Assembly: GCF_014644555.1 (NCBI RefSeq)
Contig: NZ_BMKX01000008.1
Span: 1 to 64,000 of the forward strand
Source: Glutamicibacter ardleyensis
GTDB taxonomy: Bacteria; Actinomycetota; Actinomycetes; Actinomycetales; Micrococcaceae
DNA length: 64,000 nt
Direction: 5' to 3'
A program made the translations under genes and the position numbers. Every line of letters begins with the position of its first letter. Position 1 is the first letter of the stretch. Below the pieces are notes generated by a model. It saw only the letters and a list, made by a program, of their open reading frames with translations. It did no database searches and was not told the DNA's origin. Of the stretch, positions 1 to 64,000 are shown piece by piece.

Positions 1-453
1 CTCCAAGACGAGTGCAGCCACAGCGATCCCTCTGATGAGTCTGACTGGGACTCCAGTTCCGAAGGTGTCGGGTACGGCAAAGGTTGGTTCCACGCTGAAA
101 GCAAACGCGGGAACGTGGAAGCCTGCAACGGTGACCTTGAAGTATCAGTGGAAGCGTGACGGCAAGACGATCACTGGTGCTACTAAGACCAGCTACAAGC
201 TTGTAGCAGCCGACGCAGGGAAGAAAATCACGGTCACCATCACCGGTTCGAAGAGCGGTTACAAGTCGGTCTCCAAGACGAGTGCAGCCACAGCGATCCC
301 TCTGATGAGTCTGACTGGGACTCCAGTTCCGAAGGTGTCGGGTACGGCAAAGGTTGGTTCCACGCTGAAAGCAAACGCGGGAACGTGGAAGCCTGCAACG
401 GTGACCTTGAAGTATCAGTGGAAGCGTGACGGCAAGACGATCACTGGTGCTAC
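1..453 (+). repeat. 270-bp direct repeat encoding Ig-like modules
   Basis: Bases 1-183 are identical to 271-453 (period 270 bp), then diverge sharply at base 184/454. The array begins before the window. Perfect nucleotide identity between neighbouring modules suggests recent duplication or gene conversion. Confidence 0.93.
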
Positions 454-574
454 AAAGACTTCTTACAAGTTAGCTAAGTCCGATAAAGGCAGAAAAGTCA
501 CTGTAACTACCACCGGTTCTAAGAGTGGTTACAAGTCGGTCTCGAAGACCAGTTTAGCGAAGCTCATAAAGTAA
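2..574 (+). CDS. C-terminal part of an Ig-like repeat surface protein (partial)
   Basis: The reading frame is open from the first base of the window, so only the last ~190 residues are seen. They consist of two ~90-residue repeats, each with the pattern VSGTAKVGSTLKANAGTW, then YQWKRDGKTITGAT and SYKL, and ending in GSKSGYKSVSKTS. This is the Ig-like/bacterial adhesin module commonly found in tandem at the C-terminus of secreted actinobacterial enzymes and cell-wall proteins. It is lysine-rich and ends in KLIK with no LPXTG signal or membrane anchor. The function of the N-terminal part cannot be judged. A terminator-like hairpin follows the stop. Confidence 0.8.
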   Translation, partial: SKTSAATAIPLMSLTGTPVPKVSGTAKVGSTLKANAGTWKPATVTLKYQWKRDGKTITGATKTSYKLVAADAGKKITVTITGSKSGYKSVSKTSAATAIPLMSLTGTPVPKVSGTAKVGSTLKANAGTWKPATVTLKYQWKRDGKTITGATKTSYKLAKSDKGRKVTVTTTGSKSGYKSVSKTSLAKLIK

Positions 575-593
575 TTCCCCACTAGTCAAAGAT

Positions 594-630
594 CAGCGCC
601 GCTGTCTCAGTTATTGAGGCGGCGGCGTTG
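594..630. terminator. Terminator-like hairpin after the Ig-repeat gene
   Basis: Arms at 594-609 and 615-630 pair with a few G-U or mismatched positions around a 5-nt loop (GTTAT). There is no clear T-run. It lies between convergent genes. Confidence 0.5.
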
Positions 631-725
631 CTACGTCCTGCACTGTTGAATACCGATAGTGAACGAAAACTCCAGGCCCCACCGAATCCAGCCTAAGGCC
701 GTGGCCCTCGGCCATATTTTGAGAG

Positions 726-1451
726 TTATTTCGACCCTAAAACAGACTGCCAACGCTTGAATATCCCGTTGATACCTCCATGCCTCGCCAACGTGTTCAA
801 GGCAAGGCGACTGGAATCTCGAAAGCCCCGAGGCCGTAGGAAAACGCGTCCGGCCGCACCCATCCGAAGTGTTGGAACGAACTTCAGAACAAAGTTCGGC
901 TGCGCGGCGCAACTCAGATCCAGATCATCATGAATCTTGGTCCCGGTTCGGCTTACCCTTCCTCGTACTCCATTCCAGAGCGCACTTCGAAACGCCATAT
1001 TGGATCCCCAAAGTGGAATAGTGGCCAGAGCAGAACCGAGCATGAAGAAATATCCCACGGCATAAAGTGCTGAGCCTATCCAGCGCGTTCCTAAGGGCAA
1101 GTCATAAAAGAAACCGGGACCCGTCAGCGCACCAGTAGTCGGATCTTCCTTGAATTGCTTATCGATTTTCTCGAGCCAATCCGTTGGGGGCCGAGAATCA
1201 GCATCACAACGCACAATGATCTCGCCAGTTGCACGGTCATATCCTGTGGCCGCTGCTGCCGGAATACCGATATTTTTCTCGGCAATGACTATGGCGCCGG
1301 CAGATCTCGCGACATCGGCGCTACCATCTGTGCACCCATTGTCCACCACGATAATCTCGTCTGCCGGTAAGGTCTGATGTGCGAGATCAGCCAGAAGGAC
1401 TTTCAAATACTCCTCATCGTTCAGCACAGGGATCACAATACTGATGCGCAT
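726..1451 (-). CDS. Family 2 glycosyltransferase
   Basis: A 241-residue GT-A fold glycosyltransferase. The N-terminus has the nucleotide-binding pattern ISIVIPVLNDEEYL, followed by VVDNGCTDGS and the metal-binding DAD (D83/D85). A central hydrophobic stretch (YAVGYFFMLGSALATIPLW) may associate with the membrane. The ATG at 1451 was chosen because it lies 2 nt beyond the stop of the upstream gene; an in-frame TTG at 1484 would overlap that gene. It is co-transcribed with the upstream membrane protein. The acceptor is unknown; a cell-envelope glycan or glycolipid role is inferred only from the family. Confidence 0.82.
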   Translation of the reverse strand: MRISIVIPVLNDEEYLKVLLADLAHQTLPADEIIVVDNGCTDGSADVARSAGAIVIAEKNIGIPAAAATGYDRATGEIIVRCDADSRPPTDWLEKIDKQFKEDPTTGALTGPGFFYDLPLGTRWIGSALYAVGYFFMLGSALATIPLWGSNMAFRSALWNGVRGRVSRTGTKIHDDLDLSCAAQPNFVLKFVPTLRMGAAGRVFLRPRGFRDSSRLALNTLARHGGINGIFKRWQSVLGSK

Positions 1452-1453
1452 AA

Positions 1454-2014
1454 TTACTGAGACTTTCTGTTCAAACTGATCCAAAACACGGTGCCAAGGA
1501 TGCCTAGAACACCGGCGAAAAAATCAGTGGTGCTGTCTAAAATCCCCACCCCAATCTCGGGGGAAACGAAGAAATAACCGCCCCATTCCCCCAACTCCCA
1601 GAGTGCCGCGGCTAACGACCCATAGGCGAGAAGCGCGAGGGCTACGTGTCGCTGTTGGACTCGGATAGCCTCGTGGGTGAGGCCTTTTCGCTGGATGAGG
1701 ATGTCATAGATCAAGGCGGTAACCACTGCCATGACGACTAAGTGCACCGCCAGATCCAACCACCAAATGGCTTGGTAGAGTCCAATCGAGCTAAATATCC
1801 CCGCGGAGATGAAGACTAGCTGACCGGTCACATCTAGCGCACGAGTTCCTGCATAGTATCGAAGCAACCAAGTGCCGCCGGAAACCAGAGCCATCGCTGA
1901 AGCGGCAGCAGGACCTGCCTTCATCCACGCCAGGGGCACCAAAAATAGCGCGGCAAATCTCAAGAGATCGCTCGCATGGAATCTAAAAGTAGCTTCGTAA
2001 GCAGAAACAGTCAC
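1454..2014 (-). CDS. Integral membrane protein, YjdF/DUF2238-like
   Basis: 186 residues with about five hydrophobic segments. The region ALWELGEWGGYFF followed by DSTTDFFAGVLGILG resembles the conserved E-x2-EW and D-x2-D-x2-A-x-LGA motifs of YjdF/DUF2238 membrane proteins. The start is GTG at 2014; its ribosome binding site is weak, and an AAAGGGG run lies about 15 nt upstream. It is immediately followed by the glycosyltransferase, implying one transcript. The family has no firmly assigned function, and the family match itself is tentative. Confidence 0.6.
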   Translation of the reverse strand: MTVSAYEATFRFHASDLLRFAALFLVPLAWMKAGPAAASAMALVSGGTWLLRYYAGTRALDVTGQLVFISAGIFSSIGLYQAIWWLDLAVHLVVMAVVTALIYDILIQRKGLTHEAIRVQQRHVALALLAYGSLAAALWELGEWGGYFFVSPEIGVGILDSTTDFFAGVLGILGTVFWISLNRKSQ

Positions 2015-2165
2015 GCTTGGTACACCGCCCCTTTCCCTGCTGTTGCACGGTGGAAGATTGTGGTGATCCTAACGCGTAGGCATCACTTGTTATCTGCGCA
2101 TTATTGCTTATCTCATTGCACCTTCCAAGGGAGTGCGCACGCGAGCAAGCAGCTAAGTTGTTTGC

Positions 2166-3305
2166 TCACCCTTGAGGTACAGACCGGCTCCAATTTGGAA
2201 CTGTATTTTTCCACTTTGCACCTTCACAGCACGTCAAGGAACATGCTCCGCTGCCTGGACTCAGCGCCATCCCACCGTTGATCACTGCGGGATCAACCTG
2301 TTCTCCTCTAACCTGCGCTACTCGTTCAACCACCAAGTCAACTAGTCCACGGACAAATGGTGCAGAAGTCCCCACGCTGTCTGCGCGAAGAAAGGACATT
2401 CCAAGTTCTTGGGCTGTTTGTGCAGCTTCAGTGTCCAAATCGAATTTGACCTCCATATGATCAGAGACAAACCCGATAGGGACTACGAGTACACCATCTA
2501 TACCTTCGTCGGAAAGCTCACGCATACGATCGTTGATGTCAGGCTCCAACCAAGGAGTATGCGGAGAGCCCGAACGGGAACAGAAGACCAGTTCGGCATC
2601 AAGCTTTTCGCCGCCATCGAGTTCTTGTCCGATCCACCTGATCAGTTCCTCATGCTGTGCTTGGTACCCCGGGGTATAACGTTCTGAGGTGGCTTGCATC
2701 GTGGATGGGATCGAGTGGGTAACGAACAGAATCTTATGGCGTGCAGGATCCAGCTCGCCGACAATTTCCTTAAAACCTGCCAGCCCATCCCGCACGCATT
2801 TCAGCTCTGCTTCTGCGAATCCGGGGTGGTTGTAGTATTGGCGAATCTTTTCGAAAGTGATCCTCAGCCCCTCACTGTCCAGTGTGTCCACCGTTTCAGC
2901 AAAGTCTTCACGATATTGCCGGCATGACGAATAGGAGGAGTATGCCGAGGTATCAATGGCTAAGAAATTCCGCGCACCAGTGTTAGAAGCGTGCTCCCGG
3001 ATAACGTCGGTAAGGTATAGGTTCCAATTGCGATTTCCCCATAATAGCGGCGTGAGAATGCCGCGGGAGCTGAATTCGCTCTTCAGAGCCTGCAGTAATG
3101 CCTGATTTTGTTCGTTAATGGGAGACTTCCCTCCGAAAAGGTAGTAATGCTCCCCGACTTCTTCCAGACGTTCATCCGGGATTCCGCGGCCCCGGGTCAC
3201 ATTCTGCAGGAACGGAAGAACATCCTCGGGTTTTTCAGGACCTCCAAACGACATCAGCACTACGGCGTCAAAGGGCTGCAGATCAATATTTTCCATCGGT
3301 TTCAC
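2166..3305 (-). CDS. hemH: Ferrochelatase (coproporphyrin III ferrochelatase type)
   Basis: Inserts Fe(II) into the porphyrin in the last steps of haem synthesis. Actinobacterial members act on coproporphyrin III (CpfC) in the coproporphyrin-dependent route. It opens with DAVVLMSFGGPE; the catalytic-histidine region is in FVTHSIPSTM and the conserved glutamate region in PIGFVSDHMEV. The C-terminus carries the cysteines GACSLTCCEG, and another cysteine is in SSCRQYRED. These fit the [2Fe-2S] cluster known in several actinobacterial ferrochelatases. Length 379 is typical. The start is GTG 3305 or ATG 3296, not resolved. No other haem gene is nearby, so it stands alone. Confidence 0.9.
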   Translation of the reverse strand: MKPMENIDLQPFDAVVLMSFGGPEKPEDVLPFLQNVTRGRGIPDERLEEVGEHYYLFGGKSPINEQNQALLQALKSEFSSRGILTPLLWGNRNWNLYLTDVIREHASNTGARNFLAIDTSAYSSYSSCRQYREDFAETVDTLDSEGLRITFEKIRQYYNHPGFAEAELKCVRDGLAGFKEIVGELDPARHKILFVTHSIPSTMQATSERYTPGYQAQHEELIRWIGQELDGGEKLDAELVFCSRSGSPHTPWLEPDINDRMRELSDEGIDGVLVVPIGFVSDHMEVKFDLDTEAAQTAQELGMSFLRADSVGTSAPFVRGLVDLVVERVAQVRGEQVDPAVINGGMALSPGSGACSLTCCEGAKWKNTVPNWSRSVPQG

Positions 3306-4010
3306 TCACTGATTCATCGTATGATTTTGGTATTACCTGCATAAATTCCGGCGTCCGGTTACAGAAAGCAATCGCTGTCGGCAGACACAGCGATAGCATG
3401 AAACCTCCGTGCCCACCCGGATTCTCTCCGAAATTCATCATTCCCACAAAAGTATCTTACCTAGCTAACAATACGCTAAGTGAACAAAGCTGTTGCCGGC
3501 TGTCAATTCACAGGAAATTTCAACGGGCGCTAAGAAGGCTCCACTCCTACTCACATCGATTCAGTCAATAGTGTTCTCTAACCAAAGCCCTCGAAGGAAC
3601 CGCTAGGGCCACAGGGTTAAAAGGCCAAGTGCAACGCAGCACGAGCATTGCCCCCACGCCCGGTGCGCAGCAATTTATTGCCGCGAAGAACCGGTTTGAA
3701 CACGCGCATTAAGACTTTGAGACGAACCCGTCAATTCGGCTGGATCACCTTCAGACAAGTTGCCAAACAATTTTCGACCGAACGCCCGATGGGGAAAGTA
3801 CTCCTCACCAAAACTGTCGGATCATACATACAACCTCGCCCCTTCATCGTCCGACAGGGGGTTATTTGTCCCACCGATTCGGATTCAGAATAATGGTTGT
3901 TTATCTTCTTCGGCGGTGAAGAATCGGGAGTAACTTCCCCGGAATGGCGGGACATTTACGACTACCGACGGCCCCAGCTTGGATACCAAGAAACAATCCA
4001 CTTCAATGAC
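3306..4010. other. Long gene-poor intergenic region
   Basis: About 700 bp between ferrochelatase and the homoprotocatechuate operon. Open frames here (for example 3648-3893 and 3897-4088) show no recognisable protein motifs and no good ribosome binding sites. No repeat, tRNA or transposon end was found. It probably holds the divergent promoters and eroded sequence. Confidence 0.5.
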
Positions 4011-4039
4011 TTGACACCGATTGAGATTGAGAGCACACT
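4011..4039 (+). promoter_or_regulatory. Promoter of the homoprotocatechuate operon
   Basis: A perfect -35 TTGACA at 4011-4016. A 17-bp spacer gives a weak -10 CACACT at 4034-4039. Transcription would begin near 4046, inside the palindromic operator. Confidence 0.5.
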
Positions 4040-4041
4040 AG

Positions 4042-4053
4042 ATCGTATACGAT
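4042..4053. promoter_or_regulatory. GntR-type operator ATCGTATACGAT
   Basis: A perfect 12-bp palindrome with the GTATAC core bound by many FadR/VanR-subfamily GntR regulators. It sits at the predicted transcription start of an operon that encodes its own GntR regulator, so it probably mediates autoregulated repression. Confidence 0.7.
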
Positions 4054-4084
4054 TTGATGTACGACGAAAGTGGGAAAATCAAAG

Positions 4085-5587
4085 ATGAGTAATCCGATTC
4101 CGGTCAGCGAAGAAACTTTCGCGCAGGCTGGCAAGGTTCTTGCAGTTCACCTGAGCTACTCCTCGCGGGCAGCACAGCGCGGACGCACTCCTAAATTCCC
4201 GAGCTACTTCATGAAGGCTTCCAGCTCACTGGCCACCACCGGCTCAACCGTGGAACGCCCAGCTGGTACTGAACTGCTCGCCTTCGAAGGCGAAATCGCA
4301 TTGATCATCGGCAAAGCTGCCCGCCGCGTTTCGGTAGAAGAAGCCTGGAGCTACGTCGGCTCGGTCACCGCCTCCAATGACTTGGGTGTCCATGACATCA
4401 AGTACGCGGACAAGGGATCAAACATCCGCTCGAAGTCAGGCGACGGCTACACCCCGATGGGCCCTACCGCCCTGGCGGCAGCCGATCTGGATCCGGCCAA
4501 GCTGCGCGTGCAGACCTGGGTCAACGGCAAAATTGTGCAGGATGCAGATACCTCTGAGCTGCTCTTCTCCTTCGCGCAGATCGTTGCAGATCTTTCCCAG
4601 CAGATGACCCTGGAGCCAGGGGACGTCATCCTCACCGGCACCCCGGCAGGTTCTTCCGTGTTCTTCCCGGGCGACGTCGTCGAAGTTGAGGTCACCGACC
4701 TGCTTTCCGGTGCCACCACCGGGCGTTTGAAGACCACCGCGGTCGAAGGCACTTCCACCTTCGCGTCCTTCGGCAACCAGCCAAAGGTCACCGACAAGGA
4801 CAAGGAAGATGCCTACGGCGACCGCGAAACCGCCGGCATGCCGGCACTGGTCACCGGCAAGTCGGTACTCACCGACGAGGTCCGCGAACAGCTCGCTGGC
4901 GTAGCTACCGCCACCTTGTCAGCCACCTTGCGCAAGCGCGGCCTGAACAACGTGAATATCGAAGTTCCTGGCGCCACCAAGGGCATGAAGCGCGTGATCG
5001 GCACCGCCCGCACGCTGCGCTACATCCCGAACCGCGAAGATCTGTTCAAGGCTCACGGAGCGGGCTACAACATCCAGAAGCAGTCAATTGACTCTTTGAA
5101 TGACGGAGAAATCCTGGTCATGGAAGCCCGCGGGGAAACCGGCTCGGCTACCCTGGGCGACATCTTGGCACTGCGCAGCCAGCAGCTGGGTGCCGCCGGC
5201 ATCATCTCCGATGGTGGCGTGCGTGACCTTGACGCCGTCTCCGGCCTGGAGATCCCGGTCTTCTACAACGGCGCGCACCCGGCAGTTCTGGGACGCAAGC
5301 ACGTGGCCTGGGACAAGGACATCACCGTGGCTTGCGGCGGCGTCTCCGTCCAGCCGGGCGACGTCATCGTGGCGGACTCCGATGGCATCGTGGTGATCCC
5401 ACCGGCTATGGTCGCCGAGGTCGCCGCGGAAGCAATGGTCACCGAATCCAACGACGAATTCATCTTCGCCATGGTCCAGCGCGGTCACGGCATCGAGGGC
5501 TTGTTCCCGATGAACGCCGACTGGAAAACCAAGTACACCGCCTGGAAGGACGCCGGATCCCCGGATCTGGCCACCTGGGAACTGTAA
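4085..5587 (+). CDS. FAH-family isomerase fused to an RraA/HMG-aldolase-like domain
   Basis: 500 residues. Residues ~15-230 are a fumarylacetoacetate hydrolase-fold domain with metal ligands E68, E70 and D99, plus K110 and TGTPAG. In this pathway that domain is the 5-carboxymethyl-2-hydroxymuconate isomerase (HpcE/HpaG type). Residues ~255-475 are an RraA-like domain that keeps the aldolase/decarboxylase residues D359, R380 and D381 (GDILALRS, GGVRDLD). Enterobacterial HpaG has two FAH domains instead. The RraA half could therefore be the decarboxylase, or the class II aldolase cleaving 2,4-dihydroxyhept-2-ene-1,7-dioate. Start ATG 4085 is preferred over GTG 4070. It overlaps the next gene by 1 bp. 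Confidence 0.82.
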   Translation: MSNPIPVSEETFAQAGKVLAVHLSYSSRAAQRGRTPKFPSYFMKASSSLATTGSTVERPAGTELLAFEGEIALIIGKAARRVSVEEAWSYVGSVTASNDLGVHDIKYADKGSNIRSKSGDGYTPMGPTALAAADLDPAKLRVQTWVNGKIVQDADTSELLFSFAQIVADLSQQMTLEPGDVILTGTPAGSSVFFPGDVVEVEVTDLLSGATTGRLKTTAVEGTSTFASFGNQPKVTDKDKEDAYGDRETAGMPALVTGKSVLTDEVREQLAGVATATLSATLRKRGLNNVNIEVPGATKGMKRVIGTARTLRYIPNREDLFKAHGAGYNIQKQSIDSLNDGEILVMEARGETGSATLGDILALRSQQLGAAGIISDGGVRDLDAVSGLEIPVFYNGAHPAVLGRKHVAWDKDITVACGGVSVQPGDVIVADSDGIVVIPPAMVAEVAAEAMVTESNDEFIFAMVQRGHGIEGLFPMNADWKTKYTAWKDAGSPDLATWEL

Positions 5588-6246
5588 TGACTAACTCCAA
5601 ATCCGAGGTCGCCTACGCGCTGGTCTCCGAACGCATCGTCAACGGGGCGTATTCCCCCGGATACCGACTCGTTCTGGGCACCATCGCCGAGGAACTGGGC
5701 TGCTCGGTGGTCCCGGTGCGCGAGGCGATCCGGCGTTTGGAAGCCGAAGGTCTGGTGCACTTCACCCGCAATGTGGGAGCCACCGTGGCACAGGTAGATT
5801 CAACCCTCTACCTGCACACCATGCAGACCCTTGCGGTCATCGAACCGGCGGCCACCGCCCTCGCGGCCTCCGCCATGGACGAGACTTGGCTGGCCAAGGC
5901 GCAGGCATTGAACGATGCGATGCGCCAGTGCTTGGAGGACTTTGACCCGGTGGCCTTCACCGAGTTGAACAACGAGTTCCACCAGCAGCTCTACAGCCAG
6001 TGCCCTAACCCGCACATCCTGGATCTGGTCCAGCGCGGATGGCGCCGGCTCGCAGCAATGCGGGCCAGCTCCTTCACCCACATCCCGCACCGTGCCAAGC
6101 AGTCGGTGGAAGAGCACCAGCACCTACTGGAACTGATCGCCGCCCACGCCTCGACGAAAGACATCGAAGAGGCCGCCCGGACACACCGAACCAACACGCT
6201 CAACGCCTACCTGGCCCAGGCCAATATGGCACCCAGCGCCATCTAG
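5587..6246 (+). CDS. GntR-family repressor of the homoprotocatechuate operon
   Basis: 219 residues. The N-terminal winged helix has the classic pattern ERIVNGAYSPGYRLVLGTIAEELG followed by VPVREAIRRLEAEGLV. The C-terminal all-helical ligand domain is FadR/FCD type, with the metal-site pattern ELNNEFHQQLY and HRAKQSVEEHQHLLELI. The ATG overlaps the stop of the fusion gene (TAATG), so translation is coupled. The palindrome at 4042-4053 is the likely target; a pathway intermediate such as homoprotocatechuate is the likely inducer, by inference from context. Confidence 0.88.
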   Translation: MTNSKSEVAYALVSERIVNGAYSPGYRLVLGTIAEELGCSVVPVREAIRRLEAEGLVHFTRNVGATVAQVDSTLYLHTMQTLAVIEPAATALAASAMDETWLAKAQALNDAMRQCLEDFDPVAFTELNNEFHQQLYSQCPNPHILDLVQRGWRRLAAMRASSFTHIPHRAKQSVEEHQHLLELIAAHASTKDIEEAARTHRTNTLNAYLAQANMAPSAI

Positions 6247-6259
6247 ACCCCACAAATTT

Positions 6260-6289
6260 TCATCATTTGATGACTTTCATTGCTGAAAG
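6260..6289 (+). promoter_or_regulatory. Two adjacent inverted repeats between the GntR gene and hpaE
   Basis: TCATCA-TT-TGATGA at 6260-6273 is followed directly by CTTTCA-TTGC-TGAAAG at 6274-6289. They fill the 64-bp gap ahead of the hpaE ribosome binding site and could be a second operator or mutually stacked hairpins tuning downstream expression. Confidence 0.4.
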
Positions 6290-6310
6290 CCACGCGAAAG
6301 GAAAACATCC

Positions 6311-7798
6311 ATGAGCAACGTTCCGGAGAATCTCCCCACCCACCTGCAGCACTACATCGATGGCAAGTTCGTCGATTCCATCTCGGGTAAAACCTTCGAT
6401 GTGCAGGAACCGGTCAAGAACGAAAACTACGCCACCGTAGCTTCGGCTCAGCCCGAAGACGTGGACCTGGCAGTAGCCGCCGCCAACAAGGCCTTCAAGG
6501 AAGGCCCATGGTCCAAGATGTTGCCGCGTGAGCGTTCCCGCGTGCTGCACAAGATCGCCGACATCGTTGAATCCCGCGACGAAGAGCTGGCACTGCTGGA
6601 GTCCTTCGACTCCGGCCTGCCCATCACCCAGGCCAAGGGCCAGGCACGCCGCGCAGCGGAGAACTTCCGCTTCTTCGCCGACCTGATCGTTGCCCAGGTG
6701 GATAACACCTTCCGTGTTCCAGGTCGCCAGATGAACTACGTGAACCGCAAGCCAATTGGCGTCGCCGCACTGATCACCCCTTGGAACGTTCCGTTCATGC
6801 AGGAATCATGGAAGCTAGCTCCGGCCATCGCTACCGGCAACTCGGTCGTACTCAAGCCTGCCAGCTACACCCCGCTGTCGGCGGTACTGTGGCCAGAAAT
6901 CTTCCGCGAAGCAGGACTGCCAGAGGGCGTCTTCAACCTGGTCTTCGGCTCGGGCGGAGTGGCCGGCGACTACCTGGTCAAGCACCCGGACGTGCCACTG
7001 GTGTCCTTCACCGGTGACAGCTCCACCGGCGCCACCATCTCCACCGCGGCGGCCCCACAGTTCAAGGGCTTGTCCCTGGAACTGGGTGGCAAGTCCCCAG
7101 CCATCGTCTTCGCAGACGCCGACCTAGACGCAGCACTGGATGCCACCGTCTTCGGTGTGTTCTCGCTGAACGGTGAGCGTTGCACCGCCGGCTCCCGCGT
7201 GCTGGTTCAGCGCGAAATCTATGATGATTTTGTTGCTAAGTTTGCGCAGCGCGCCAAGAACATCCGCGTTGGCCTGCCAAGCGATCCAAAGACCGAGGTC
7301 GGCTCGCTGGTTCACCCGAACCACTTCGACAAGGTCATGAGCTACATCGAAATCGGCAAGAAGGAAGGCCGTTTGCTCGCCGGTGGCGGACGCGCAGAAG
7401 GCTTCGAGACGGGCAACTACGTTGCTCCGACCGTCTTCGCCGATGTTGCTCCAGAGGCACAGATCTTCCAGGACGAAATCTTCGGCCCAGTCGTAGCGAT
7501 CACCCCGTTCGACACCGATGAAGAAGCGCTGGAACTGGCCAACAACACCAAGTACGGCCTAGCCGCTTACGTGTGGACCACCAACCTGAAGCGTGCGCAC
7601 AACTTCGCACACGCCATCGATTCGGGCATGGTCTGGCTGAACTCAAACAACGTCCGTGACCTGCGCACCCCATTCGGTGGCGTGAAGGCTTCGGGTCTGG
7701 GCCGCGAGGGAGGCTACCGCTCGGTGGACTTCTACACCACCCAGCAGTCGATTCAGATCACCCTGAACGAGTCCCACTCCCCTAAGTTCGGCGTCTAA
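6311..7798 (+). CDS. hpaE: 5-carboxymethyl-2-hydroxymuconate semialdehyde dehydrogenase
   Basis: A 495-residue NAD(P)+-dependent aldehyde dehydrogenase. It has the cofactor motif ITPWNVPFMQ, general base E257 in LELGGKSP, and nucleophile C291 in NGERCTAGSR. The context (extradiol dioxygenase of the homoprotocatechuate type directly downstream, FAH isomerase upstream) assigns the semialdehyde formed by ring cleavage as substrate. The start has an AAAGG ribosome binding site. Length matches HpaE/HpcC. General aldehyde dehydrogenase activity cannot be excluded from sequence alone. Confidence 0.9.
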   Translation: MSNVPENLPTHLQHYIDGKFVDSISGKTFDVQEPVKNENYATVASAQPEDVDLAVAAANKAFKEGPWSKMLPRERSRVLHKIADIVESRDEELALLESFDSGLPITQAKGQARRAAENFRFFADLIVAQVDNTFRVPGRQMNYVNRKPIGVAALITPWNVPFMQESWKLAPAIATGNSVVLKPASYTPLSAVLWPEIFREAGLPEGVFNLVFGSGGVAGDYLVKHPDVPLVSFTGDSSTGATISTAAAPQFKGLSLELGGKSPAIVFADADLDAALDATVFGVFSLNGERCTAGSRVLVQREIYDDFVAKFAQRAKNIRVGLPSDPKTEVGSLVHPNHFDKVMSYIEIGKKEGRLLAGGGRAEGFETGNYVAPTVFADVAPEAQIFQDEIFGPVVAITPFDTDEEALELANNTKYGLAAYVWTTNLKRAHNFAHAIDSGMVWLNSNNVRDLRTPFGGVKASGLGREGGYRSVDFYTTQQSIQITLNESHSPKFGV

Positions 7799-7832
7799 CC
7801 CACCTTCTCGCTTTTGCAAAGGAGCAAACACC

Positions 7833-8942
7833 ATGGCTAAAGAAATCAATAACCCAATCCCTACCCCATCGGTTCCAGCGCCGGATATCCTGCGCTGCGC
7901 CTACGCGGAACTGGTCGTCACCGACCTGGCCGCATCGCGCAAGTTCTACGTAGACGTTCTGGGTCTGCACGTCTCCTACGAGGATGACACCCAGATCTAC
8001 CTGCGTTCCTTCGAAGAGTTCATCCACCACAACCTGGTCCTGACTCTCGGCCCGGTAGCAGCACTGAAGGCTATGGCTTTCCGTGTGCGCTCCACCGCCG
8101 AGGTAGACGCCGCTGAGGCGTACTACAAGGAATTGGGTTGCCGCACCGAGCGCCGCGCCGAGGGCTTTGTCCGCGGAATCGGCGATTCGGTCCGCGTGGA
8201 AGATCCACTGGGCTTCCCCTACGAGTTCTTCTTCGAGACCGAGCACGTAGAACGCCTGCACATGCGCTACGACCTCTACTCGGCTGGCGAATTGGTCCGT
8301 CTGGACCACTTCAACCAGGTCACCCCGGACGTGCCACGCGGCCGCGCTTACCTCGAGGACCTGGGCTTCCGCGTCACCGAAGACATCCAGGACGAAGAAG
8401 GCACCACCTACGCAGCATGGATGCACCGCAAGGGCACCGTACACGACACCGCGCTCACCGGTGGCAACGGTCCACGCCTGCACCACGTAGCCTTCTCCAC
8501 CCACGAGAAGCACAACATCATCCAGATCTGCGACAAGATGGGCGCACTGCGCATCTCGGACCGCATCGAGCGCGGCCCAGGCCGCCACGGTGTCTCCAAC
8601 GCGTTCTACCTGTACATCCTGGATCCAGATGACCACCGCATCGAGATCTACACCCAGGATTACTACACCGGCGACCCGGACAACCCGGTCATCACCTGGG
8701 ACGTGCACGACAACCAGCGCCGCGACTGGTGGGGCAACCCAGTTGTTCCATCGTGGTACACCGAAGCCTCGAAGGTCCTTGACCTGGACGGCAACGTGCA
8801 GGAAGTCATCACCCGCACCGACAGCTCCGAAATGGATGTCACCGTCGGCGCCGACGGCTTCTCCTACACCCGTGAGAAGGACGAAGACGGCACCTACCGC
8901 GGCGAGCCTTCCAAGGGCTTCAAGCTCGGCAACCAGGTCTAG
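7833..8942 (+). CDS. hpaD: Homoprotocatechuate (3,4-dihydroxyphenylacetate) 2,3-dioxygenase
   Basis: A 369-residue extradiol dioxygenase of the vicinal oxygen chelate superfamily, built from two betaalphabetabetabeta repeats. The metal ligands are H159 (RLDHFNQ), H218 (RLHHVAF) and E271 (HRIEIY). H204 matches the second-sphere acid/base His200 of Brevibacterium HPCD, with a uniform +4 offset. Overall it resembles the Mn-dependent MndD of Arthrobacter globiformis and the Fe enzyme of Brevibacterium fuscum, which share ligands, so the metal cannot be called from sequence. A strong AAGGAG precedes the ATG. A terminator follows. Confidence 0.95.
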   Translation: MAKEINNPIPTPSVPAPDILRCAYAELVVTDLAASRKFYVDVLGLHVSYEDDTQIYLRSFEEFIHHNLVLTLGPVAALKAMAFRVRSTAEVDAAEAYYKELGCRTERRAEGFVRGIGDSVRVEDPLGFPYEFFFETEHVERLHMRYDLYSAGELVRLDHFNQVTPDVPRGRAYLEDLGFRVTEDIQDEEGTTYAAWMHRKGTVHDTALTGGNGPRLHHVAFSTHEKHNIIQICDKMGALRISDRIERGPGRHGVSNAFYLYILDPDDHRIEIYTQDYYTGDPDNPVITWDVHDNQRRDWWGNPVVPSWYTEASKVLDLDGNVQEVITRTDSSEMDVTVGADGFSYTREKDEDGTYRGEPSKGFKLGNQV

Positions 8943-8982
8943 GACCTCGCCGAGGCAGCTTCCCTGAGCTGCTACGTGAAGA

Positions 8983-9022
8983 TCCCGGGTCACCAGCGAT
9001 TGAATTCGCTGGTGACCCGGGA
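8983..9022 (+). terminator. Rho-independent terminator of the homoprotocatechuate operon
   Basis: A perfect 17-bp stem (8983-8999 with 9006-9022), a 6-nt loop, then a short T-run (TTTT). Confidence 0.88.
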
Positions 9023-9046
9023 ATTTTGGCCTTCAAGCATGATTAA

Positions 9047-9300
9047 TTAGCGGCGCACCGGGTAACGCAGGTGGAGCGCCGGGCCGCCAACCTCGCCGGC
9101 GGAGACCTTGACACTGCGTTCACCGGCGGGTTGCTGCGCCTTGGCCAGGATACCGCGGCAGAGTGGACGAAGTGGAATGGCGCCTCGGGGTCCCAGCCCT
9201 TAGGTCTTGGCAGGTCGTTTTCATCCGCGATGAAGCCGTCCACCGACACCGAGCCGTATATGGCAACCTTGCTCAAAGGATCCTTCAAAGTGCGGTTCAT
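9047..9300 (-). pseudogene. Remnant of a RibD/dihydrofolate reductase-like gene
   Basis: The reading frame from 9300 begins KVAIYGSVSVDGFIADENDLP, the typical N-terminus of RibD C-terminal-domain (DHFR-like) proteins. It then loses similarity. A second frame ending at the stop at 9047 reads LAKAQQPAGERSVKVSAGEV, which resembles the family's middle region (alanine-rich helix then a GDRDV-like strand). The intervening and C-terminal parts are missing. This fits a deletion plus frameshift in a once full-length gene, not a functional short protein. Confidence 0.7.
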
Positions 9301-9588
9301 TACCGAACGAGTGGAAAATACCTAAACAAACTTCAACAGTGCGGCGAGAGATGCCCGGGTTCAGGATTGCGAACTAACCGCTGGAACGGTCCGAAATGTT
9401 TCCGGTCATTGCGCACGTTGAATTCCGATTCCTTCCCTCTCCCACGCCCGCTCTTCGATTCGCTCGTAGCTCCTAGGATTCCCGCTCCCGAAGCACGATA
9501 GCCATTTCATAGACCCCCGCAAGTTGCCCTCTCCAAACATCACACCCGAGCTGGCAACGAAGGCGCAGTCCTACCGGCCAAAACACCC
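9301..9588. other. Intergenic region with no recognised gene
   Basis: About 290 bp between the RibD-like remnant and the ABC-F promoter. Nothing convincing was seen on either strand. Confidence 0.5.
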
Positions 9589-9594
9589 TAGAAT
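9589..9594 (+). promoter_or_regulatory. -10 element (TAGAAT) of the ABC-F gene
   Basis: Ends 7 nt before the ATG at 9602, so the transcript is predicted to start at or next to the A of the start codon (leaderless). Confidence 0.55.
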
Positions 9595-9601
9595 TGAGAC
9601 C

Positions 9602-11242
9602 ATGACTGCAACGCTGGTGGCCAAGGACCTTTCCGGGGGCCATGCCGATCGAACCCTCTTCTCCAAACTCAGCTTCACCCTTTCTCCGGGGGATGTGTAT
9701 GGAATCGTAGGTGCCAACGGCGCTGGAAAAACCACGTTGCTTCGCCTGCTCGCAGGCGTTGACGAACCCATGGGCGGCACCGTCTCCACCGCACCCGATG
9801 GGGCATTCATCGGCTGGATGCCGCAGGAACACGACCGCATTGAAGGCGAAACTATCGCCGAGTATCTAGCCCGCCGCACCGGATGCGCGCAGGCCACAGC
9901 CACCATGGAAGCGACCGCCGAGGCACTGGGCTCCGGGGCTTCCGGAGCAGATGACGCCTACGCCTTGGCCTTTGACCATTGGATGGCCTCGGGCGCCATG
10001 GACTTGGATGACCGCGCGCCGGAGGTCCTGGCGGAACTTGGCTTTGAGCTTCCCACCGACTCGTTGATGACCTCTTTGTCCGGCGGACAGGTAGCGCGTA
10101 TCGCGCTGGCCGCTCTGCTGCTGAGCCGTTTTGATGTCGTCCTGCTTGATGAGCCGACGAATGACCTCGATTTGGCCGGGTTGGAACGACTGGAAACCTT
10201 TATCAATTCACTGCGCGCCGGCGTGGTGCTGGTATCCCACGACCGTGAATTCTTGGCTCGCTGCACTACCGGGATTGTGGAGCTGGATCTGGCGCAGAAC
10301 CAAGTCGCGGTTTACGAAGGAGGCTATGATTCGTATCTTGAAGAACGGGACATCAACCGTCGTCATGCACGCGAAGCCTATGACGAATTCGCGGACAAAA
10401 AAGCAGATCTTGTCTCCCGTGCCCGCACCCAGCGTGAATGGTCTTCCCAAGGCGTTCGCAATGCCATGAAGAAGAACCCGGATAATGACAAGCTGCGCCG
10501 CAAGGCGTCCAATGAGTCCTCGGAAAAGCAGGCACAGAAGGTCCGCCAGATGGAGTCACGGATTAAACGGCTCGATGAGGTCATCGAGCCTCGTAAGGAA
10601 TGGGTGCTGCAATTTGAAATTGCGGCGGCCCCGCGTTCTTCCACCGTGGTTTCCACACTCAATGAGGTGGCCCTGAACCGTGGACATTTCAGCTTCGGTC
10701 CCCTGTCAATCCAGTTGAACGCCGCAGAGCGCATCGGCATCACCGGTCCCAACGGATCCGGAAAATCGACGTTGCTCAACTTGTTGCTGGGCAAAATCAC
10801 CCCTGATTCGGGAAGCGCCTCGCTGGGTGCCTCGGTGAAGATTGGTGAAATCGATCAGGCGCGCAGCTACTTGCCCGCCGGGCTTCCTCTGGGAGAAGCA
10901 TTTGAGCTCGAATTGCCGGAAATGACTTCGGCGGACGCTCGGACTTTGCTCGCAAAATTCGGCCTGAAAGCCAACCAGGCTGCTTCACTGGTCTCTGCGC
11001 TCTCCCCCGGGGAACGCACCCGTGCTGGTCTGGCTCTTTTGCAAGCCCGTGGTGTGAACCTGTTGGTCCTCGATGAGCCAACCAACCACCTGGACCTACC
11101 AGCAATTGAGCAACTTGAAGAAGCTTTGGAATCCTATGAGGGTGCCTTGCTGCTCGTCACACACGACCGGCGGATGCTTGAAAATGTGCGCCTTGACGCA
11201 CGCTGGGAAATAACAGACGGCCAGTTGACAGTACGGCACTAA
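9602..11242 (+). CDS. ABC-F family ATPase
   Basis: 546 residues with two ABC domains and no membrane segments. Domain 1 has GANGAGKTT, LSGGQ and VVLLDEPTNDLD. The linker is highly charged (EKQAQKVRQMESRIKRLDEV). Domain 2 has GPNGSGKST, LSPGE and LLVLDEPTNHLD. This is the architecture of ABC-F ribosome-acting factors (EttA/Uup/antibiotic-resistance proteins). Without a specific P-site tip comparison, it cannot be placed as housekeeping or resistance type. The start at 9602 is preferred over upstream in-frame codons because of the -10 element at 9589-9594. Confidence 0.9.
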   Translation: MTATLVAKDLSGGHADRTLFSKLSFTLSPGDVYGIVGANGAGKTTLLRLLAGVDEPMGGTVSTAPDGAFIGWMPQEHDRIEGETIAEYLARRTGCAQATATMEATAEALGSGASGADDAYALAFDHWMASGAMDLDDRAPEVLAELGFELPTDSLMTSLSGGQVARIALAALLLSRFDVVLLDEPTNDLDLAGLERLETFINSLRAGVVLVSHDREFLARCTTGIVELDLAQNQVAVYEGGYDSYLEERDINRRHAREAYDEFADKKADLVSRARTQREWSSQGVRNAMKKNPDNDKLRRKASNESSEKQAQKVRQMESRIKRLDEVIEPRKEWVLQFEIAAAPRSSTVVSTLNEVALNRGHFSFGPLSIQLNAAERIGITGPNGSGKSTLLNLLLGKITPDSGSASLGASVKIGEIDQARSYLPAGLPLGEAFELELPEMTSADARTLLAKFGLKANQAASLVSALSPGERTRAGLALLQARGVNLLVLDEPTNHLDLPAIEQLEEALESYEGALLLVTHDRRMLENVRLDARWEITDGQLTVRH

Positions 11243-11417
11243 CTGTTGCCTGGCTTGGGCGGAAAATGTTGAGTATCGTCTATTACTCGATATTTCAAAT
11301 TTTGGCACCAACCGGACAGTTGCTTCACAGTTTTTCCAAGTAAGCTAAGGATATGGGAGCCGAGATTTTCAGTTCTTTCGACTGTAATGTCGACGCCTAT
11401 CACCCAAGGATGTTTTC

Positions 11418-12515
11418 TTGAGCAGTAGTTCAGTACTGGACCCCGCAGGCCCGTCGGTCAAACCGGGAGATCCTAAAAGCTTTTTCCACGTCAAAAAATT
11501 GGTCGGCGACGCTGGATTAATCCAACGCCGCCGCGGACACTACGTTGGCATCGCCACCGTGCTGACGGTTCTCCTTGCAGGTACAGTTGCCGGCTTTTTC
11601 CTGCTCGGAGATAGCTGGTTCCAGCTGCTGATGGCCGGTGCACTGGGTCTGTTGTTGACCCAGTTCGCTTTCTTGGCCCATGAGGCCGCTCACCGCCAGA
11701 TCCTTGCCTCGCACAAGCGCAACGACAAGCTGGGCCAGTTCTTGGCAAATATTGTTGTCGGTATCAGCTACCAGTGGTGGATGAACAAGCACAATAAGCA
11801 CCACGCCACTCCGAACACCATCGGCAAGGACCCGGACATCGAGTGGGACACCATCTCGTTCCAGCCTGAAGATGCCAAGCGCCAGCGTGGTTTCCTCAAG
11901 TGGATCACCGAGCGCCAGGGTTACCTGTTTTTCCCGCTGCTCACGCTTGAGGGCTTGAACCTGCACATGCAGTCAATCAAGTACCTGTTCCAGGCCAACC
12001 GCGTGAAGAACCGCAAGCGTGAAATGACCGGTATTGCACTGCGTATCGCGCTCTACCTAGCTGCCATCTTCTACTTCCTGCCTGTCGGTATGGCTTTCGC
12101 ATTCATCGGCGTGCAGCTGGCAGTATTCGGCGTTTACATGGGTGCGTCATTCGCTCCGAATCACAAGGGCATGCCCATGGTTCCCGAGAATGCACGTATC
12201 GACTTTTTCTCCCGCCAGGTACTCACCGGACGTAACGTGATGGCCAAGTCCAACTGGGGAAACCGTATTCTTTCCCACGTCTATGGCGGATTGAATTACC
12301 AGGTCGAGCATCACTTGTTCCCATCGATGCCGCGCGCCAACCTGGCTGCGGTATCCAAAATCGTTCGCGAGTACTGCGACGAGCATCAGGTTCCTTACAC
12401 CATTGCCAGCGTCCGAGAATCCTACTCGCAGGTCATTACCTACCTGAACAAGGTTGGCCTCTCGGCCCGCGATCCATTCGATTGCCCGCTGGTTAGCGGA
12501 TACCGAATCGTCTAG
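11418..12515 (+). CDS. Membrane fatty acid desaturase
   Basis: 365 residues with the three histidine boxes of the acyl desaturase superfamily: HEAAHRQ, HNKHHATPN and QVEHHLFP. Paired hydrophobic helices lie before and after the second box. These residues hold the di-iron centre in the membrane. It introduces a double bond into membrane acyl chains; regiospecificity is not readable. TTG 11418 is the likely start, with AAGGA 7 nt upstream. It is monocistronic and ends at a strong bidirectional terminator. A role in cold/fluidity adaptation is a family-based inference. Confidence 0.92.
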   Translation: MSSSSVLDPAGPSVKPGDPKSFFHVKKLVGDAGLIQRRRGHYVGIATVLTVLLAGTVAGFFLLGDSWFQLLMAGALGLLLTQFAFLAHEAAHRQILASHKRNDKLGQFLANIVVGISYQWWMNKHNKHHATPNTIGKDPDIEWDTISFQPEDAKRQRGFLKWITERQGYLFFPLLTLEGLNLHMQSIKYLFQANRVKNRKREMTGIALRIALYLAAIFYFLPVGMAFAFIGVQLAVFGVYMGASFAPNHKGMPMVPENARIDFFSRQVLTGRNVMAKSNWGNRILSHVYGGLNYQVEHHLFPSMPRANLAAVSKIVREYCDEHQVPYTIASVRESYSQVITYLNKVGLSARDPFDCPLVSGYRIV

Positions 12516-12534
12516 TTCGAATCACTTAAAAAAG

Positions 12535-12574
12535 ACCTCGGAATGAACCAAAAGGTTCATTCCGAGGTTTTTTT
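12535..12574. terminator. Bidirectional rho-independent terminator
   Basis: A perfect 15-bp stem (12535-12549 with 12554-12568) around AAAA. It has a T-run on the + side and an A-run (T-run on -) on the other. It serves the desaturase and the convergent lipoprotein gene. Confidence 0.92.
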
Positions 12575-12591
12575 GTTATTTTACCAACCAA

Positions 12592-12957
12592 CTACCCGGC
12601 TCGCTTCAGCGTTCCAAGTTCGGCATTTTCCGCATCCAGCACCAGCATGCTGTCACCGCTGATCTGCGCGGTCACAGCAGAGGAGAGCCACGGGTCGATT
12701 CCAAGGCAGTACATCTTGGTGCTGCTCAACTGTTCAAAGTGGATCTCTCCGTCTTTGCCAGCCCATTGCCCTGCGATACGGTTGCATCCGTCGTTGCCTG
12801 ACACTTTCCCATCTGCTGAAAGTTCAATCCAGGGTTTACCTTGGGCCTGTTCGCCCCATACCCCCTCGGGCGCCGACGCGCCTCCGGACGACGAGGCGCA
12901 GGAGGCCAAGGCAAACATCAGAAGTGGGATGGCTAGGACCATGGTAAGACGCTTCAT
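12592..12957 (-). CDS. META-domain lipoprotein (HslJ-like)
   Basis: 121 residues. A signal peptide ends in the lipobox LASC, with C20 as the lipidated residue, followed by a Ser/Gly-rich spacer. The mature part matches the META domain: DGKVSGNDGCNRIAGQW, then HFEQLSSTKMYC, resembling the GCN-x-G and STxMAC signatures of HslJ-type proteins. Such proteins are surface-attached, with roles proposed in antibiotic or stress tolerance but no defined biochemistry. A -10 element lies 6 nt before the ATG. Confidence 0.85.
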   Translation of the reverse strand: MKRLTMVLAIPLLMFALASCASSSGGASAPEGVWGEQAQGKPWIELSADGKVSGNDGCNRIAGQWAGKDGEIHFEQLSSTKMYCLGIDPWLSSAVTAQISGDSMLVLDAENAELGTLKRAG

Positions 12958-12963
12958 CCCTCC

Positions 12964-12969
12964 AGCGTA
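12964..12969 (-). promoter_or_regulatory. -10 element (TACGCT) of the META lipoprotein gene
   Basis: Six nucleotides separate it from the ATG at 12957, predicting a leaderless transcript. A GGAGGG touching the ATG is too close to act as a normal ribosome binding site. Confidence 0.5.
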
Positions 12970-13077
12970 GAGCGATCACAGGAGCCTTCCAACGACTTTG
13001 CCCATATTCGCCGGTACTACCCGGTGCGCCCCAATGCTCCGCCCAGCTTCAGGGTGTGGCGCTGCCTCTGTACCAGC

Positions 13078-14520
13078 TCAGGAAACCGCTGCTTCGTCGC
13101 GTTGTCCCCTGCGCAGATCTCCAATGGCCACGCACATGGTGATCAGCACCAGCAATGCGATGGCGGCAAAGGACAAGCTCATCGCGTTAGTCCAGCCCGA
13201 GATGTGATTGACTCCGTAGAAGATCGCAGTAATGACCGCAATGCCTACCGCCGTGCCAATACGTTGGGAGGTCTGCATCAGCCCACCGGCGCTGCCGGAG
13301 TTTTCCAGCGGTACCTCCATCAGCGTCAGCGTTTGGTTCGGCGAAATAATGAAACCTTGGGCCAGACCGATAAATGACAGTGCCAGCATCATCCACCAGA
13401 TATTCAACCCCGCGCGTGCTTCCAGCTCCACTACCGCCACCGTGGCCAGAAGTCCGAACAGTGCACTCGCGGTACCGAACACGATCATCTTGCGCCCGAT
13501 ACTCATCACGTAATTTCCCGCCAATTGCGAGCTCACCGCAGAGAGCAGTGCCGCCGGAAGACAGATCAATCCGGCTTCCAGTGCACTGAAATCGAGTGCG
13601 CTTTGCACATAAATGGCCACGAGCACCCATACGCTGCTGACACCCATAAAATACAGTCCGGCAATCAATGAGCCGTTGGTAAAGCTGGAAATCTTAAATA
13701 GGGCCAGTTCCACCATCGGGGCACGGCCCCGCGCCTTATATTTCTTCTCCCAGTAAACCCAGAAGACCAAGATCGCTAGACCCACTACCAGCAGTGCCCA
13801 CAGCGCAGGATTCTCGCGTCCCTGGACGAACGGAAGCAGGAAAGCCAACAATCCCACCGCCAGTAAGACCCCTCCCACGGGGTCTAGGTCCAGCTTTCCG
13901 GTACCGCGGATCAGCAAGGGGCGTGGCAACCACATCAATGCCAGTAGTACCGCGATGATTCCCACCGGAACGTTAATCAAAAAAGTCCAACGCCAGCCGG
14001 CATCCGGGCCAAGCCAGCCGATCAAAAAACCACCAAGAACCGGACCAATAGCCACCGAAACGCCGATGACCGTGCCCAACAGTCCGTAAGCGCGTCCGCG
14101 CTCGTGACCTTTAAAGTGTTGTTGAATCATGCCCATAACCTGCGGGTTCAGCAGGCCAGAACCAAATCCCATAATAAAACGTGCGATATTCAGGCTGGTG
14201 GGATCCGGAGCTAGGCCGGCGAAGATTGAGGAGAGCGTAAAGATGATCACTCCGGCCACAAACATCACCCCGCGCCCCAGCACATCTCCGGCACGTCCGG
14301 CGGCAACTAACACCACGCCGAAGGTTAGCGCATATCCGGCGAGCACCCACTGCATGTCGGCTTCGGTGGCGCCGAGGGTGGACTCAATGGACGGCAGCAC
14401 CACGTTGACAATGCTGACCGAAACCAATGACATAAACATCGTCGCTAGGAGCACCCCAAGCAAGCGCCACCGTGCCGCGGAGGATAAGGGCTCGGGCAGC
14501 TTTTGATCTCGCTGTGGCAT
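13078..14520 (-). CDS. MFS multidrug efflux transporter, DHA2 type
   Basis: 480 residues with about 14 hydrophobic segments. It starts LLGVLLATMFMSLVSVSIVNVVLPSI, with motif-A-like GRAGDVLGRG in the first loop and the antiporter motif C-like GTVIGVSVAIGPVLGGFL. This is the EmrB/QacA (DHA2) layout of proton-driven drug exporters. ATG 14520 was chosen because translation N-terminal of it lacks hydrophobic character. It lies 113 bp downstream of a TetR gene on the same strand, which probably controls it. Substrates are unknown. Confidence 0.87.
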   Translation of the reverse strand: MPQRDQKLPEPLSSAARWRLLGVLLATMFMSLVSVSIVNVVLPSIESTLGATEADMQWVLAGYALTFGVVLVAAGRAGDVLGRGVMFVAGVIIFTLSSIFAGLAPDPTSLNIARFIMGFGSGLLNPQVMGMIQQHFKGHERGRAYGLLGTVIGVSVAIGPVLGGFLIGWLGPDAGWRWTFLINVPVGIIAVLLALMWLPRPLLIRGTGKLDLDPVGGVLLAVGLLAFLLPFVQGRENPALWALLVVGLAILVFWVYWEKKYKARGRAPMVELALFKISSFTNGSLIAGLYFMGVSSVWVLVAIYVQSALDFSALEAGLICLPAALLSAVSSQLAGNYVMSIGRKMIVFGTASALFGLLATVAVVELEARAGLNIWWMMLALSFIGLAQGFIISPNQTLTLMEVPLENSGSAGGLMQTSQRIGTAVGIAVITAIFYGVNHISGWTNAMSLSFAAIALLVLITMCVAIGDLRRGQRDEAAVS

Positions 14521-14633
14521 GGTCCAACTTTCAACTGGTAGGCCGATACCTGACGAACTCCGCAGGAGGTCCAAAAATTTATGCGAACAAGTACTCAAGC
14601 GTCCAGGGCGAGGAAGTTATTCCCTAGTGATGC

Positions 14634-15365
14634 TCAGTTTCTCGCGAGAATCACTTCGATGGACAGGATCCGCATCTCCACTAGTTCAGCGAAGATCTCG
14701 TCACTGGTCTGTTCGGGAAGCTCAAGCGAAGCCCGACACATTGGCGCATCCACCTCTGGGTAGTTATCCAGCCAGCGTTCGGCCACGACTCTAGTGACTA
14801 CGTCGCGGTATTGCTCCGGGGCACGGTCATAGGGGTAGTCATATTTCAGTGCGAAGCCGAGCACGTCCTGTTCTAAACAACGTGACAGACTGACCGCATT
14901 TTTTAGTGGCAGACCAATGTCTACAAAAAACTTCAGTAACCGTTCCAGCAACTCGGTGTGCCTCGGCCCGATATCGGCGGTCACACTTTCTTCCATTCCC
15001 ACCAAGGTGGCGCGTGGGAACATCCGATAGACCTCACGTGAGCGGTTATAGGCTTCGCCCACGGAATCACGCCAGTTCTCCGGATCAAAATCGATGAACG
15101 GAGCCTTTTCCAAAAACTGCGCTACCGCGAGGTTGATAATCTCTTGGCGGTCAGCCACGTAGTTATACAGCGCCCGCGGGGTCACGGAGAACTCTGCCGC
15201 CAACCGGTGCATAGTCACCGCGGAGAAGCCTTCATTTCCAGCGATGTGCAAGGCACGGGCAGCTAGTTCGTCACGTGAGAACGTCGCCCAATTTGAGTCT
15301 TTTCGGGGTCGGCCTCGCCCACGCTTAGCTGGCGGTGTCGGCAAGGAATTTGGGGCGTCGCTCAT
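14634..15365 (-). CDS. TetR-family regulator
   Basis: 243 residues. The N-terminus is basic (KRGRGRPRKD), then a TetR helix-turn-helix: LAARALHIAGNEGFSAVTMH, followed by EFSVTPRALYNYVADRQEI. The C-terminal ~150 residues form the ligand/dimer domain (TetR C-like) without family-specific residues I can name. It precedes the DHA2 exporter on the same strand and is the likely local regulator of that efflux gene. No clear operator palindrome was found in the flanking gaps. Confidence 0.88.
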   Translation of the reverse strand: MSDAPNSLPTPPAKRGRGRPRKDSNWATFSRDELAARALHIAGNEGFSAVTMHRLAAEFSVTPRALYNYVADRQEIINLAVAQFLEKAPFIDFDPENWRDSVGEAYNRSREVYRMFPRATLVGMEESVTADIGPRHTELLERLLKFFVDIGLPLKNAVSLSRCLEQDVLGFALKYDYPYDRAPEQYRDVVTRVVAERWLDNYPEVDAPMCRASLELPEQTSDEIFAELVEMRILSIEVILARN

Positions 15366-15371
15366 AGTTCT

Positions 15372-15377
15372 ATTCTA
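15372..15377 (-). promoter_or_regulatory. -10 element (TAGAAT) of the TetR gene
   Basis: Separated by 6 nt from the ATG at 15365, predicting a leaderless transcript. Confidence 0.5.
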
Positions 15378-15452
15378 AGCAGTCGGGCACCTGTATTCCG
15401 GAAACTACTTGGCTGTTTGTCCTGCTGTCATCCATCAGATTCGATAACAGAA

Positions 15453-16484
15453 CTAATACAGGGCCAAGAGCTTGCGTACCCGCTCGTGCCACAGTCCACC
15501 GGCGAGCGCTAAATGCCCGACGGCGAATGCCAGTCCCCCAACCACCCAGGTGTCGATTAATGCTGGATGGCCCAGGTTGCCGAGTGCGGCAGTTAGTCCG
15601 GCGGCAATTACCAAGATCCCGACAGTAATCAATGCTACTTGGACCCAGAATTTGCGGGTCGGAAGTAGGACTGCCAGCAGTCCCAAGACAATCGCGGGTG
15701 AAATGATCAGCCAGATGTTATTGGTGCTCTCGTCTAAGGCCGGACGCACCGCCCATACCAGTCCTAAGAGCACCAGCAAGGCACCTGAAATCAACCAGAG
15801 AGCTCCAGGATAAGCCATGGATCCACGCATCATGATCATCGGGGTAAGTACCTGCGCCCAAAGCAACACGGTGATCGGGATGAAATACAGCCCAATGCCC
15901 GCGGCACCAAAGATCACTACGAGCGTGAAAAGTACCGCGCCGAGTACTCCAAGAGTCCAGGTGAACTTATTCTGCGCCCACAGTCGCAGTGAGCTGAACA
16001 ACACCGGCAGCACCGCAAGCCAGATGATCTGAGCTCCCACTGCAGCTTCCCACGTGGACAACATAGTCTCTGCCAACGCTGTGCCGTCTGGCTCGACGGA
16101 GGCAATAGGACCGAAGTAAAGCACCACGGCGGTCAGCAGAGCAAAGGCAAGAATCGGCCAGCCAAGAATTCGGTTCAAGAATTCTTTGCCACTACGTACC
16201 GCCAGTGCTTCGGGTTCGGTCCGCCGGAACTTTTCAGCTCGCATAGCTGCGGTACCGAGGTGCTCAAATAGCTCTACCTGATTGCGGCCGCGTCCGGGCA
16301 GTTGACGGATCTTCGCGTTGGTTTGTTCAATGATCCTGTTTCGCTCTTCAATGTTCAGGTGTCCCAATTCGAGGCGCAATTGATCCAAGTATTTGCGTGC
16401 TGCGCGTGGGAGGCGTGACTTCATGAGGCTTACTTTAGCCGGTGCGCTCCCCAGTTTGGCGGATGCCACCGTTGCGTCTGACAC
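15453..16484 (-). CDS. Membrane protein with N-terminal HAAS-like domain
   Basis: About 343 residues from GTG 16484 (or 323 from ATG 16424; neither has a strong ribosome binding site). Residues ~27-85 (YLDQLRLELGHLNIEERNRI, then LFEHLGTAAMRAEKF) resemble the HAAS/DUF1700 helical domain, often linked to PadR-regulated envelope systems. The rest contains about eight hydrophobic helices. No PadR gene is adjacent. The gene lies between the TetR gene and malG on the same strand. Function is unknown. Confidence 0.6.
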   Translation of the reverse strand: MSDATVASAKLGSAPAKVSLMKSRLPRAARKYLDQLRLELGHLNIEERNRIIEQTNAKIRQLPGRGRNQVELFEHLGTAAMRAEKFRRTEPEALAVRSGKEFLNRILGWPILAFALLTAVVLYFGPIASVEPDGTALAETMLSTWEAAVGAQIIWLAVLPVLFSSLRLWAQNKFTWTLGVLGAVLFTLVVIFGAAGIGLYFIPITVLLWAQVLTPMIMMRGSMAYPGALWLISGALLVLLGLVWAVRPALDESTNNIWLIISPAIVLGLLAVLLPTRKFWVQVALITVGILVIAAGLTAALGNLGHPALIDTWVVGGLAFAVGHLALAGGLWHERVRKLLALY

Positions 16485-16529
16485 ATGGTGCCTGATGACG
16501 TGGTGAGCCCTTTTCGTGTTTCGAAAAAC

Positions 16530-17423
16530 CTATTTGCCGGCTCCTGCGGTCAGCCCGCCTACAATGTATTTCTGCAAGAACAAGAACAGTGCCATGACCG
16601 GGATGGCTGCGAGCACCGCACCAGCGGCGAACACCGACCAGTTTGAGGTGAATTCTTCAGAGACGTAGGAGTACAGCCCTACCGCTAGCGTTTGATTCTC
16701 CGGGCTGACCAATACCACGGAGGCGATCACGAAGTCGCTGGTGGTGGAGATGAATGACAGCAATCCCACCACTGCAAGGATCGGTGCCACCAGGCGCAGG
16801 ATCATGGTGAAGAAGATGCGCGCATGCCCAGCCCCATCAATCTTGGCAGCCTCATCAATTTCTATCGGCACAGTATTGAAGAACCCATACATTAAGTAGG
16901 TGTTTACACCCAGTGCGCCACCGAGATACACCATGATTAGAGCAATCTGGTTATCGATACCCAGTGCTGGGTACACATCCCCCAGGGTCGTGAGCAAAAT
17001 GAAGATTGCTACCACTGCCAGCAATTGCGGGAAAATCTGGACTACCAATAAGGACACCAGGCCAAAGCGGCGGCCTTTGAAGCGCATCCTGCTAAAGCTG
17101 TAGGCGGCGAGTGCACCAAGCAGCACGGACGCGGCAGCGGTAGTTAGTCCGATAAACATTGTGTTAGCAAACCATGCAGCGAAGGGACGCTGTTCATTAG
17201 CGAAGAGCTTCTCGTAGCTTTCCAAACCAATGGTGCTGAAGAATCCGTTGGAGGAAAGCAGGGTGCCGTTGGGATTGAGCGACGCGGAAAGAACATAGAG
17301 CAGCGGGAAGGCCGCGTAGATGCACAGCGCCACACCAATGAGGTGGCGCCAGCCGGTTGCCGCGAACCACTGACCGAAGGTTTTTTTCGGTCCCTTGGAT
17401 GAGATTGAGGTTGCAGTGCTCAT
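16530..17423 (-). CDS. malG: Maltose/maltodextrin ABC transporter permease MalG
   Basis: 297 residues with six transmembrane helices. The cytoplasmic EAA loop EIDEAAKIDGAGHARIFF docks on the ATPase. It matches MalG in length and in the pattern NTYLMYGFFNTVP before the loop. It overlaps malF by 1 bp, so the two permeases are translationally coupled. No malK ATPase is in the window; actinobacteria commonly power such importers with a shared MsiK-type ATPase encoded elsewhere. Confidence 0.9.
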   Translation of the reverse strand: MSTATSISSKGPKKTFGQWFAATGWRHLIGVALCIYAAFPLLYVLSASLNPNGTLLSSNGFFSTIGLESYEKLFANEQRPFAAWFANTMFIGLTTAAASVLLGALAAYSFSRMRFKGRRFGLVSLLVVQIFPQLLAVVAIFILLTTLGDVYPALGIDNQIALIMVYLGGALGVNTYLMYGFFNTVPIEIDEAAKIDGAGHARIFFTMILRLVAPILAVVGLLSFISTTSDFVIASVVLVSPENQTLAVGLYSYVSEEFTSNWSVFAAGAVLAAIPVMALFLFLQKYIVGGLTAGAGK

Positions 17424-19003
17424 TAGTTCAATTCCTCCAGAGCTTTGGTCTGCTTAAAGCTGATGACCGCGATCAGCGAAACGATCAAGAAGATGATGAT
17501 GGAGAATGCGCTAGCCAACCCGTAGTCGCGCTGTGAGCCGACGAACGCTACCTTGTACACCATCGAAATGAGGATGTCCGTGGAACCCACGTTCATGGCG
17601 CCGTCCGCTAGACGTGGTCCGCCCTCGGTCAGCATGTAGATGATGTTGAAGTTGTTGAAGTTGAACGCGAAAGAAGAGATCAGCAGCGGCGCTACGGATA
17701 CCAGTAGCAATGGCATCTTGATCAACCGGAAGATCTGGAAGGGTTTCGCCCCGTCAATTTTCGCGGCTTCAGAAAGCTCTTCTGGAATCGATTGCAAGGC
17801 GCCAGTGCAGACGAGGAACATATAAGGGAATCCAAGCCAGAGGTTGACCCAGAGCACGGAGAACTTGGCTAGCCATGGGTCGGTAAGCCAGGGTATCGAG
17901 GCTCCGTTGAAAAGTACCTGGTTAACAAAACCGAAGTCCTTGTTCAGCATGCCTGCCCAGACCAGGCCGCCAAGGAATGCAGGGAACGCATAAGGCAGGA
18001 TCGAGATGACTCGGTAGATCTTGCGCCCCTTCATCCGCAGGTCGTTGAACACAATCGCAAGGAATAATCCAAGGAAGAAGGTCGTGGCGACCGAGAGAAA
18101 TGCGAAGACGAAGGTCCACACGGTGACCGAGATCAACGAGCTGCGGATCGAGGAGTCAGTGATAGCCCGAGTGAAGTTGTCAAAACCTACGTTGATGGAC
18201 CAGCCCGGCATTAATTGCTCACCATCCGGTGCGGTATAGGCGCCCACGCCGGTGTCGCTATATACCGTCCCAGTGATCGAGTCGGTCATCGTATCTGCAC
18301 CCTTGTCGTAGACCAGGGTGGAAGTGTACTGATATGCGGTCCGTCCATCGGAGGTGCGAAGAGTTCCCTGGGTCGGGTCTTCGCTCATGGGCACCGCTAA
18401 GGACGTGACCTCCTGTTGCCGGCCAAGTAAATCAGCGAAGTTCAGCTGGGTGTATTTTCCAAGTGCTGCCGGGTCAATCGGTGCCAGAGGGTCATCGGAG
18501 TCCCCCACAAGCTGCTGCCCTTCACGCTGTACCAAGAGCGCCAGCCCGTCGGCACCATCCAGCACCGTCACCGGGTAGCTGGCCGAGTCAGGCACACGTT
18601 GCTGATTGGTTTGCAGCAGCGACATGATCGCGTCGTCCTGATCCGAGTTGTGCCCGGATCCATAGTTGGTAAAGGCGATATAACCGGTGTAACCAATGAC
18701 AAAAACTTGGAAGATCAGCAGAAATACGGCGCCGGGTGCCAAATACTTAGCCGGCAGCCACCCTCGTTTGAGGTAGATGACGTTGATCAATAAGGTAATG
18801 ACACCGATGATGCTGGCAATAAGCACCGCGTCTTTAGCTACTGCGAGGAAAATTGCAAATACTGCGGTAGCGTCCAGGACCGCCAGCGCGACGATCTTGA
18901 AGATCATCGTGCCCAGTCCGCCGCTAAATTGGAGCGAAGTACTTTTTTCCCCGGAAGCACGTTCAGGGGCGGCTTCTTGTGGCGCGGTGGTTTTGAGATT
19001 CAT
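17423..19003 (-). CDS. malF: Maltose/maltodextrin ABC transporter permease MalF
   Basis: 526 residues. N-terminal hydrophobic helices are followed by a large extracytoplasmic insertion (residues ~115-270), as in MalF, which contacts the binding protein. Then come the core permease helices with the EAA loop ELSEAAKIDGAKPFQIFRLI and the FNNFNIIYMLTEGGP pattern typical of MalF. It is the second gene of malE-malF-malG, preceded by an intercistronic hairpin. Confidence 0.92.
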   Translation of the reverse strand: MNLKTTAPQEAAPERASGEKSTSLQFSGGLGTMIFKIVALAVLDATAVFAIFLAVAKDAVLIASIIGVITLLINVIYLKRGWLPAKYLAPGAVFLLIFQVFVIGYTGYIAFTNYGSGHNSDQDDAIMSLLQTNQQRVPDSASYPVTVLDGADGLALLVQREGQQLVGDSDDPLAPIDPAALGKYTQLNFADLLGRQQEVTSLAVPMSEDPTQGTLRTSDGRTAYQYTSTLVYDKGADTMTDSITGTVYSDTGVGAYTAPDGEQLMPGWSINVGFDNFTRAITDSSIRSSLISVTVWTFVFAFLSVATTFFLGLFLAIVFNDLRMKGRKIYRVISILPYAFPAFLGGLVWAGMLNKDFGFVNQVLFNGASIPWLTDPWLAKFSVLWVNLWLGFPYMFLVCTGALQSIPEELSEAAKIDGAKPFQIFRLIKMPLLLVSVAPLLISSFAFNFNNFNIIYMLTEGGPRLADGAMNVGSTDILISMVYKVAFVGSQRDYGLASAFSIIIFLIVSLIAVISFKQTKALEELN

Positions 19004-19049
19004 CTACGTGGTCCTTGAACGATTCTGCCAGCGGTTATCGGTGTGGTTA

Positions 19050-19084
19050 GGCCGGGGTGTGAGTCCAAGACTTATACCCCGGCC
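19050..19084 (-). other. Intercistronic hairpin between malE and malF
   Basis: A perfect 9-bp GC stem (19050-19058 with 19076-19084) without a T-run, 10 nt after the malE stop. Such elements stabilise the upstream binding-protein message and reduce readthrough, giving more MalE than permease. Confidence 0.6.
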
Positions 19085-19093
19085 AACGCAGAA

Positions 19094-20362
19094 CTACTTG
19101 GAAATTGCTGCTTCGATGTCCTCAGCCATCTTGTCCCAGCGCTTGGCTGGATCTTTGGCCTTGCCGGAGATGATGTCAGCTTCTGCGACACCCCAGAATT
19201 CCCAGACCGCAGCCATTTCGGGAACGTTTGGCATCGGAACACCGTTGGCTCCAACTTCACCGAAGGCCGCAACTACTTCGTCAGATTTCGCGGCCTCGAA
19301 GGCTGCCTTGTTTGCTGGTGGACGGTCGCCAACCTTATAGAGCTCGGTCTGCACCGCCTCGGTACCAATGTAGTTGGTCAAAAATTCTGTAGCTGCCAAC
19401 AGGTTTTCGGTCTTCGAAGAGACGAAGAATCCCTGGACTGCCACGAACGGTTGTGCTGGTTCGCCACCGGCGCTTGGGATTGGGTCAATGGACAACTCAA
19501 TCTTGGCTTTTTCGGCCGCTTCGACGTTCCATGGGCCAGTAATCAAGAATGGTGAATCGCCGGAAACAAACTTTTCCTTGGCAATATCTGAGTCCACGGA
19601 GGTTTTCAGTGTGCCTTCTTTGCCCTGTTCAGCCATCCACTGAGCGAATTTCTCGCCGCCGGAGTTGTTCAATTCCAGCTTGCTGGCCTCATAGGCACCA
19701 TCGGCATTGGTACCGAACACTGGTGCGCCGAATGAAGTCTGGAATGGGTAGAGATGGAATGGATCACCGGTTTCGGAGACCTGCACCAGGAATGGGAAGT
19801 CTGCCCCTGATTTTTCACCGGCAGTGATCATCTCGTCAAAGGTGGCAGGTGCTTTATCAGCCAGCTTGGTGTTGCGTAGCAGTGCCAAGTTTTCGGTGGC
19901 ATAGGGGACGCCGTAGGCTTTTCCTTCATAGCTCATCGCGTTGACCGCGACATCCTGGAAGTCTGCTGCTTTGTCGCCCAGTTCTACCGGCTGAACAACG
20001 CCGTTATTGACGAGATTGCCCAACCAGTCATGGGCGCCGATGGTGATATCAGGACCCTTGCCGGTAGGTACCTGACGCAGGAAGTCTTCTTGAATCTTCG
20101 AGAAATCCTTGATGACCAGATCTACCTTCACGCCACTGGCTGCCTGGAAGTCCTTGGCCGCCAGTTTCAGCACTGGTTCACGGTTTGCGTCAACCCAGAC
20201 GGTCAACGATCCGGCTTCAGAAGGCGCCGAGGCAGAAGCCGCGGGCGAGCTGGAAGTGGTGGGTTCGGTCGTAGTGCCGGATCCGCCGCAGGCGGTCAGC
20301 GAGAGTGCGGCGATGGCCGTCATGGCCCCGCCGACAATCAGGGAGCGAGCGTTCACCTTCAT
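19094..20362 (-). CDS. malE: Maltose/maltodextrin-binding lipoprotein MalE
   Basis: 422 residues. The signal peptide has the lipobox LTAC, with C25 lipidated, then a Ser/Thr/Ala-rich tether. The mature protein is a family 1 solute-binding protein beginning GSLTVWVDANREPVLKLAAK, with the family-typical ITGPWNVEAAEKAKI and PFVAVQGFFVSSKTEN. The start at 20362 has AAAGG 8 nt upstream; a longer in-frame extension is not supported. It captures maltodextrins outside the cell for MalFG. It is divergent from malL, with two LacI-type operators in the shared region. Confidence 0.92.
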   Translation of the reverse strand: MKVNARSLIVGGAMTAIAALSLTACGGSGTTTEPTTSSSPAASASAPSEAGSLTVWVDANREPVLKLAAKDFQAASGVKVDLVIKDFSKIQEDFLRQVPTGKGPDITIGAHDWLGNLVNNGVVQPVELGDKAADFQDVAVNAMSYEGKAYGVPYATENLALLRNTKLADKAPATFDEMITAGEKSGADFPFLVQVSETGDPFHLYPFQTSFGAPVFGTNADGAYEASKLELNNSGGEKFAQWMAEQGKEGTLKTSVDSDIAKEKFVSGDSPFLITGPWNVEAAEKAKIELSIDPIPSAGGEPAQPFVAVQGFFVSSKTENLLAATEFLTNYIGTEAVQTELYKVGDRPPANKAAFEAAKSDEVVAAFGEVGANGVPMPNVPEMAAVWEFWGVAEADIISGKAKDPAKRWDKMAEDIEAAISK

Positions 20363-20438
20363 TGGTGTACCTTTCGTAACAACCTCGGTCCAAGGTCGGG
20401 ACCGGGCGGATCTGAGCGTCGAAGGTTTTCGACAAATA

Positions 20439-20452
20439 TGTAAGCGTTTCCA
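20439..20452. promoter_or_regulatory. LacI-type operator O1 (TGTAAGCGTTTCCA)
   Basis: An imperfect palindrome of the TGNAANCGNTTNCA class bound by LacI/MalR-type repressors, about 77 bp upstream of malE and probably overlapping its promoter. Confidence 0.75.
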
Positions 20453-20549
20453 GAGTGACATAAATCATTGACGTTGGCAACACTCAGCAAAGAATCAATC
20501 ATTCTTCCTTGCTGCGCAAGCCCACCTCTACGCGAAGCAGAAGAATTAC

Positions 20550-20563
20550 TGGAAGCGTTTACA
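20550..20563. promoter_or_regulatory. LacI-type operator O2 (TGGAAGCGTTTACA)
   Basis: Nearly the reverse complement of O1, with a start-to-start distance of 111 bp. Its last six bases form the malL -35 element, so binding would block malL transcription directly. Confidence 0.78.
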
Positions 20564-20586
20564 AGCACGTACTCATCGCCTATCGT
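20558..20586 (+). promoter_or_regulatory. malL promoter
   Basis: -35 TTTACA (20558-20563), 17-bp spacer, -10 TATCGT (20581-20586). The -10 ends 7 nt before the ATG at 20594, predicting a leaderless transcript. Confidence 0.65.
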
Positions 20587-20593
20587 TATTGTC

Positions 20594-22282
20594 ATGACTC
20601 AAACGCGCGCGCTTTCGACCACGCCATCAACCGAGCCCGGCTCGGAATGGTGGCGCACCTCGGTGATCTACCAGATCTATCCACGCTCCTTCGCAGACGC
20701 CAACGGAGATGGAATCGGAGATCTGCAGGGCATTACCTCCCGCCTGGAACAGCTGGCCACCATGGATATTGACGCAATCTGGCTCTCGCCCTTTTTCACC
20801 TCACCCCAAAAAGATGGAGGCTACGACGTCTCCAACTATGTGGACGTGGACCCGCTCTTTGGCACCTTGGCCGATTACGACGCACTGGTGGCCCGCGCCC
20901 ATGAGCTCGGATTACGCGTCATCATCGATCTTGTTCCAAACCACTGCTCCGATCAGCACCCCTGGTTCCAGGAAGCATTGAACTCCCCGGCCGGCTCCCC
21001 CGAACGCGATCGCTTCATCTTCCGCGACGCCGACGAAGGAACCTTGCCCAATAACTGGGAATCGGTGTTCGGCGGACCCATGTGGACCCGGACCGCCAAC
21101 GAAGACGGCACCCCCGGCCAGGTGTACCTGCATATCTTCGATGCCACGCAACCAGACTTCAACTGGCACAACGAGGAAGTTCGCGCGATGTTCCGCGACG
21201 TACTGCGCTTCTGGCTGGACCGCGGCACCGACGGTTTCCGTGTGGACGTTGCCCACGGCATGATCAAGGCCGAAGGGCTTCCAGATTTCACCCCCGACCC
21301 CAAGGGTGCATCCATGGGCGGAACCGAAGAACTTGCCCCGTGGTGGGGCCAGGACGGCGTGCATGAAATCTACCGCGACTGGCGTACCGTCATGGATGAA
21401 TATGAAGGCCAGCGCGTGCTCTGCGCCGAAGCCTGGGTCAACCCACTAGATCTAATGGCCAAGTGGGTGCGTGAAGATGAAATGCATCAAGCCTTCAATT
21501 TCCCTTATCTCAGCACCGGCTGGGATGCCTCGGCGCTGCGTGAAGTAATCAATGAGTCAATGGCCGCCTTCGGCGCGGTTGGCGCGCCGAGCACCTGGGT
21601 ACTGTCCAACCACGATGTCGTACGCCACTCCTCACGGTTAGCACTCACCGACGACAACCCGCAGGGCGAAGGCATCGGCCCACTAACCCCAAACCATCCA
21701 GATCCGGTCATCGGTTTGCGCCGCGCCAGGGCCGCCTCCACGCTCATGCTTGCGCTACCCGGTGGCGCCTACCTCTATCAGGGTGAAGAGCTCGGCTTAC
21801 CCGAAGCCATGGAGCTACCGGACGAGGCACGCCAAGACCCGACCTGGTTCCGCACCAATCACGAGCGCTACGGCCGAGATGGCTGCCGTGTCCCGCTTCC
21901 GTGGGAAGCCGACGCCCCGGCCTACGGCTTTAATACCACCGGAGAAAGCTGGCTACCCCAGCCCGAGCAATGGGCCGGTTATGCCCGTTCATTGCAGGAA
22001 AACGACGCCGACTCAACCCTGCATCTATATCAAGAACTACTGCGTTTGCGCCGCGAACATGCACTGGGTTCCGGAGACGTACAATGGCTAGCTAGCAATG
22101 ATGAGAAGCTACTGACCCTGCAAAATGGCTCGGTTATTATCGTGATGAATTTTTGTGCGGACCCGGTTCGCTTACCGCCGGAGCTAGCAAAACTACCACG
22201 ACTGGTCTCCAGCGCCTTGCAGGTCTCGGAGTCAAGCATCGAAGGCGAAACCGCGCTATGGCTTGACGCGACGCGAAGCTAA
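20594..22282 (+). CDS. malL: GH13 alpha-glucosidase
   Basis: 562 residues, cytoplasmic (no signal). It hydrolyses maltose/maltodextrin alpha-1,4 (or isomaltose alpha-1,6) bonds to glucose. Conserved GH13 regions are present: DLVPNHCS, DGFRVDVAHG with nucleophile D218, CAEAW with acid/base E279, and SNHDVVRH with D341. The ATG at 20594 is fixed by the promoter, so upstream in-frame codons are rejected. It is divergent from malEFG and followed by the repressor gene. The exact linkage preference cannot be set from these motifs. Confidence 0.92.
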   Translation: MTQTRALSTTPSTEPGSEWWRTSVIYQIYPRSFADANGDGIGDLQGITSRLEQLATMDIDAIWLSPFFTSPQKDGGYDVSNYVDVDPLFGTLADYDALVARAHELGLRVIIDLVPNHCSDQHPWFQEALNSPAGSPERDRFIFRDADEGTLPNNWESVFGGPMWTRTANEDGTPGQVYLHIFDATQPDFNWHNEEVRAMFRDVLRFWLDRGTDGFRVDVAHGMIKAEGLPDFTPDPKGASMGGTEELAPWWGQDGVHEIYRDWRTVMDEYEGQRVLCAEAWVNPLDLMAKWVREDEMHQAFNFPYLSTGWDASALREVINESMAAFGAVGAPSTWVLSNHDVVRHSSRLALTDDNPQGEGIGPLTPNHPDPVIGLRRARAASTLMLALPGGAYLYQGEELGLPEAMELPDEARQDPTWFRTNHERYGRDGCRVPLPWEADAPAYGFNTTGESWLPQPEQWAGYARSLQENDADSTLHLYQELLRLRREHALGSGDVQWLASNDEKLLTLQNGSVIIVMNFCADPVRLPPELAKLPRLVSSALQVSESSIEGETALWLDATRS

Positions 22283-22305
22283 CTGCCGGTAAGCTCAAAA
22301 AGTAG

Positions 22306-22334
22306 CTGTGGCGTCCACTAGGTGGTCGCCACAG
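22306..22334 (+). other. Strong hairpin between malL and malR
   Basis: Arms 22306-22318 and 22322-22334 pair over 13 positions with one mismatch around a 3-nt loop. There is no T-run. It lies 23 nt after malL and ends 29 nt before the malR start, so it may lower malR expression relative to malL or protect the upstream message. Confidence 0.6.
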
Positions 22335-22363
22335 CACTAGACATACTTCGTGAAAGGGTCATC

Positions 22364-23371
22364 GTGGCCAGCATCAAAGACGTGGCTGAGGCCGCAGGTG
22401 TCTCCATCGCCACCGTCTCTAGGGCCCTGTCGGGTCGCGGAAACGTCTCGGCCACCACCCTCGCGGCGGTCCGCCGGGCAGCACACGAGCTGGACTACGT
22501 GGTTTCCGCCAGCGCCTCAGGTCTGGCCTCGGGCCGCACCCGGAATATCGGCGTGCTGGTACCAATGATTAACCGCTGGTATTACGCCTCGGTGCTTGAA
22601 GGCATTAGCGCGGCACTGATGCGTGAAGGTTATGACACCACCTTGTATCAGCTGAGCAAGGAAGTGGACCAACGCGAAAAGGTATTCTCTGACTTCCTGC
22701 TACGCCAACGGGTAGACGCGGTCATCGCAGTCAACGTGGAGTTAGGCGAGGCCGAGATGAAAGCCCTGCACGCACTGGATAAACCACTGGTCGGAGTAGG
22801 CGGACCATTACCCGGCGCTCCCACCCTCTTCTGGGATGAAGAAGCGGTGGCGGCCTTAGCTACCGAGCACCTCATCGCGCTGGGCCACACACGTATCGCC
22901 CACATTGGTGGCAGCCAAGAAACCGACCAGGACTTCCACTTACCTACCCGCCGCCGGGCCGGATACGAGCGCGCCATGCGTGAGGCTTCACTGACCGTAG
23001 ATGACCGGCTCTACCTGGGCGCCGATTTCAGCATGGCCCAGGGCTATCAGGCGGCAAAGCAGCTGCTCGGCCACCCGGTAAATCGTCCCACCGCCATTTT
23101 TGCTGCCAGCGATGAGATGGCTATCGGTGCGATGCTCGCCGCCCGGGACTTAGGCCTGCAGCTGCCCCATGATCTGTCGGTGATTGGTATCGACAACCAC
23201 GAACTTGCAGACATGTTTGGGCTGACCACCATTGAACAGCGACCCCACCAGCAGGGTGAAACTGCGGTAGCCATGTTGTTGCGCACCATTCGCGGGTTAG
23301 AGCCGGCTGCGGGCCATCCCATTGAACATCGGCTGATTGTGCGTTCATCAACAACGCGCCCACCGGCATGA
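22364..23371 (+). CDS. malR: LacI-family repressor of the maltose locus
   Basis: 335 residues. The N-terminal LacI helix-turn-helix with hinge reads ASIKDVAEAAGVSIATVSRA, then LSGRGNVSATT and the hinge YVVSASASGLASGRTRNIGV. The periplasmic-binding-protein-like sensor domain follows (IFAASDEMAIGAM, SVIGIDNHELADM). GTG 22364 is chosen because AAAGGG lies 7 nt upstream; the longer in-frame extension adds residues before the helix-turn-helix. It probably binds the two operators between malE and malL and is released by a malto-oligosaccharide. Confidence 0.9.
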   Translation: MASIKDVAEAAGVSIATVSRALSGRGNVSATTLAAVRRAAHELDYVVSASASGLASGRTRNIGVLVPMINRWYYASVLEGISAALMREGYDTTLYQLSKEVDQREKVFSDFLLRQRVDAVIAVNVELGEAEMKALHALDKPLVGVGGPLPGAPTLFWDEEAVAALATEHLIALGHTRIAHIGGSQETDQDFHLPTRRRAGYERAMREASLTVDDRLYLGADFSMAQGYQAAKQLLGHPVNRPTAIFAASDEMAIGAMLAARDLGLQLPHDLSVIGIDNHELADMFGLTTIEQRPHQQGETAVAMLLRTIRGLEPAAGHPIEHRLIVRSSTTRPPA

Positions 23372-23390
23372 TGCCAGCGAGCGCGTTGTT
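23350..23390. terminator. Terminator hairpin after malR
   Basis: 10-bp outer arms (23350-23359 with 23381-23390) plus an inner GGCAT/ATGCC stem, followed by GTTGTTATT. It starts within the last codons of malR, between convergent genes. Confidence 0.6.
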
Positions 23391-23418
23391 GTTGTTATTC
23401 AGTTCTACCTGCCATTAG

Positions 23419-24753
23419 TTAGCGAACGGTAGGAACTTCCTCGTCCTCAACTTCTTCGAGGTGCAGGTTACGTCCCTGCGTTTCGCCCACCCACAGCACC
23501 GCGGCCACGGAGATGATGGTCAACACCATAATGTAGATCGCGATGGAACCGGACCATCCGGTGGAGGTCAGCAAGACCTGCGCCACGGTAGCGGCGAAGG
23601 CGCCACCGAGAATCGAACCCAGTGCGTAACCAATCGAGATGCCCGAGTAGCGGATACGAGCCGGGAACATCTCGGCGTACATGGCCGACTGTGGACCGTA
23701 GGACAGACCCAGGCCAATGGTGAGCACGAAGATACCCACGGTGTAAAGCACGATATTTCCGGTGTCCACCAACATAAACATTGGAATCATCCAGACAAAT
23801 ACGATGCCGTAACCGAGCAAGAAGGTGTTCCGGCGTCCTAACTTATCCGAGAGCCAGCCACCGACCAGCGTGAAGATCAGCCAGCCGACTGAGCCAACGG
23901 TGGTAGCCAACAAGACCGGAGCCAGTTCCATCTTCAGTACCTTGGTGGTGTAGGAGATGAAGAAGGCGATCACCAGGTAACCGGCGGCGTTGTTCGAAAC
24001 GAAGATCAAAGCAGCTTGCATCACCGGCTTCAGGTGCCCGGTCATCAGCTCCTTCAGCGGAGTGTGCTCGGCGGCCTTACGCTGAGCCATGGCTTTGAAG
24101 ACCGGGGATTCTTCCACCGCACGGCGGATCATGTAACCAACCAGGATCAGCACGACCGACAGGAGGAATGGAATACGCCAGCCCCACGATTGGAACTGTT
24201 CTGGAGTCATCGAGACCCGCAGGATGTAGAGCAAACCAGTTGCCAGGATCATGCCGATAGGCACGCCGATCTGCGGGAAAGCTCCGAAGTAACCGCGGCG
24301 GGCCTTCGGTGCGTGCTCCACTGCCATCAGCGCTGCGCCACCCCATTCTCCACCTGCGGAGAAGCCCTGGATCACACGTAGAAGCACCAGCAAGATAGGT
24401 GCTCCGATGCCAATTGCGGCGTAGGTTGGCAGCACACCGATCAGCGAGGTGGCCGCTCCCATGAGGATCAAGGTCAGCACCAGAATCTTCTTGCGTCCAT
24501 AGCGGTCACCTAAGTGTCCTGCCACGATGGCCCCCAAGGGGCGGAAGAAGAAGGAGATGCCAATCATGGCAAAGGACAGGATCTGGGCTACAGCTGGATT
24601 TGATTCACCGAGCGGTTCCAGGAACAGCGGGGTCAACAGCGTCGCGGTGAGCTGAGCGAAAATGAAGAAGTCGTACCACTCGATGGTGGTACCTACCAGG
24701 GTGCCGGCCAGAACGCGCCGTTCTTCCTGGGTACGTGATGCGGTTGTAGACAT
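23419..24753 (-). CDS. MFS transporter, metabolite:H+ symporter (MHS) family
   Basis: 444 residues with 12 predicted membrane helices. It begins AGTLVGTTIEWYDFFIFAQL, the MHS signature. The loop motif GHLGDRYGRKK and VLLRVIQGFSAGGEWGGAAL are also family hallmarks (ProP, ShiA, KgtP, citrate and betaine carriers). It imports an organic acid, osmolyte or aromatic acid with protons; the substrate is not determinable. It is divergent from an IclR-type regulator that probably controls it. Confidence 0.9.
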   Translation of the reverse strand: MSTTASRTQEERRVLAGTLVGTTIEWYDFFIFAQLTATLLTPLFLEPLGESNPAVAQILSFAMIGISFFFRPLGAIVAGHLGDRYGRKKILVLTLILMGAATSLIGVLPTYAAIGIGAPILLVLLRVIQGFSAGGEWGGAALMAVEHAPKARRGYFGAFPQIGVPIGMILATGLLYILRVSMTPEQFQSWGWRIPFLLSVVLILVGYMIRRAVEESPVFKAMAQRKAAEHTPLKELMTGHLKPVMQAALIFVSNNAAGYLVIAFFISYTTKVLKMELAPVLLATTVGSVGWLIFTLVGGWLSDKLGRRNTFLLGYGIVFVWMIPMFMLVDTGNIVLYTVGIFVLTIGLGLSYGPQSAMYAEMFPARIRYSGISIGYALGSILGGAFAATVAQVLLTSTGWSGSIAIYIMVLTIISVAAVLWVGETQGRNLHLEEVEDEEVPTVR

Positions 24754-24784
24754 ATGCGAGTGTCCTCAGATGAAGATGCGGATA

Positions 24785-24907
24785 ATTACCGACCGTTCGG
24801 ACGGGTAATAGATACATAGTAAACTAGGAGTGACTGTCCTCACAAGCTGCATTAGTCACACTCCCGTCGAACAGTTCAAAAAAAGAATTCGCTGTTCGGA
24901 TAAAGAA
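24785..24907. promoter_or_regulatory. Inverted repeats in the MHS/IclR divergent region
   Basis: ATTACC (24785-24790) and GGTAAT (24804-24809) flank CCGTTCGG. Further on, CGAACAG (24868-24874) pairs with CTGTTCG (24892-24898), and GTTC-N7-GAAC overlaps the latter. Repeated GAAC/GTTC half-sites are candidate IclR-family operators. This is suggestive only. Confidence 0.4.
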
Positions 24908-24970
24908 CCCCTGGACTCGAATCAAGTACACCAGCGTCGAGCCTAAGGCTGACTGTGCACCGAAGAAATC

Positions 24971-25687
24971 GTGGCCAGCGCCGGAATGAAGAAGATGTCA
25001 TCCTCGCAAACCCTATCCCGCGGAATTCGAGCCTTAGAGATCGTTGCCGAGTCTCCAGTCAACCTCACCATCGCGGAAATCGCCGAGCGGCTCGACGTCC
25101 ATCGCTCCATCGCCTACCGGATCCTGCGCACGCTTGAAGAACACCGCCTGCTCAGCCGGGATGAATCCGGCAGGATTCGTTCAGCCTCTGGGCTGGCAGT
25201 CCTTGCCCGCTCCGTGCAGCGCGACCTGCAATCTGCCGCGCTGCCCGAGCTCACCAGGCTTGCTAATGAACTATCCATGACGGCTTTCTTGGCCGTCTGG
25301 GAACACGATATGTGCACCACCTTGCAGTCAGTTGAACCGGTGCACTCAGGAAGCGCCATTGTGCACCGCCCCGGCTCGGTGCACGGGATGGATATTGGCG
25401 CGCCAGGTATCGCCATCCAATCCCAATACACGCGCAGCCAATGGGATGCGATGGAGACCGGCATTGAGTACCGTGAGCCTGCGCGCACCGCACGGATTGA
25501 GGGATACTCCACCAGCGAGAACGAAGTGATCCAAGGCGTCACCGCCATAGCGGTACCGATTTCCCACACCGGCCCTACCCCTGCGGCCATCGCCGTCATC
25601 TTCGCTACCAGTACCGTCGACACCCGTGAGCACATTATTCGTGCGTTGAAAGAAGCTGCACTGAACGTGGGCGACGAACTCAGCTAA
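24971..25687 (+). CDS. IclR-family regulator
   Basis: About 238 residues. The N-terminal winged helix reads LSRGIRALEIVAESPVNLTI, then AEIAERLDVHRSIAYRILRT. The C-terminal effector domain follows (SMTAFLAVWEHDMCTTLQSV; VIQGVTAIAVPISHTG). Starts at GTG 24971, ATG 24986 and ATG 24995 are all possible; none has a strong ribosome binding site. It is divergent from the MHS transporter. IclR members usually sense small organic acids, consistent with a local transport/catabolism switch. Confidence 0.88.
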   Translation: MASAGMKKMSSSQTLSRGIRALEIVAESPVNLTIAEIAERLDVHRSIAYRILRTLEEHRLLSRDESGRIRSASGLAVLARSVQRDLQSAALPELTRLANELSMTAFLAVWEHDMCTTLQSVEPVHSGSAIVHRPGSVHGMDIGAPGIAIQSQYTRSQWDAMETGIEYREPARTARIEGYSTSENEVIQGVTAIAVPISHTGPTPAAIAVIFATSTVDTREHIIRALKEAALNVGDELS

Positions 25688-25713
25688 AAACTTGGTCCCC
25701 TCAGATTTAAGCA

Positions 25714-25751
25714 CCGCAGGCTCCTTTCCCCTAAGTGAAAGGAGCCTGCGG
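25714..25751. terminator. Bidirectional terminator
   Basis: A perfect 14-bp stem (25714-25727 with 25738-25751), extended by TTAAG/CTTAA flanks, between the convergent IclR and MFS genes. Confidence 0.85.
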
Positions 25752-25766
25752 CTTAACGCTCTTTAG

Positions 25767-27029
25767 TTAGCGCACGCGTCGCAACGACGGAGCCTTTGCA
25801 ACGATCAGCTTCATCAGCAGAGCCGCAAGCAGGATGAGGAACGCCGCAGCTGTAGAGACCCAGTAGGCCCCGAGGTAACCGGAAGATTCTGCCAATACTC
25901 CGGCCAATCCGTTACCGATTGATGTGCCCACCACGATTCCGGCCGACAGCAGCGTCATCACTGTGGACAGCACCTTCGGCGGAGCTACCTCGCCGCCCAA
26001 GGTCATGCCCGTGACGATTACCGGACCGACAGCAAAACCTGCCACAAACAGTGCTAAAAGCATCCACGGCACGGAGCTGGCATAGTGCAATCCAAAGCTG
26101 GCAATAGTCAGCGCCACACCGCAAGTGATCCAACGGTTGATCTGGCTAAATCCCTGTGGCCACGAAGCCACGGAAATCGCTGCCAGCGCACTGGAAAGAC
26201 CCATTGCGCCATAGAGCAAGCCACCCTGATTGGAATTACCCAGCGCGCCGGCAAATGCCAGCGTGCCGGCGGCTGATGAGCCAAAGACCGTGCCTAAGCC
26301 AATCATGCCAAGTACTAGCGCACCAATGGCGGCCACTTGCGCCTTAGAGATGCGCACCTTCACTTCATGTTCGCCACTGCCATGCGGTTTAACCTCATCG
26401 ACGGTGCGATGTTTCGCAAAGGTAGGAACCAGCACCACGGTGAGGACTGCAGCGATCAGCAGCGGCAAGGTTGGGTGTACCAGCGAGGCTAATAGACCTA
26501 CGGCAACCGGTCCGAAGACGAAGCCAAGCTCGTCCAGCATGGATTCCAGGCTCAACGCCGCGGTGAGCACCTTAGGATTTTTTTGCTGCCGGCGCGTCAT
26601 TGAAATCCAACGCACACGCGACATCGGTCCGACCTGTGGACCGCTGGCTCCTGCTAGCAAGGAAATCAGGACCAGCACACCGACCAGCATGTTCGAACCG
26701 CTATTGCCGTACCACGTCAACAGCAGAAGCAAAATGGTATGCAAGATTGATACTGGAATTAGCACCGGACGCTGACCGAAGCGGTCCGCGAGCATTCCGA
26801 TACTCGGCCCGCCCACGGCAGAACCAAGTCCCACCATGGCCGCACTCAAGCCACCGAGTGCATAGGATCCGGAGCTTGCAGTCACCAAGGTCATCGACCC
26901 AATGGTGAGCATTGCCAGGGGCAATCTAGCAAAGAAAGATAGCGGAACGTAGGCCGTTCCAACCATAGGCACCAGAGAAGAGAACCCTGGCTTAGGTTCT
27001 AGTTTTTGGTTCGGTTCATTGGACAACAT
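25767..27029 (-). CDS. MFS transporter of unknown substrate
   Basis: 420 residues with about 12 hydrophobic helices. It has GMLADRFGQRPVLIP in the loop 2-3 position (motif A), and a cytoplasmic central linker. The second half includes ALFVAGFAVGPVIVTGMTLG. It resembles sugar-efflux or drug-type MFS proteins of actinobacteria, but no substrate is assignable. ATG 27029 overlaps a palindromic leader. A GGAG further upstream is better placed for in-frame TTG codons at 27038/27041, so the true start may be slightly earlier. Confidence 0.82.
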   Translation of the reverse strand: MLSNEPNQKLEPKPGFSSLVPMVGTAYVPLSFFARLPLAMLTIGSMTLVTASSGSYALGGLSAAMVGLGSAVGGPSIGMLADRFGQRPVLIPVSILHTILLLLLTWYGNSGSNMLVGVLVLISLLAGASGPQVGPMSRVRWISMTRRQQKNPKVLTAALSLESMLDELGFVFGPVAVGLLASLVHPTLPLLIAAVLTVVLVPTFAKHRTVDEVKPHGSGEHEVKVRISKAQVAAIGALVLGMIGLGTVFGSSAAGTLAFAGALGNSNQGGLLYGAMGLSSALAAISVASWPQGFSQINRWITCGVALTIASFGLHYASSVPWMLLALFVAGFAVGPVIVTGMTLGGEVAPPKVLSTVMTLLSAGIVVGTSIGNGLAGVLAESSGYLGAYWVSTAAAFLILLAALLMKLIVAKAPSLRRVR

Positions 27030-27030
27030 A

Positions 27031-27088
27031 TGTTGAGTCAACAATTCTCCACAACAAAGCGTGTGTCGTCCCACGCCCCCCGACACAC
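27031..27088 (-). promoter_or_regulatory. Palindromes in the leader of the MFS gene
   Basis: TGTTGAGTCAACA (27031-27043) is a perfect palindrome abutting the ATG. GTGTGTCG (27061-27068) and CGACACAC (27081-27088) are perfect 8-nt arms 12 nt apart. They could be operators or RNA hairpins controlling the exporter. Confidence 0.5.
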
Positions 27089-27153
27089 AAAATTTCCCAG
27101 ACATGCCTGATGGCACTACTTTCAAGATACCAGCGTCTTGGTCAATGTCTAGT

Positions 27154-30100
27154 TCAGATGGTGAGCATCACTTCTGGGGTCATATCAATTGTGGAACCGT
27201 GCTGGGTTTTGATAACCGTCACTCGGTTGGTAATTCGTTGTTTCATCTCCGAAACATGGGACACCAGACCGATCATTCGTCCGCCTGCACGCAGTGATTC
27301 CAGCGCTTCCATCACCTGCTCTAGGGTCTCGGCATCAAGGGAGCCGAAACCTTCATCCACGAAGAGCGTCTGCATATCTACCGCACCACTGTGATGTGAG
27401 ATTACGTCCGCCAGTCCCAATGCCAGAGCCAGTGAAGCCATGAATGTTTCACCGCCGGACAGCGTCTGAGTGTCGCGTTCTTTACCTGTCCATGAATCCC
27501 GGACGCGTAAGCCCAGCCCAGACTTTGAATTGCCACGGGTGGAATCATCATGATGCAGCGAATAACGTTCGGAGGACATGATCTTCAGCCGCTCGGTGGC
27601 GGCTTGTGCAACTTCTTCCAAACGCGCCGCCAGCACATAGGTACTCAGGGTCATCTTGTATTTGTTCTCTCCCCCGCCACGAATCACGTCGGCCAGATCG
27701 CGAAGCCTGCGATATGCATCCACTACCGGACCAGACTCGGCGCGGTACTCGCTCAGCGCGGCCACGGAAGTGCGAAGTCGCTCAAGCTGGGTCTGGGCGA
27801 GCACCTCATCTTGCCGTGCGGATTCGTAGAGTTCCTCAGCGGCCTTGACGTTCTCGTTCACTGTGGACTGCTCTTCCTCGGTGGGCGCGCCGATTCCTTG
27901 AGCAGCCAAGTCCTTGGCTCGCAAATGATCTTCGGAGGCTTTGAGAGTCGCGATGGCGCTGGAACGCACGGTGTCCTCGTGCTGCAGTGTTTGGTATTGC
28001 TCTCGTTTCTCGTCGCTCAGCAGGGCCACAACGTATTCCTTGTCGTTCACAAAACCGGCTTCATCACGTTGCTGGGTCCACGTGTCCGCCGCCTTTTTCG
28101 CTGCGTTGGCCGCGGCCAAATGGTCCGTAAGTGCCTTATGAGCACCATTAAAAACGGTGAATTCGGCCCGCACCTTCTTCACTAGCTCGGCAAGCCCCAA
28201 GTCGCTGCCTTCACGCAGCTGCGCTAGCTTCGCATCAAGCTCGTCAATCTGGGTGCTTAACGACTGAACTTGCTTGGTACCCGTGGCATGATCCAAGGCA
28301 GCCTGAGCGACCTTGGCGGTTTCCTTTTCGATACGGGCGCGGAGCAATTCAAGTTTTCGCGCCAGCTCGGTAGTCTCCGCCTGCTTGGCAGTGGCCGCAT
28401 CAAGCTTTGTTTGCGCCAGTTCGGTCCGAGCCTTGCCGGTGTCCAGATCCGTATCTTTTGCGGATTCAGCGGCTGCCTCAAATTTGGTGGTCGCAACATC
28501 ACGAATCTTGGCCTTGGTGCGTTGCAGTTCGCGTTCTGTCTGAACGACCTTATCTAGCGCCTCGATCCGTTCGTCGTCGATGAGTTCGGCGTCATCCTCG
28601 CTCTGCGCCGGCTGGGGGTGTTCCAGCGAACCACAGACCAGACACGGCGAGCCATCTTCGAGCGCGGCGGCTAGACGCAGCGCGCTTTGTTCTAGCTGCA
28701 TACGCTGCGCTGCAATCAGCTCAGTCTCGGCAGCGTTGAGTTTAAGGCTTTGCTCCGCATATTCGATGTCGGCTGCCGTTAATGATTTGTGCAACTTATC
28801 GCGCAGCTTGATCTGCACTACCAATTCCTGCGCTGCTGTGAGTTCCTCGGTGGCTACTTGCTTGGCTCCAGCGGCAGCGACAAGATCTAGCTTTTGTGGT
28901 TCGGCCGCGATGTCATCTCGTTCAGCACGTAATTGCCCAAGAGTTTTCTCCGCATCTTCACGGATTTTCTTCTGCTTATTCACCTGTTCAAGAGCGTCTT
29001 TGAGATCTTTTTGCAGTTGTTCCTTCTTGGTTTCGTCGGCGAGCGCCGCGTTGAGCACCACGAGACGGTTATTCAGCTTCGCGGTTCGTGATCTAATCAC
29101 GTCAAGATCATCAGCGTTCGCTTGAGCCCGAAGCTCATAACCATTGGCGACTTTCAGCTGGGACTCGTGCCATGCTTTGACGGTGGCTTCCAAGCTCTTC
29201 TTAGTTTCATTAACTTGCGCTTCATAGCCCCTAATTCCCGCGGCCTTACCATGAAGTTCCAAAGCCTGTCCGGCGCGTACGGCAGCGGGATGCTTTTCGC
29301 TGTGTTCGCTTTCTAAACCGCTCAATTCGGCGCGTCGCGCGAACACACGTCGGCGCTCATCCACTGATTTTTGGTTCTTCAGTGACTGCTCGCGGCGCAG
29401 ACGCAACTTCGCCGTGCCCTCTTGGCGTGCGCAATGCATGGTGAGAATACGGGCATCATAGTCGGCGAACTCGGTCGCTAAGTCTGCCGGTGGCTCTATC
29501 TGGTTCTGAGCTACTTCGGGATCAGCTAGCTCGTGGCTAGCCAGGAAGGCGGTGGCGTCCTGACGAATACCATTTTCACGAGCGCTGAGCGTAGCCTCAA
29601 TCTCCGCGGCCTTTTTACGTTCCTCGGTCAGACGCAGATTAAACTCGTCCTCGATTTTTCCGTAATCGCTGGTGTCGAAGAGGTTGCTGAGCAGGTCTTC
29701 ACGTGCGGTGGCCTTGGCACGCAAAAAATCCGCGAACCCACCTTGCGGGAGCATGACCACCTTGGTGAACTGATCACGGTCTAGACCTAAAAGGCCACCG
29801 AGGATCTGCCCTACTTCATCATTACGGGTCGACAAGGCCTCCCACTGTCCTTTGACCAGTTCTCGCAGAGCACTGGAAGCCTTCTGTTCGGTGACCCCGT
29901 TCTTGCCACGCTTACTTGGGCGCATCCAGGCTGGGGAACGAGTCACCTCAAAGCGACGGTCCCCCACGGTCAATTCGCAGATGATCTGTGGTTCGAGACC
30001 TTCTGCTGCGTGATCCGAGCGGATCTGCCGACTACCGGCACGGTTTCCAGGCAACGAACCATAAATTCCGTAACAAATTGCGTCGAGAATACTGGATTTG

Positions 30101-30219
30101 CCGGCGCCCGTGGGGCCATCAAGTAAAAACAATCCGCCGGCCGACAATTCATCGAAGTCAACTTCTTCTACTCCGGCGAAAGGACCAAAGGCTTGGATAC
30201 GAAGTTTATGAATTCTCAT
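27154..30219 (-). CDS. sbcC: Exonuclease subunit SbcC (SMC-like ATPase)
   Basis: 1021 residues. The Walker A motif is GPTGAGKS (residues 35-42). Very long Ala/Glu/Lys-rich coiled-coil arms surround a zinc hook CLVC near residue 525. The C-terminal half-domain has TLSGGETFMASLAL and the Walker B LFVDEGFGSLD. With SbcD it forms the Rad50/Mre11-type complex that opens DNA hairpins and blocked ends. The start overlaps sbcD by 4 bp (coupled). Confidence 0.95.
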   Translation of the reverse strand: MRIHKLRIQAFGPFAGVEEVDFDELSAGGLFLLDGPTGAGKSSILDAICYGIYGSLPGNRAGSRQIRSDHAAEGLEPQIICELTVGDRRFEVTRSPAWMRPSKRGKNGVTEQKASSALRELVKGQWEALSTRNDEVGQILGGLLGLDRDQFTKVVMLPQGGFADFLRAKATAREDLLSNLFDTSDYGKIEDEFNLRLTEERKKAAEIEATLSARENGIRQDATAFLASHELADPEVAQNQIEPPADLATEFADYDARILTMHCARQEGTAKLRLRREQSLKNQKSVDERRRVFARRAELSGLESEHSEKHPAAVRAGQALELHGKAAGIRGYEAQVNETKKSLEATVKAWHESQLKVANGYELRAQANADDLDVIRSRTAKLNNRLVVLNAALADETKKEQLQKDLKDALEQVNKQKKIREDAEKTLGQLRAERDDIAAEPQKLDLVAAAGAKQVATEELTAAQELVVQIKLRDKLHKSLTAADIEYAEQSLKLNAAETELIAAQRMQLEQSALRLAAALEDGSPCLVCGSLEHPQPAQSEDDAELIDDERIEALDKVVQTERELQRTKAKIRDVATTKFEAAAESAKDTDLDTGKARTELAQTKLDAATAKQAETTELARKLELLRARIEKETAKVAQAALDHATGTKQVQSLSTQIDELDAKLAQLREGSDLGLAELVKKVRAEFTVFNGAHKALTDHLAAANAAKKAADTWTQQRDEAGFVNDKEYVVALLSDEKREQYQTLQHEDTVRSSAIATLKASEDHLRAKDLAAQGIGAPTEEEQSTVNENVKAAEELYESARQDEVLAQTQLERLRTSVAALSEYRAESGPVVDAYRRLRDLADVIRGGGENKYKMTLSTYVLAARLEEVAQAATERLKIMSSERYSLHHDDSTRGNSKSGLGLRVRDSWTGKERDTQTLSGGETFMASLALALGLADVISHHSGAVDMQTLFVDEGFGSLDAETLEQVMEALESLRAGGRMIGLVSHVSEMKQRITNRVTVIKTQHGSTIDMTPEVMLTI

Positions 30220-31379
30220 TTGCTCACCTGTGCTTCACGCGTGCTCCGGATCACCGAGTCGAGCAGTTCCCGTTCAAGTTCATCGGGCTGCCGGTCTCTG
30301 ACATGTTCAATAAAGTCTGTGCAGACCTGTGCGGTACTTGTTGCTTTAGCCATCCGGTCTGAATACGTCGACTTTTCCTTTGCTTTGCCACCTTGTGGGT
30401 CAAAGGCGAGCACCACGGTGTCGGGGAAGCGAGTCCTCACCTTACTCATCGCATCTGCCGGGCGTTCCGGGTCGGTCAGCGTCACCTGACACCAAGCATC
30501 CTCGGCAAAGGCCAGTTCCTTATCGGCCAGAAGGTCTTCGAGATTCCCGCGCAGGATGGCGAGTTTTTTCGGTACCGAAAGCAGTATTTCTTCGTAACCG
30601 GTAATTCCCTGCGCATCGGTATCGATCAGCCAGATCCCCTTGCGCTGGTTCACTTCCGAGAAGGAGTAGGCCAGAGGAGAACCCGAGTAACGGATCTTCT
30701 CGGCGATGCGCTGGCGTCCATGGAGGTGACCTAACGCGGTGTAGTCAAAATTCTCAAAGAGCCGCGCGGGAACCACATCCAAGTTGCCGGTACTCAGCTC
30801 ACGTTCCGAGTCACTGCCTTCACCGCCAGCGGCAAACAGATGTGCCATCGCCACAGACACCACCGGGGTGCCGCTCTTTCGTAGTTCTCCCAGGTGCTCG
30901 TCGATACGGTTTATGGCCGCTTCAACCACTGCCTCGTGACTGGCTTTATCCACCTGAAGCTCATCCATTACCATCCGTGGCTCCAGATACGGGATCCCGT
31001 ACACGGCCACTCGGTGCCCCTCTGCTTCGAGAACCACCGGTTCGAGCATGCGTGAGGTATCAGCAAAAATATGTACTCCGGCGGAATCCAAGAGTTCCGA
31101 GGCGAATCCTAGCCGGGAGGCGGAATCGTGGTTGCCGCTAGTCAAAATCAAGGTGGCCCCGGTTTTGCGAAGTTCGGCCAACGCCCAGTTACACAAACGC
31201 ACCGCATCCACATGGGGCAGTGCACGGTCATAAATGTCACCGGCCACCAACACCACGTCCACTTGGCGTTCGCGGGTGATATCGATGATTTCTTGCAGTA
31301 CGTTGCGCTGGGCATCGAGTAGCGACGCACCATGGAAGGTACGACCCAAATGCCAGTCTGAGGTGTGAAGCAATCGCAT
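30216..31379 (-). CDS. sbcD: Exonuclease subunit SbcD (Mre11-like nuclease)
   Basis: 387 residues. The calcineurin-like phosphoesterase motifs are all present: SDWHLGR (D8, H10), GDIYDR (D48), SGNHD (N83-D85), a later VAMAHLF and GHLHG. These bind two Mn ions for nuclease action. The ribosome binding site is AAGGTGGG. It is first in the sbcDC operon and divergent from the ADP-ribosylglycohydrolase-like gene across a 50-bp gap. Confidence 0.95.
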   Translation of the reverse strand: MRLLHTSDWHLGRTFHGASLLDAQRNVLQEIIDITRERQVDVVLVAGDIYDRALPHVDAVRLCNWALAELRKTGATLILTSGNHDSASRLGFASELLDSAGVHIFADTSRMLEPVVLEAEGHRVAVYGIPYLEPRMVMDELQVDKASHEAVVEAAINRIDEHLGELRKSGTPVVSVAMAHLFAAGGEGSDSERELSTGNLDVVPARLFENFDYTALGHLHGRQRIAEKIRYSGSPLAYSFSEVNQRKGIWLIDTDAQGITGYEEILLSVPKKLAILRGNLEDLLADKELAFAEDAWCQVTLTDPERPADAMSKVRTRFPDTVVLAFDPQGGKAKEKSTYSDRMAKATSTAQVCTDFIEHVRDRQPDELERELLDSVIRSTREAQVSK

Positions 31380-31417
31380 GATCCCACCTTATGCAATACC
31401 TCGGACAGTTTGCGCAC

Positions 31418-31423
31418 TAGAAT
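31418..31423 (+). promoter_or_regulatory. -10 element (TAGAAT) of the ADP-ribosylglycohydrolase-like gene
   Basis: Ends 6 nt before the GTG at 31430, predicting a leaderless transcript. Confidence 0.55.
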
Positions 31424-31429
31424 GTACTT

Positions 31430-32371
31430 GTGAATGAAACCGGTGAAATTGCACTCCTGCCAGAGAACTACTCAGACAAGGTGTTCGCGATCCTGCTCGG
31501 CCTAGCCGACGGCGCAACCCACGCCCGGGACGATATCGATCCCGGTGCCACCGAACTACTCCCGCTCTATATGGTCGATGGGCTGCTTGAAGCCCTCGAA
31601 TGGGCCAAAGACGGTGTGGGCAGCGACGAGTTAGCCTGCATGTGGCTCGCTTCGCTTCGCGCCTACTCTCAGCTAACTGGGTCCTTCCCGACCGGTGCGC
31701 CCGAGCCACTGAAGCGTTGGATTGATCTCGAAATGAAGAAGGTCGAGATTCATGACGGCCTGATGGCTGGCGATCCGCTCAACTTGTCGGGTCTAAAATC
31801 CAAAGATATGGGCCAACGCGGGCGTCCTACCGGTGTGAATGCGGACTCCACGGGCGTGCTTCCACGTGCCGCCGCGGTAGCACTGCTATCGCGCGTCCCA
31901 GAATCCACTACAGAGGCGTTATCCCGTGCCTCCGCGTATCTGACCCATGATGAGCAGGCTGCAAAAACCACGGTGGCTGCTGCCCGCATTGTCCGCTCCG
32001 CCATTGAACGCTCCCAGGCAGCTGGCAGTGAATGGGAAGCGCTGCTCGAAGGACTGGAAGGTCCCTCGGCGGATGCCCTGCGTCAGGTTGTGAGCGTGGT
32101 GCGCGATTCGTTGCACCTGTCCCCTACCGATGCCTATGCCGCTTACTTCAACGCCAGCGGCGCAGCCGAGGTAGAGGAAGAATCGGATATCGAGGCAGCT
32201 GATGCCCCAGTAGCTGAGGAAGACGACAGCCGTGATCCAGAAACCGACGCCTACGCGGTAGCCCTGCTGGCTGCCGTGTATGGTTCTGATGCTGTGGGTG
32301 ACCGTCCAGCATCCGCGTTGGATGACATCATCTCCGAGCTTCACGACCGGTGGATGGCTTTGGTGGACTAA
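31430..32371 (+). CDS. Divergent ADP-ribosylglycohydrolase-like protein
   Basis: 313 residues, acidic, cytoplasmic. The layout follows the ARH/DraG fold. DKVFAILLGLADGATHA sits at the family's LLGLAxGDALG start. Then come VLPRAAAVALL and ASAYLTHDEQAAKTTVAAAR, as in the LTH-x4-A region. Near the end is DPETDAYAVALLAAVYG, where active enzymes have GGDTDT-x-A-x-xGAL-x-GA-x-YG. The catalytic DD(T) and GDTD metal ligands are changed or absent, so it may be inactive or bind another ligand. A low-complexity acidic stretch lies at ~235-260. Function unknown. Confidence 0.65.
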   Translation: MNETGEIALLPENYSDKVFAILLGLADGATHARDDIDPGATELLPLYMVDGLLEALEWAKDGVGSDELACMWLASLRAYSQLTGSFPTGAPEPLKRWIDLEMKKVEIHDGLMAGDPLNLSGLKSKDMGQRGRPTGVNADSTGVLPRAAAVALLSRVPESTTEALSRASAYLTHDEQAAKTTVAAARIVRSAIERSQAAGSEWEALLEGLEGPSADALRQVVSVVRDSLHLSPTDAYAAYFNASGAAEVEEESDIEAADAPVAEEDDSRDPETDAYAVALLAAVYGSDAVGDRPASALDDIISELHDRWMALVD

Positions 32372-32390
32372 CCCTCCCAAACGTTTTAGA

Positions 32391-32432
32391 TGACTCGGCC
32401 CGGAACCAAATTTTTGGTTCCGGGCCGAGTCA
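32391..32432. terminator. Bidirectional terminator
   Basis: A perfect 20-bp inverted repeat (32391-32410 with 32413-32432) between convergent genes, followed by TTTGT. Confidence 0.9.
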
Positions 32433-32477
32433 TTTGTACAACGTGAGACGTACCGCTAGAAAACTGCGGGTTCTCGC

Positions 32478-32975
32478 TTATCCCTTGGAAGGAACAAGTG
32501 ATTCCTGTGGTTCCTGTGGCAGGTTAATTTTCTGTGAATCTGGGAAAACAAACTTATGCAGCGCCCACCAACGGAACACCATCGCTAGTAGTGTGCCGAT
32601 AATCGGCCCGGAGATAAAGTCTGCTACTTCTTGGCTGAGAAAAGATACCTGCGGGTAGTGGAATCCCAAGATCCAGCGCGATACATATAGCGGTGCGGAG
32701 TTGATGGCAATGCCGATCAACGACACGGTAAAGAAGCCAATGGCTTGAATGCGCTTACGGTACGCGTCGTTTTGATTTTGGAACGTGTACTGCCGGGTCA
32801 GTACGAAGGAGACTACCGTCGCAACAGCATTAGCGATGATGAATGCCGTGGTTGGGTGCGCTTCAAGCACCGTGAATTTTAACCCGTAGTTGACTACCAA
32901 AGTTACTACGAAGCAGAATCCGCCAACTCCAATAAATCGCATGAGTCTAGTGAGCATGCCATTTTTGTTGTTCAC
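32478..32975 (-). CDS. GtrA-family membrane protein
   Basis: 165 residues with four hydrophobic helices. GtrA-like features are FIGVGGFCFVVTLVVNYGL near the N-terminus and SFVLTRQYTFQNQ after helix two. GtrA proteins take part in moving lipid-linked sugars across the membrane for cell-surface polysaccharide or teichoic acid decoration. GTG 32975 is preferred: GAGG lies 5 nt upstream, and further in-frame extension runs into non-hydrophobic sequence. No polyprenyl glycosyltransferase is adjacent; the partner could be elsewhere. Confidence 0.82.
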   Translation of the reverse strand: MNNKNGMLTRLMRFIGVGGFCFVVTLVVNYGLKFTVLEAHPTTAFIIANAVATVVSFVLTRQYTFQNQNDAYRKRIQAIGFFTVSLIGIAINSAPLYVSRWILGFHYPQVSFLSQEVADFISGPIIGTLLAMVFRWWALHKFVFPDSQKINLPQEPQESLVPSKG

Positions 32976-33024
32976 GTATACCTCGTGGTGTTTAGTTGAT
33001 GAAAAACTATTCGGACTGCAAGAC

Positions 33025-34032
33025 TCAGCCTTGAACGGCCATTCCAAAGCCCTCGACTAGCTGCATGAATTCACCTTCCGAGATGATTTCCACGCGCTGG
33101 CCCTTATCGCGCAACTTCAGCACCTGCTTGGCTTTGTTGGTCAAACGTCCGTTGGCCAGATCCTGCGGAACAAATCCATCGCCAACCACTAATGCGGTGG
33201 TCGCTCGGGTGACTCGCGAGGCGGTCTGTGCGCCATAGTTTGCCGCCCACTGTTTGGCCTTAGGCCGCGGTACCGAGAGGTTTCCGGTGAACACGATAAC
33301 CTGCCCAAATAACGGGTGCGTTCGATCTGCATCCATATTTGGTTCGGGGTTCTCCCCCTCCTGCGGCCAGGAGCCAAAGGAATCTGAGGCAGGCATCGGG
33401 TGACCATTGGCCATCCAACCTTGCGCATCTCGGGTGGCACGGGAGAATTCTTCGCCCGGCTTCCATGACGCGGTGAGCCCCAACCCGACGTTGTAGTGAT
33501 CCGCAGCGTGCAAGACGGAAGGAGCATCACTTCGCTGAGCGATATCGATCATTGCCCACGCGCAGGCTTCAGCGTCGGCGAGCGCCTGGTGGTGGTTTTC
33601 GATAGGGTGGCCGGCTTCTTCTGCGACAAACGGTAGCGAGTAGCTGGGCAAGTCATAGGCCTTGCGGGCAAGTTTGACCGTACAAAGATGTGCAATTTCG
33701 GGGACAGCGAGTTCGCTGGCTTCCGAGGCGGCACGAATGACTCCGGAGTCGAAGGCCGAGTTATGCGCTACAAGCACGTCGGATCCGACAAATTCGAGTA
33801 GATCTCCGAGCTTCTCCCCCACGCGTGGTGCGTCGGTGACCATGTCTTCGGTGATGTGGTGGATTGAGACGTTTCGCGGGTCGAAGTGGTCAAAACCTGC
33901 CGGCGGTCTAAGTAACCATTGTTCGGTTTCGACGATGCGTCCGGAACGGACCTTGATCAGGCCTACCGAGCAGGCCGATCCGATAAATCCGTTTGCAGTT
34001 TCAAAATCTAATGCTGTGAAGTCCAATGCCAC
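33025..34032 (-). CDS. DEDDh 3'-5' exonuclease with C-terminal BRCT domain
   Basis: 335 residues. Residues 1-165 are a DnaQ/epsilon-type exonuclease with D9 and E11 (ALDFETAN), D95 (HNSAFDSG), H148 and D153 (HHQALADAEA). After a linker of ~70 residues, residues ~240-330 form a BRCT domain (GQVIVFTGNLSVPRPKAKQW; ALVVGDGF; KAKQVLKLRDKG), as in DNA ligases. It probably trims or proofreads 3' ends in repair. Start is GTG with a -10 element 7 nt upstream. It is not part of the Pol III core, judging by context. Confidence 0.88.
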   Translation of the reverse strand: MALDFTALDFETANGFIGSACSVGLIKVRSGRIVETEQWLLRPPAGFDHFDPRNVSIHHITEDMVTDAPRVGEKLGDLLEFVGSDVLVAHNSAFDSGVIRAASEASELAVPEIAHLCTVKLARKAYDLPSYSLPFVAEEAGHPIENHHQALADAEACAWAMIDIAQRSDAPSVLHAADHYNVGLGLTASWKPGEEFSRATRDAQGWMANGHPMPASDSFGSWPQEGENPEPNMDADRTHPLFGQVIVFTGNLSVPRPKAKQWAANYGAQTASRVTRATTALVVGDGFVPQDLANGRLTNKAKQVLKLRDKGQRVEIISEGEFMQLVEGFGMAVQG

Positions 34033-34039
34033 GCATGAC

Positions 34040-34045
34040 AGTTTA
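34040..34045 (-). promoter_or_regulatory. -10 element (TAAACT) of the exonuclease gene
   Basis: Separated by 7 nt from the GTG at 34032, predicting a leaderless transcript. Confidence 0.5.
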
Positions 34046-34083
34046 CTCTTTAATGCTCAAAGGCCAGCATCCGAAGTCTAATG

Positions 34084-34092
34084 TGTGGATAA
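34084..34092 (-). promoter_or_regulatory. DnaA-box sequence (TTATCCACA on the minus strand)
   Basis: A perfect match to the DnaA-box consensus, upstream of the exonuclease gene. A single site; function unproven. Confidence 0.35.
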
Positions 34093-34257
34093 TCCCTCCT
34101 CCTGAGTTGTGAATTCCGGAAGGCTGATATTCAACGATTAAACGTCTACTGACCTGTGACTCTGCGACAAAATGTCGATGTTGAATACGTGCGACAACAC
34201 AGACTTGTCACACTCCCGCTTTGCAAGCACCGATAGCGAGTCGCTGATGCACGCACA

Positions 34258-34294
34258 GATGCCCTTGACACGTCGTAACGCATCAAGGGCATCT
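34258..34294. other. Hairpin downstream of the ABC permease
   Basis: 12-bp arms AGATGCCCTTGA/TCAAGGGCATCT (34258-34269, 34283-34294) with a 13-nt loop. There is no T-run on the minus strand. Possibly a weak terminator for the ABC operon. Confidence 0.5.
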
Positions 34295-34308
34295 GGGCCG
34301 AACAACTA

Positions 34309-35007
34309 CTAGGCTACGGTCGCTTTGCGCAGCGTCAGGTACGAAGCGCCAGCCATCACTACTGCCACGACACCGCCCCACAGGGTGACACCTGCGGCGG
34401 TCCATGTCAGCGCCCAGGTCCAGAAGTTGCCCCAGAGCTGGTTGAAAGTCAGCAGTGCGATAACTCCGAGCAGCAGCACACCCAATGCTATGAAGAATAC
34501 GAGCAGTCCAGTGGTGCGCCAGCGCATGTAGATGGTGGCAATCAAGAAGCCCACCATGAACAACAGCACCATCAGTACAAAGTAGAAGCCAATTTGTACC
34601 GCGCCATTGTTATCGGCCACCCATTCCAAGGCGAAGAACCGCGCATCCATCCACCATCCCCCGGTGGCCTTTTCGAGAAGACCCATCAGGTAGTAGAAGA
34701 CGGACAAGGCCAGAGCACACACTCCAAAGAGCAACACCGTGCCAAGGTAAAAACTTCGGCGCGAAACGCTCATCGCTTGGGAGAACGGAAAGGTCAAGGT
34801 CAAGGCCTGGATTCCCAGTGCGAGAAAATACCACATCGGTGCCTGTGCGCCGCCGCCATACATTGTTCCTTCGCCACCGTTCTCGCGAACAATCCAGAAG
34901 ATCGCTAACGAGAAGACAAACGCGCAGCCGAGAATCAGCAACGGCAAGCCAATAAAGACCCACTTGTTGATCAGCTGCATCCGAGCAACTTTGATTACGC
35001 GTTCCAT
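34309..35007 (-). CDS. ABC transporter permease of a YtrA-regulated system
   Basis: 232 residues with about six hydrophobic helices and no recognisable EAA loop. It starts MERVIKVARMQLINKWVF and is predicted to form the membrane part of an ABC-2-type exporter. It overlaps the ATPase gene by 13 bp, and that gene overlaps the GntR gene, so the three form one tight operon. The substrate is unknown; similar operons respond to cell-wall-active peptides in Gram-positive bacteria. Confidence 0.75.
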   Translation of the reverse strand: MERVIKVARMQLINKWVFIGLPLLILGCAFVFSLAIFWIVRENGGEGTMYGGGAQAPMWYFLALGIQALTLTFPFSQAMSVSRRSFYLGTVLLFGVCALALSVFYYLMGLLEKATGGWWMDARFFALEWVADNNGAVQIGFYFVLMVLLFMVGFLIATIYMRWRTTGLLVFFIALGVLLLGVIALLTFNQLWGNFWTWALTWTAAGVTLWGGVVAVVMAGASYLTLRKATVA

Positions 35008-35924
35008 GATGTCCTCTCCTTCGCTTGATCTTGGTGTGATGCAAGGACGTTGCGTCCCATGGCAGTTCGGACCACCAGCTGCTGCAGCGACAACGGCGAC
35101 AGATCAAGACCGAGTTCTTTGGCTTCGGTTTGCTGGGCCGGTGTCAGCCGTTGCTGGATACTCACACTTGCCAGCGCACCCAACGAATCGCGATGGATCA
35201 CCGGATAGTCCGCAACAAACTCGTCGACCACCTCTGCCTTGCCGCTGATCGTGACTGCGGCTCCCTGCAATGATTCTGCGTCCTCGTCCATCACAATGCG
35301 TCCCGAGTCGATAATGATCACGTGTTCCAGCAAGTTAGCTACCTCGTCAATCAGGTGACTTGAGAGCACAATGGTTCGCGGGTACAAGGCGAAATCTTCG
35401 ACCAGTCGATCGTAGAAGATCTGCCTGGCCACCGCGTCTAGACCCAGGTACGGCTCATCGAAAAATGTGACTTCGGCACGTGAAGCCAACCCGATGACCA
35501 CGCCCACCGCGGAGAGCTGACCACGTGAGAGTTTCTTGATTTTACGCTTGAGTGGAAGGTTAAAGTCAGCGATCAGTTCCTGGGCCAGCTGTTCATCCCA
35601 GTTTTCAAAGAAAAGTGCTGCGGCTTTGAATGCCTGAAAAGCCTTGTACTCATCGGGGTATTTCTGCGATTCCCTGATGAAGCAGATTCGTGAGAGTGTC
35701 CCGTCATGCTCAAAGGGAGTATGACCAAATACTTTGACTTCGCCAGCGTCGGGGAACCCCTGTCCAGTCAAGATGGACATGAGTGTGGTTTTGCCCGCTC
35801 CATTGCGTCCGAGCAATCCGTAGATTTTGTGAGAATCCAATTGCAGGTTGACGTCATCTAAGGCTTTAACATCTTTAAACGTTTTGCTGACGTTACGTAC
35901 TAAAACTGGGGTTTGCTCAGACAT
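34995..35924 (-). CDS. ABC transporter ATP-binding protein
   Basis: 309 residues. Walker A GRNGAGKTT, a Walker B-like TFFDEPYLGLD, switch histidine in VLSSHLIDE. The signature is LSRGQ, a variant of LSGGQ, which is common in YtrB-type ATPases. A C-terminal ~80-residue extension (TISGKAEVVDEFVADYPVIH) is also typical of that group. It energises the adjacent permease. The start is coupled to the GntR gene by an 8-bp overlap. Confidence 0.9.
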   Translation of the reverse strand: MSEQTPVLVRNVSKTFKDVKALDDVNLQLDSHKIYGLLGRNGAGKTTLMSILTGQGFPDAGEVKVFGHTPFEHDGTLSRICFIRESQKYPDEYKAFQAFKAAALFFENWDEQLAQELIADFNLPLKRKIKKLSRGQLSAVGVVIGLASRAEVTFFDEPYLGLDAVARQIFYDRLVEDFALYPRTIVLSSHLIDEVANLLEHVIIIDSGRIVMDEDAESLQGAAVTISGKAEVVDEFVADYPVIHRDSLGALASVSIQQRLTPAQQTEAKELGLDLSPLSLQQLVVRTAMGRNVLASHQDQAKERTSWNA

Positions 35925-36309
35925 GGTGAGATCCTCCTGGCCCTACATCGATGATGGGTTGCGCCGACTTGATCATGTCCATGAGTTCTTCGACTTCGAT
36001 GCCGAGCTTCCCTGCTTCGGCTGCCAATGGCTGGACATATTGGTCATTGAATTTTTGCCTGCGCTTCTGCCGTAAGCGTTCCGGCGCGCCTTGCGCTACG
36101 AACATTCCGATTCCCCGTTTCTTGTAGAGCAAACCCTCTTCGACGAGTTTGTTTATTCCCTTAGCCGCGGTTGCCGGGTTTATCCGATAGAAGGCGGCGA
36201 ATTCATTGGTGGATGGCACCTGACCTTCTTCGGCCAGGACGCCAGAGAAGATGTCGTTCTCGATCAACTCAGCGATCTGCATGAAAATTGGTTTTGAATC
36301 GTCAATCAC
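35917..36309 (-). CDS. GntR-family repressor, YtrA subfamily
   Basis: 130 residues. It has a GntR winged helix (FMQIAELIENDIFSGVLAEE, then GQVPSTNEFAAFYRINPATA) and only a short C-terminal helical tail, the hallmark of YtrA regulators. GTG 36309 has AGGAGG 8 nt upstream. It is first in an operon with the ABC pair. The nested palindrome directly upstream at 36334-36365 is its probable operator, so the system is autoregulated. Confidence 0.88.
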   Translation of the reverse strand: MIDDSKPIFMQIAELIENDIFSGVLAEEGQVPSTNEFAAFYRINPATAAKGINKLVEEGLLYKKRGIGMFVAQGAPERLRQKRRQKFNDQYVQPLAAEAGKLGIEVEELMDMIKSAQPIIDVGPGGSHHV

Positions 36310-36333
36310 ACCACGCGCCTCCTGCCTTACTTG

Positions 36334-36365
36334 GAACCAACATCTGAACTTCAGTTCATTGGTTC
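36334..36365. promoter_or_regulatory. Nested palindromic operator upstream of the YtrA-type gene
   Basis: GAACCAA (36334-36340) and TTGGTTC (36359-36365) flank the perfect palindrome CTGAACTTCAG (36344-36354). A further GAACCAA half-site lies at 36388-36394. Confidence 0.7.
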
Positions 36366-36624
36366 ATTACTTGTGTAACTAACCATAGAACCAACTCAAC
36401 TTTATGGCAAGCCTTGGAGCGGTAAGTAACATCGATAAATACGAACTGAGAACTTGCGCGATCAGCTGAATATCGATGCTGACAAGTATAGATAAGTGCT
36501 TAGTTGAGCCCGGAAAATCCAAATAAAGGTGATTCCCCACCTGCGCAATGGGTCCACACAGACTGATGACGAAACATGAAAATGTAGGTATCGGAATTTC
36601 GATAACAAGTTAGGAGGCGTCACG

Positions 36625-36933
36625 ATGTCCCTCAATCCTTTTCAGCCCGACTCATTTGACGGGCGAAGACGCGAATCGCAGAAACTCATGATGATGATTT
36701 CATCGCTGACCCTTGTGGCAGCGGCGTTAGCCGGATCCCCCGGCGACACCACGGCAACTGCATCCCAACCTCAGATCACCGATCACATCCAGAGCGGGAA
36801 AACTATCGCGCTAACATCCGCTTCAGGCGACGAGACAAAAGTTGCCGGCAGCAACGCACAACGCGCACTTCCCATGTCCGAAGCAGCAGAGAAAACTCGA
36901 GACAAGAACTCAGATTTAGCCGATCCCAGCTGA
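36625..36933 (+). CDS. Small predicted exported/membrane protein
   Basis: 102 residues, unrecognised. A consensus ribosome binding site (AGGAGG, 7 nt spacing) strongly supports translation. Residues ~20-38 (KLMMMISSLTLVAAALAGS) form one hydrophobic helix after a basic stretch (GRRRESQK), so it is either secreted or a single-pass membrane protein. The rest is Ser/Thr/Ala-rich and likely disordered. There is no lipobox or sortase motif. It is the only + strand gene between the GntR operon and rdgB. Confidence 0.55.
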   Translation: MSLNPFQPDSFDGRRRESQKLMMMISSLTLVAAALAGSPGDTTATASQPQITDHIQSGKTIALTSASGDETKVAGSNAQRALPMSEAAEKTRDKNSDLADPS

Positions 36934-36990
36934 CTAATCCCACGCTTATGTGCGCCATCCCCAGCAAATCGAACTACACCTAGACGCAAA

Positions 36991-37026
36991 AAAATCCGGG
37001 CGTTGCCAAGGCAACGTCCGGATTTT
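36991..37026. terminator. Bidirectional terminator
   Basis: 17-bp arms with one G-T pair (36991-37007 with 37010-37026), with A- and T-runs at the ends, between the small exported gene and rdgB. Confidence 0.88.
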
Positions 37027-37045
37027 AATGTACTGAAAAGACTTG

Positions 37046-37681
37046 CTAGTTTGACCCCAGCACCTTGGTGACCTCGGCGATAATCACCGGAAGCAACTGT
37101 GCGAAGGCCTGCGCGCGATGCGAGATCGCGTTCTTTTCCTCGGCGCTGTACTGCGCCAGTGAACGATTGGAATCTGCAGGTTGGAAGACCGGGTCGTAAC
37201 CAAATCCGCCGTCCCCCGCACGCTCGGTACGCAAACTGCCCAACAGCTTACCTAGCTGAACATGTTCGGTGCCCTGCGGTGTCGCAATCGCTGCGGCGCA
37301 AACGAATGCACCGGTGCGGTGTTCGGCGGAGATATCCCCCAGCTGTGCAAGCAACAGGTCAATATTCGCTTCGTCGTTTCCATGTACACCAGACCAGCGA
37401 GCAGAGAAGATCCCTGGTGCCCCACCAAGAACGTCGATACTCAGACCCGAATCGTCGGCGAGCGCAATCAGCCCGGTCGCCGCGCTAATCTCCCGCGCCT
37501 TCTTCAACGCATTGCCTTCAAAAGTCACCTGATCCTCTACCGGATCCGGTGCCCCAGCGGTCGCTGCGTCGATCACCTGGGTGTCGACGTTCAGACCTGG
37601 CACCTGGCCACGCAGCAACTCACGCAGTTCGCGTAGTTTGCCTTGATTACGTGAAGCTAGGACAAGAACCGGTTGGCTCAT
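37046..37681 (-). CDS. rdgB: Non-canonical purine NTP pyrophosphatase (RdgB/HAM1)
   Basis: 211 residues. It hydrolyses dITP, ITP and XTP to monophosphates, keeping deaminated purines out of DNA. The family motifs are present: [15 protein letters not shown] near the N-terminus, [17 protein letters not shown] and FGYDPVFQP, then SHRAQAF. The start overlaps rph by 4 bp, the same coupling seen in other actinobacteria. Confidence 0.95.
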
Positions 37682-38412
37682 TTGGACTTCTTCAGGGTTT
37701 CGGTCTGGATCTGTGCCAGTTCGGTGGTGCCGATCAAGGCGAGATCAAGCAGTGCATCGAGTTCGTCGCGCTTGAAGGGTGCGCCCTCGGCGGTGCCCTG
37801 TACCTCGACGAAGTCACCGCTACCGGTCACCACAACGTTCATGTCGGTTTCCGCGCGAACGTCTTCCTCATACGGCAGATCCAGCATCGGGGTGCCATCG
37901 ATGATGCCCACCGAGATCGCTGCGACCGAATCGGTCAGTACCTTCGCGTTGACCTTCAGGATCTTTTCGCCCCGAGCCCATTCGATAGCTTCGGCCAACG
38001 CTACATAGGCGCCGGTGATCGCTGCGGTACGAGTACCACCGTCGGCCTGCAATACATCGCAGTCCAATACGATGGTGTTTTCGCCCAGCTGCTTGGTATC
38101 AACTACCGCACGCAAGGAACGGCCGATCAGCCGGGAGATCTCGTGGGTGCGACCCGAAACCTTGCCCTTAACTGCTTCGCGGGAGTTACGAGTATTCGTA
38201 GCACGGGGCAGCATCGCGTATTCGGCGGTGACCCAGCCGGTACCTTCGCCCTTAAGCCAGCGCGGCACGCCTTGGGTGAAGGAAGCGGTACATAGTACTC
38301 GGGTGTTTCCGAATTCGATCAGGGCCGAACCTTCGGCTTGGGTGGACCATCCGCGGGTGATGGTGATGTCACGAAGTTGCGCGGCGCTGCGGCCGTCGGC
38401 ACGTAAAGTCAT
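37678..38412 (-). CDS. rph: RNase PH
   Basis: 244 residues. A phosphorolytic 3'-5' exoribonuclease that trims tRNA 3' ends. It has the PH-fold signatures [33 protein letters not shown] and [20 protein letters not shown] 38412 is chosen: it gives the standard N-terminus, and a -10 element lies 6 nt upstream. It is followed by rdgB. In mycobacteria rph directly follows murI and the Rv1339-like gene; here three extra genes intervene. Confidence 0.95.
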
Positions 38413-38418
38413 ACTTCC

Positions 38419-38424
38419 ATCGTA
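38419..38424 (-). promoter_or_regulatory. rph: -10 element (TACGAT) of rph
   Basis: Separated by 6 nt from the ATG at 38412. GGAAG in the gap is too near to be a normal ribosome binding site. A leaderless transcript is predicted. Confidence 0.5.
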
Positions 38425-38519
38425 GCGAAAACGTGGCATCCTTTTCGCCAGTGACGACACCTAATGCTAGGGGTGTTTAGCGCAACAGGAGCCCAGCGAG
38501 TAGACCTGGCCGGCGAAAA

Positions 38520-38960
38520 TTACCTCGTGCTGTTTTGCGCCTTGGCCGGTGTAGACCGTGCAGTCGGTACAAATCGATCGAAGAGCCAGGAGAAGGCAAA
38601 GGTGTAAAACAAGAAGAACACCAATAACCCGGCTTCCAAGATCAAAGCATCTAACAACGTGACCGACAGAATCCAGGCCAGGATCGGGACGAGAATGAGC
38701 ACCAGGCCAGCTTCGAAACCCACCGCGTGCACCACCCGACGGGACACGGACCGCGATTGCTCCTCTTGGCGTTTTTCCCAGGCTTCGAACGCAGAGGTCC
38801 AAGCGTAATTCCAGATCAGGGCCACGGCCGAAGAAGTTATCGCGACAATCCCGGAGTTTCCTCCACCAAATCCCATCAGGATCAAGGCTGTCGAGGTGAG
38901 CAGAATAGCAAATAGCTCGTAAGAAAAAACGTAGACAATACGTCGCAGAACCGGGGACAC
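38520..38960 (-). CDS. PACE-family efflux transporter
   Basis: 146 residues with four membrane helices arranged as two related halves (RRIVYVFSYELFAILLTS and RRVVHAVGFEAGLVLILV). Each half has the R-R-x2-H/Y-x3-FE-type start of the bacterial transmembrane pair (BTP) domain. PACE proteins export chlorhexidine-like biocides and polyamines in Gram-negative bacteria. GTG 38960 has AAGGAG 7 nt upstream. It lies between the AhpD-like gene and rph, in a block normally free of it, suggesting acquisition. Confidence 0.85.
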   Translation of the reverse strand: MSPVLRRIVYVFSYELFAILLTSTALILMGFGGGNSGIVAITSSAVALIWNYAWTSAFEAWEKRQEEQSRSVSRRVVHAVGFEAGLVLILVPILAWILSVTLLDALILEAGLLVFFLFYTFAFSWLFDRFVPTARSTPAKAQNSTR

Positions 38961-39155
38961 GAGGTGCTCCTTATGAATAGTCCATAGGAAGTCCTGGCGG
39001 GTTCGCGTCCATGGTGTAGCAATTTTTTCGTTCCGCGGGTCAACTGCGGAATCATTTCCAAGCTAGCACGCAAAAAATCGGCTCGCTAGGCTTCGATGAG
39101 CAAACTCACCAGCTTAGAAGTCCGCGGGTGCGATTCGATTCGCGGGCTGTGCCGG

Positions 39156-39608
39156 CTACGGAGCAACCGGGTAGTGGCTTTGAATGGCAATTCGATTCCA
39201 TCCGTTCATCACAATCGCCAACCAGCTAATCGCTGACATCTGTTCGTCACTGAGTACCCCGGTGTTCCACGACTTATGCTGCGGCACCGGGAGCTGAGTA
39301 ATTTCCTCGGCCAACGCCAAGGCGGCCTGCTCTACCTCGGAAAAGTACTGCGATTCCCACCAGGCTGCCACGACCGCGAGCCGATCCATGGACTCACCTA
39401 GTTTGATCGCATCACGCTGATGCATGCGCAAGCAGAATGCACACCCATTAAGTTGCGACACCCGAATTTTGATGAGTTCAGCTACTAGCGGGTCAAGTCC
39501 TGAAGCCTTGAATGCGCTATCGGCCTGCTGATTAAACTGGATCATGGCCTGATAAACCTCGGGATGTACTTTGCCCAGATTAACCGCGTTATTTGATATT
39601 GCTGACAT
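39156..39608 (-). CDS. AhpD-like carboxymuconolactone decarboxylase-family protein
   Basis: 150 residues. It has the CMD/AhpD core with the redox motif GCAFCLRMH, where CxxC plus a downstream histidine form the peroxidase active site. It also has the LDPLVAELIKIRVSQLN and AISWLAIVMNGWNRIAI helices. It is probably a thiol peroxidase or peroxide-linked oxidoreductase, cytoplasmic. ATG 39608 seems better placed than ATG 39617, which lies directly against AAGAG. It is on the same strand as the cupin gene upstream and the PACE gene downstream. Confidence 0.87.
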   Translation of the reverse strand: MSAISNNAVNLGKVHPEVYQAMIQFNQQADSAFKASGLDPLVAELIKIRVSQLNGCAFCLRMHQRDAIKLGESMDRLAVVAAWWESQYFSEVEQAALALAEEITQLPVPQHKSWNTGVLSDEQMSAISWLAIVMNGWNRIAIQSHYPVAP

Positions 39609-39691
39609 AGCGTCCATCTCTTCTCAGTGCAGAATGGCGGTGTTCCTCGCCTTCAGCTTAGCGATCTAGGCCAGCTAAACAGATAAAACTC

Positions 39692-40060
39692 TTAGGTTAA
39701 ATCGGATTCCAATTCGGACACCCCGGGGCGGCCCAACTTCGCCACGCTGAGCAACACTGCGGAATCTTCGATGGCGCTCAGCTGAGAGCGCCCGGCAGGC
39801 ATCAACAACAGGTCCCCCGTACGGGCCTCCCACGAATCACCATTCGAAGTGAGCGTAATCCGCCCGGAGAGCACCATCACCGTGGCTTCCCCCGGATTTT
39901 CATGCTCCTGAAGCGTCACTGAAGCTTTGATTCCAATCACGGTCTGCCGCATCGTGTGCTCATGACCGCCAAAGACGGTACTGGCACTGCGTCCGGCCGG
40001 AGCCACAATTGCCTGGCGAATCTGCGTACGAGCCAGAGCTGTGAGCGAAAATTTCTTCAT
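39692..40060 (-). CDS. Small cupin-domain protein
   Basis: 122 residues, a single cupin beta-barrel: TVIGIKASVTLQEHENPGEA (first motif, partly conserved) and GRITLTSNGDSWEARTGDLL followed by MPAGRSQLSA (second motif). The second motif's usual histidine is replaced by Q/S, so metal binding may be incomplete. The N-terminus also resembles anti-sigma-factor ChrR-like cupins loosely. ATG 40060 with GAGG 5 nt upstream. Function unknown; its neighbour suggests a redox or stress role. Confidence 0.75.
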   Translation of the reverse strand: MKKFSLTALARTQIRQAIVAPAGRSASTVFGGHEHTMRQTVIGIKASVTLQEHENPGEATVMVLSGRITLTSNGDSWEARTGDLLLMPAGRSQLSAIEDSAVLLSVAKLGRPGVSELESDLT

Positions 40061-40146
40061 CGGTGCCTCAACAATCAATCGGTGCGGTGGTTCTAAGGAT
40101 GGCCGACGGTTCGAATCCGGGTCAAGGATAAGACTTTGGGTTAAAC

Positions 40147-40182
40147 AGCTCACCGGCGGAACTTCAGTTCCGCCGGTGAGCT
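40147..40182 (-). terminator. Hairpin between the phosphodiesterase and cupin genes
   Basis: A perfect 17-nt inverted repeat (40147-40163 with 40166-40182) followed on the minus strand by GTTTAAC. It probably ends the murI operon transcript before the inserted genes. Confidence 0.75.
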
Positions 40183-40202
40183 TAGTTGGCCTTAGTTTTT
40201 CG

Positions 40203-41144
40203 CTACTTCTTGCGCTTGAGCAGTGGGAACTTGCGGACCTTTTCGTAATTGATTTTTGGCAACGAGCCGGTACGGGATTTGAGGTAATCGGTACCCAAAT
40301 CGCCTTTAAAGAGCGTTGGGTGCTTCTCTTCCTTCAGAGTTCCGGAATATACGCCGTAGGTCACCCCGGAAATTGCCACCGCAATACCGCGATCGTAGGT
40401 TTCCTTCGCCTCATTGACGATCTTGTTAATGTCGGTCCAGACCGGGATATGAGTCAGCAAGAGGCGTTCGGCACCGGCCTGGGTGGCCATCGCTCCGGCA
40501 CGTTTACCGGTTAGGTGAACTCCATCGATCGCGTCATCACGGCCTTCTTCAAAGGCCGCTTCGCACAAGAACATGTCTGAGTCCTTGGCGGCATCTACCA
40601 ATCCCTGACAAGTATCGGTATCACCGGAATAGGTCAGCACACTAGTGAGCAGTTCCCCATCTGGGCCCGGCTCGTGGGCCTCGACGCGCAACGCGTAGGA
40701 CTCCTCGATAGGGTGACGCACCGGGTACGGGGTAATCGTAAACGGCCCAATGTTCACCGGTTTCAGCGGTGTCCAGTGCTTAAAGTCGTAATCTTGGTGC
40801 ATGGTGTCGCCCTCGGGCAACCCATAAGCGGTCTCGATGCGATTAGCGGTATCAGCAGGACCGTGTACCAGCATCTTTTCGCGATTCCAGCCGTTAGGAT
40901 CCCAACGGATCGCCACGTGCATCCCGCACAGATCCATGCAGTGATCCGGGTGCAGGTGGGAAATCATGATGCCGTCGAGGTCTTTAATATCGGTGTAGCG
41001 CTGCAGTACGCCCAGTGCACCAGAGCCCAAATCAAGCAAGATCTTCCAGTCACGGGTGCCGTCAAAGGCAGTCACCAGGTAACAGGACGCTGGAGAGCTC
41101 GGCCCGGGGAATGACCCGGTGCAACCGATAATGGTCAGCTTCAT
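40203..41144 (-). CDS. MBL-fold cAMP phosphodiesterase (Rv1339-like)
   Basis: 313 residues. A metallo-beta-lactamase/RNase Z-like fold with the di-zinc motif [10 protein letters not shown] (H63, H65, D67, H68), later [12 protein letters not shown] and LLLTHIPVW. Position after murI and overall layout match mycobacterial Rv1339, described as an atypical class II cAMP phosphodiesterase. The C-terminus is lysine-rich. It overlaps murI by 4 bp. RNase Z activity is a less likely alternative. Confidence 0.83.
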
Positions 41145-42064
41145 TGCTTACTCGCTTTCGCCGCGGCAATCAATTCCGGGGTTAGCCTGGTGATCGCACC
41201 GGTGGGATAGTGGGCGGCCACATGGTCCACATGGCGCACCTGCAACACTTCTGGTCCGAGGAACCGGCGAGCCAATACCCCAAAACTATCAGCGTTACCG
41301 GTGGCAAGGAATTCATGACGCGCCGCCAACTGGTCATCACGCATCAATTGGTGGGTCGTCAGCGCACGGAACGCGTCCTTCGCGGTCTCCTCGGCGCTGG
41401 ACACCAAGGTCACCGAATCCCCCATCACATAAGAAATCACGCCGGTCAGCAACGGGTAGTGTGTGCATCCCAAGATGAGGGTGTCTACCCCGGCCTCTTT
41501 AAGCGGAGCCAAATACTCTTCGGCCTGTTCCAATAGTTCGGCTCCAGCGGTAATCCCGGACTCCACAAATTCGACAAACCGTGGGCAAGCCACCGCATGT
41601 ACCTTCAATGCTGGAGCGGCCGCAAATGCGTCCTCATAGGCACGCGAGCCCACGGTAGCTTGGGTACCGATCAGCCCGATCTTCCCGTTTTTAGTCGCCG
41701 CCACCGCACGGCGCACCGCAGGCTGAATCACCTCAACCACCGGGATTCCGTAGCGCGCGGTATAACGCTCACGCGCATCACGCAGCACCGCGGAGGAGGC
41801 CGAGTTACACGCAATCACCAACAGCTTCACCCCGGCGTCCACCAGCTCATCCATCACACCCAACGCGTTAGCACGCACCTGGGCTATGGGCAGCGGACCG
41901 TAGGGCGAATTGGCGGTATCTCCCACATAGATCAAAGATTCACCGGGCAGCTGATCGATAATGGCACGTGCCACCGTCAGCCCACCCACCCCGGAGTCAA
42001 AAATACCGATGGGTGTATTAGCTTGTGGCGCACTGACCGGACCGGAGGCGAAATAAGAATTCAT
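41141..42064 (-). CDS. murI: Glutamate racemase
   Basis: 307 residues. It supplies D-glutamate for peptidoglycan. Start region [18 protein letters not shown]; catalytic cysteines C86 ([12 protein letters not shown]) and C200 ([10 protein letters not shown]). An N-terminal extension of ~18 residues precedes the core. It lies 3 bp after the DUF2017 gene and is coupled to the phosphodiesterase gene, in the order conserved in actinobacteria. Confidence 0.95.
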
Positions 42065-42067
42065 GAC

Positions 42068-42646
42068 CTAGCGCTCCGCGCTCATCAACGCCTGCATCAA
42101 GGTGTCCTGCACCCAGGAAACCAGGTTATAGACCAGTCCTAGGTATTCTTCGGAGGTAGTGACCTTCGCGGCATCCACCAACTGTGCGATCCGCTCCGAA
42201 TCAGCTTCGCTTTGAATGTTCAGCCGTTCGGCAAGCACCAGCCGCACATCGTTCAGTGCGCGCGCAAAACCTTGGGCCTCGGATACGGAAAGCACCAGCT
42301 TCTCGGTCTCCAGCAACAGCTGGGAGCGACGTAACAAAGAAATCTTTTCGGTAATCAGATCCAATTCGGTCAGCCGGCGGAATTCATCTGCCACATCTTT
42401 ATCGTCCGAGGCATCCGGTAGCAGGCGCTTAACCGCCGCGTCGGCAGGTTCGGGCAGGTTCGCCGATTCTGGGCGCATTCCGGTCAGCGCGTACAGCGGG
42501 TCAAGATCTTCGGGTAGCTCGTGGATCTGTGCACGTTCTTCGAGCACGGTGATCACGTCGCTAAATAGTTCGCGCAATAATTTTCGTTCCGCGCTCGCCA
42601 AGGAACCGGTGATGCCGCGGGCACCATTTTTAAAGGCTTTAGCCAC
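42068..42646 (-). CDS. DUF2017 protein
   Basis: 192 residues, all-helical, conserved in actinobacteria between clpS and murI. It begins VAKAFKNGARGITGSLASAE, then RKLLRELFSDVITVLEERA, and ends in a hydrophobic helix region (YLGLVYNLVSWVQDTLMQAL). GTG 42646 is chosen because upstream in-frame sequence overlaps clpS. AGGAGG lies 10 nt before it. Linkage to clpS suggests a proteolysis-related or cell-wall role, but no activity is known. Confidence 0.85.
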   Translation of the reverse strand: MAKAFKNGARGITGSLASAERKLLRELFSDVITVLEERAQIHELPEDLDPLYALTGMRPESANLPEPADAAVKRLLPDASDDKDVADEFRRLTELDLITEKISLLRRSQLLLETEKLVLSVSEAQGFARALNDVRLVLAERLNIQSEADSERIAQLVDAAKVTTSEEYLGLVYNLVSWVQDTLMQALMSAER

Positions 42647-42651
42647 GTAGC

Positions 42652-42936
42652 TTAGGCCTCCTGAGTCATGGTCGCTTGCAAACCGAAGCCGTGCATCGCA
42701 TGCACATCGGATTCGATGGCCTCCCGGGAGCCGGAACGCACCACACAAAAACCATCGTTGTGCACCTGCAACATCAGCTGGTCGGCGCGCTCGCGAGTGA
42801 ACCCAAAGTAGGACTGGAACACGTAAGAAACGTAGTTCATCAGGTTTACCGGGTCATTCCACACGATCAGACGCCAGGCCTTATCCTGCGCCTTGACGGT
42901 CTCGGGGTTAGATATTACATCGGGCATAGCGGTCAT
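42652..42936 (-). CDS. clpS: ClpS adaptor for N-end-rule proteolysis
   Basis: 94 residues. It delivers N-degron substrates to ClpC/ClpP. It contains WRLIVWNDPVNLMNYVSYVF (binding-pocket N-D-P), LMLQVHNDGFCVV and the C-terminal FGLQATM. Start ATG 42936 is selected over 42945 because TAAAAT lies exactly 7 nt upstream, with no better ribosome binding site. It heads the clpS-DUF2017-murI-phosphodiesterase operon. Confidence 0.93.
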   Translation of the reverse strand: MTAMPDVISNPETVKAQDKAWRLIVWNDPVNLMNYVSYVFQSYFGFTRERADQLMLQVHNDGFCVVRSGSREAIESDVHAMHGFGLQATMTQEA

Positions 42937-42943
42937 AATTTCC

Positions 42944-42949
42944 ATTTTA
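42944..42949 (-). promoter_or_regulatory. clpS: -10 element (TAAAAT) of the clpS operon
   Basis: Ends 7 nt before the ATG at 42936, predicting a leaderless clpS message. Confidence 0.5.
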
Positions 42950-43053
42950 CGCCCCAACGCCGCGGTACACACGGTGCGTTGTGAATATCACCGCAAGCGT
43001 GAGCCGTTATACAGTAAAGGCCGGTCCATTCATTCTTCGATCAGGAGCACCAC

Positions 43054-44352
43054 ATGCTCACCAGCCTTTTCACCGACCACTACGAGCTGACCATGCTGCA
43101 GGCGGCCCTCGCCTCCGGCGCCGCTCACCGCCCCTCGGTCTTCGAAGCCTTCGCTCGCCGCCTTCCCGAGGGACGACGCTACGGCGTGGTTGCCGGCACC
43201 GGGCGTCTGCTCGAAGGGCTAAAGAACTTCCACTTCGACGATGCACAGCTGAAGTTCCTTTCGGACACCAAGGTGGTGAACAAGGAAACCCTGAGCTACC
43301 TGGAAAACTTCAAGTTCACCGGAGAGGTCACCGGCTACGCCGAAGGCGAGCTGTACTTCCCGAATTCACCCATCCTCACGGTGCGTTCTTCCTTCGCCGA
43401 GGCCTGCGTCATTGAAACCTACATCCTCTCGATCCTGAACCACGATTCGGCCATCGCCTCGGCCGCCTCACGGATGATCGCCTCCGCCGGTACCCGACCG
43501 TGCATTGAAATGGGCTCCCGACGTACCCACGAGGAATCAGCGGTCGCCGCGGCACGCGCAGCGATCATTGCCGGCTTTGATTCCACCTCTAACTTGGAGG
43601 CTGGAGCACGCTACGGCATCAAAACCGTCGGCACCTCCGCCCACTCCTTCACCCTGCTCCACGATTCCGAGGAAGCCGCGTTCACCGCGCAAGTCAACTC
43701 CTTAGGCAAGGACACCACGCTGTTAGTAGACACCTACGATGTGGAAGCCGGCGTGCGCACCGCGGTCAAGGTCGGCGGCCCGCAGCTGGGCGGAGTACGC
43801 CTGGACTCCGGAGATCTCATCGCGCAGGCCGGTTGGGTCCGTGAGCTGCTCGATGACCTTGGCAATTGGAACACCAAGATCACCGTCACCTCAGATCTCG
43901 ACGAATACGCGATCGCCGCGCTAGCCAGCGCCCCGGTCGACTCCTACGGAGTGGGCACCGCACTGGTGACCGGCTCCGGGCACCCTACCGCCTCGATGGT
44001 TTACAAGTTGGTGGCCCGGCAGGATTCGGCAGGGCAATGGATTCCAGTGGCCAAGGCTGCGGCAAATAAGACCAGCGTGGGCGGACGCAAGCACGCGATC
44101 CGTCAGCTCAACGAACGCAACCGTGCCACCGCCGAGGTCGTCTCACTTTCCGAATTCAGCACCGGTGGTCCGGAACGTAAGCTCTCGATCCCATTTGTTA
44201 CCAACGGTGAAATCGATGAGTCCTACATTGGAGCGTCCGGCGTTAAAAAGGCGCGCGCTCGTCACTACGCGTCGATTCAGGAAATGCCCGGTGTAGCACG
44301 CAAACTGCAGCGCGGCGAGCCGGTCATTCCCACGATTATGCGCGAAGACTAA
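43054..44352 (+). CDS. pncB: Nicotinate phosphoribosyltransferase
   Basis: 432 residues. It converts nicotinic acid and PRPP to nicotinate mononucleotide in NAD salvage. Family motifs are TDHYELTMLQAAL near the N-terminus, GSRRTHEESAVAAARAA, TYDVEAGVRTAV and VRLDSGDL. AGGAG precedes the ATG by 6 nt. It is divergent from clpS, as in mycobacteria, and followed by the nicotinamidase gene 59 bp downstream, so two consecutive salvage steps are encoded together. Confidence 0.95.
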   Translation: MLTSLFTDHYELTMLQAALASGAAHRPSVFEAFARRLPEGRRYGVVAGTGRLLEGLKNFHFDDAQLKFLSDTKVVNKETLSYLENFKFTGEVTGYAEGELYFPNSPILTVRSSFAEACVIETYILSILNHDSAIASAASRMIASAGTRPCIEMGSRRTHEESAVAAARAAIIAGFDSTSNLEAGARYGIKTVGTSAHSFTLLHDSEEAAFTAQVNSLGKDTTLLVDTYDVEAGVRTAVKVGGPQLGGVRLDSGDLIAQAGWVRELLDDLGNWNTKITVTSDLDEYAIAALASAPVDSYGVGTALVTGSGHPTASMVYKLVARQDSAGQWIPVAKAAANKTSVGGRKHAIRQLNERNRATAEVVSLSEFSTGGPERKLSIPFVTNGEIDESYIGASGVKKARARHYASIQEMPGVARKLQRGEPVIPTIMRED

Positions 44353-44411
44353 GCACTCAGGCAGTATCATGGTTAAAACCCCTACTCACTCGCAATGATT
44401 AGGAGAAACTT

Positions 44412-45029
44412 ATGAGCAGAGCACTGCTAATTGTCGATGTCCAGCCCGATTTCTGTGAAGGCGGCGCGCTGGCGGTGACCGGAGGTAACGCTGTCGCGTC
44501 GGCTATCGCCAGCGACGCGGACACCCGCCGCGACTCCTACGCAGCCATCATCACCACTCAGGATTGGCATATCAGCCCGGGTGCCCACTTCTCGGACACC
44601 CCTGATTTTGTCGATTCCTGGCCGGTGCACTGTGTGGCTGGAACCACCGGTGCGGCTCTGCACCCGCAGATCGCCGCACTGGAAGTTGACGCGCACTTCG
44701 CCAAGGGCCGCTTCGCTGCCGCCTACTCGGGTTTTGAGGCACGCCTGCTCGATCCGAACGCCGCGCCAGAGGATGAATCGGGCATGTTGTTGGCCGATTG
44801 GTTGCGCGAGCGAGAAATCACCACGGTAGACATCGTGGGTATCGCTACCGATCACTGCGTACGAGCCACCGCGATCGATGCCGCAGCCGCCGGGTTCACC
44901 ACCACCGTGCTCGCCCCGCTGACCGCGGCGGTCACCCCGGAAAACCTGCCGAAGGTTTATACGGAACTGCGCGAGGCCGGCGCCACGGTGCTCACCCTTG
45001 GGTTGGAACCGCTCAGCCCCGCACCCTAA
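44412..45029 (+). CDS. pncA: Nicotinamidase
   Basis: 205 residues, isochorismatase-fold hydrolase. It deamidates nicotinamide to nicotinate, the substrate of PncB upstream. The catalytic triad is D9 (IVDVQPDFCEGGAL), K98 (FAKGRF) and C149 (GIATDHCVRAT). Metal ligands are D51, H53 and H59 (QDWHISPGAH). Members of this family convert pyrazinamide to pyrazinoic acid. AGGAG lies upstream of the ATG. A terminator follows. Confidence 0.94.
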   Translation: MSRALLIVDVQPDFCEGGALAVTGGNAVASAIASDADTRRDSYAAIITTQDWHISPGAHFSDTPDFVDSWPVHCVAGTTGAALHPQIAALEVDAHFAKGRFAAAYSGFEARLLDPNAAPEDESGMLLADWLREREITTVDIVGIATDHCVRATAIDAAAAGFTTTVLAPLTAAVTPENLPKVYTELREAGATVLTLGLEPLSPAP

Positions 45030-45044
45030 ACCAATGTTTAACTG

Positions 45045-45085
45045 ACCAACGCCGCCGGACAATATATTTGTTCGGCGGCGTTGGT
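45045..45085. terminator. Bidirectional terminator
   Basis: A perfect 13-bp stem (45045-45057 with 45073-45085) with a GTTTAAG tail, between convergent pncA and the DUF998-like gene. Confidence 0.8.
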
Positions 45086-45087
45086 GT

Positions 45088-45744
45088 TTAAGTTTGTGGC
45101 TTCGCCCCATCTAGGGCCGCTAGATCTAGGCAGAGCGCCGAGAAGGCTAGAGTTTGCACCCGTTGCACCACTCCTGGAAGCAGCTTGGGAAACAGCACCG
45201 TGAGCGTTTCGCTGAGCAGCAGCAATCCCACAGCCGGACCCGCGCAGGTGCGCAAGATCCGCGCGGCTAAACTGTCAGACACTTGCGCCGAGCGCTGTAT
45301 CCGCCAATGCTCTAGGCAGATCCCGGCAGCGGCCACCCCTGCCACGGTGGTGGTCACATAGTGCATCGTGTGGCTAACACTTGGTGTCCAGTCCTTCTGC
45401 GCGTGCCCCGGGCGTAAATGATCATGGGAAATCGGATAATCCAGTGGGCTGAGCGCATCGCCGATAGTTGCCGCACCAAAAAGTTCCAGCCAGCTTCCTA
45501 ACCATTTGGAACCGCCACTGCGCTGAGTCATCCCGGCGGTAATAAATAAGCTCCCCGCCCCTAGGTCAAGGACTTGGAACAGCCGTCGATGCTCACGGTC
45601 GCGCGCCGCCAATTCGGAAAGCAGGGTCACCTGTGGGTCCAATTTCCAACCCAGCAGCGCCTCACCGAGCATTCCGCCCGAATAGGACACCGCGCCGACG
45701 CGCAACGCCGTGCGGTAGATCTTTGCCCGATCCAACGTTTTCAT
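45088..45744 (-). CDS. DUF998-like membrane protein
   Basis: 218 residues with about five hydrophobic helices. The N-terminal half has VSYSGGMLGEALLGWKLDPQ and TLLSELAARDREHRRLFQVLD, matching the DUF998 pattern of LD-x4-SELSA-x-D. It is last in a three-gene operon with a DMT transporter and a DUF2156 protein; its start overlaps the DMT gene by 4 bp. Function is unknown, with a membrane-lipid context inferred from the operon. Confidence 0.72.
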   Translation of the reverse strand: MKTLDRAKIYRTALRVGAVSYSGGMLGEALLGWKLDPQVTLLSELAARDREHRRLFQVLDLGAGSLFITAGMTQRSGGSKWLGSWLELFGAATIGDALSPLDYPISHDHLRPGHAQKDWTPSVSHTMHYVTTTVAGVAAAGICLEHWRIQRSAQVSDSLAARILRTCAGPAVGLLLLSETLTVLFPKLLPGVVQRVQTLAFSALCLDLAALDGAKPQT

Positions 45745-46589
45745 GTTCCTCGCCCTGCCATCTTTTCTTCGTCTTCGTGTGTGCTCTGAGCTTCATGCAC
45801 CGGGTCCGCTCCGGGTTGTTTAGCCAACCACACGCAGGCCAGCAAACTCAGTGCGATCGCCACAAACTTAGCTACTTCCCAGCCTGGCCGGGAGGCATCC
45901 CCCAGCAGCAGCATGCCCGCCACCCCGGGGATTACCACCTCGATCACCGTGAATACGGCCGTCATTGCACCCACCGAGCCATGCTCCAATGCCCTGGTGT
46001 AACTGGCCATAGCCACCACCCCGGCCACACATAGCACCCAAAGCAACGGTTGCATCAGGATCTGCCACAGCGAACCGCCCAGTTCCAGGCCGCGCGCGGC
46101 CAACGCGGAAACGCTGGCAGCGAGACCGGCTAAGATCGACATCGCCAATGGCACCCGGCGGCGGTATAACACCAGCAATGCCACCGTCAGCAGCAACATC
46201 ACGGCGCCAAGCACCGGAGCTAAGAGGCGCGGCGCACCGGTGGCAGGTTGTTCTCCGGTAGCTAGTGCGATCACCACCAACCCGGCAACCAACAGTCCCA
46301 TGGCCCACCAGGTCGAGGTACCCAGCCGCGTAGAAAAAACCATCTTGGCCAGCAGTACGGTCACAATGAGCGAACCGGCTATGAGCGCCTGCACGGTGAA
46401 CAGGGTCAAAAACTGTAGCGCCACTAACGAGGCTACCCACGCCACACCGTCCAAGCCCAGACCCATCAGGTATAGCGGCTGGGTAAAAACTTTTAAACCT
46501 TCGGCACGTCGCGCGGCCACGGCTTCCAGCACCGAGGCGCTTCCATAACAAATACTTGCGATCAGCGCGGTGATCAGTCCCGTCACCAT
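45741..46589 (-). CDS. DMT-superfamily (EamA/NIPA-like) transporter
   Basis: 282 residues with about nine or ten hydrophobic helices. It starts TGLITALIASICYGSASVLE, typical of drug/metabolite transporters whose helices repeat in two halves. The C-terminus is hydrophilic and acidic. It overlaps both neighbours (1 bp upstream, 4 bp downstream), so its product is co-made with the DUF2156 and DUF998 proteins. Substrate unknown: could be a lipid precursor, amino acid or Mg-like cation. Confidence 0.8.
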   Translation of the reverse strand: MVTGLITALIASICYGSASVLEAVAARRAEGLKVFTQPLYLMGLGLDGVAWVASLVALQFLTLFTVQALIAGSLIVTVLLAKMVFSTRLGTSTWWAMGLLVAGLVVIALATGEQPATGAPRLLAPVLGAVMLLLTVALLVLYRRRVPLAMSILAGLAASVSALAARGLELGGSLWQILMQPLLWVLCVAGVVAMASYTRALEHGSVGAMTAVFTVIEVVIPGVAGMLLLGDASRPGWEVAKFVAIALSLLACVWLAKQPGADPVHEAQSTHEDEEKMAGRGT

Positions 46590-48292
46590 TAGTTCTGCTC
46601 CGGCGTTCTACTACGTGAGGAAAGACCGGGCACCTCGGCATAACCTTCGGCCTGAGCCATCGCCAATCCCTGGGTCAACCACAGATCCACGGTGCCCACC
46701 GCGGCATAGCGTGGTTGCCAACGTGGATCGTATTTCGCATTAAACTTCCACAGTGAGGCGACCTGGGCATGTTTAGAGGCTTGGCGTGCCACCAGCTTCT
46801 CAAAGAGCGAGGCATCAGGTGCCCCGGCGATCGCTTCGCGCAGGACCGCAAAGTTCAGCCCCAATCCGCCAGCACCCTCGGCGCGCAGCTTAAAAATGGT
46901 TTCCAGGATGACAAAGTCGGTGAGCCCGCCGGGCACCTGCTCGGCGGTGCTGCGACGCATCACGTCCAAGGACCAGCCGTTAACCGCGGGCGCCGGAACC
47001 CACTGGATAAACGCTTGAGCGACCCCCTCGGCATCTAGCGCAATGGAGAGCAGCAGTTCTTTATCTGCCGGGTCAAAGAGGCGCGAAAGCGTCATGGAAA
47101 ATCCGCGTTCCACCTCGCCCTGCCGGCTCTCGGTAGCAAGCTCGGTCAACCGTTCGCGTAGCTTTGCATCAATCTCCAGCGGGTTGCGGTGCACCACCGT
47201 GTAACCGGCGCGGCCCAACCGGGCATGGCCCTGGCGTAAGGATTTGAACCTTTTACCATCGAGCGAAAACCCTTGAGTCTCAACGATCGCCTCATCGCCC
47301 AGATACACCGCACGCAAACCCGAGCGTTCGTAAATATCCAGCCAGTTCGCCGCCGCGCCGAGCACACTGACCGTCAGGCCGCGGCGCTCTGCCAGCAACA
47401 TAAATTCAGCCCAAATTTCTTCCTGCTGCGCCGCGGGGCCGATCGGATCCGGGGATACCAAACAGACCGATCCGCGCACCGCATAGGCGATGACAGAATC
47501 GGCAAGGAAAAAGTACTGCTTGTCATCGCGCAAGGCAAAGTAGTCAAGGGTACCGCCACCATGGGCCAGCACCACCGCTCGGGCGCGTTCTCGTTGTGCG
47601 AGCTGTTCGCGGGTTCCGGCGGGCCGGGTACGGTTCGAGTCATAGAGGAACCACAGCATCATCGCGGTGAGGCAAATGATCAGCGCCGCGGCCAACTCCC
47701 AGCGCGGATGGGCACCACGCTCCTGTAGCTCCCCGCCGAAGGCTCCGAACAGGATTTGAACTTCGCCACCGATGCTCTGATGCCCGGCCTTCATCTGGCG
47801 CACAAAAAATCCGCCCGCGATCAGTGTGGCGACGCCCAGCGCGCCGGCGCTGATCAACAGCACCCGCCGGGTCAAAAATTTGCCCGGCCACACCGGAAAG
47901 GCACGGTGCTTGGCGGCTAACCAGAGTCCGCCGGCCACGGATAACACCATCACTGGCCAGTCGCTGAACTTGCCTAAGTGGAGCACGGCGTTGGCCAGTA
48001 GCAAGACCAACGATCCGGCCCACGCCACCGCATTTCCGGTGCGCAGATACCGGGCGACAATAAATAATCCAAAGGCACCGAACACCGCGTAAATGCGCGA
48101 GATCTGCGTCAAAAATTCGGGGAACAAGGTCACAGGACCCTGCAACCACCCGGAAATCAGTGAGGTCAGCGGGTGCAATAGCGGACCAAAAAGGCTCACC
48201 ACCGCCAAAAAGATGGCTAAATAAGACGCGGCAGCCCGGGCGCGATCGCGTTGATGCACCCGGGCTGCGGCAGAAATATTACTACTGGTCAT
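46589..48292 (-). CDS. MprF-like aminoacyl-phosphatidylglycerol synthase (DUF2156)
   Basis: 567 residues. N-terminal ~220 residues hold about six membrane helices. The C-terminal half is the DUF2156 double-GNAT domain: GGGTLDYFALRDDKQYFFLADS, then GSVCLVSPDPIGP, VYLGDEAIVE, and later WKFNAKYDPRWQPRY, as in MprF and LysX. It transfers an amino acid from aminoacyl-tRNA to phosphatidylglycerol, reducing surface charge. Unlike mycobacterial LysX there is no fused lysyl-tRNA synthetase. Start is ATG 48292; the in-frame extension is rejected. Confidence 0.82.
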   Translation of the reverse strand: MTSSNISAAARVHQRDRARAAASYLAIFLAVVSLFGPLLHPLTSLISGWLQGPVTLFPEFLTQISRIYAVFGAFGLFIVARYLRTGNAVAWAGSLVLLLANAVLHLGKFSDWPVMVLSVAGGLWLAAKHRAFPVWPGKFLTRRVLLISAGALGVATLIAGGFFVRQMKAGHQSIGGEVQILFGAFGGELQERGAHPRWELAAALIICLTAMMLWFLYDSNRTRPAGTREQLAQRERARAVVLAHGGGTLDYFALRDDKQYFFLADSVIAYAVRGSVCLVSPDPIGPAAQQEEIWAEFMLLAERRGLTVSVLGAAANWLDIYERSGLRAVYLGDEAIVETQGFSLDGKRFKSLRQGHARLGRAGYTVVHRNPLEIDAKLRERLTELATESRQGEVERGFSMTLSRLFDPADKELLLSIALDAEGVAQAFIQWVPAPAVNGWSLDVMRRSTAEQVPGGLTDFVILETIFKLRAEGAGGLGLNFAVLREAIAGAPDASLFEKLVARQASKHAQVASLWKFNAKYDPRWQPRYAAVGTVDLWLTQGLAMAQAEGYAEVPGLSSRSRTPEQN

Positions 48293-48339
48293 AGCGGTAG
48301 TATCGCACCGGTTGGACCCGGTACGCGGCACCGCGAAGG

Positions 48340-50106
48340 TTATTTACGTCCCACAAACCAGTCTTGGAGCTTGTCGATCCGTGCCTGGAGCTGATCAACG
48401 GTAGCTTGCGGCACCGCCGGACCACCACAGACGCTGCGCAACTTATTGTGCACCTGCCCGTGCGGCATCCCGGTGCGCGAGGCCCACGCGGACACGTTCT
48501 TCGACAGCTTCGAGCGCAAATCCATCATCCGCCGATGATCACTGACCGGTGCCGGCTTCGTGGCGCCACGGTTAATCTGCTTATTTTGCTGCTCACGCAA
48601 CAGCGCGGAGACCTGCTCGGTATCGAGCAGGCCAGGGATCCCCAAGAAGCCGAGCTCCTCGTCGCTACCCAGCTCGGCGCCGGTACCAAATTCACCGCCG
48701 TCAAAGAGCACCCGGTCAAAGGCCGCCTGAGAATTCAGCGCCTCAAACTTGGATTTGTTCAGCTCATCGCTGGCCTTCTCCTCGCGGTTAGCCTCCTCCA
48801 AAAACGCGTCATCCAACCCGTCTTCGAGCTTGTCCCCCGCGCGGTCCAGCGCATGGTCGCGTTCAACTTCCATCTCGTTGGCCAGCGCCATCAGCACCGG
48901 TACCGAGGGCAAGAACACGCTGGCGACCTCGCCGCGCTTGCGGCTACGCACAAAACGTCCGACCGCCTGAGCGAAGAACAACGGCGTCGAGGTGCTCGTC
49001 GCATACACACCCACACACAGCCGGGGCACGTCCACGCCCTCAGAAACCATGCGTACCGCCACCATCCAACGCGAATCGGAGGCCGCAAATTCGTCGATTT
49101 TCTGCGAGGCTTTGGGGTCATCAGAGAGGATCGTGGTGACCTTCTCGCCACAAATCGCCTCTAGCTGCGTGGCATAACCGCGCGCATCCTCATGGTCGGT
49201 GGCGATCACCAGGGCGCCGGCGTCCTTCACGGTACGCCGCACCTCGGAAAGCCGCCGATCCGCGGCGCGCAGCACCGAGGGAATCCAATCCCCATGCGGG
49301 TCTAGCGCGGTACGCCAGGCGTGCGCGGTGACGTCCTTGGTAAATCCGGCGCCCAGCTCGGCTTCCATCTCTTCGCCCGCGGCGGTACGCCAACGCATCG
49401 CCCCGGAATAGGCCATAAAGAGCACTGGGCGGACCACATTATCCTTCAGCGCCTTGCCGTAACCGTAGGAGTAATCCGCGGTCGATCGACGAATCCCGTC
49501 GCCCTCATCAACATACTGCACAAAAGGAATCGGAGCGGCGTCCGAGCGGAACGGCGTACCGGTCAGCGCAAGCCGGCGGGTAGCCGGTTCAAAGGCCTCA
49601 CGAATACCGTCGCCCCAGGACAGCGCGTCCCCGGCGTGGTGCACCTCGTCCATGATCACCAGCGTGCGAGCACCTTCGGTTTTTGCCCGGTGCACCGCAG
49701 GCTTCTGCGCAACCTGCGCATAGGTCACCACCACCCCCAGATAATGCGAGCCGTGCCGACCATCGGAGTTCTTATAATTGGGGTCCAGCGAGATTCCCAC
49801 GCGCGCCGCCGCATCGGCCCACTGCTTTTTCAGGTGGTCCGTGGGCGCGACGACGATCAGCCGGTTGATCTTGCCCGAATCCACCAGCACCTTCGCCAGG
49901 CGCAGCGCAAAGGTAGTTTTACCCGCGCCGGGGGTCGCCACGGCCATAAAGTCCCGTGGTTCGGTATCAAAGTATTTGGCCAGCGCCTCGGCCTGCCAGG
50001 CGCGAAGTTTCGGCCCGGTCCCCCAGGCCGCCCGTTCCGGGTATGCCGGCGGGAGCTTGTCTTCCAGTGGAAGCTTGTCACCAAAGTCAAAAAGTGTCTC
50101 GGTCAT
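48340..50106 (-). CDS. DEAD/DEAH-type superfamily 2 helicase
   Basis: 588 residues. Motif I TPGAGKT, II DEVHH, III TGTP, VI QAVGRFVRSRKRG. A long charged C-terminal segment (VERDHALDRAGDKLEDGLDD) follows. The last ~60 residues (NVSAWASRTGMPHGQVHNKL, VDQLQARIDKLQDWFVG) may bind nucleic acid. It resembles the actinobacterial helicases found next to DUF3039 genes. DNA versus RNA substrate cannot be told. Confidence 0.88.
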   Translation of the reverse strand: MTETLFDFGDKLPLEDKLPPAYPERAAWGTGPKLRAWQAEALAKYFDTEPRDFMAVATPGAGKTTFALRLAKVLVDSGKINRLIVVAPTDHLKKQWADAAARVGISLDPNYKNSDGRHGSHYLGVVVTYAQVAQKPAVHRAKTEGARTLVIMDEVHHAGDALSWGDGIREAFEPATRRLALTGTPFRSDAAPIPFVQYVDEGDGIRRSTADYSYGYGKALKDNVVRPVLFMAYSGAMRWRTAAGEEMEAELGAGFTKDVTAHAWRTALDPHGDWIPSVLRAADRRLSEVRRTVKDAGALVIATDHEDARGYATQLEAICGEKVTTILSDDPKASQKIDEFAASDSRWMVAVRMVSEGVDVPRLCVGVYATSTSTPLFFAQAVGRFVRSRKRGEVASVFLPSVPVLMALANEMEVERDHALDRAGDKLEDGLDDAFLEEANREEKASDELNKSKFEALNSQAAFDRVLFDGGEFGTGAELGSDEELGFLGIPGLLDTEQVSALLREQQNKQINRGATKPAPVSDHRRMMDLRSKLSKNVSAWASRTGMPHGQVHNKLRSVCGGPAVPQATVDQLQARIDKLQDWFVGRK

Positions 50107-50165
50107 ATACCTTTTCCCGAACGTGCCTGCTGCTTGCCGTATTACCTAGTGCTTAGCGCAGCAAT

Positions 50166-50417
50166 TTAGCCCATCAGGGTTTCGTAAATTTCCTTGCATT
50201 CGGGGCATACCGGGAACTTCTTCGGGTCCCGCCCCGGGGTCCATACCTTGCCGCACAGCGCGATCACCGGCTCGCCGGACATCGCCGACTCCATGATCTT
50301 TTCCTTCTGCACGTAGTGTGCAAAGCGCTCATGATCTCCGGCTTCGACACTTTGACTCGTGTCTGTGCGCTCGATCGTTGCCGTTCCGCCACGGGTTTCC
50401 TCAGACTGTTCCACCAT
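50166..50417 (-). CDS. DUF3039 zinc-ribbon-like protein
   Basis: 83 residues. The conserved core GDHERFAHYVQKEKIMESAM and VIALCGKVWTPGRDPKKFPV then CPECKEIYE marks DUF3039. C-x(n)-C-x2-C cysteines suggest zinc binding. ATG 50417 is chosen because a TANNNT -10 lies 7 nt upstream. It is just upstream of the helicase gene on the same strand, a common actinobacterial pairing. Function unknown. Confidence 0.87.
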   Translation of the reverse strand: MVEQSEETRGGTATIERTDTSQSVEAGDHERFAHYVQKEKIMESAMSGEPVIALCGKVWTPGRDPKKFPVCPECKEIYETLMG

Positions 50418-50424
50418 GGCTTCA

Positions 50425-50430
50425 AGTCTA
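50425..50430 (-). promoter_or_regulatory. -10 element (TAGACT) of the DUF3039-helicase unit
   Basis: Separated by 7 nt from the ATG at 50417, predicting a leaderless transcript. Confidence 0.5.
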
Positions 50431-50470
50431 GTACGCATTGCCCGCCGCGGGCACCTCAAACGGTGGGAGC

Positions 50471-50479
50471 TTATCCACA
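50471..50479 (+). promoter_or_regulatory. DnaA-box sequence 1 (TTATCCACA)
   Basis: Perfect consensus match, same orientation as box 2, 210 bp apart. Confidence 0.5.
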
Positions 50480-50680
50480 CACGCTACCCCTTGACCAGTC
50501 CCCCTCCTCCTTGCCCAACATCTTTCCTCGCAGCAAACCCCACGCCACAATTATCGGTACTACCAGCACCTTTACCCACCCCAACTCTCCTACCGCCGAT
50601 CCCCACCAACCACCGCCACCGCCCGCCCCACACGCTCCCCGACGCTAACAAATGTTCGATCCAACCGGGTGTGTCCGCAC

Positions 50681-50689
50681 TTATCCACA
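50681..50689 (+). promoter_or_regulatory. DnaA-box sequence 2 (TTATCCACA)
   Basis: Perfect consensus match, 53 bp before the HNH gene start. Confidence 0.5.
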
Positions 50690-50741
50690 GTCGGTTCGCA
50701 CCCCCACCTACCCGGCCCACCCTTCCGCGCATACTCAAATC

Positions 50742-52469
50742 ATGAACACCACCGCCGGGGCCACCCTCACCGAACTGCACACGACGCTCACCGAGCTCAC
50801 CGCAGCCACCGGCGAGCCAGAAAACCTCACCGGACAAACCCTGCGCACCCTGGCCACCACCGGCACCGCACTGTTCACCTTCCTGCGCCACCATCTGGCA
50901 GACACCACCGATCCCCGCCTCGCCCTAGAGCTCGCCACCACCGGCCAACACCTCGAAGATGAAGCAGCCCGGATCCGTGTCACCGGCGCCGACCGGATCG
51001 CCGCCACCAACGCCCACACCCTGGATGAATCAGAACTCGACACGCTACGCACCACCGCCCCTGACACCAGCCGCCAGGCGCACCGTTGTGCTGGTAAAGC
51101 AAGCTTCCAAACCCCGGCCGCACTGTTAGCTTCTTGGACTCATATCCCGTTTGGTGAAGCGAACAAACTCATCGGCGACGCCAGTGATCTTATTAGCCGC
51201 CGCGATATGGCTGGCAACCAGCTCCCACCACGCTTTGAACACCTCGCCACGTTATTCACCACCCCTGGCCCGGAACAATCACCGGCACTGCACCCATCGG
51301 TGGTGCGTGAGACCAGTCAGAAACTCGCCAAACGCGAACCGAAAGATCAAACCTTTGACGGGGTCCGCACCGAGCCGACGTTGTTTCATGCCGACGGCCG
51401 CCCGGTCGAAGAACACGCAGCCAACCTGTTATCTGCCGGGCAGAGTGTCTCCGAAATGAACAAGCAGGTCAAAGAACTGATCACTACCGCCAGCACCACT
51501 GCGGGCACGGCGACTTCTTCCTCGTTGCGCCGTGGGTTCTTCCCGTTGCCGATTAAGAACGAGTTCACCCGCGAGTTTTTACTGCGGGTCACCACGGTGG
51601 AGGGTGAGTATTTTGATTCGTTGGCGGCGCATGCAGCTAACGGACGCACCCGTGCGGGAGCGCAGGCTAGGGTCAACCGGCAGCCACAGGCCGGCACGGT
51701 TGATGAGTCGGCTAGTGCTACGGACTCTTCCTCTGCTGAGCAAGCTATTGCCGAACCCGCCCCCGCACCCGCTGAGCCAACCGCCACACCAGAACCAGCA
51801 ACAGCAAACGACGTAATTGAGCCAACGGTCCCAACCGAACCCAGCATCTTGGATTTCTTACCCGAAGGGGCGTTGGAGGAAGCAATCTGGGAACCAGAAA
51901 CAACCGAACCCCCAGCGACGGTCCCCGAACGAGCGCTCAACGCGTTGATGGACCTCCTCACCACCATCCCCACGACCGGGGGTGGTAGCCAACGGATCAG
52001 ACCTGAAGTCCTGGTGCATTTGAAGCTCGAAAATTTGCAGGACCTCGCCTCCGGAGATGCCCGCACCGCCCACGGAGTGAAACTTCCGCCCGGGGATTTG
52101 AGACGGTTGTTATGCGAAGCAGATATCATCCCGGCAGTGTTCAATTCGAAAAGTGAACTGCTTGACTATGGTCGAGCTCAACGGTTGGTGCCGGAGAAAC
52201 TCAAACGCGCCGTGCTCGCGCGTGATCATGGGTGTATTGTGCCTGGTTGTACCGAGCCACCGGAGAAAATTGAGTTTCACCATATTGATCCGTGGTGGAT
52301 GGGCGGCGAAACGAAGCTGATCAATTTGGCTGGGCTGTGCCGGGGTGCGCATATGGATGCTGATTCGGGTCGGATCAAGATTGTGGTGGTTGATGGGTTG
52401 CCGCACGTGATTTTGCCGAAGCATATTGACCCGCAACAGTTACCGCGGCGTAATACTTACTGGGATTGA
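50742..52469 (+). CDS. DUF222/13E12-type HNH endonuclease-like protein
   Basis: 575 residues. The N-terminal DUF222 region is helical. A Pro/Thr/Ala/Glu-rich linker lies at ~325-400. The C-terminal HNH nuclease has RDHGCIVPGCTEPPEKIEFH, then HIDPWWMGGETKLINLAGLC and H at the end of the motif. These proteins occur in many copies in Arthrobacter and mycobacteria and behave as a mobile or fast-expanding family with uncertain function. ATG 50742 is preferred over the upstream in-frame ATG; a CATACT -10-like hexamer ends 6 nt upstream. Confidence 0.88.
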   Translation: MNTTAGATLTELHTTLTELTAATGEPENLTGQTLRTLATTGTALFTFLRHHLADTTDPRLALELATTGQHLEDEAARIRVTGADRIAATNAHTLDESELDTLRTTAPDTSRQAHRCAGKASFQTPAALLASWTHIPFGEANKLIGDASDLISRRDMAGNQLPPRFEHLATLFTTPGPEQSPALHPSVVRETSQKLAKREPKDQTFDGVRTEPTLFHADGRPVEEHAANLLSAGQSVSEMNKQVKELITTASTTAGTATSSSLRRGFFPLPIKNEFTREFLLRVTTVEGEYFDSLAAHAANGRTRAGAQARVNRQPQAGTVDESASATDSSSAEQAIAEPAPAPAEPTATPEPATANDVIEPTVPTEPSILDFLPEGALEEAIWEPETTEPPATVPERALNALMDLLTTIPTTGGGSQRIRPEVLVHLKLENLQDLASGDARTAHGVKLPPGDLRRLLCEADIIPAVFNSKSELLDYGRAQRLVPEKLKRAVLARDHGCIVPGCTEPPEKIEFHHIDPWWMGGETKLINLAGLCRGAHMDADSGRIKIVVVDGLPHVILPKHIDPQQLPRRNTYWD

Positions 52470-52551
52470 CTGCCGATCGGGGCACAGCCCTGTCCATCCG
52501 CGCCACCCCGCAGTCGAAACGGCTCAGACAAAACGCCTTTCAAACGCGACG

Positions 52552-52602
52552 ACGCCCGCAACCCTCGAACCAAATTTTCTCCGGTCCGAACGTTGCGGGC
52601 GT
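52552..52602. terminator. Long-armed terminator-like hairpin
   Basis: ACGCCCGCAAC (52552-52562) pairs with GTTGCGGGCGT (52592-52602). Further partial pairing TCGAACC/GGTCCGA lies inside. It is between the convergent HNH and ABC permease genes. Confidence 0.6.
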
Positions 52603-52617
52603 TGCCGCTGGATGCTG

Positions 52618-54183
52618 CTAGCGGTTGATCATCACCGACTGCATCAGCTCAGGCGCACGCTGATCCATGGTCCTGCCGCCAATTCGGATGCCAAAGGACA
52701 GCATCAGCGAACCGGTAATCAGTCCGACGGCCAGGGTGATGTACCCGGCCAACGTTGAATGCATAACCCAACCGGTGACGTACGGAACCAGCGTCGGAAT
52801 CAACAGCACACCCATAATGCCGAAGGTCGCCAGCTGGGTGACCGCAACGCGTGCCCCGCTTCCCGGAGGAGTTTTCATCGGGTTATCCCCCGGCAACGGT
52901 ACCGCGTAGGTGTAGCGGGCCGAGGCGATCGAGGAAACACCCAGCGCAATCAGGAACGCGCCCAGCGAAAGCCCCAAGTCCCCGGGAATGCGCCACGGCT
53001 GGCCGGTCAGCGCGGCAGGAAGTACCGCGGCCAAAATCAGCGGCACGATCACCAGCACGAAGCAGGCCATCACGCGTCCCAAACGATCGGCCTTGCCCGA
53101 GACGCCGGTGAGCACATGCAACGCAAAGGCGGTGTTGTCATAAGACACATCGGCGGAGATCGCAAACCCCATCAGGATGCCGATCATCGGTCCCAACAAC
53201 AGCATCATCGTGTAGCTACCGGTAGATCCACCGGCAAAGTAGAAGATCACCGGCAACATCGGCACCATGATCACGCTCAGTGCGTAGCGCGGGTCCTTGA
53301 ACCAATAGGTCAGGGCGCGAGCGGCCACCGCACCGGCGGGTGTAGCCGGGGTGAGTTTGAAGAAGCCCAAGCCTTTGGCGCTCGACGCACGCTGCGCCGC
53401 AGGAGGGGTCACCGTCGCCTTACCGGTAGCCCGGGTGAGCAAGAAGTACAGTCCGATCAGGTACACCAGAGCTAGGCCGGCATACATCGCAGTCATGCCC
53501 ATCTCCCCGGCAGCCAACGCGCCGGGCACCGCAGCAAAAGCACCCAAGGGGGTGTAGCCGAGCACCGCGGAAATCGGCACCAACACTTCAAAGATAGATT
53601 CCGCGTTTGAGCCGATGGTACTGAAGATCGGCCCCAGGCCAACCAGCAATAAGAACAACAAGGCAAAGGACAATTCGCGGAAGCGTCGCTTGCCACGCAG
53701 CGCGGTGGCCACGATCGTCAGGTACTGACAGGCGAACATTGCCATCAGCCAGGTACCCACCGCACAGAGCAGCCCGACCACGAACACCGCCGGGTCAAGC
53801 CGCCAGATCGTGGAGAACCCTAGGGCGGCGAGCAGCGTCAACGCCGCCGGGATGGAGATGAACCCGGCCAGGATCAGCCCGCGCGCCAATGTCTTTTCTT
53901 CGATCCCAAAGTGCACAAAGCGCTGTGGTTCAAGGGTTAGATCCACACCGGTAATCAACGGCGGAATCACCGCCCAGCCCAGCACGATCACCGATCCGGC
54001 CAGAATAGCTACCCAGCCGCGCAGATCACTTTGGTCGGCGGTAAACCAGCCGGCCAGCGAAAGCATCACCACGATCCCTAGCGCGTAGAGCCCACCGATG
54101 ATCACGCCCACCAGTTGCCAGGGGCTTCGTTTAAACCCGTTGCCTAGCAGTCGTAACTTCAGCCTTAGGAGGTGCGCAACCAT
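52618..54183 (-). CDS. ABC exporter permease (ABC-2 like)
   Basis: 521 residues with about twelve hydrophobic helices in two halves separated by a cytoplasmic linker (TGKATVTPPAAQRASSAKGL). No binding-protein docking motif is present, consistent with an exporter. It overlaps the ATPase gene by 19 bp, forming a two-gene operon. Substrate is unknown; lantibiotic/peptide or lipid export are possible given the family. Confidence 0.8.
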   Translation of the reverse strand: MVAHLLRLKLRLLGNGFKRSPWQLVGVIIGGLYALGIVVMLSLAGWFTADQSDLRGWVAILAGSVIVLGWAVIPPLITGVDLTLEPQRFVHFGIEEKTLARGLILAGFISIPAALTLLAALGFSTIWRLDPAVFVVGLLCAVGTWLMAMFACQYLTIVATALRGKRRFRELSFALLFLLLVGLGPIFSTIGSNAESIFEVLVPISAVLGYTPLGAFAAVPGALAAGEMGMTAMYAGLALVYLIGLYFLLTRATGKATVTPPAAQRASSAKGLGFFKLTPATPAGAVAARALTYWFKDPRYALSVIMVPMLPVIFYFAGGSTGSYTMMLLLGPMIGILMGFAISADVSYDNTAFALHVLTGVSGKADRLGRVMACFVLVIVPLILAAVLPAALTGQPWRIPGDLGLSLGAFLIALGVSSIASARYTYAVPLPGDNPMKTPPGSGARVAVTQLATFGIMGVLLIPTLVPYVTGWVMHSTLAGYITLAVGLITGSLMLSFGIRIGGRTMDQRAPELMQSVMINR

Positions 54184-54923
54184 GACAGCCCTTCGCTGGT
54201 TCCGCGCCCGCCGACCAGATCCACAAAGCGATCTTCGAGGCTCATGCCGTCGCGTACCTCGTCCACCGATCCGGAGGCTTTAAGCATGCCGCCGTCGATG
54301 ACCGCCACGTGCGAGCACATCCGCTGCACCAGGTCCATCACGTGGCTGGAGACGATCACGGTGCCGCCAAAGGACACATAGTCATTGAGGATGTCGCGGA
54401 TATTCGCCGCCGACACCGGGTCCACCGCCTCGAAAGGCTCATCGAGCACCAGCAGCTTCGGTGAGTGAATCATCGCGGTCGCCAGGGAAATCTTCTTTGT
54501 CATACCTGCGGAGTAGTCTACGACGAGCTTGTCGCCGTCCTCGCCGAGGTCCATCACGCGTAGCAAATCTTCGGTGCGCGTGGCCACTTCCTCGCGATCC
54601 ATGCCGCGCAGCAGTCCGGCATAGGTCACCAGCTGCCGTCCGGTCAGCCGGTCAAACTGACGTACCCCATCGGCAAGTACGCCTAGCGTAGCCTTGGCCT
54701 CGTGTGGAGCGGCCCAGATATCTACGCCGTTGACTAGTGCACTTCCCTGGTCCGGGCGTAGCAACCCGGTGGCCATCGATAACATCGTGGTTTTACCCGC
54801 CCCGTTGGGTCCGACCAGTCCGTAAAAGGATCCGGTGGGCACCTGAAGGCTGACGTTATTCACCGCCACCTTGTCGCCAAACTGCTTGGCAAGATTTCTA
54901 ATTTCGAGCGCCATGCTATTCAT
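54165..54923 (-). CDS. ABC exporter ATP-binding protein
   Basis: 252 residues. Walker A GPNGAGKTT, signature YSAGMTKK (variant of LSGGQ), Walker B LLVLDEPFEAVD, switch VIVSSHVMD. Resembles ATPases of BcrA/NatA-type ABC-2 exporters. ATG 54923 (rather than ATG 54914) fits a TANNNT -10 six nt upstream. It is cotranscribed with the permease. Confidence 0.9.
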   Translation of the reverse strand: MNSMALEIRNLAKQFGDKVAVNNVSLQVPTGSFYGLVGPNGAGKTTMLSMATGLLRPDQGSALVNGVDIWAAPHEAKATLGVLADGVRQFDRLTGRQLVTYAGLLRGMDREEVATRTEDLLRVMDLGEDGDKLVVDYSAGMTKKISLATAMIHSPKLLVLDEPFEAVDPVSAANIRDILNDYVSFGGTVIVSSHVMDLVQRMCSHVAVIDGGMLKASGSVDEVRDGMSLEDRFVDLVGGRGTSEGLSWLRTS

Positions 54924-54929
54924 GTTTCG

Positions 54930-54935
54930 AGACTA
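54930..54935 (-). promoter_or_regulatory. -10 element (TAGTCT) of the ABC exporter operon
   Basis: Separated by 6 nt from the ATG at 54923, predicting a leaderless transcript. Confidence 0.5.
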
Positions 54936-55042
54936 TCAATCGCCCAAGTCAACTCGCATCATCCTTTGGAGTTAATCTCGAAGCCCAGCGCTCTGCTAGG
55001 GCGGAGCCCAATCGATGGGGATGCCACGTCAGGGCGCAAAAA

Positions 55043-55083
55043 AGGCGACCGGCCACATCAGCTAAAAATGTGGCCGGTCGCCT
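55043..55083 (-). terminator. Rho-independent terminator of the YbbN-like operon
   Basis: A perfect 16-bp stem (55043-55058 with 55068-55083). The minus-strand transcript ends in a run of Ts. Confidence 0.92.
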
Positions 55084-55107
55084 CTACGACGGGTAAAGCT
55101 GCACGGG

Positions 55108-56019
55108 TTAGAAGAGCACGCGAGATAATTTCTGGCGCGAAGCTGCCACGCGCGGATCGGCGTTGCCGATCACCGCATACAGTTCAATCAACCGACGACG
55201 CACACGCTCACGGTCCTCATCGGCCAGTCGGGAAATCAACGTAACCAACCGCGCGAAGGCGTCTTCCACATGCCCGCCGACCAAATCCAGGTCGGCAACG
55301 TTGAGCTGCATGTCAAGATCATCGGGGTTCGCTGCCGCCGCGGCGCGCGAATCGTTCAAATCAAGATTTGCCGTACGCGAAAGCAAACGCACCTGATACA
55401 CGCCCACCTGCGCGTCGTGATCATTAGGCTTTTCGGCCAAAGCTTCGAGGTATGCGGCCTCCGCGGCCGCATAATCACCGGCGTCGATCGCATCCACCGC
55501 CTTCTGATGCAACGGCGGCAGTTCTGCTTCGCCGCTGTCACCGGAGAACGCCGGAACGCTCCCGCCAAGCCCCTGCTGCGTCGCCAGTTCGGCCAGCTGG
55601 TTGAGCACCTGGTCGATCTGTTCGGCAGCTGCCGGACCTTGGAACAAAGGCACCGGCTGCCCGTTGACCAGCGCGATCACCATCGGGATCTGCTCGGCGT
55701 TGAAGGCCTTAGCGATATTTGGGTACTTCTCCGCGTCGACCACACCGAGCACCATCTTGCCGGCACGGCGATCGACGAGGGTTTTGAGCGCAGCATCAAG
55801 ATCGACCGAAACCTGCACGCGCGGCGAGCCCAGGGAGACGATCGCCGGAACCCGCTGAGACAGGGCAACAAACGGCTGGAACGCGGCCTCATCAAGGTTC
55901 ATCGTCCAGCTGGCAACTGTCGCAGCCGCGCTATCTGACTCGGTGGCCTGTGGCCCGGAACTTGCCAGCGCGCCGAGGTCGATGGCTCCGCGCGCGGAAG
56001 GGATATGTGGTTCAGTCAT
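55108..56019 (-). CDS. YbbN/CnoX-like co-chaperone (thioredoxin fold plus TPR)
   Basis: 303 residues. Residues ~40-150 form a thioredoxin-like domain lacking the CxxC pair (the position reads RVPAIVSLGSPR), with KMVLGVVDAEKYPNIAKAF and the cis-Pro region IPMVIALVNGQPVP. Residues ~170-300 are TPR-like helices (AIDAGDYAAAEAAYLEALAE). This is the YbbN layout, a co-chaperone working with DnaK/GroEL. The start overlaps the upstream membrane gene by 1 bp. Confidence 0.87.
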   Translation of the reverse strand: MTEPHIPSARGAIDLGALASSGPQATESDSAAATVASWTMNLDEAAFQPFVALSQRVPAIVSLGSPRVQVSVDLDAALKTLVDRRAGKMVLGVVDAEKYPNIAKAFNAEQIPMVIALVNGQPVPLFQGPAAAEQIDQVLNQLAELATQQGLGGSVPAFSGDSGEAELPPLHQKAVDAIDAGDYAAAEAAYLEALAEKPNDHDAQVGVYQVRLLSRTANLDLNDSRAAAAANPDDLDMQLNVADLDLVGGHVEDAFARLVTLISRLADEDRERVRRRLIELYAVIGNADPRVAASRQKLSRVLF

Positions 56020-57764
56020 TAGTTTTCCTCCACCTGCTTGACGCTCAGCAACGAAACCTCGCTGGCGACCAGCTGAATCTTGTCGTCGTTACCGGATGCG
56101 GGGATGTACATCATCACCGGTTCGGCGTACGTGATCTCTACGTTACCGTTTGAGGTGCTCGATCCAAGCAGCTTCTTGGTCAGCTCGTCGGCGCTCTCCA
56201 ATGGGTCGGCATCCTCGGTGCGTTCAAAGACTGCCTTCTGGTTCAGTCGACCGGTGACGATCGCCCCGCCATCGGGAGTGGAAACCACTTGGGTGTCCTT
56301 ATCGGTGACCGTGCGCGAGTACTTCACCTTCGCCTCCTTGGCATCCTTCTGCTCGGTCTTCTGCCCGGAGTGGATCGCCTTAATAAATTCGGATTCCGCG
56401 AAGTTGTCCTTGTGCTTGGACTTTTCGTTGGTCAGCACGTCGGCCAGCTGCGTCAGCGCGTCTTTTGGCTTCACCTTCAGCCCCTCGGCATTGGCGTCGA
56501 GCTGCGTCACCGATGGGTCACCGACCGCAATCCCGGGGAAGGTTGAGTTCGGCAGCATCTGCGCCGCGAAGGTGAGCTTGTAGTTATCCCGGGCACTGTT
56601 CTGTTGCAGGGTCAACGCGATTGGCAAGGTGGCCGGATCGGAATCCTTCGCGGTCACCACGGTGATCACGCGCGGGAACTTCGCCTCGGAGCTATTAGGC
56701 ACCGCGGCCGAACGAATGACCGAGGTCTTCAGCGCCAGTGGCTTAGCGATCTTGATCTTGTCGTTGAGGATGTCGTAACGCTTGGTGCGCAGGTCCTTAA
56801 AGGCACCGGAGGCGCGCGAGTCCAAATCCTTCTTGGTGTTCTTCTCGTCGGCCTTGCCGATCTGCTTCTCCACGTCGCTGAGCACGCGCTGCAGCTGTTC
56901 TTCGGTGAGTACCGGGTAGCTCGGCTTTTCCTCCGCAGTAGATTCCGAAGGTTTTGCCGAGGCCGACGCAGATTCAGAGGCCGACGCAGATTCAGAGGCT
57001 TTTGGCGAGTCCGATGGCTTATCGCTGGTCGGCGCCATCGGTACGCTAATTCCGCTCACCGCGAGGGCCAGCACCGCGGCAACCGCGAGCGAATTCTGCT
57101 TCGTCGGTCCGTTCTTAGTATTTGCTACCGCGGTTTCTGCCCGACGCCCGGAGTTAGCCGATTTAGCCGGCTTGATCACGCGCATCACCAGCAGTGCCAC
57201 ACCGAGTACCAACAGCAGTGCACCGATGATGATCAGTGGCAACGCCCATGGCATGGCGTCATCGTTGGCGTAGGTCACCGAGATCTCACTGGGCGCCGCC
57301 TTGGTGCCGTCGGCTGCCAGCAGCAGCGACCAGTCACCGTCATCCGGGGCGGTCCAGCGGTAGGTCATCGTGCCGTCGGCCTTCTGCGAATCGAAGAACA
57401 GGTCATCTCCTGCGGGGTTCGGAGTCTTCTTCTCCCCATCGATGCGCTCGGCGATCAGCTGATGATTTTCGCGATCCACACCGGTCAGCTCCACGTGGGC
57501 AGCGTCGCCCACCCAGGCTTCCACGTCATAACTGCGCGCCAGCGAGGCGGTAAATTCGCCCTTGCCGGTGATCACCAGTTCCACCGGTTCGGAGCCCGGG
57601 TTCTGCACCGAGGGTTGAATAACCGTCAGCGGTGACTCTTCCTTAAACTCTGGCATGCTTGCGGTGACCGTTTCGGGCGGGGCCCAAAAGGTCTTCTGTC
57701 CGATGCCTACTACCAGGGCAATTGCCCCCAGTAGGATCGCGATCACGGAGATAACTTTTCGCAC
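56019..57764 (-). CDS. Large uncharacterised membrane/extracellular protein
   Basis: 581 residues. TM1 at ~5-25, extracytoplasmic beta-rich domain to ~165, TM2 (ALPLIIIGALLLVLGVALLV) then a basic loop, TM3 (NSLAVAAVLALAVSGISVPM) and a Ser/Ala/Glu-repeat linker leading to a large extracytoplasmic C-terminal domain. It is similar in layout to actinobacterial proteins next to YbbN-like genes, some annotated as glycosyltransferases without catalytic motifs; none are visible here. GTG 57764 has AGGTG 5 nt upstream. Function unknown. Confidence 0.65.
   Translation of the reverse strand: MRKVISVIAILLGAIALVVGIGQKTFWAPPETVTASMPEFKEESPLTVIQPSVQNPGSEPVELVITGKGEFTASLARSYDVEAWVGDAAHVELTGVDRENHQLIAERIDGEKKTPNPAGDDLFFDSQKADGTMTYRWTAPDDGDWSLLLAADGTKAAPSEISVTYANDDAMPWALPLIIIGALLLVLGVALLVMRVIKPAKSANSGRRAETAVANTKNGPTKQNSLAVAAVLALAVSGISVPMAPTSDKPSDSPKASESASASESASASAKPSESTAEEKPSYPVLTEEQLQRVLSDVEKQIGKADEKNTKKDLDSRASGAFKDLRTKRYDILNDKIKIAKPLALKTSVIRSAAVPNSSEAKFPRVITVVTAKDSDPATLPIALTLQQNSARDNYKLTFAAQMLPNSTFPGIAVGDPSVTQLDANAEGLKVKPKDALTQLADVLTNEKSKHKDNFAESEFIKAIHSGQKTEQKDAKEAKVKYSRTVTDKDTQVVSTPDGGAIVTGRLNQKAVFERTEDADPLESADELTKKLLGSSTSNGNVEITYAEPVMMYIPASGNDDKIQLVASEVSLLSVKQVEEN
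56959..56994 (-). repeat. 18-bp tandem repeat coding the Ser/Ala linker
   Basis: Two perfect 18-bp copies (56959-56976, 56977-56994) encode the SESASA repeats of the membrane-protein linker. Confidence 0.85.
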
Positions 57765-57910
57765 GACTTCACCTATTCGCCAACGGTCACAGCTGTTCTT
57801 TCACAAGTCTAACGAGTCCTTAGCCCCAATGGTTCCGAGAACAGACTGTGAACTGCCTCAAATGCACATGTCGGGGTGTCATAGAGCACTTTGTCACGCT
57901 CGCCGAGCGG

Positions 57911-57916
57911 TATGCT
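57911..57916 (+). promoter_or_regulatory. -10 element (TATGCT) of the AI-2E family gene
   Basis: Ends 7 nt before the ATG at 57924, predicting a leaderless transcript and fixing the start. Confidence 0.55.
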
Positions 57917-57923
57917 CAGTGCC

Positions 57924-59327
57924 ATGGACAGTAATCAGTCGCCCGATCAGCGCGGCGATGCGGCAAAGCACCACGCCGCACAAAGCCCGGCCAGCGAACC
58001 GGCACACCCCACACAGTCCGCCACACCCTCCGGGCAGCCGCCAATCCCCAAAGCTAGCGGCCCGGCGCCCGGCTCACCTCACACATCCCCGGCCACCGGC
58101 GCGCATTCCCACGGCTCATCACCGCGGCCCGCAGCCGAGGCAGATCCCGAAGATCCCGCCGAGAGTCGTTCTGCCACTACCCGCTGGGCGCGTCGGCTCT
58201 CGCGCACGGTCAACTCACTGTTCAAAGCCCCGAACCACCCCGGTGCACTTGATGAACTACCCGAGAGCGAAACCGATACTCCCCAGCCGATCCCAGCGTT
58301 ACACCCGATCTCCATGGGATTTCTTGGCACCATCGGCGTCGGCATCGCGCTGGCCGGCTACTACCTGCTGACAAATGTCGGCTCGCTGATCACCTGGATT
58401 TCGATCGCGCTGTTCATCGCACTGGGCCTCGACCCGGTGGTGCGCTTCCTGATGCGCCGCGGGCTGAACCGTCCGCTGGCGGTGACCAGCACAATGGTGG
58501 GCCTGCTCGCAATTTTTGGCGGCTTCATGGCGCTGATCATTCCTACCCTGATCGCGCAGATCACCCAATTCATCTCCCGCGCCCCGGAGATCGTGGATAA
58601 CTTCTTAAACAGTGCCTGGGTCAAGCAAATCGACGCGCAATACGCGGTCTCGTCGCGCATTAATACCGAGGTGGAACGCTTCTTTGGCGATTCCGGCGCG
58701 GTCACCAATGTATTCGGTGGCGTCTTGGGCGTGTCGCAGACCGTCGCGCAGTCGATGTTCGGGGTGCTGATCGTGCTGGTGTTGGCGATCTACTTCCTCG
58801 CCTCGCTGCCGGGCATGATGTCTTTCTCGCTGCGCCTGGTCCCGCGTTCCAAGCGCAACCGCGCCGATCAGATCATCACGCGCATCACCCGCTCGGTGGG
58901 TAATTATGTGATGGGTCAGGCCAGCGTCGCGGTGCTCAACGCCCTGGTCGCGCTTATTTTGATGACACTGCTGAAGGTCCCCTTTGCGGCCTTGCTGACC
59001 TTATTGGTCGCGATGCTCGCCTTCATTCCGCTGGTCGGAGCGGTGATCGCCGGGGTCTTGGTCACCCTGGTCACGCTCACCCTAGGCTGGCAAACTGCGC
59101 TGATCTACGCGATCTGCTACTTCGGTTACCTCCAGGTCGAGGCGTACTTCATCTCCCCGCGCATTATGAACAAGGCGGTCGCGGTCCCCGGCGCGGTCGC
59201 GGTGATCTCGGTAATCGCCGGCGGCACACTGGTGGGCATCACCGGCGCGCTGATGGCCATTCCGGTCGCCGCCAGCGCCATGATTTTGCTGCGTGAGGTG
59301 TTCATCGCCCGCCAAGACCGCCTTTAA
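57924..59327 (+). CDS. AI-2E family transporter (TqsA/PerM-like)
   Basis: 467 residues. The first ~125 are Pro/Ser/Ala-rich and likely disordered. Then about eight helices follow, with the family regions LITWISIALFIALGLDPVVR, LRLVPRSKRNRADQIITRI and VAMLAFIPLVGAVIAGVLVT. Family members export AI-2 or act in Na+(Li+)/H+ exchange; the substrate here is unknown. The -10 element at 57911-57916 decides the start. Confidence 0.9.
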   Translation: MDSNQSPDQRGDAAKHHAAQSPASEPAHPTQSATPSGQPPIPKASGPAPGSPHTSPATGAHSHGSSPRPAAEADPEDPAESRSATTRWARRLSRTVNSLFKAPNHPGALDELPESETDTPQPIPALHPISMGFLGTIGVGIALAGYYLLTNVGSLITWISIALFIALGLDPVVRFLMRRGLNRPLAVTSTMVGLLAIFGGFMALIIPTLIAQITQFISRAPEIVDNFLNSAWVKQIDAQYAVSSRINTEVERFFGDSGAVTNVFGGVLGVSQTVAQSMFGVLIVLVLAIYFLASLPGMMSFSLRLVPRSKRNRADQIITRITRSVGNYVMGQASVAVLNALVALILMTLLKVPFAALLTLLVAMLAFIPLVGAVIAGVLVTLVTLTLGWQTALIYAICYFGYLQVEAYFISPRIMNKAVAVPGAVAVISVIAGGTLVGITGALMAIPVAASAMILLREVFIARQDRL

Positions 59328-59357
59328 TGTCCGATCCGTGCGCACACCGGGCACATC

Positions 59358-59708
59358 TCAGTACCGGTAGGAGCGCGATTCCCAGCAGTTCGGATGCCAA
59401 TGCCGACGGTTTCCGGCCGCCGCCTCATCACCGGACCAATGATCGGCCCGCCAGGTCACCAGGTGAGCCACCCCGGGGGTAATCGGCCGATGACAGCCCG
59501 GGCAGGTATAGGTTTTTTGCGCGTTCAGCGGGGAAACCTTGCGCACATGCCACTGCCCATCGGGAGCATCTTGCAACTTTGCCACCCCGTAGCGGGCGCG
59601 CTGCATCCAGTCATCTTCCGCGCCCTGATCACGGGTTGGCCCCGCGGATCGCGACCTGGATTTTGCGGCGGGTCCGCTGGAGCGGCGTGGACGGTTCGAG
59701 CGTGGCAT
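59358..59708 (-). CDS. Small zinc-ribbon protein
   Basis: 116 residues. The N-terminus is basic and disordered ([20 protein letters not shown]). The C-terminus holds a treble-clef-like zinc site: [19 protein letters not shown] then [12 protein letters not shown], i.e. C-x2-C and H-x2-C. Conserved in actinobacteria beside nucS, sometimes annotated ATP/GTP-binding without nucleotide motifs. ATG 59708 or 59720 are both possible. A nucleic-acid role is inferred from basic charge and the divergent nucS neighbour. Confidence 0.75.
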
Positions 59709-59786
59709 GCCTTTAATCATGCCGTATCGCCGGCCTCGCAGACGAACTGCGCGCAGATCGGGTCGCAAACCTCGCCGGCTTAGCGG

Positions 59787-59792
59787 TAGGCT
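59787..59792 (+). promoter_or_regulatory. nucS: -10 element (TAGGCT) of nucS
   Basis: Ends 7 nt before the GTG at 59800, predicting a leaderless transcript and deciding the start. Confidence 0.55.
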
Positions 59793-59799
59793 TGATCGC

Positions 59800-60495
59800 G
59801 TGCGTTTAGTGGTTGCAAAGTGTTCAGTAGATTACGAGGGCCGTCTTCGAGCCCACCTCCCCCTAGCTACCCGGCTGATTATGGTCAAGGCCGATGGTTC
59901 GGTGTTGATCCACTCCGACGGCGGCAGTTACAAGCCGCTGAACTGGATGAATCCGCCGCTGGTATTACGTGAGGCGAGTCCCGATGAGGACGCCGCCGCA
60001 CTTGGCGCGCTCAGCGTCTGGAACGTCTCCAGCGCGAAGACCGATGACAATCTGACCATTTACTTCCACTCCATCGAACACGATTCGGCCCACGAGTTGG
60101 GGACCGACCCGGGGCTGATCAAAGATGGTGTGGAGGCCGATCTGCAACGCCTGCTGGCCGAACAGATCGAACTTTTGGGCACCGGGCACCGGCTGGTACG
60201 CCGCGAATATATGACCGCGATCGGCCCGGTAGACATCCTGGCCCGCGATGCTTCGGGCGCCGCGGTGGCCGTGGAGCTTAAACGCCGCGGCGACATCGAC
60301 GGGGTGGAACAACTCACCCGGTACCTAGAACTGCTCAACCGCGACCCGCTGCTCAAGCCGGTCACCGGAGTCTTCGCCGCCCAGCAGATCAAACCACAGG
60401 CGCGCACCTTGGCCGAGGACCGCGGAATCCGCTGCCTGACCCTAGATTACGATGCAATGCGCGGAATCGATGACTCTTCGGGCAGACTCTTCTAA
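59800..60495 (+). CDS. nucS: Mismatch-specific endonuclease NucS/EndoMS
   Basis: 231 residues. Cuts both strands at G:T, G:G and T:T mismatches, the core of non-canonical mismatch repair in actinobacteria lacking MutS/MutL. It starts [20 protein letters not shown] like mycobacterial NucS. The PD-(D/E)XK site is D145 (GPVDILARD), E159 and K161 (VAVELKRRG). The C-terminal SSGRLF resembles the beta-clamp binding tail. GTG 59800 gives the usual N-terminus. Confidence 0.95.
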
Positions 60496-60498
60496 GCT
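60493..60498 (+). promoter_or_regulatory. nagA: -10 element (TAAGCT) of nagA overlapping the nucS stop
   Basis: Its TAA is the nucS stop codon. It ends 6 nt before the nagA ATG at 60505, predicting a separate leaderless nagA transcript. Confidence 0.5.
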
Positions 60499-60504
60499 AG
60501 GTAC

Positions 60505-61713
60505 ATGAATACCGCTTCGCGTTACGCCATCTTCGCCACGCTCATCTCCGACGGGCAGAAAATCAGCGATGGCGCATTGGCCATCGAGGACGATCGCATC
60601 CGTTTTGCCGGTAGCCGCGATGACTGGCTCACCCAGTCCGACGCCGACCAATTCCCCGAGCACCCGGTGCCACTCGGTTCCATCCTGATCCCCGGGCTCA
60701 TCGACCTGCACAACCACGGGGCGCTGGGCGCGGACTTCGCTAACCCGGAACACGGACAGGTCTCCGACGCCCTGGACTACCTGCACCGCGCAGGCACCAC
60801 CACGTTGCTGGCCTCATTGGTCACCGCCGAACCGGCAGAAATGCTGCGCGCCGCGGAAATCCTTGCCGAATTCGCCGAGGCCGGAAAGATCGCCGGCATC
60901 CACGCCGAAGGTCCGTTCCTCTCCGAGGCCCGCTGCGGCGCCCAAGACCCACGATTCCTGCGCGATCCGGATCCAGAATTTATCGACGAGTTGATCTCCG
61001 CCAGTCGTGGCCAGCTGCGCACGATGACCTACGCACCCGAACGCCCTGGCAGCGAGGAGCTCATCGAACAGCTAGTCGCACTCGGTGTGGTGCCCTCACT
61101 GGGCCATACCAACGCCAGTGCGCAGGTCACCGCCACCTCACTACAGTTCGCCCGCGAACAGCTTCAAAACGCCGGCGTGGATGGCTTCACCGAAAAGCCG
61201 ACCGTCACCCACCTGTTTAACGGCATGCCCTCGCTGCATCACCGTGAGCCGGGTCCGGTAGCCGCCTGCCTGGAAGAAGCCGCGCGAGGCAACGCCTACC
61301 TCGAATTGATCGCCGACGATGTCCACCTGTCCCCGGAGACCGTGCGATTGGTGTTTAACCTCATCGGTGGCCACCGTGTGGTGCTGGTCAGCGATTCGAT
61401 GTCCGCTACCGGACTTTCCGACGGGCAGTACACCTTAGGCCCGGCCAAGGTCACCGTCAGCGACGGCCAAGCCCGCCTTGCCGACGGTTCGCTGGCCGGG
61501 GGCACCGCCACGCTACTTGAGGTGTTGCGCTGTACGGTCAGCGCCGGTATCGCGCTCACCCGCGCGGTCGAGTCCGCGACCTCCATCCCCGCCTCGCTGA
61601 TCGGCCTGGCCGACGAGGTAGGCTCGCTGCATTACGGTTTCTGCGCCGATGTGGTGGTACTCGACGCCCAGCTGGAGCTGCACCAGGTCATCCGCAACGG
61701 CCAGGTACTCTAA
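60505..61713 (+). CDS. nagA: N-acetylglucosamine-6-phosphate deacetylase
   Basis: 402 residues, amidohydrolase fold. It deacetylates GlcNAc-6-P to glucosamine-6-P in amino-sugar recycling. Motifs: PGLIDLHNHG, HAEGPFLS (metal-binding Glu), LGHTNA, VTHLFNGM, and VLVSDSMSATG with the catalytic Asp. No nagB or PTS genes are adjacent, so its operon partners are elsewhere. It lies 9 bp after nucS but has its own -10 element. Confidence 0.93.
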   Translation: MNTASRYAIFATLISDGQKISDGALAIEDDRIRFAGSRDDWLTQSDADQFPEHPVPLGSILIPGLIDLHNHGALGADFANPEHGQVSDALDYLHRAGTTTLLASLVTAEPAEMLRAAEILAEFAEAGKIAGIHAEGPFLSEARCGAQDPRFLRDPDPEFIDELISASRGQLRTMTYAPERPGSEELIEQLVALGVVPSLGHTNASAQVTATSLQFAREQLQNAGVDGFTEKPTVTHLFNGMPSLHHREPGPVAACLEEAARGNAYLELIADDVHLSPETVRLVFNLIGGHRVVLVSDSMSATGLSDGQYTLGPAKVTVSDGQARLADGSLAGGTATLLEVLRCTVSAGIALTRAVESATSIPASLIGLADEVGSLHYGFCADVVVLDAQLELHQVIRNGQVL

Positions 61714-61736
61714 AACAAAATTACCCCCACGCAAAA

Positions 61737-61779
61737 AATCCCGTCGCATAACACCTAATAGGTGCCATGCGGCGGGATT
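61737..61779. terminator. Bidirectional terminator
   Basis: 13-nt outer arms with one G-T pair (61737-61749, 61767-61779) plus an inner CACCT/AGGTG stem, between convergent nagA and the DUF2550 gene. An A-run precedes it, giving a T-run to minus-strand transcripts. Confidence 0.8.
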
Positions 61780-61808
61780 CGTGCTGCGGGTGGGCCCCGC
61801 AGAAAAAC

Positions 61809-62237
61809 TTAGATTTGCCAGCTACCGGCGATCGGCCCGGCTTCAAGCCAGGCGGAAAAACCGGTGTAGTCACGGTAATCCATGGCCAGTTCCCGATCTT
61901 CGCCGGCCTGTACCAGTTGCACGATGATAAATCCCGGGGGAATTAGCATCGCTTCGTTCGCCGTTGGCCGGCGCCAACCATTGAGGTCTAGTCCGCGGCG
62001 CTGCAGTACAAAACGCGGCACCGGGGAGACAGAGAAAAACCGCAACAGATCCACATGTCCCCCGCCGTAGCGGGCGATCACCATCATCCACCGGCCTTTC
62101 GGCGTGAGGATGGAGGCGTCGAAGGTGCCCAGCGTGCGCCGCAGTTGAATGCGGCGCACGGCCATGGCCCCGAAGAACAGCACGATGCACGTCAAAACGA
62201 GCAGTGCGAGCAGAACTGGTGCGGTTATCTCAATCAA
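61809..62237 (-). CDS. DUF2550 membrane-anchored protein
   Basis: 142 residues. One N-terminal helix (VLLALLVLTCIVLFFGAMAV), then a cytoplasmic domain with RYGGGHVDLLRFFSVSPVP and PPGFIIVQLV typical of DUF2550. It follows atpC by 8 bp, the conserved actinobacterial position at the end of the ATP synthase operon. No defined function. Confidence 0.88.
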   Translation of the reverse strand: MIEITAPVLLALLVLTCIVLFFGAMAVRRIQLRRTLGTFDASILTPKGRWMMVIARYGGGHVDLLRFFSVSPVPRFVLQRRGLDLNGWRRPTANEAMLIPPGFIIVQLVQAGEDRELAMDYRDYTGFSAWLEAGPIAGSWQI

Positions 62238-62245
62238 TGGTTCGC

Positions 62246-62515
62246 CTACGCTGCGGTACCAATCACAGCGTTATCGGCGACGATCACTACGCGGTCCGAA
62301 TCGACTGAGAAGAATCCTCCGTCGATCTGCACCGTGAAGCGAGCTTCGGAAACTGGAGCGATTTCCAGATCCCCAGAGGCAAGCACCGAAAGCATCGGAA
62401 CGTGACCGGGCAAAACGCCGATCTCGCCGTCAACCGACCGTGCCTTGACCAGCTTCGCAGCGCCGGACCACACGAAGTGATCCGCCGCAACGATTTCTAC
62501 CTGAAGCTCAGCCAT
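62246..62515 (-). CDS. atpC: ATP synthase epsilon subunit
   Basis: 89 residues. Mostly the N-terminal beta-sandwich domain (LQVEIVAADHFVWSGAAKLV, GEIGVLPGHVPMLSVLASGD); the C-terminal helical hairpin seen in other bacteria is short or absent, as in several actinobacteria. ATG 62515 starts 2 nt after the atpD stop. Confidence 0.95.
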   Translation of the reverse strand: MAELQVEIVAADHFVWSGAAKLVKARSVDGEIGVLPGHVPMLSVLASGDLEIAPVSEARFTVQIDGGFFSVDSDRVVIVADNAVIGTAA

Positions 62516-62517
62516 AA

Positions 62518-63975
<1,458 letters not shown>

Positions 63976-64000
63976 TTATCTGGTCGGAGAGAAACGGAAA

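What the first reader, a model, noticed from the sequence alone, without database searches (positions are those of the whole stretch)
4085..5587. FAH isomerase fused to an RraA/HMG-aldolase-like domain in a homoprotocatechuate operon
Seen: one 500-aa ORF with FAH metal ligands (E68, E70, D99) and an RraA-type site (D359, R380, D381), followed by GntR, HpaE-type and HpaD-type genes. Known: enterobacterial HpaG/HpcE duplicates the FAH domain (isomerase and decarboxylase), while HMG/CHA aldolases are RraA-fold enzymes. Inference: the RraA half replaces either the decarboxylase or the HpaI aldolase, so two consecutive pathway steps sit on one chain.
Basis: partly seen in the sequence, partly recalled or inferred. 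Interest (0 to 1): 0.65.

Follow-up and report, generated by a model that had tools for sequence, protein, structure and literature searches.

The report
Fused enzyme in aromatic-acid breakdown operon
A soil actinobacterium joins two unrelated enzyme folds in one protein that appears to do the middle steps of breaking down the aromatic acid homoprotocatechuate, steps for which other bacteria use different proteins; the join is already known to databases, but which half does what is untested.

Summary
In detail: one 500-aa ORF (4085-5587, +) carries an FAH domain and an RraA-like domain with intact sites, followed by GntR, HpaE and HpaD. The architecture is not new to databases: NCBIfam NF009399 (PRK12764) is a full-length, function-less model of it. 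It is an actinobacterial homoprotocatechuate component: 33 of 393 class genomes carry it over cut-off, and 34 have HpaD over cut-off, the same 33 plus one decayed-looking locus.

The aldolase idea fails on gene content. The window's genome has hpaH-hpaI on another contig, and 33 of 33 fusion genomes have an HpaI-like gene (26) or a DapA-type one (8; one has both), all under the strict model cut-offs. No HpaG N-lobe reaches cut-off (0 of 34 genomes and 2 plasmids); HpaF appears in 1 of 33 fusion genomes, not at the operon.

So the fusion is the only operon candidate for what HpaG, and perhaps HpaF, do elsewhere. Its FAH half keeps the metal glutamates of the decarboxylase lobe, absent from six of six isomerase lobes examined, so 'FAH isomerase' is doubtful. 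Best guess: FAH = OPET decarboxylase (plus HHDD isomerization), RraA = tautomerase standing in for HpaF. RraA as HHDD isomerase or decarboxylase stays open. Nothing was assayed.

The parts
4085..5587 (+). FAH-RraA fusion gene, 500 aa (alternative GTG start at 4070)
   Evidence: NCBIfam NF009399 774.6 bits over cut-off 444
4151..4702 (+). FAH (FAA_hydrolase) domain; metal triad E68, E70, D99; conserved N113, R115 (K in one row), K117, D120, T123
4703..4906 (+). Interdomain stretch, variable in length among relatives (lower model confidence, residues 221-260)
   Evidence: A1 alignment; model confidence
4907..5395 (+). RraA-like domain; D359, R380, D381 site; E454 lies just beyond the Pfam match
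5587..6246 (+). GntR/FCD-family regulator, start codon overlapping the fusion's stop (TAATG)
6311..7798 (+). [quoted passage not shown]
   Evidence: TIGR02299 over cut-off
7833..8942 (+). hpaD, VOC-type 3,4-dihydroxyphenylacetate 2,3-dioxygenase
   Evidence: TIGR02295 over cut-off

Best explanation
The protein is the actinobacterial stand-in for HpaG, and probably for HpaF, in homoprotocatechuate meta-cleavage. It takes 5-carboxymethyl-2-hydroxymuconate (CHM, made by HpaD and HpaE) to 2-oxohept-3-ene-1,7-dioate (OHED, used by HpaH and HpaI). Most likely the FAH half, with a divalent metal on E68/E70/D99, does the OPET decarboxylation and the following HHDD isomerization, as single FAH proteins seem to do in Deinococcus, Rhizobium and Ruegeria operons. 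The RraA half, with a metal and pyruvyl-enolate site on D359/R380/D381 (and E454), most likely acts as a 2-hydroxydienoate tautomerase replacing the missing CHM Delta-isomerase HpaF. Shown: architecture, intact sites, near-perfect association with HpaD, presence of dedicated aldolase-type genes, absence of HpaG N-lobe and near-absence of HpaF by model searches. Inferred: every catalytic assignment. My confidence that the fusion serves the CHM-to-OHED segment and is not the aldolase is about 0.85; the number below is for the full assignment of the halves.
For: Association: fusion over cut-off in 33 of 393 genomes; HpaD over cut-off in 34 of 393, the same 33 plus G300, whose locus shows only partial HpaD and HpaE matches. 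Gene order: 24 of 33 genomes have GntR, HpaE, HpaD, HpaH and HpaI with the fusion; among 81 loci (80 named relatives plus the window) 43 show all seven core matches and 6 a DapA-type gene instead of HpaH/HpaI. Aldolase accounted for. Hydratase: the same 26 genomes with HpaI have HpaH at 297 bits or more. HpaG-N over cut-off in 0 of 36 genomes or records, while the model finds true N lobes (E. coli 472.3, Pseudomonas 291.4, cut-off 228.65). CHMI: none in the own genome, 1 of 33 fusion genomes and not at the operon; the model gives the E. coli protein 169 bits. Subtraction: of 11 non-actinobacterial hpa loci that I chose and read, 9 have CHMI annotated; Deinococcus L192 has a complete-looking operon with one FAH, an HpaG-C type over cut-off (342.8 vs 276.4), plus CHMI. 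FAH half has the decarboxylase-lobe triad and the model superposes on residues 217-427 of HpcE 1i7o, its C-terminal lobe (Z 23.3). RraA-fold chemistry includes enolate proton exchange and oxaloacetate decarboxylation (PMC5065237, passages).
Against: CHM is reported to isomerize spontaneously, and decarboxylation can proceed without CHMI (PMC12718150, passages), so a missing HpaF needs no replacement. In that paper (Acinetobacter) efficient decarboxylation required a complex of two different FAH proteins, which argues against one FAH lobe doing everything. The C. aurimucosum paper assigns hpaF to a gene outside its hpa cluster (cauri_0890; PMC2830990), so a separate HpaF may exist where I found none. 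14 of the 33 fusion genomes have a PF01361 tautomerase somewhere, none near the fusion and none in the window's genome. G187 has a CHMI match over cut-off (39.9 vs 26.5 bits). The single-FAH operons may use a second FAH from elsewhere (Rhizobium L199 has one about 2.3 kb beyond hpaI), and the Rhizobium and Ruegeria FAH are below the HpaG-C cut-off (159.0 and 163.1 vs 276.4), as is the fusion (147.2). Vitreoscilla L198 and D. aetherius L201 show no annotated CHMI in the stretch. Known RraA-fold activities are aldol cleavage, decarboxylation and dehydration; I know of no isomerase. In the tree the fusion FAH falls inside neither HpaG lobe's clade, so the triad is shared chemistry, not proof of orthology.
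Confidence: 0.42

Rival explanations
1. FAH half is the OPET decarboxylase and the RraA half replaces the HpaG N-lobe as HHDD isomerase; CHM tautomerizes on its own or through an unrelated enzyme.
For: FAH half has the decarboxylase-lobe triad, and HpaG-N over cut-off is absent (control). In Acinetobacter OPETD needs its HHDDI partner, and CHM can isomerize spontaneously (PMC12718150, passages).
Against: Some hpa operons outside Actinomycetes show only one FAH beside CHMI, so a separate HHDD isomerase may be dispensable. It leaves the loss of HpaF unexplained except by spontaneity.
Confidence: 0.22
2. FAH half is the HHDD isomerase and the RraA half is the OPET decarboxylase.
For: RraA-fold decarboxylases exist: the oxaloacetate decarboxylase activity of HMG/CHA aldolase (PMC5065237, passages) and FlDet dehydratase/decarboxylase (PMC8563752, passages). 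OPET is a vinylogous beta-keto acid (general knowledge).
Against: The HpaG isomerase lobes lack the two metal glutamates (0 of 6 have them) that the fusion's FAH half keeps in 51 of 51 rows; decarboxylase lobes have them (6 of 6).
Confidence: 0.2
3. The RraA half keeps a non-catalytic or regulatory role (oligomer scaffold, or RNase E-type regulation).
For: The closest solved relative is RraAS2, titled an RNase ES inhibitor family member (5x15, Z 26.1, rmsd 1.6).
Against: D359, R380, D381 and E454 are identical in 51 of 51 rows; the RNase-regulator equivalogs are far below cut-off (58.6 vs 136 and 33.4 vs 241.25 bits); stand-alone relatives lie in apparent sugar-acid clusters.
Confidence: 0.1
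4. The RraA half is the 4-hydroxy-2-oxoheptanedioate aldolase in place of HpaI.
For: HMG/CHA aldolase is an RraA-fold pyruvate aldolase (PMC5065237, passages). None of the HpaI-like or DapA-type genes reaches its strict model cut-off.
Against: 33 of 33 fusion genomes have an HpaI-like or DapA-type gene, in 24 and 8 of them at the fusion locus; the window's genome has hpaH-hpaI.
Confidence: 0.03

Closest known systems
NCBIfam NF009399 / PRK12764 'fumarylacetoacetate hydrolase family protein'
   Same: Full-length FAH-RraA model; the window protein scores 774.6 bits over model positions 14-497 of 501
   Different: The model names no substrate or pathway; no paper in the searched library holds the term PRK12764
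HpaG / HpcE (E. coli, bifunctional OPET decarboxylase/HHDD isomerase; 1gtt, 1i7o)
   Same: Same place in the pathway operon; two fused enzyme domains; FAH half matches the metal-bearing C lobe best
   Different: HpaG is FAH-FAH; here the partner domain is RraA, and the triad-bearing FAH domain comes first. In the tree the fusion FAH is in neither lobe's clade
HMG/CHA aldolase (3noj; RraA fold)
   Same: Fold (Z 20.4, rmsd 3.4) and the Arg-Asp of the active site
   Different: Far below the LigK/CHA aldolase cut-offs (74.2 vs 304.5, 78.1 vs 179 bits); these genomes have their own aldolase-type genes
FlDet, RraA-family dehydratase/decarboxylase of the alginate DEHU pathway (PMC8563752, passages)
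   Same: RraA-family catabolic enzyme acting on a 2-keto acid; reported 26% identical to the S. coelicolor RNase E inhibitor cited as RraAS2
   Different: Stand-alone, different substrate; I did not compare its sequence with the window
hpaGLEDHI-gabD2 cluster of Corynebacterium aurimucosum (PMC2830990, passages)
   Same: Gene content matches the fusion operons, with hpaF outside the cluster (cauri_0890)
   Different: The paper describes hpaG as OPET decarboxylase; the passages I saw mention no RraA domain. That this hpaG is the fusion is my inference

Membership tests
NF009399 (PRK12764) FAH-RraA fusion | Score over curated cut-off along the full length | tested here: met
   774.6 vs 444 bits, model positions 14-497 of 501
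HpaG bifunctional isomerase/decarboxylase | Two FAH lobes; NF011750 and TIGR02303/02305 cut-offs | tested here: not met
   130.7 vs 811; 147.2 vs 276.4; 107.2 vs 228.65 bits; only one FAH domain. Control: E. coli HpaG 977.6, 475.0, 472.3 bits
HpaG bifunctional isomerase/decarboxylase | Metal triad E-x-E...D of the decarboxylase lobe | tested here: met
   E68, E70, D99 in 51 of 51 rows; triad in 6 of 6 C lobes, both glutamates absent in 6 of 6 N lobes
HpaG bifunctional isomerase/decarboxylase | OPET decarboxylase and HHDD isomerase activity | not testable with these tools
   needs purified protein
HMG/CHA aldolase (LigK type) | Score over NF006731 or TIGR02798 cut-off | tested here: not met
   78.1 vs 179 and 74.2 vs 304.5 bits
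HMG/CHA aldolase (LigK type) | Asp-X20-Arg-Asp metal/enolate site (motif recalled; roles of Arg-123, Asp-124, Glu-199 from PMC5065237 passages) | tested here: met
   D359-X20-R380-D381 and E454 in 51 of 51 rows; pairing of E454 with Glu-199 is inferred from position only
RraA (RNase E regulator) | Score over RraA equivalog cut-offs | tested here: not met
   58.6 vs 136, 33.4 vs 241.25 bits
PRK08245 RraA-like subfamily (NF006093) | Score over cut-off | tested here: met
   226.5 vs 208 bits, residues 261-490
HpaI aldolase | HpcH/HpaI family (PF03328) or DapA-type TIGR02313 | tested here: not met
   No such match in the fusion at E <= 0.001
HpaF CHM Delta-isomerase | CHMI family PF02962 | tested here: not met
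   No match in the fusion at E <= 0.001; functional equivalence is untested

The most novel reading that the evidence does not exclude
The RraA half is the first RraA-fold isomerase: a metal-dependent 2-hydroxydienoate tautomerase that replaces HpaF (and perhaps HpaG's isomerase lobe), so that one polypeptide of two unrelated metalloenzyme folds carries three consecutive steps, CHM to OPET to HHDD to OHED.
Probability: 0.35. Interest if true: 0.6.

Novelty: new variant of a known kind. Interest (0 to 1): 0.42.

Why it matters
It would settle how Gram-positive soil and cheese bacteria finish tyrosine/4-hydroxyphenylacetate breakdown without hpaG and hpaF, give a function to a nameless database family (PRK12764), correct annotations such as 'Dimethylmenaquinone methyltransferase' or 'ribonuclease activity regulator' for RraA-like catabolic enzymes, and, if the tautomerase reading holds, add a new reaction type to the RraA fold.

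Tried and rejected
Aldolase replacement: rejected on gene content. HMM preference of the FAH half for the HpaG C lobe (147 vs 107 bits) as evidence for decarboxylase: dropped, because three other FAH proteins of the same genome, outside this operon, also prefer the C-lobe model (152 vs 87, 165 vs 102 and 188 vs 121 bits). Orthology of the fusion FAH to either HpaG lobe: not supported by the tree (long branches N_Sphing, own_L013a, own_L013b). Split FAH and RraA genes side by side in an hpa operon: none noticed in the loci read, but I made no systematic search for them. Stand-alone RraA neighbourhoods (and where genes were judged by eye from ORF starts) point to sugar-acid catabolism but name no reaction. 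Literature: FAH + RraA + fusion 0 papers, PRK12764 0; searches gave no paper describing the fusion's function in the listings and passages I saw. Subscription journals are mostly outside the library.

Rows dropped or partial: A1 has 22 rows, the window plus 21 of the 36 fetched fusion loci (33 loci from the other 32 fusion genomes, 3 from plasmids); L066, L076, L077, L081 and L082, whose coordinates my script missed, and others were left out. A3 has 30 of 81 loci. In one search the row L083 was read in a wrong frame and is ignored. The G187 CHMI match was not followed further. The PF02962 and TIGR02305 genome searches had no control over cut-off among the 14 control genomes, and the E. coli record offered as control was not searched; protein-level controls are.

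Full report
What is there. The window lies in a 3.94-Mb, 28-contig actinobacterial genome (G000, contig C8). The closest named relatives returned for this protein are from Arthrobacter sp. MYb229 (96% identity) and Glutamicibacter nicotianae (90%) (records very near the window's own may be left out there). The ORF at 4085-5587 encodes 500 residues with an FAH domain and an RraA-like domain. Its stop codon overlaps the start of a GntR-family regulator gene (TAATG), and hpaE and hpaD follow on the same strand, both over their curated cut-offs. A model built from 30 fusions (mean pLDDT 82.8, pTM 0.52, residues 101-120 and 221-260 weak) superposes on FAH enzymes over residues 2-227 and on RraA-fold proteins over about 256-480: RraAS2 5x15 Z 26.1, HMG/CHA aldolase 3noj Z 20.4, HpcE 1i7o Z 23.3 on its residues 217-427.

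Known or not. The whole architecture is an existing NCBIfam model, NF009399/PRK12764, without a stated function (774.6 bits, cut-off 444). So the fusion as such is catalogued; its role is what is open. The RraA half also passes the cut-off of the PRK08245 subfamily (226.5 vs 208 bits), but not those of RraA proper or of the CHA aldolases.

Association with the pathway. In 393 genomes drawn from the class, 33 have the fusion over cut-off and 34 have HpaD over cut-off: the same 33 plus G300. The G300 locus contains only partial HpaD and HpaE matches among other genes, so it looks like a remnant. In 24 of the 33 genomes the fusion, GntR, HpaE and HpaD are accompanied by HpaH and HpaI within the stretch fetched, 20 kb in all but one. 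In 81 loci (80 named plus the window), 81 have both halves, 79 GntR, 78 HpaE, 74 HpaD, 47 HpaH, 45 HpaI and 6 a DapA-type gene, several loci being cut by contig ends. The plasmids of Paenarthrobacter aurescens TC1 and Rhodococcus sp. NBC_00297 show the same cluster (HpaD of TC1). Arthrobacter sp. Rue61a grows on 4-hydroxyphenylacetate, homoprotocatechuate and tyrosine, with a meta pathway proposed (PMC3534580, passages); A. arilaitensis uses tyrosine as carbon source (PMC2991359, passages).

The aldolase idea fails. The window's genome carries hpaH (358 bits, cut-off 351.5) and an HpaI-like gene (328 bits, cut-off 368.8, HpaI being the best family) side by side on contig C2 at about 88.3-89.8 kb. 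Across the 33 fusion genomes, 26 have HpaI at E <= 1e-60 and 8 have a TIGR02313 'HpaI-NOT-DapA'-like gene at E <= 1e-85, in all 8 at the fusion locus; G212 has both. That covers 33 of 33. None of these is over its strict curated cut-off, so the names rest on best family and position. The 26 with HpaI are the 26 with HpaH at 297 bits or more; the 7 with only the DapA-type gene have no HpaH match above 223.0 bits. A DapA-type hydratase-aldolase that replaces both HpaH and HpaI would explain this (inference; such enzymes are recalled from naphthalene pathways).

What is missing. HpaG's N lobe over cut-off: 0 of 36 genomes or records. The 14 control genomes gave none over cut-off either, but the model scores the E. 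coli N lobe at 472.3 and a Pseudomonas HpaG2 at 291.4 bits against a cut-off of 228.65. CHMI/HpaF (PF02962): none in the window's genome, one match (39.9 bits, cut-off 26.5, G187, on another contig than either fusion copy) in 33 fusion genomes, and none in G300 or the two plasmids; no control genome rang, and the E. coli record was not held there, but the model scores the E. coli HpaF at 169 bits. 4-OT-type tautomerases (PF01361) occur in 14 of 33 fusion genomes, none within 20 kb of the fusion and none in the window's genome. So CHM to OPET, OPET to HHDD and HHDD to OHED have the fusion as their only operon candidate.

Which half does what. The literature assigns HpcE's C lobe, with a metal-coordinating acidic triad, as decarboxylase and the N lobe as isomerase, on structural grounds. 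In Acinetobacter the two lobes are separate proteins that must pair for efficient decarboxylation, CHMI speeds it up, and CHM can isomerize spontaneously (PMC12718150, abstract and passages). In my alignment the triad is present in 6 of 6 C lobes; both glutamates are absent in 6 of 6 N lobes, which keep Asp or Glu at the third place; the fusion keeps the triad in 12 of 12 rows there and 51 of 51 overall. N113, R115 and T123 are together in all 6 C lobes and all 12 fusions of that alignment and in none of the other 11 non-N FAH proteins. The tree, however, puts the fusion FAH halves as one clade (100/99) beside a Streptomyces canus stand-alone FAH (100/98), outside both lobe clades. Thus the FAH half is a metal-type FAH enzyme of its own lineage, more like the decarboxylase lobe than the isomerase lobe in its site.

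Subtraction. I read 11 non-actinobacterial hpa loci of my choosing: two with an FAH-FAH fusion (E. coli, Erwinia), four with two FAH genes (Pseudomonas, Azotobacter, Sphingobium, Vitreoscilla) and five with one FAH in or by the operon (three Deinococcus, Rhizobium, Ruegeria). CHMI is annotated in 9 of 11 stretches; Vitreoscilla has a weak match elsewhere on its plasmid and D. aetherius none annotated. The Deinococcus L192 FAH is an HpaG-C type over cut-off (342.8 vs 276.4), while those of Rhizobium and Ruegeria are not (159.0, 163.1). On plasmids the numbers of records with HpaD and CHMI are alike in several genera (Rhizobium 35 and 36, Ensifer 9 and 9, Sinorhizobium 6 and 6, Aminobacter 6 and 6, Agrobacterium 5 and 5; Deinococcus 15 and 8), though I did not intersect the lists. 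If one FAH suffices with CHMI there, then what the actinobacterial operon lacks is CHMI and what it has extra is RraA. Hence my preferred reading, RraA in place of HpaF. It is an argument by elimination, weakened by spontaneous CHM tautomerization and by the chance of further FAH genes elsewhere in those genomes.

Chemistry. RraA-fold HMG/CHA aldolase stabilises a pyruvate enolate with Arg-123 next to a Mg2+ held by Asp-124 and Glu-199, exchanges pyruvate methyl protons (2 per second, 604 with phosphate) and decarboxylates oxaloacetate (PMC5065237, passages); FlDet is an RraA-family dehydratase/decarboxylase (PMC8563752, passages). Either enol-keto transfer or decarboxylation is therefore within reach. 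R380, D381 and E454 are the same in 11 of 11 stand-alone relatives compared; D359 in 7 of 11. The fusions have their own constant H398 and R404, absent from all 11, and K332, which is Arg in 7 of 11. Such residues could bind the extra carboxylates of CHM/OPET (inference; not placed on the model).

Prior print. The C. aurimucosum genome paper names a cluster hpaGLEDHI with gabD2, HpaG as OPET decarboxylase, and places hpaF elsewhere in the genome as cauri_0890 (PMC2830990, passages). The gene content matches the fusion operons, so its hpaG is probably this fusion (inference, not checked); its separate hpaF speaks against my HpaF reading if that gene is real. In my searches I saw no report of an FAH-RraA fusion or its activity.

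Verdict. Observation confirmed; interpretation partly supported; a known but functionally unassigned fusion family that most likely replaces HpaG and perhaps HpaF. Novelty is a new variant of a known kind, of moderate interest.

Noticed in passing
L055, L057, L059, L066, L068, L077-L080 (and 6 named loci: L140, L162, L165, L168, L169, L172): A TIGR02313-like DapA-family gene sits at the fusion locus where HpaH and HpaI are missing; 7 of 33 fusion genomes have it as their only aldolase candidate, suggesting a hydratase-aldolase in place of both.
   Followed up: partly
L149 (Galactobacter caseinivorans) and L148 (Galactobacter MAG): The fusion is accompanied by HpaH and HpaI with no HpaE or HpaD match in the stretch held (L148 is only 3.8 kb).
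   Followed up: no
L174 (Streptomyces canus plasmid), 4203-9711: A stand-alone FAH, sister to the fusion's FAH half in the tree, lies with a dioxygenase annotated as HpaD-type, an aldehyde dehydrogenase and an acetoacetate decarboxylase-family gene: another uncharacterised ring-cleavage cluster.
   Followed up: partly
L175-L179, L182-L187: Stand-alone relatives of the RraA half (annotated 'ribonuclease activity regulator RraA' in L175-L179) lie beside SDR or NAD(P)-dependent oxidoreductases in 4 of those 5; in some of L182-L187 aldo-keto-reductase-like, DapA-like or transport genes were judged by eye. They look like sugar-acid catabolic enzymes rather than RNase regulators.
   Followed up: partly
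L192, L193, L199, L200: hpa operons of Deinococcus, Rhizobium and Ruegeria show a single FAH gene with CHMI, unlike the paired FAH of Pseudomonas or E. coli (Rhizobium L199 has another FAH about 2.3 kb past hpaI).
   Followed up: partly
G187 (L077, L078): One 11-Mb genome has two copies of the fusion locus and the only CHMI match among the 33 fusion genomes.
   Followed up: no
window 35-574: A short ORF made of two near-identical repeats of about 90 residues, probably the end of a larger repeat protein cut by the contig edge.
   Followed up: no
L014 5876-9351 (own genome, contig C1): A second, unassigned ring-cleavage cluster with an HpaD-like dioxygenase (106.6 bits, cut-off 321.4), an FAH protein and a gene that looks like a monooxygenase by eye.
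   Followed up: no
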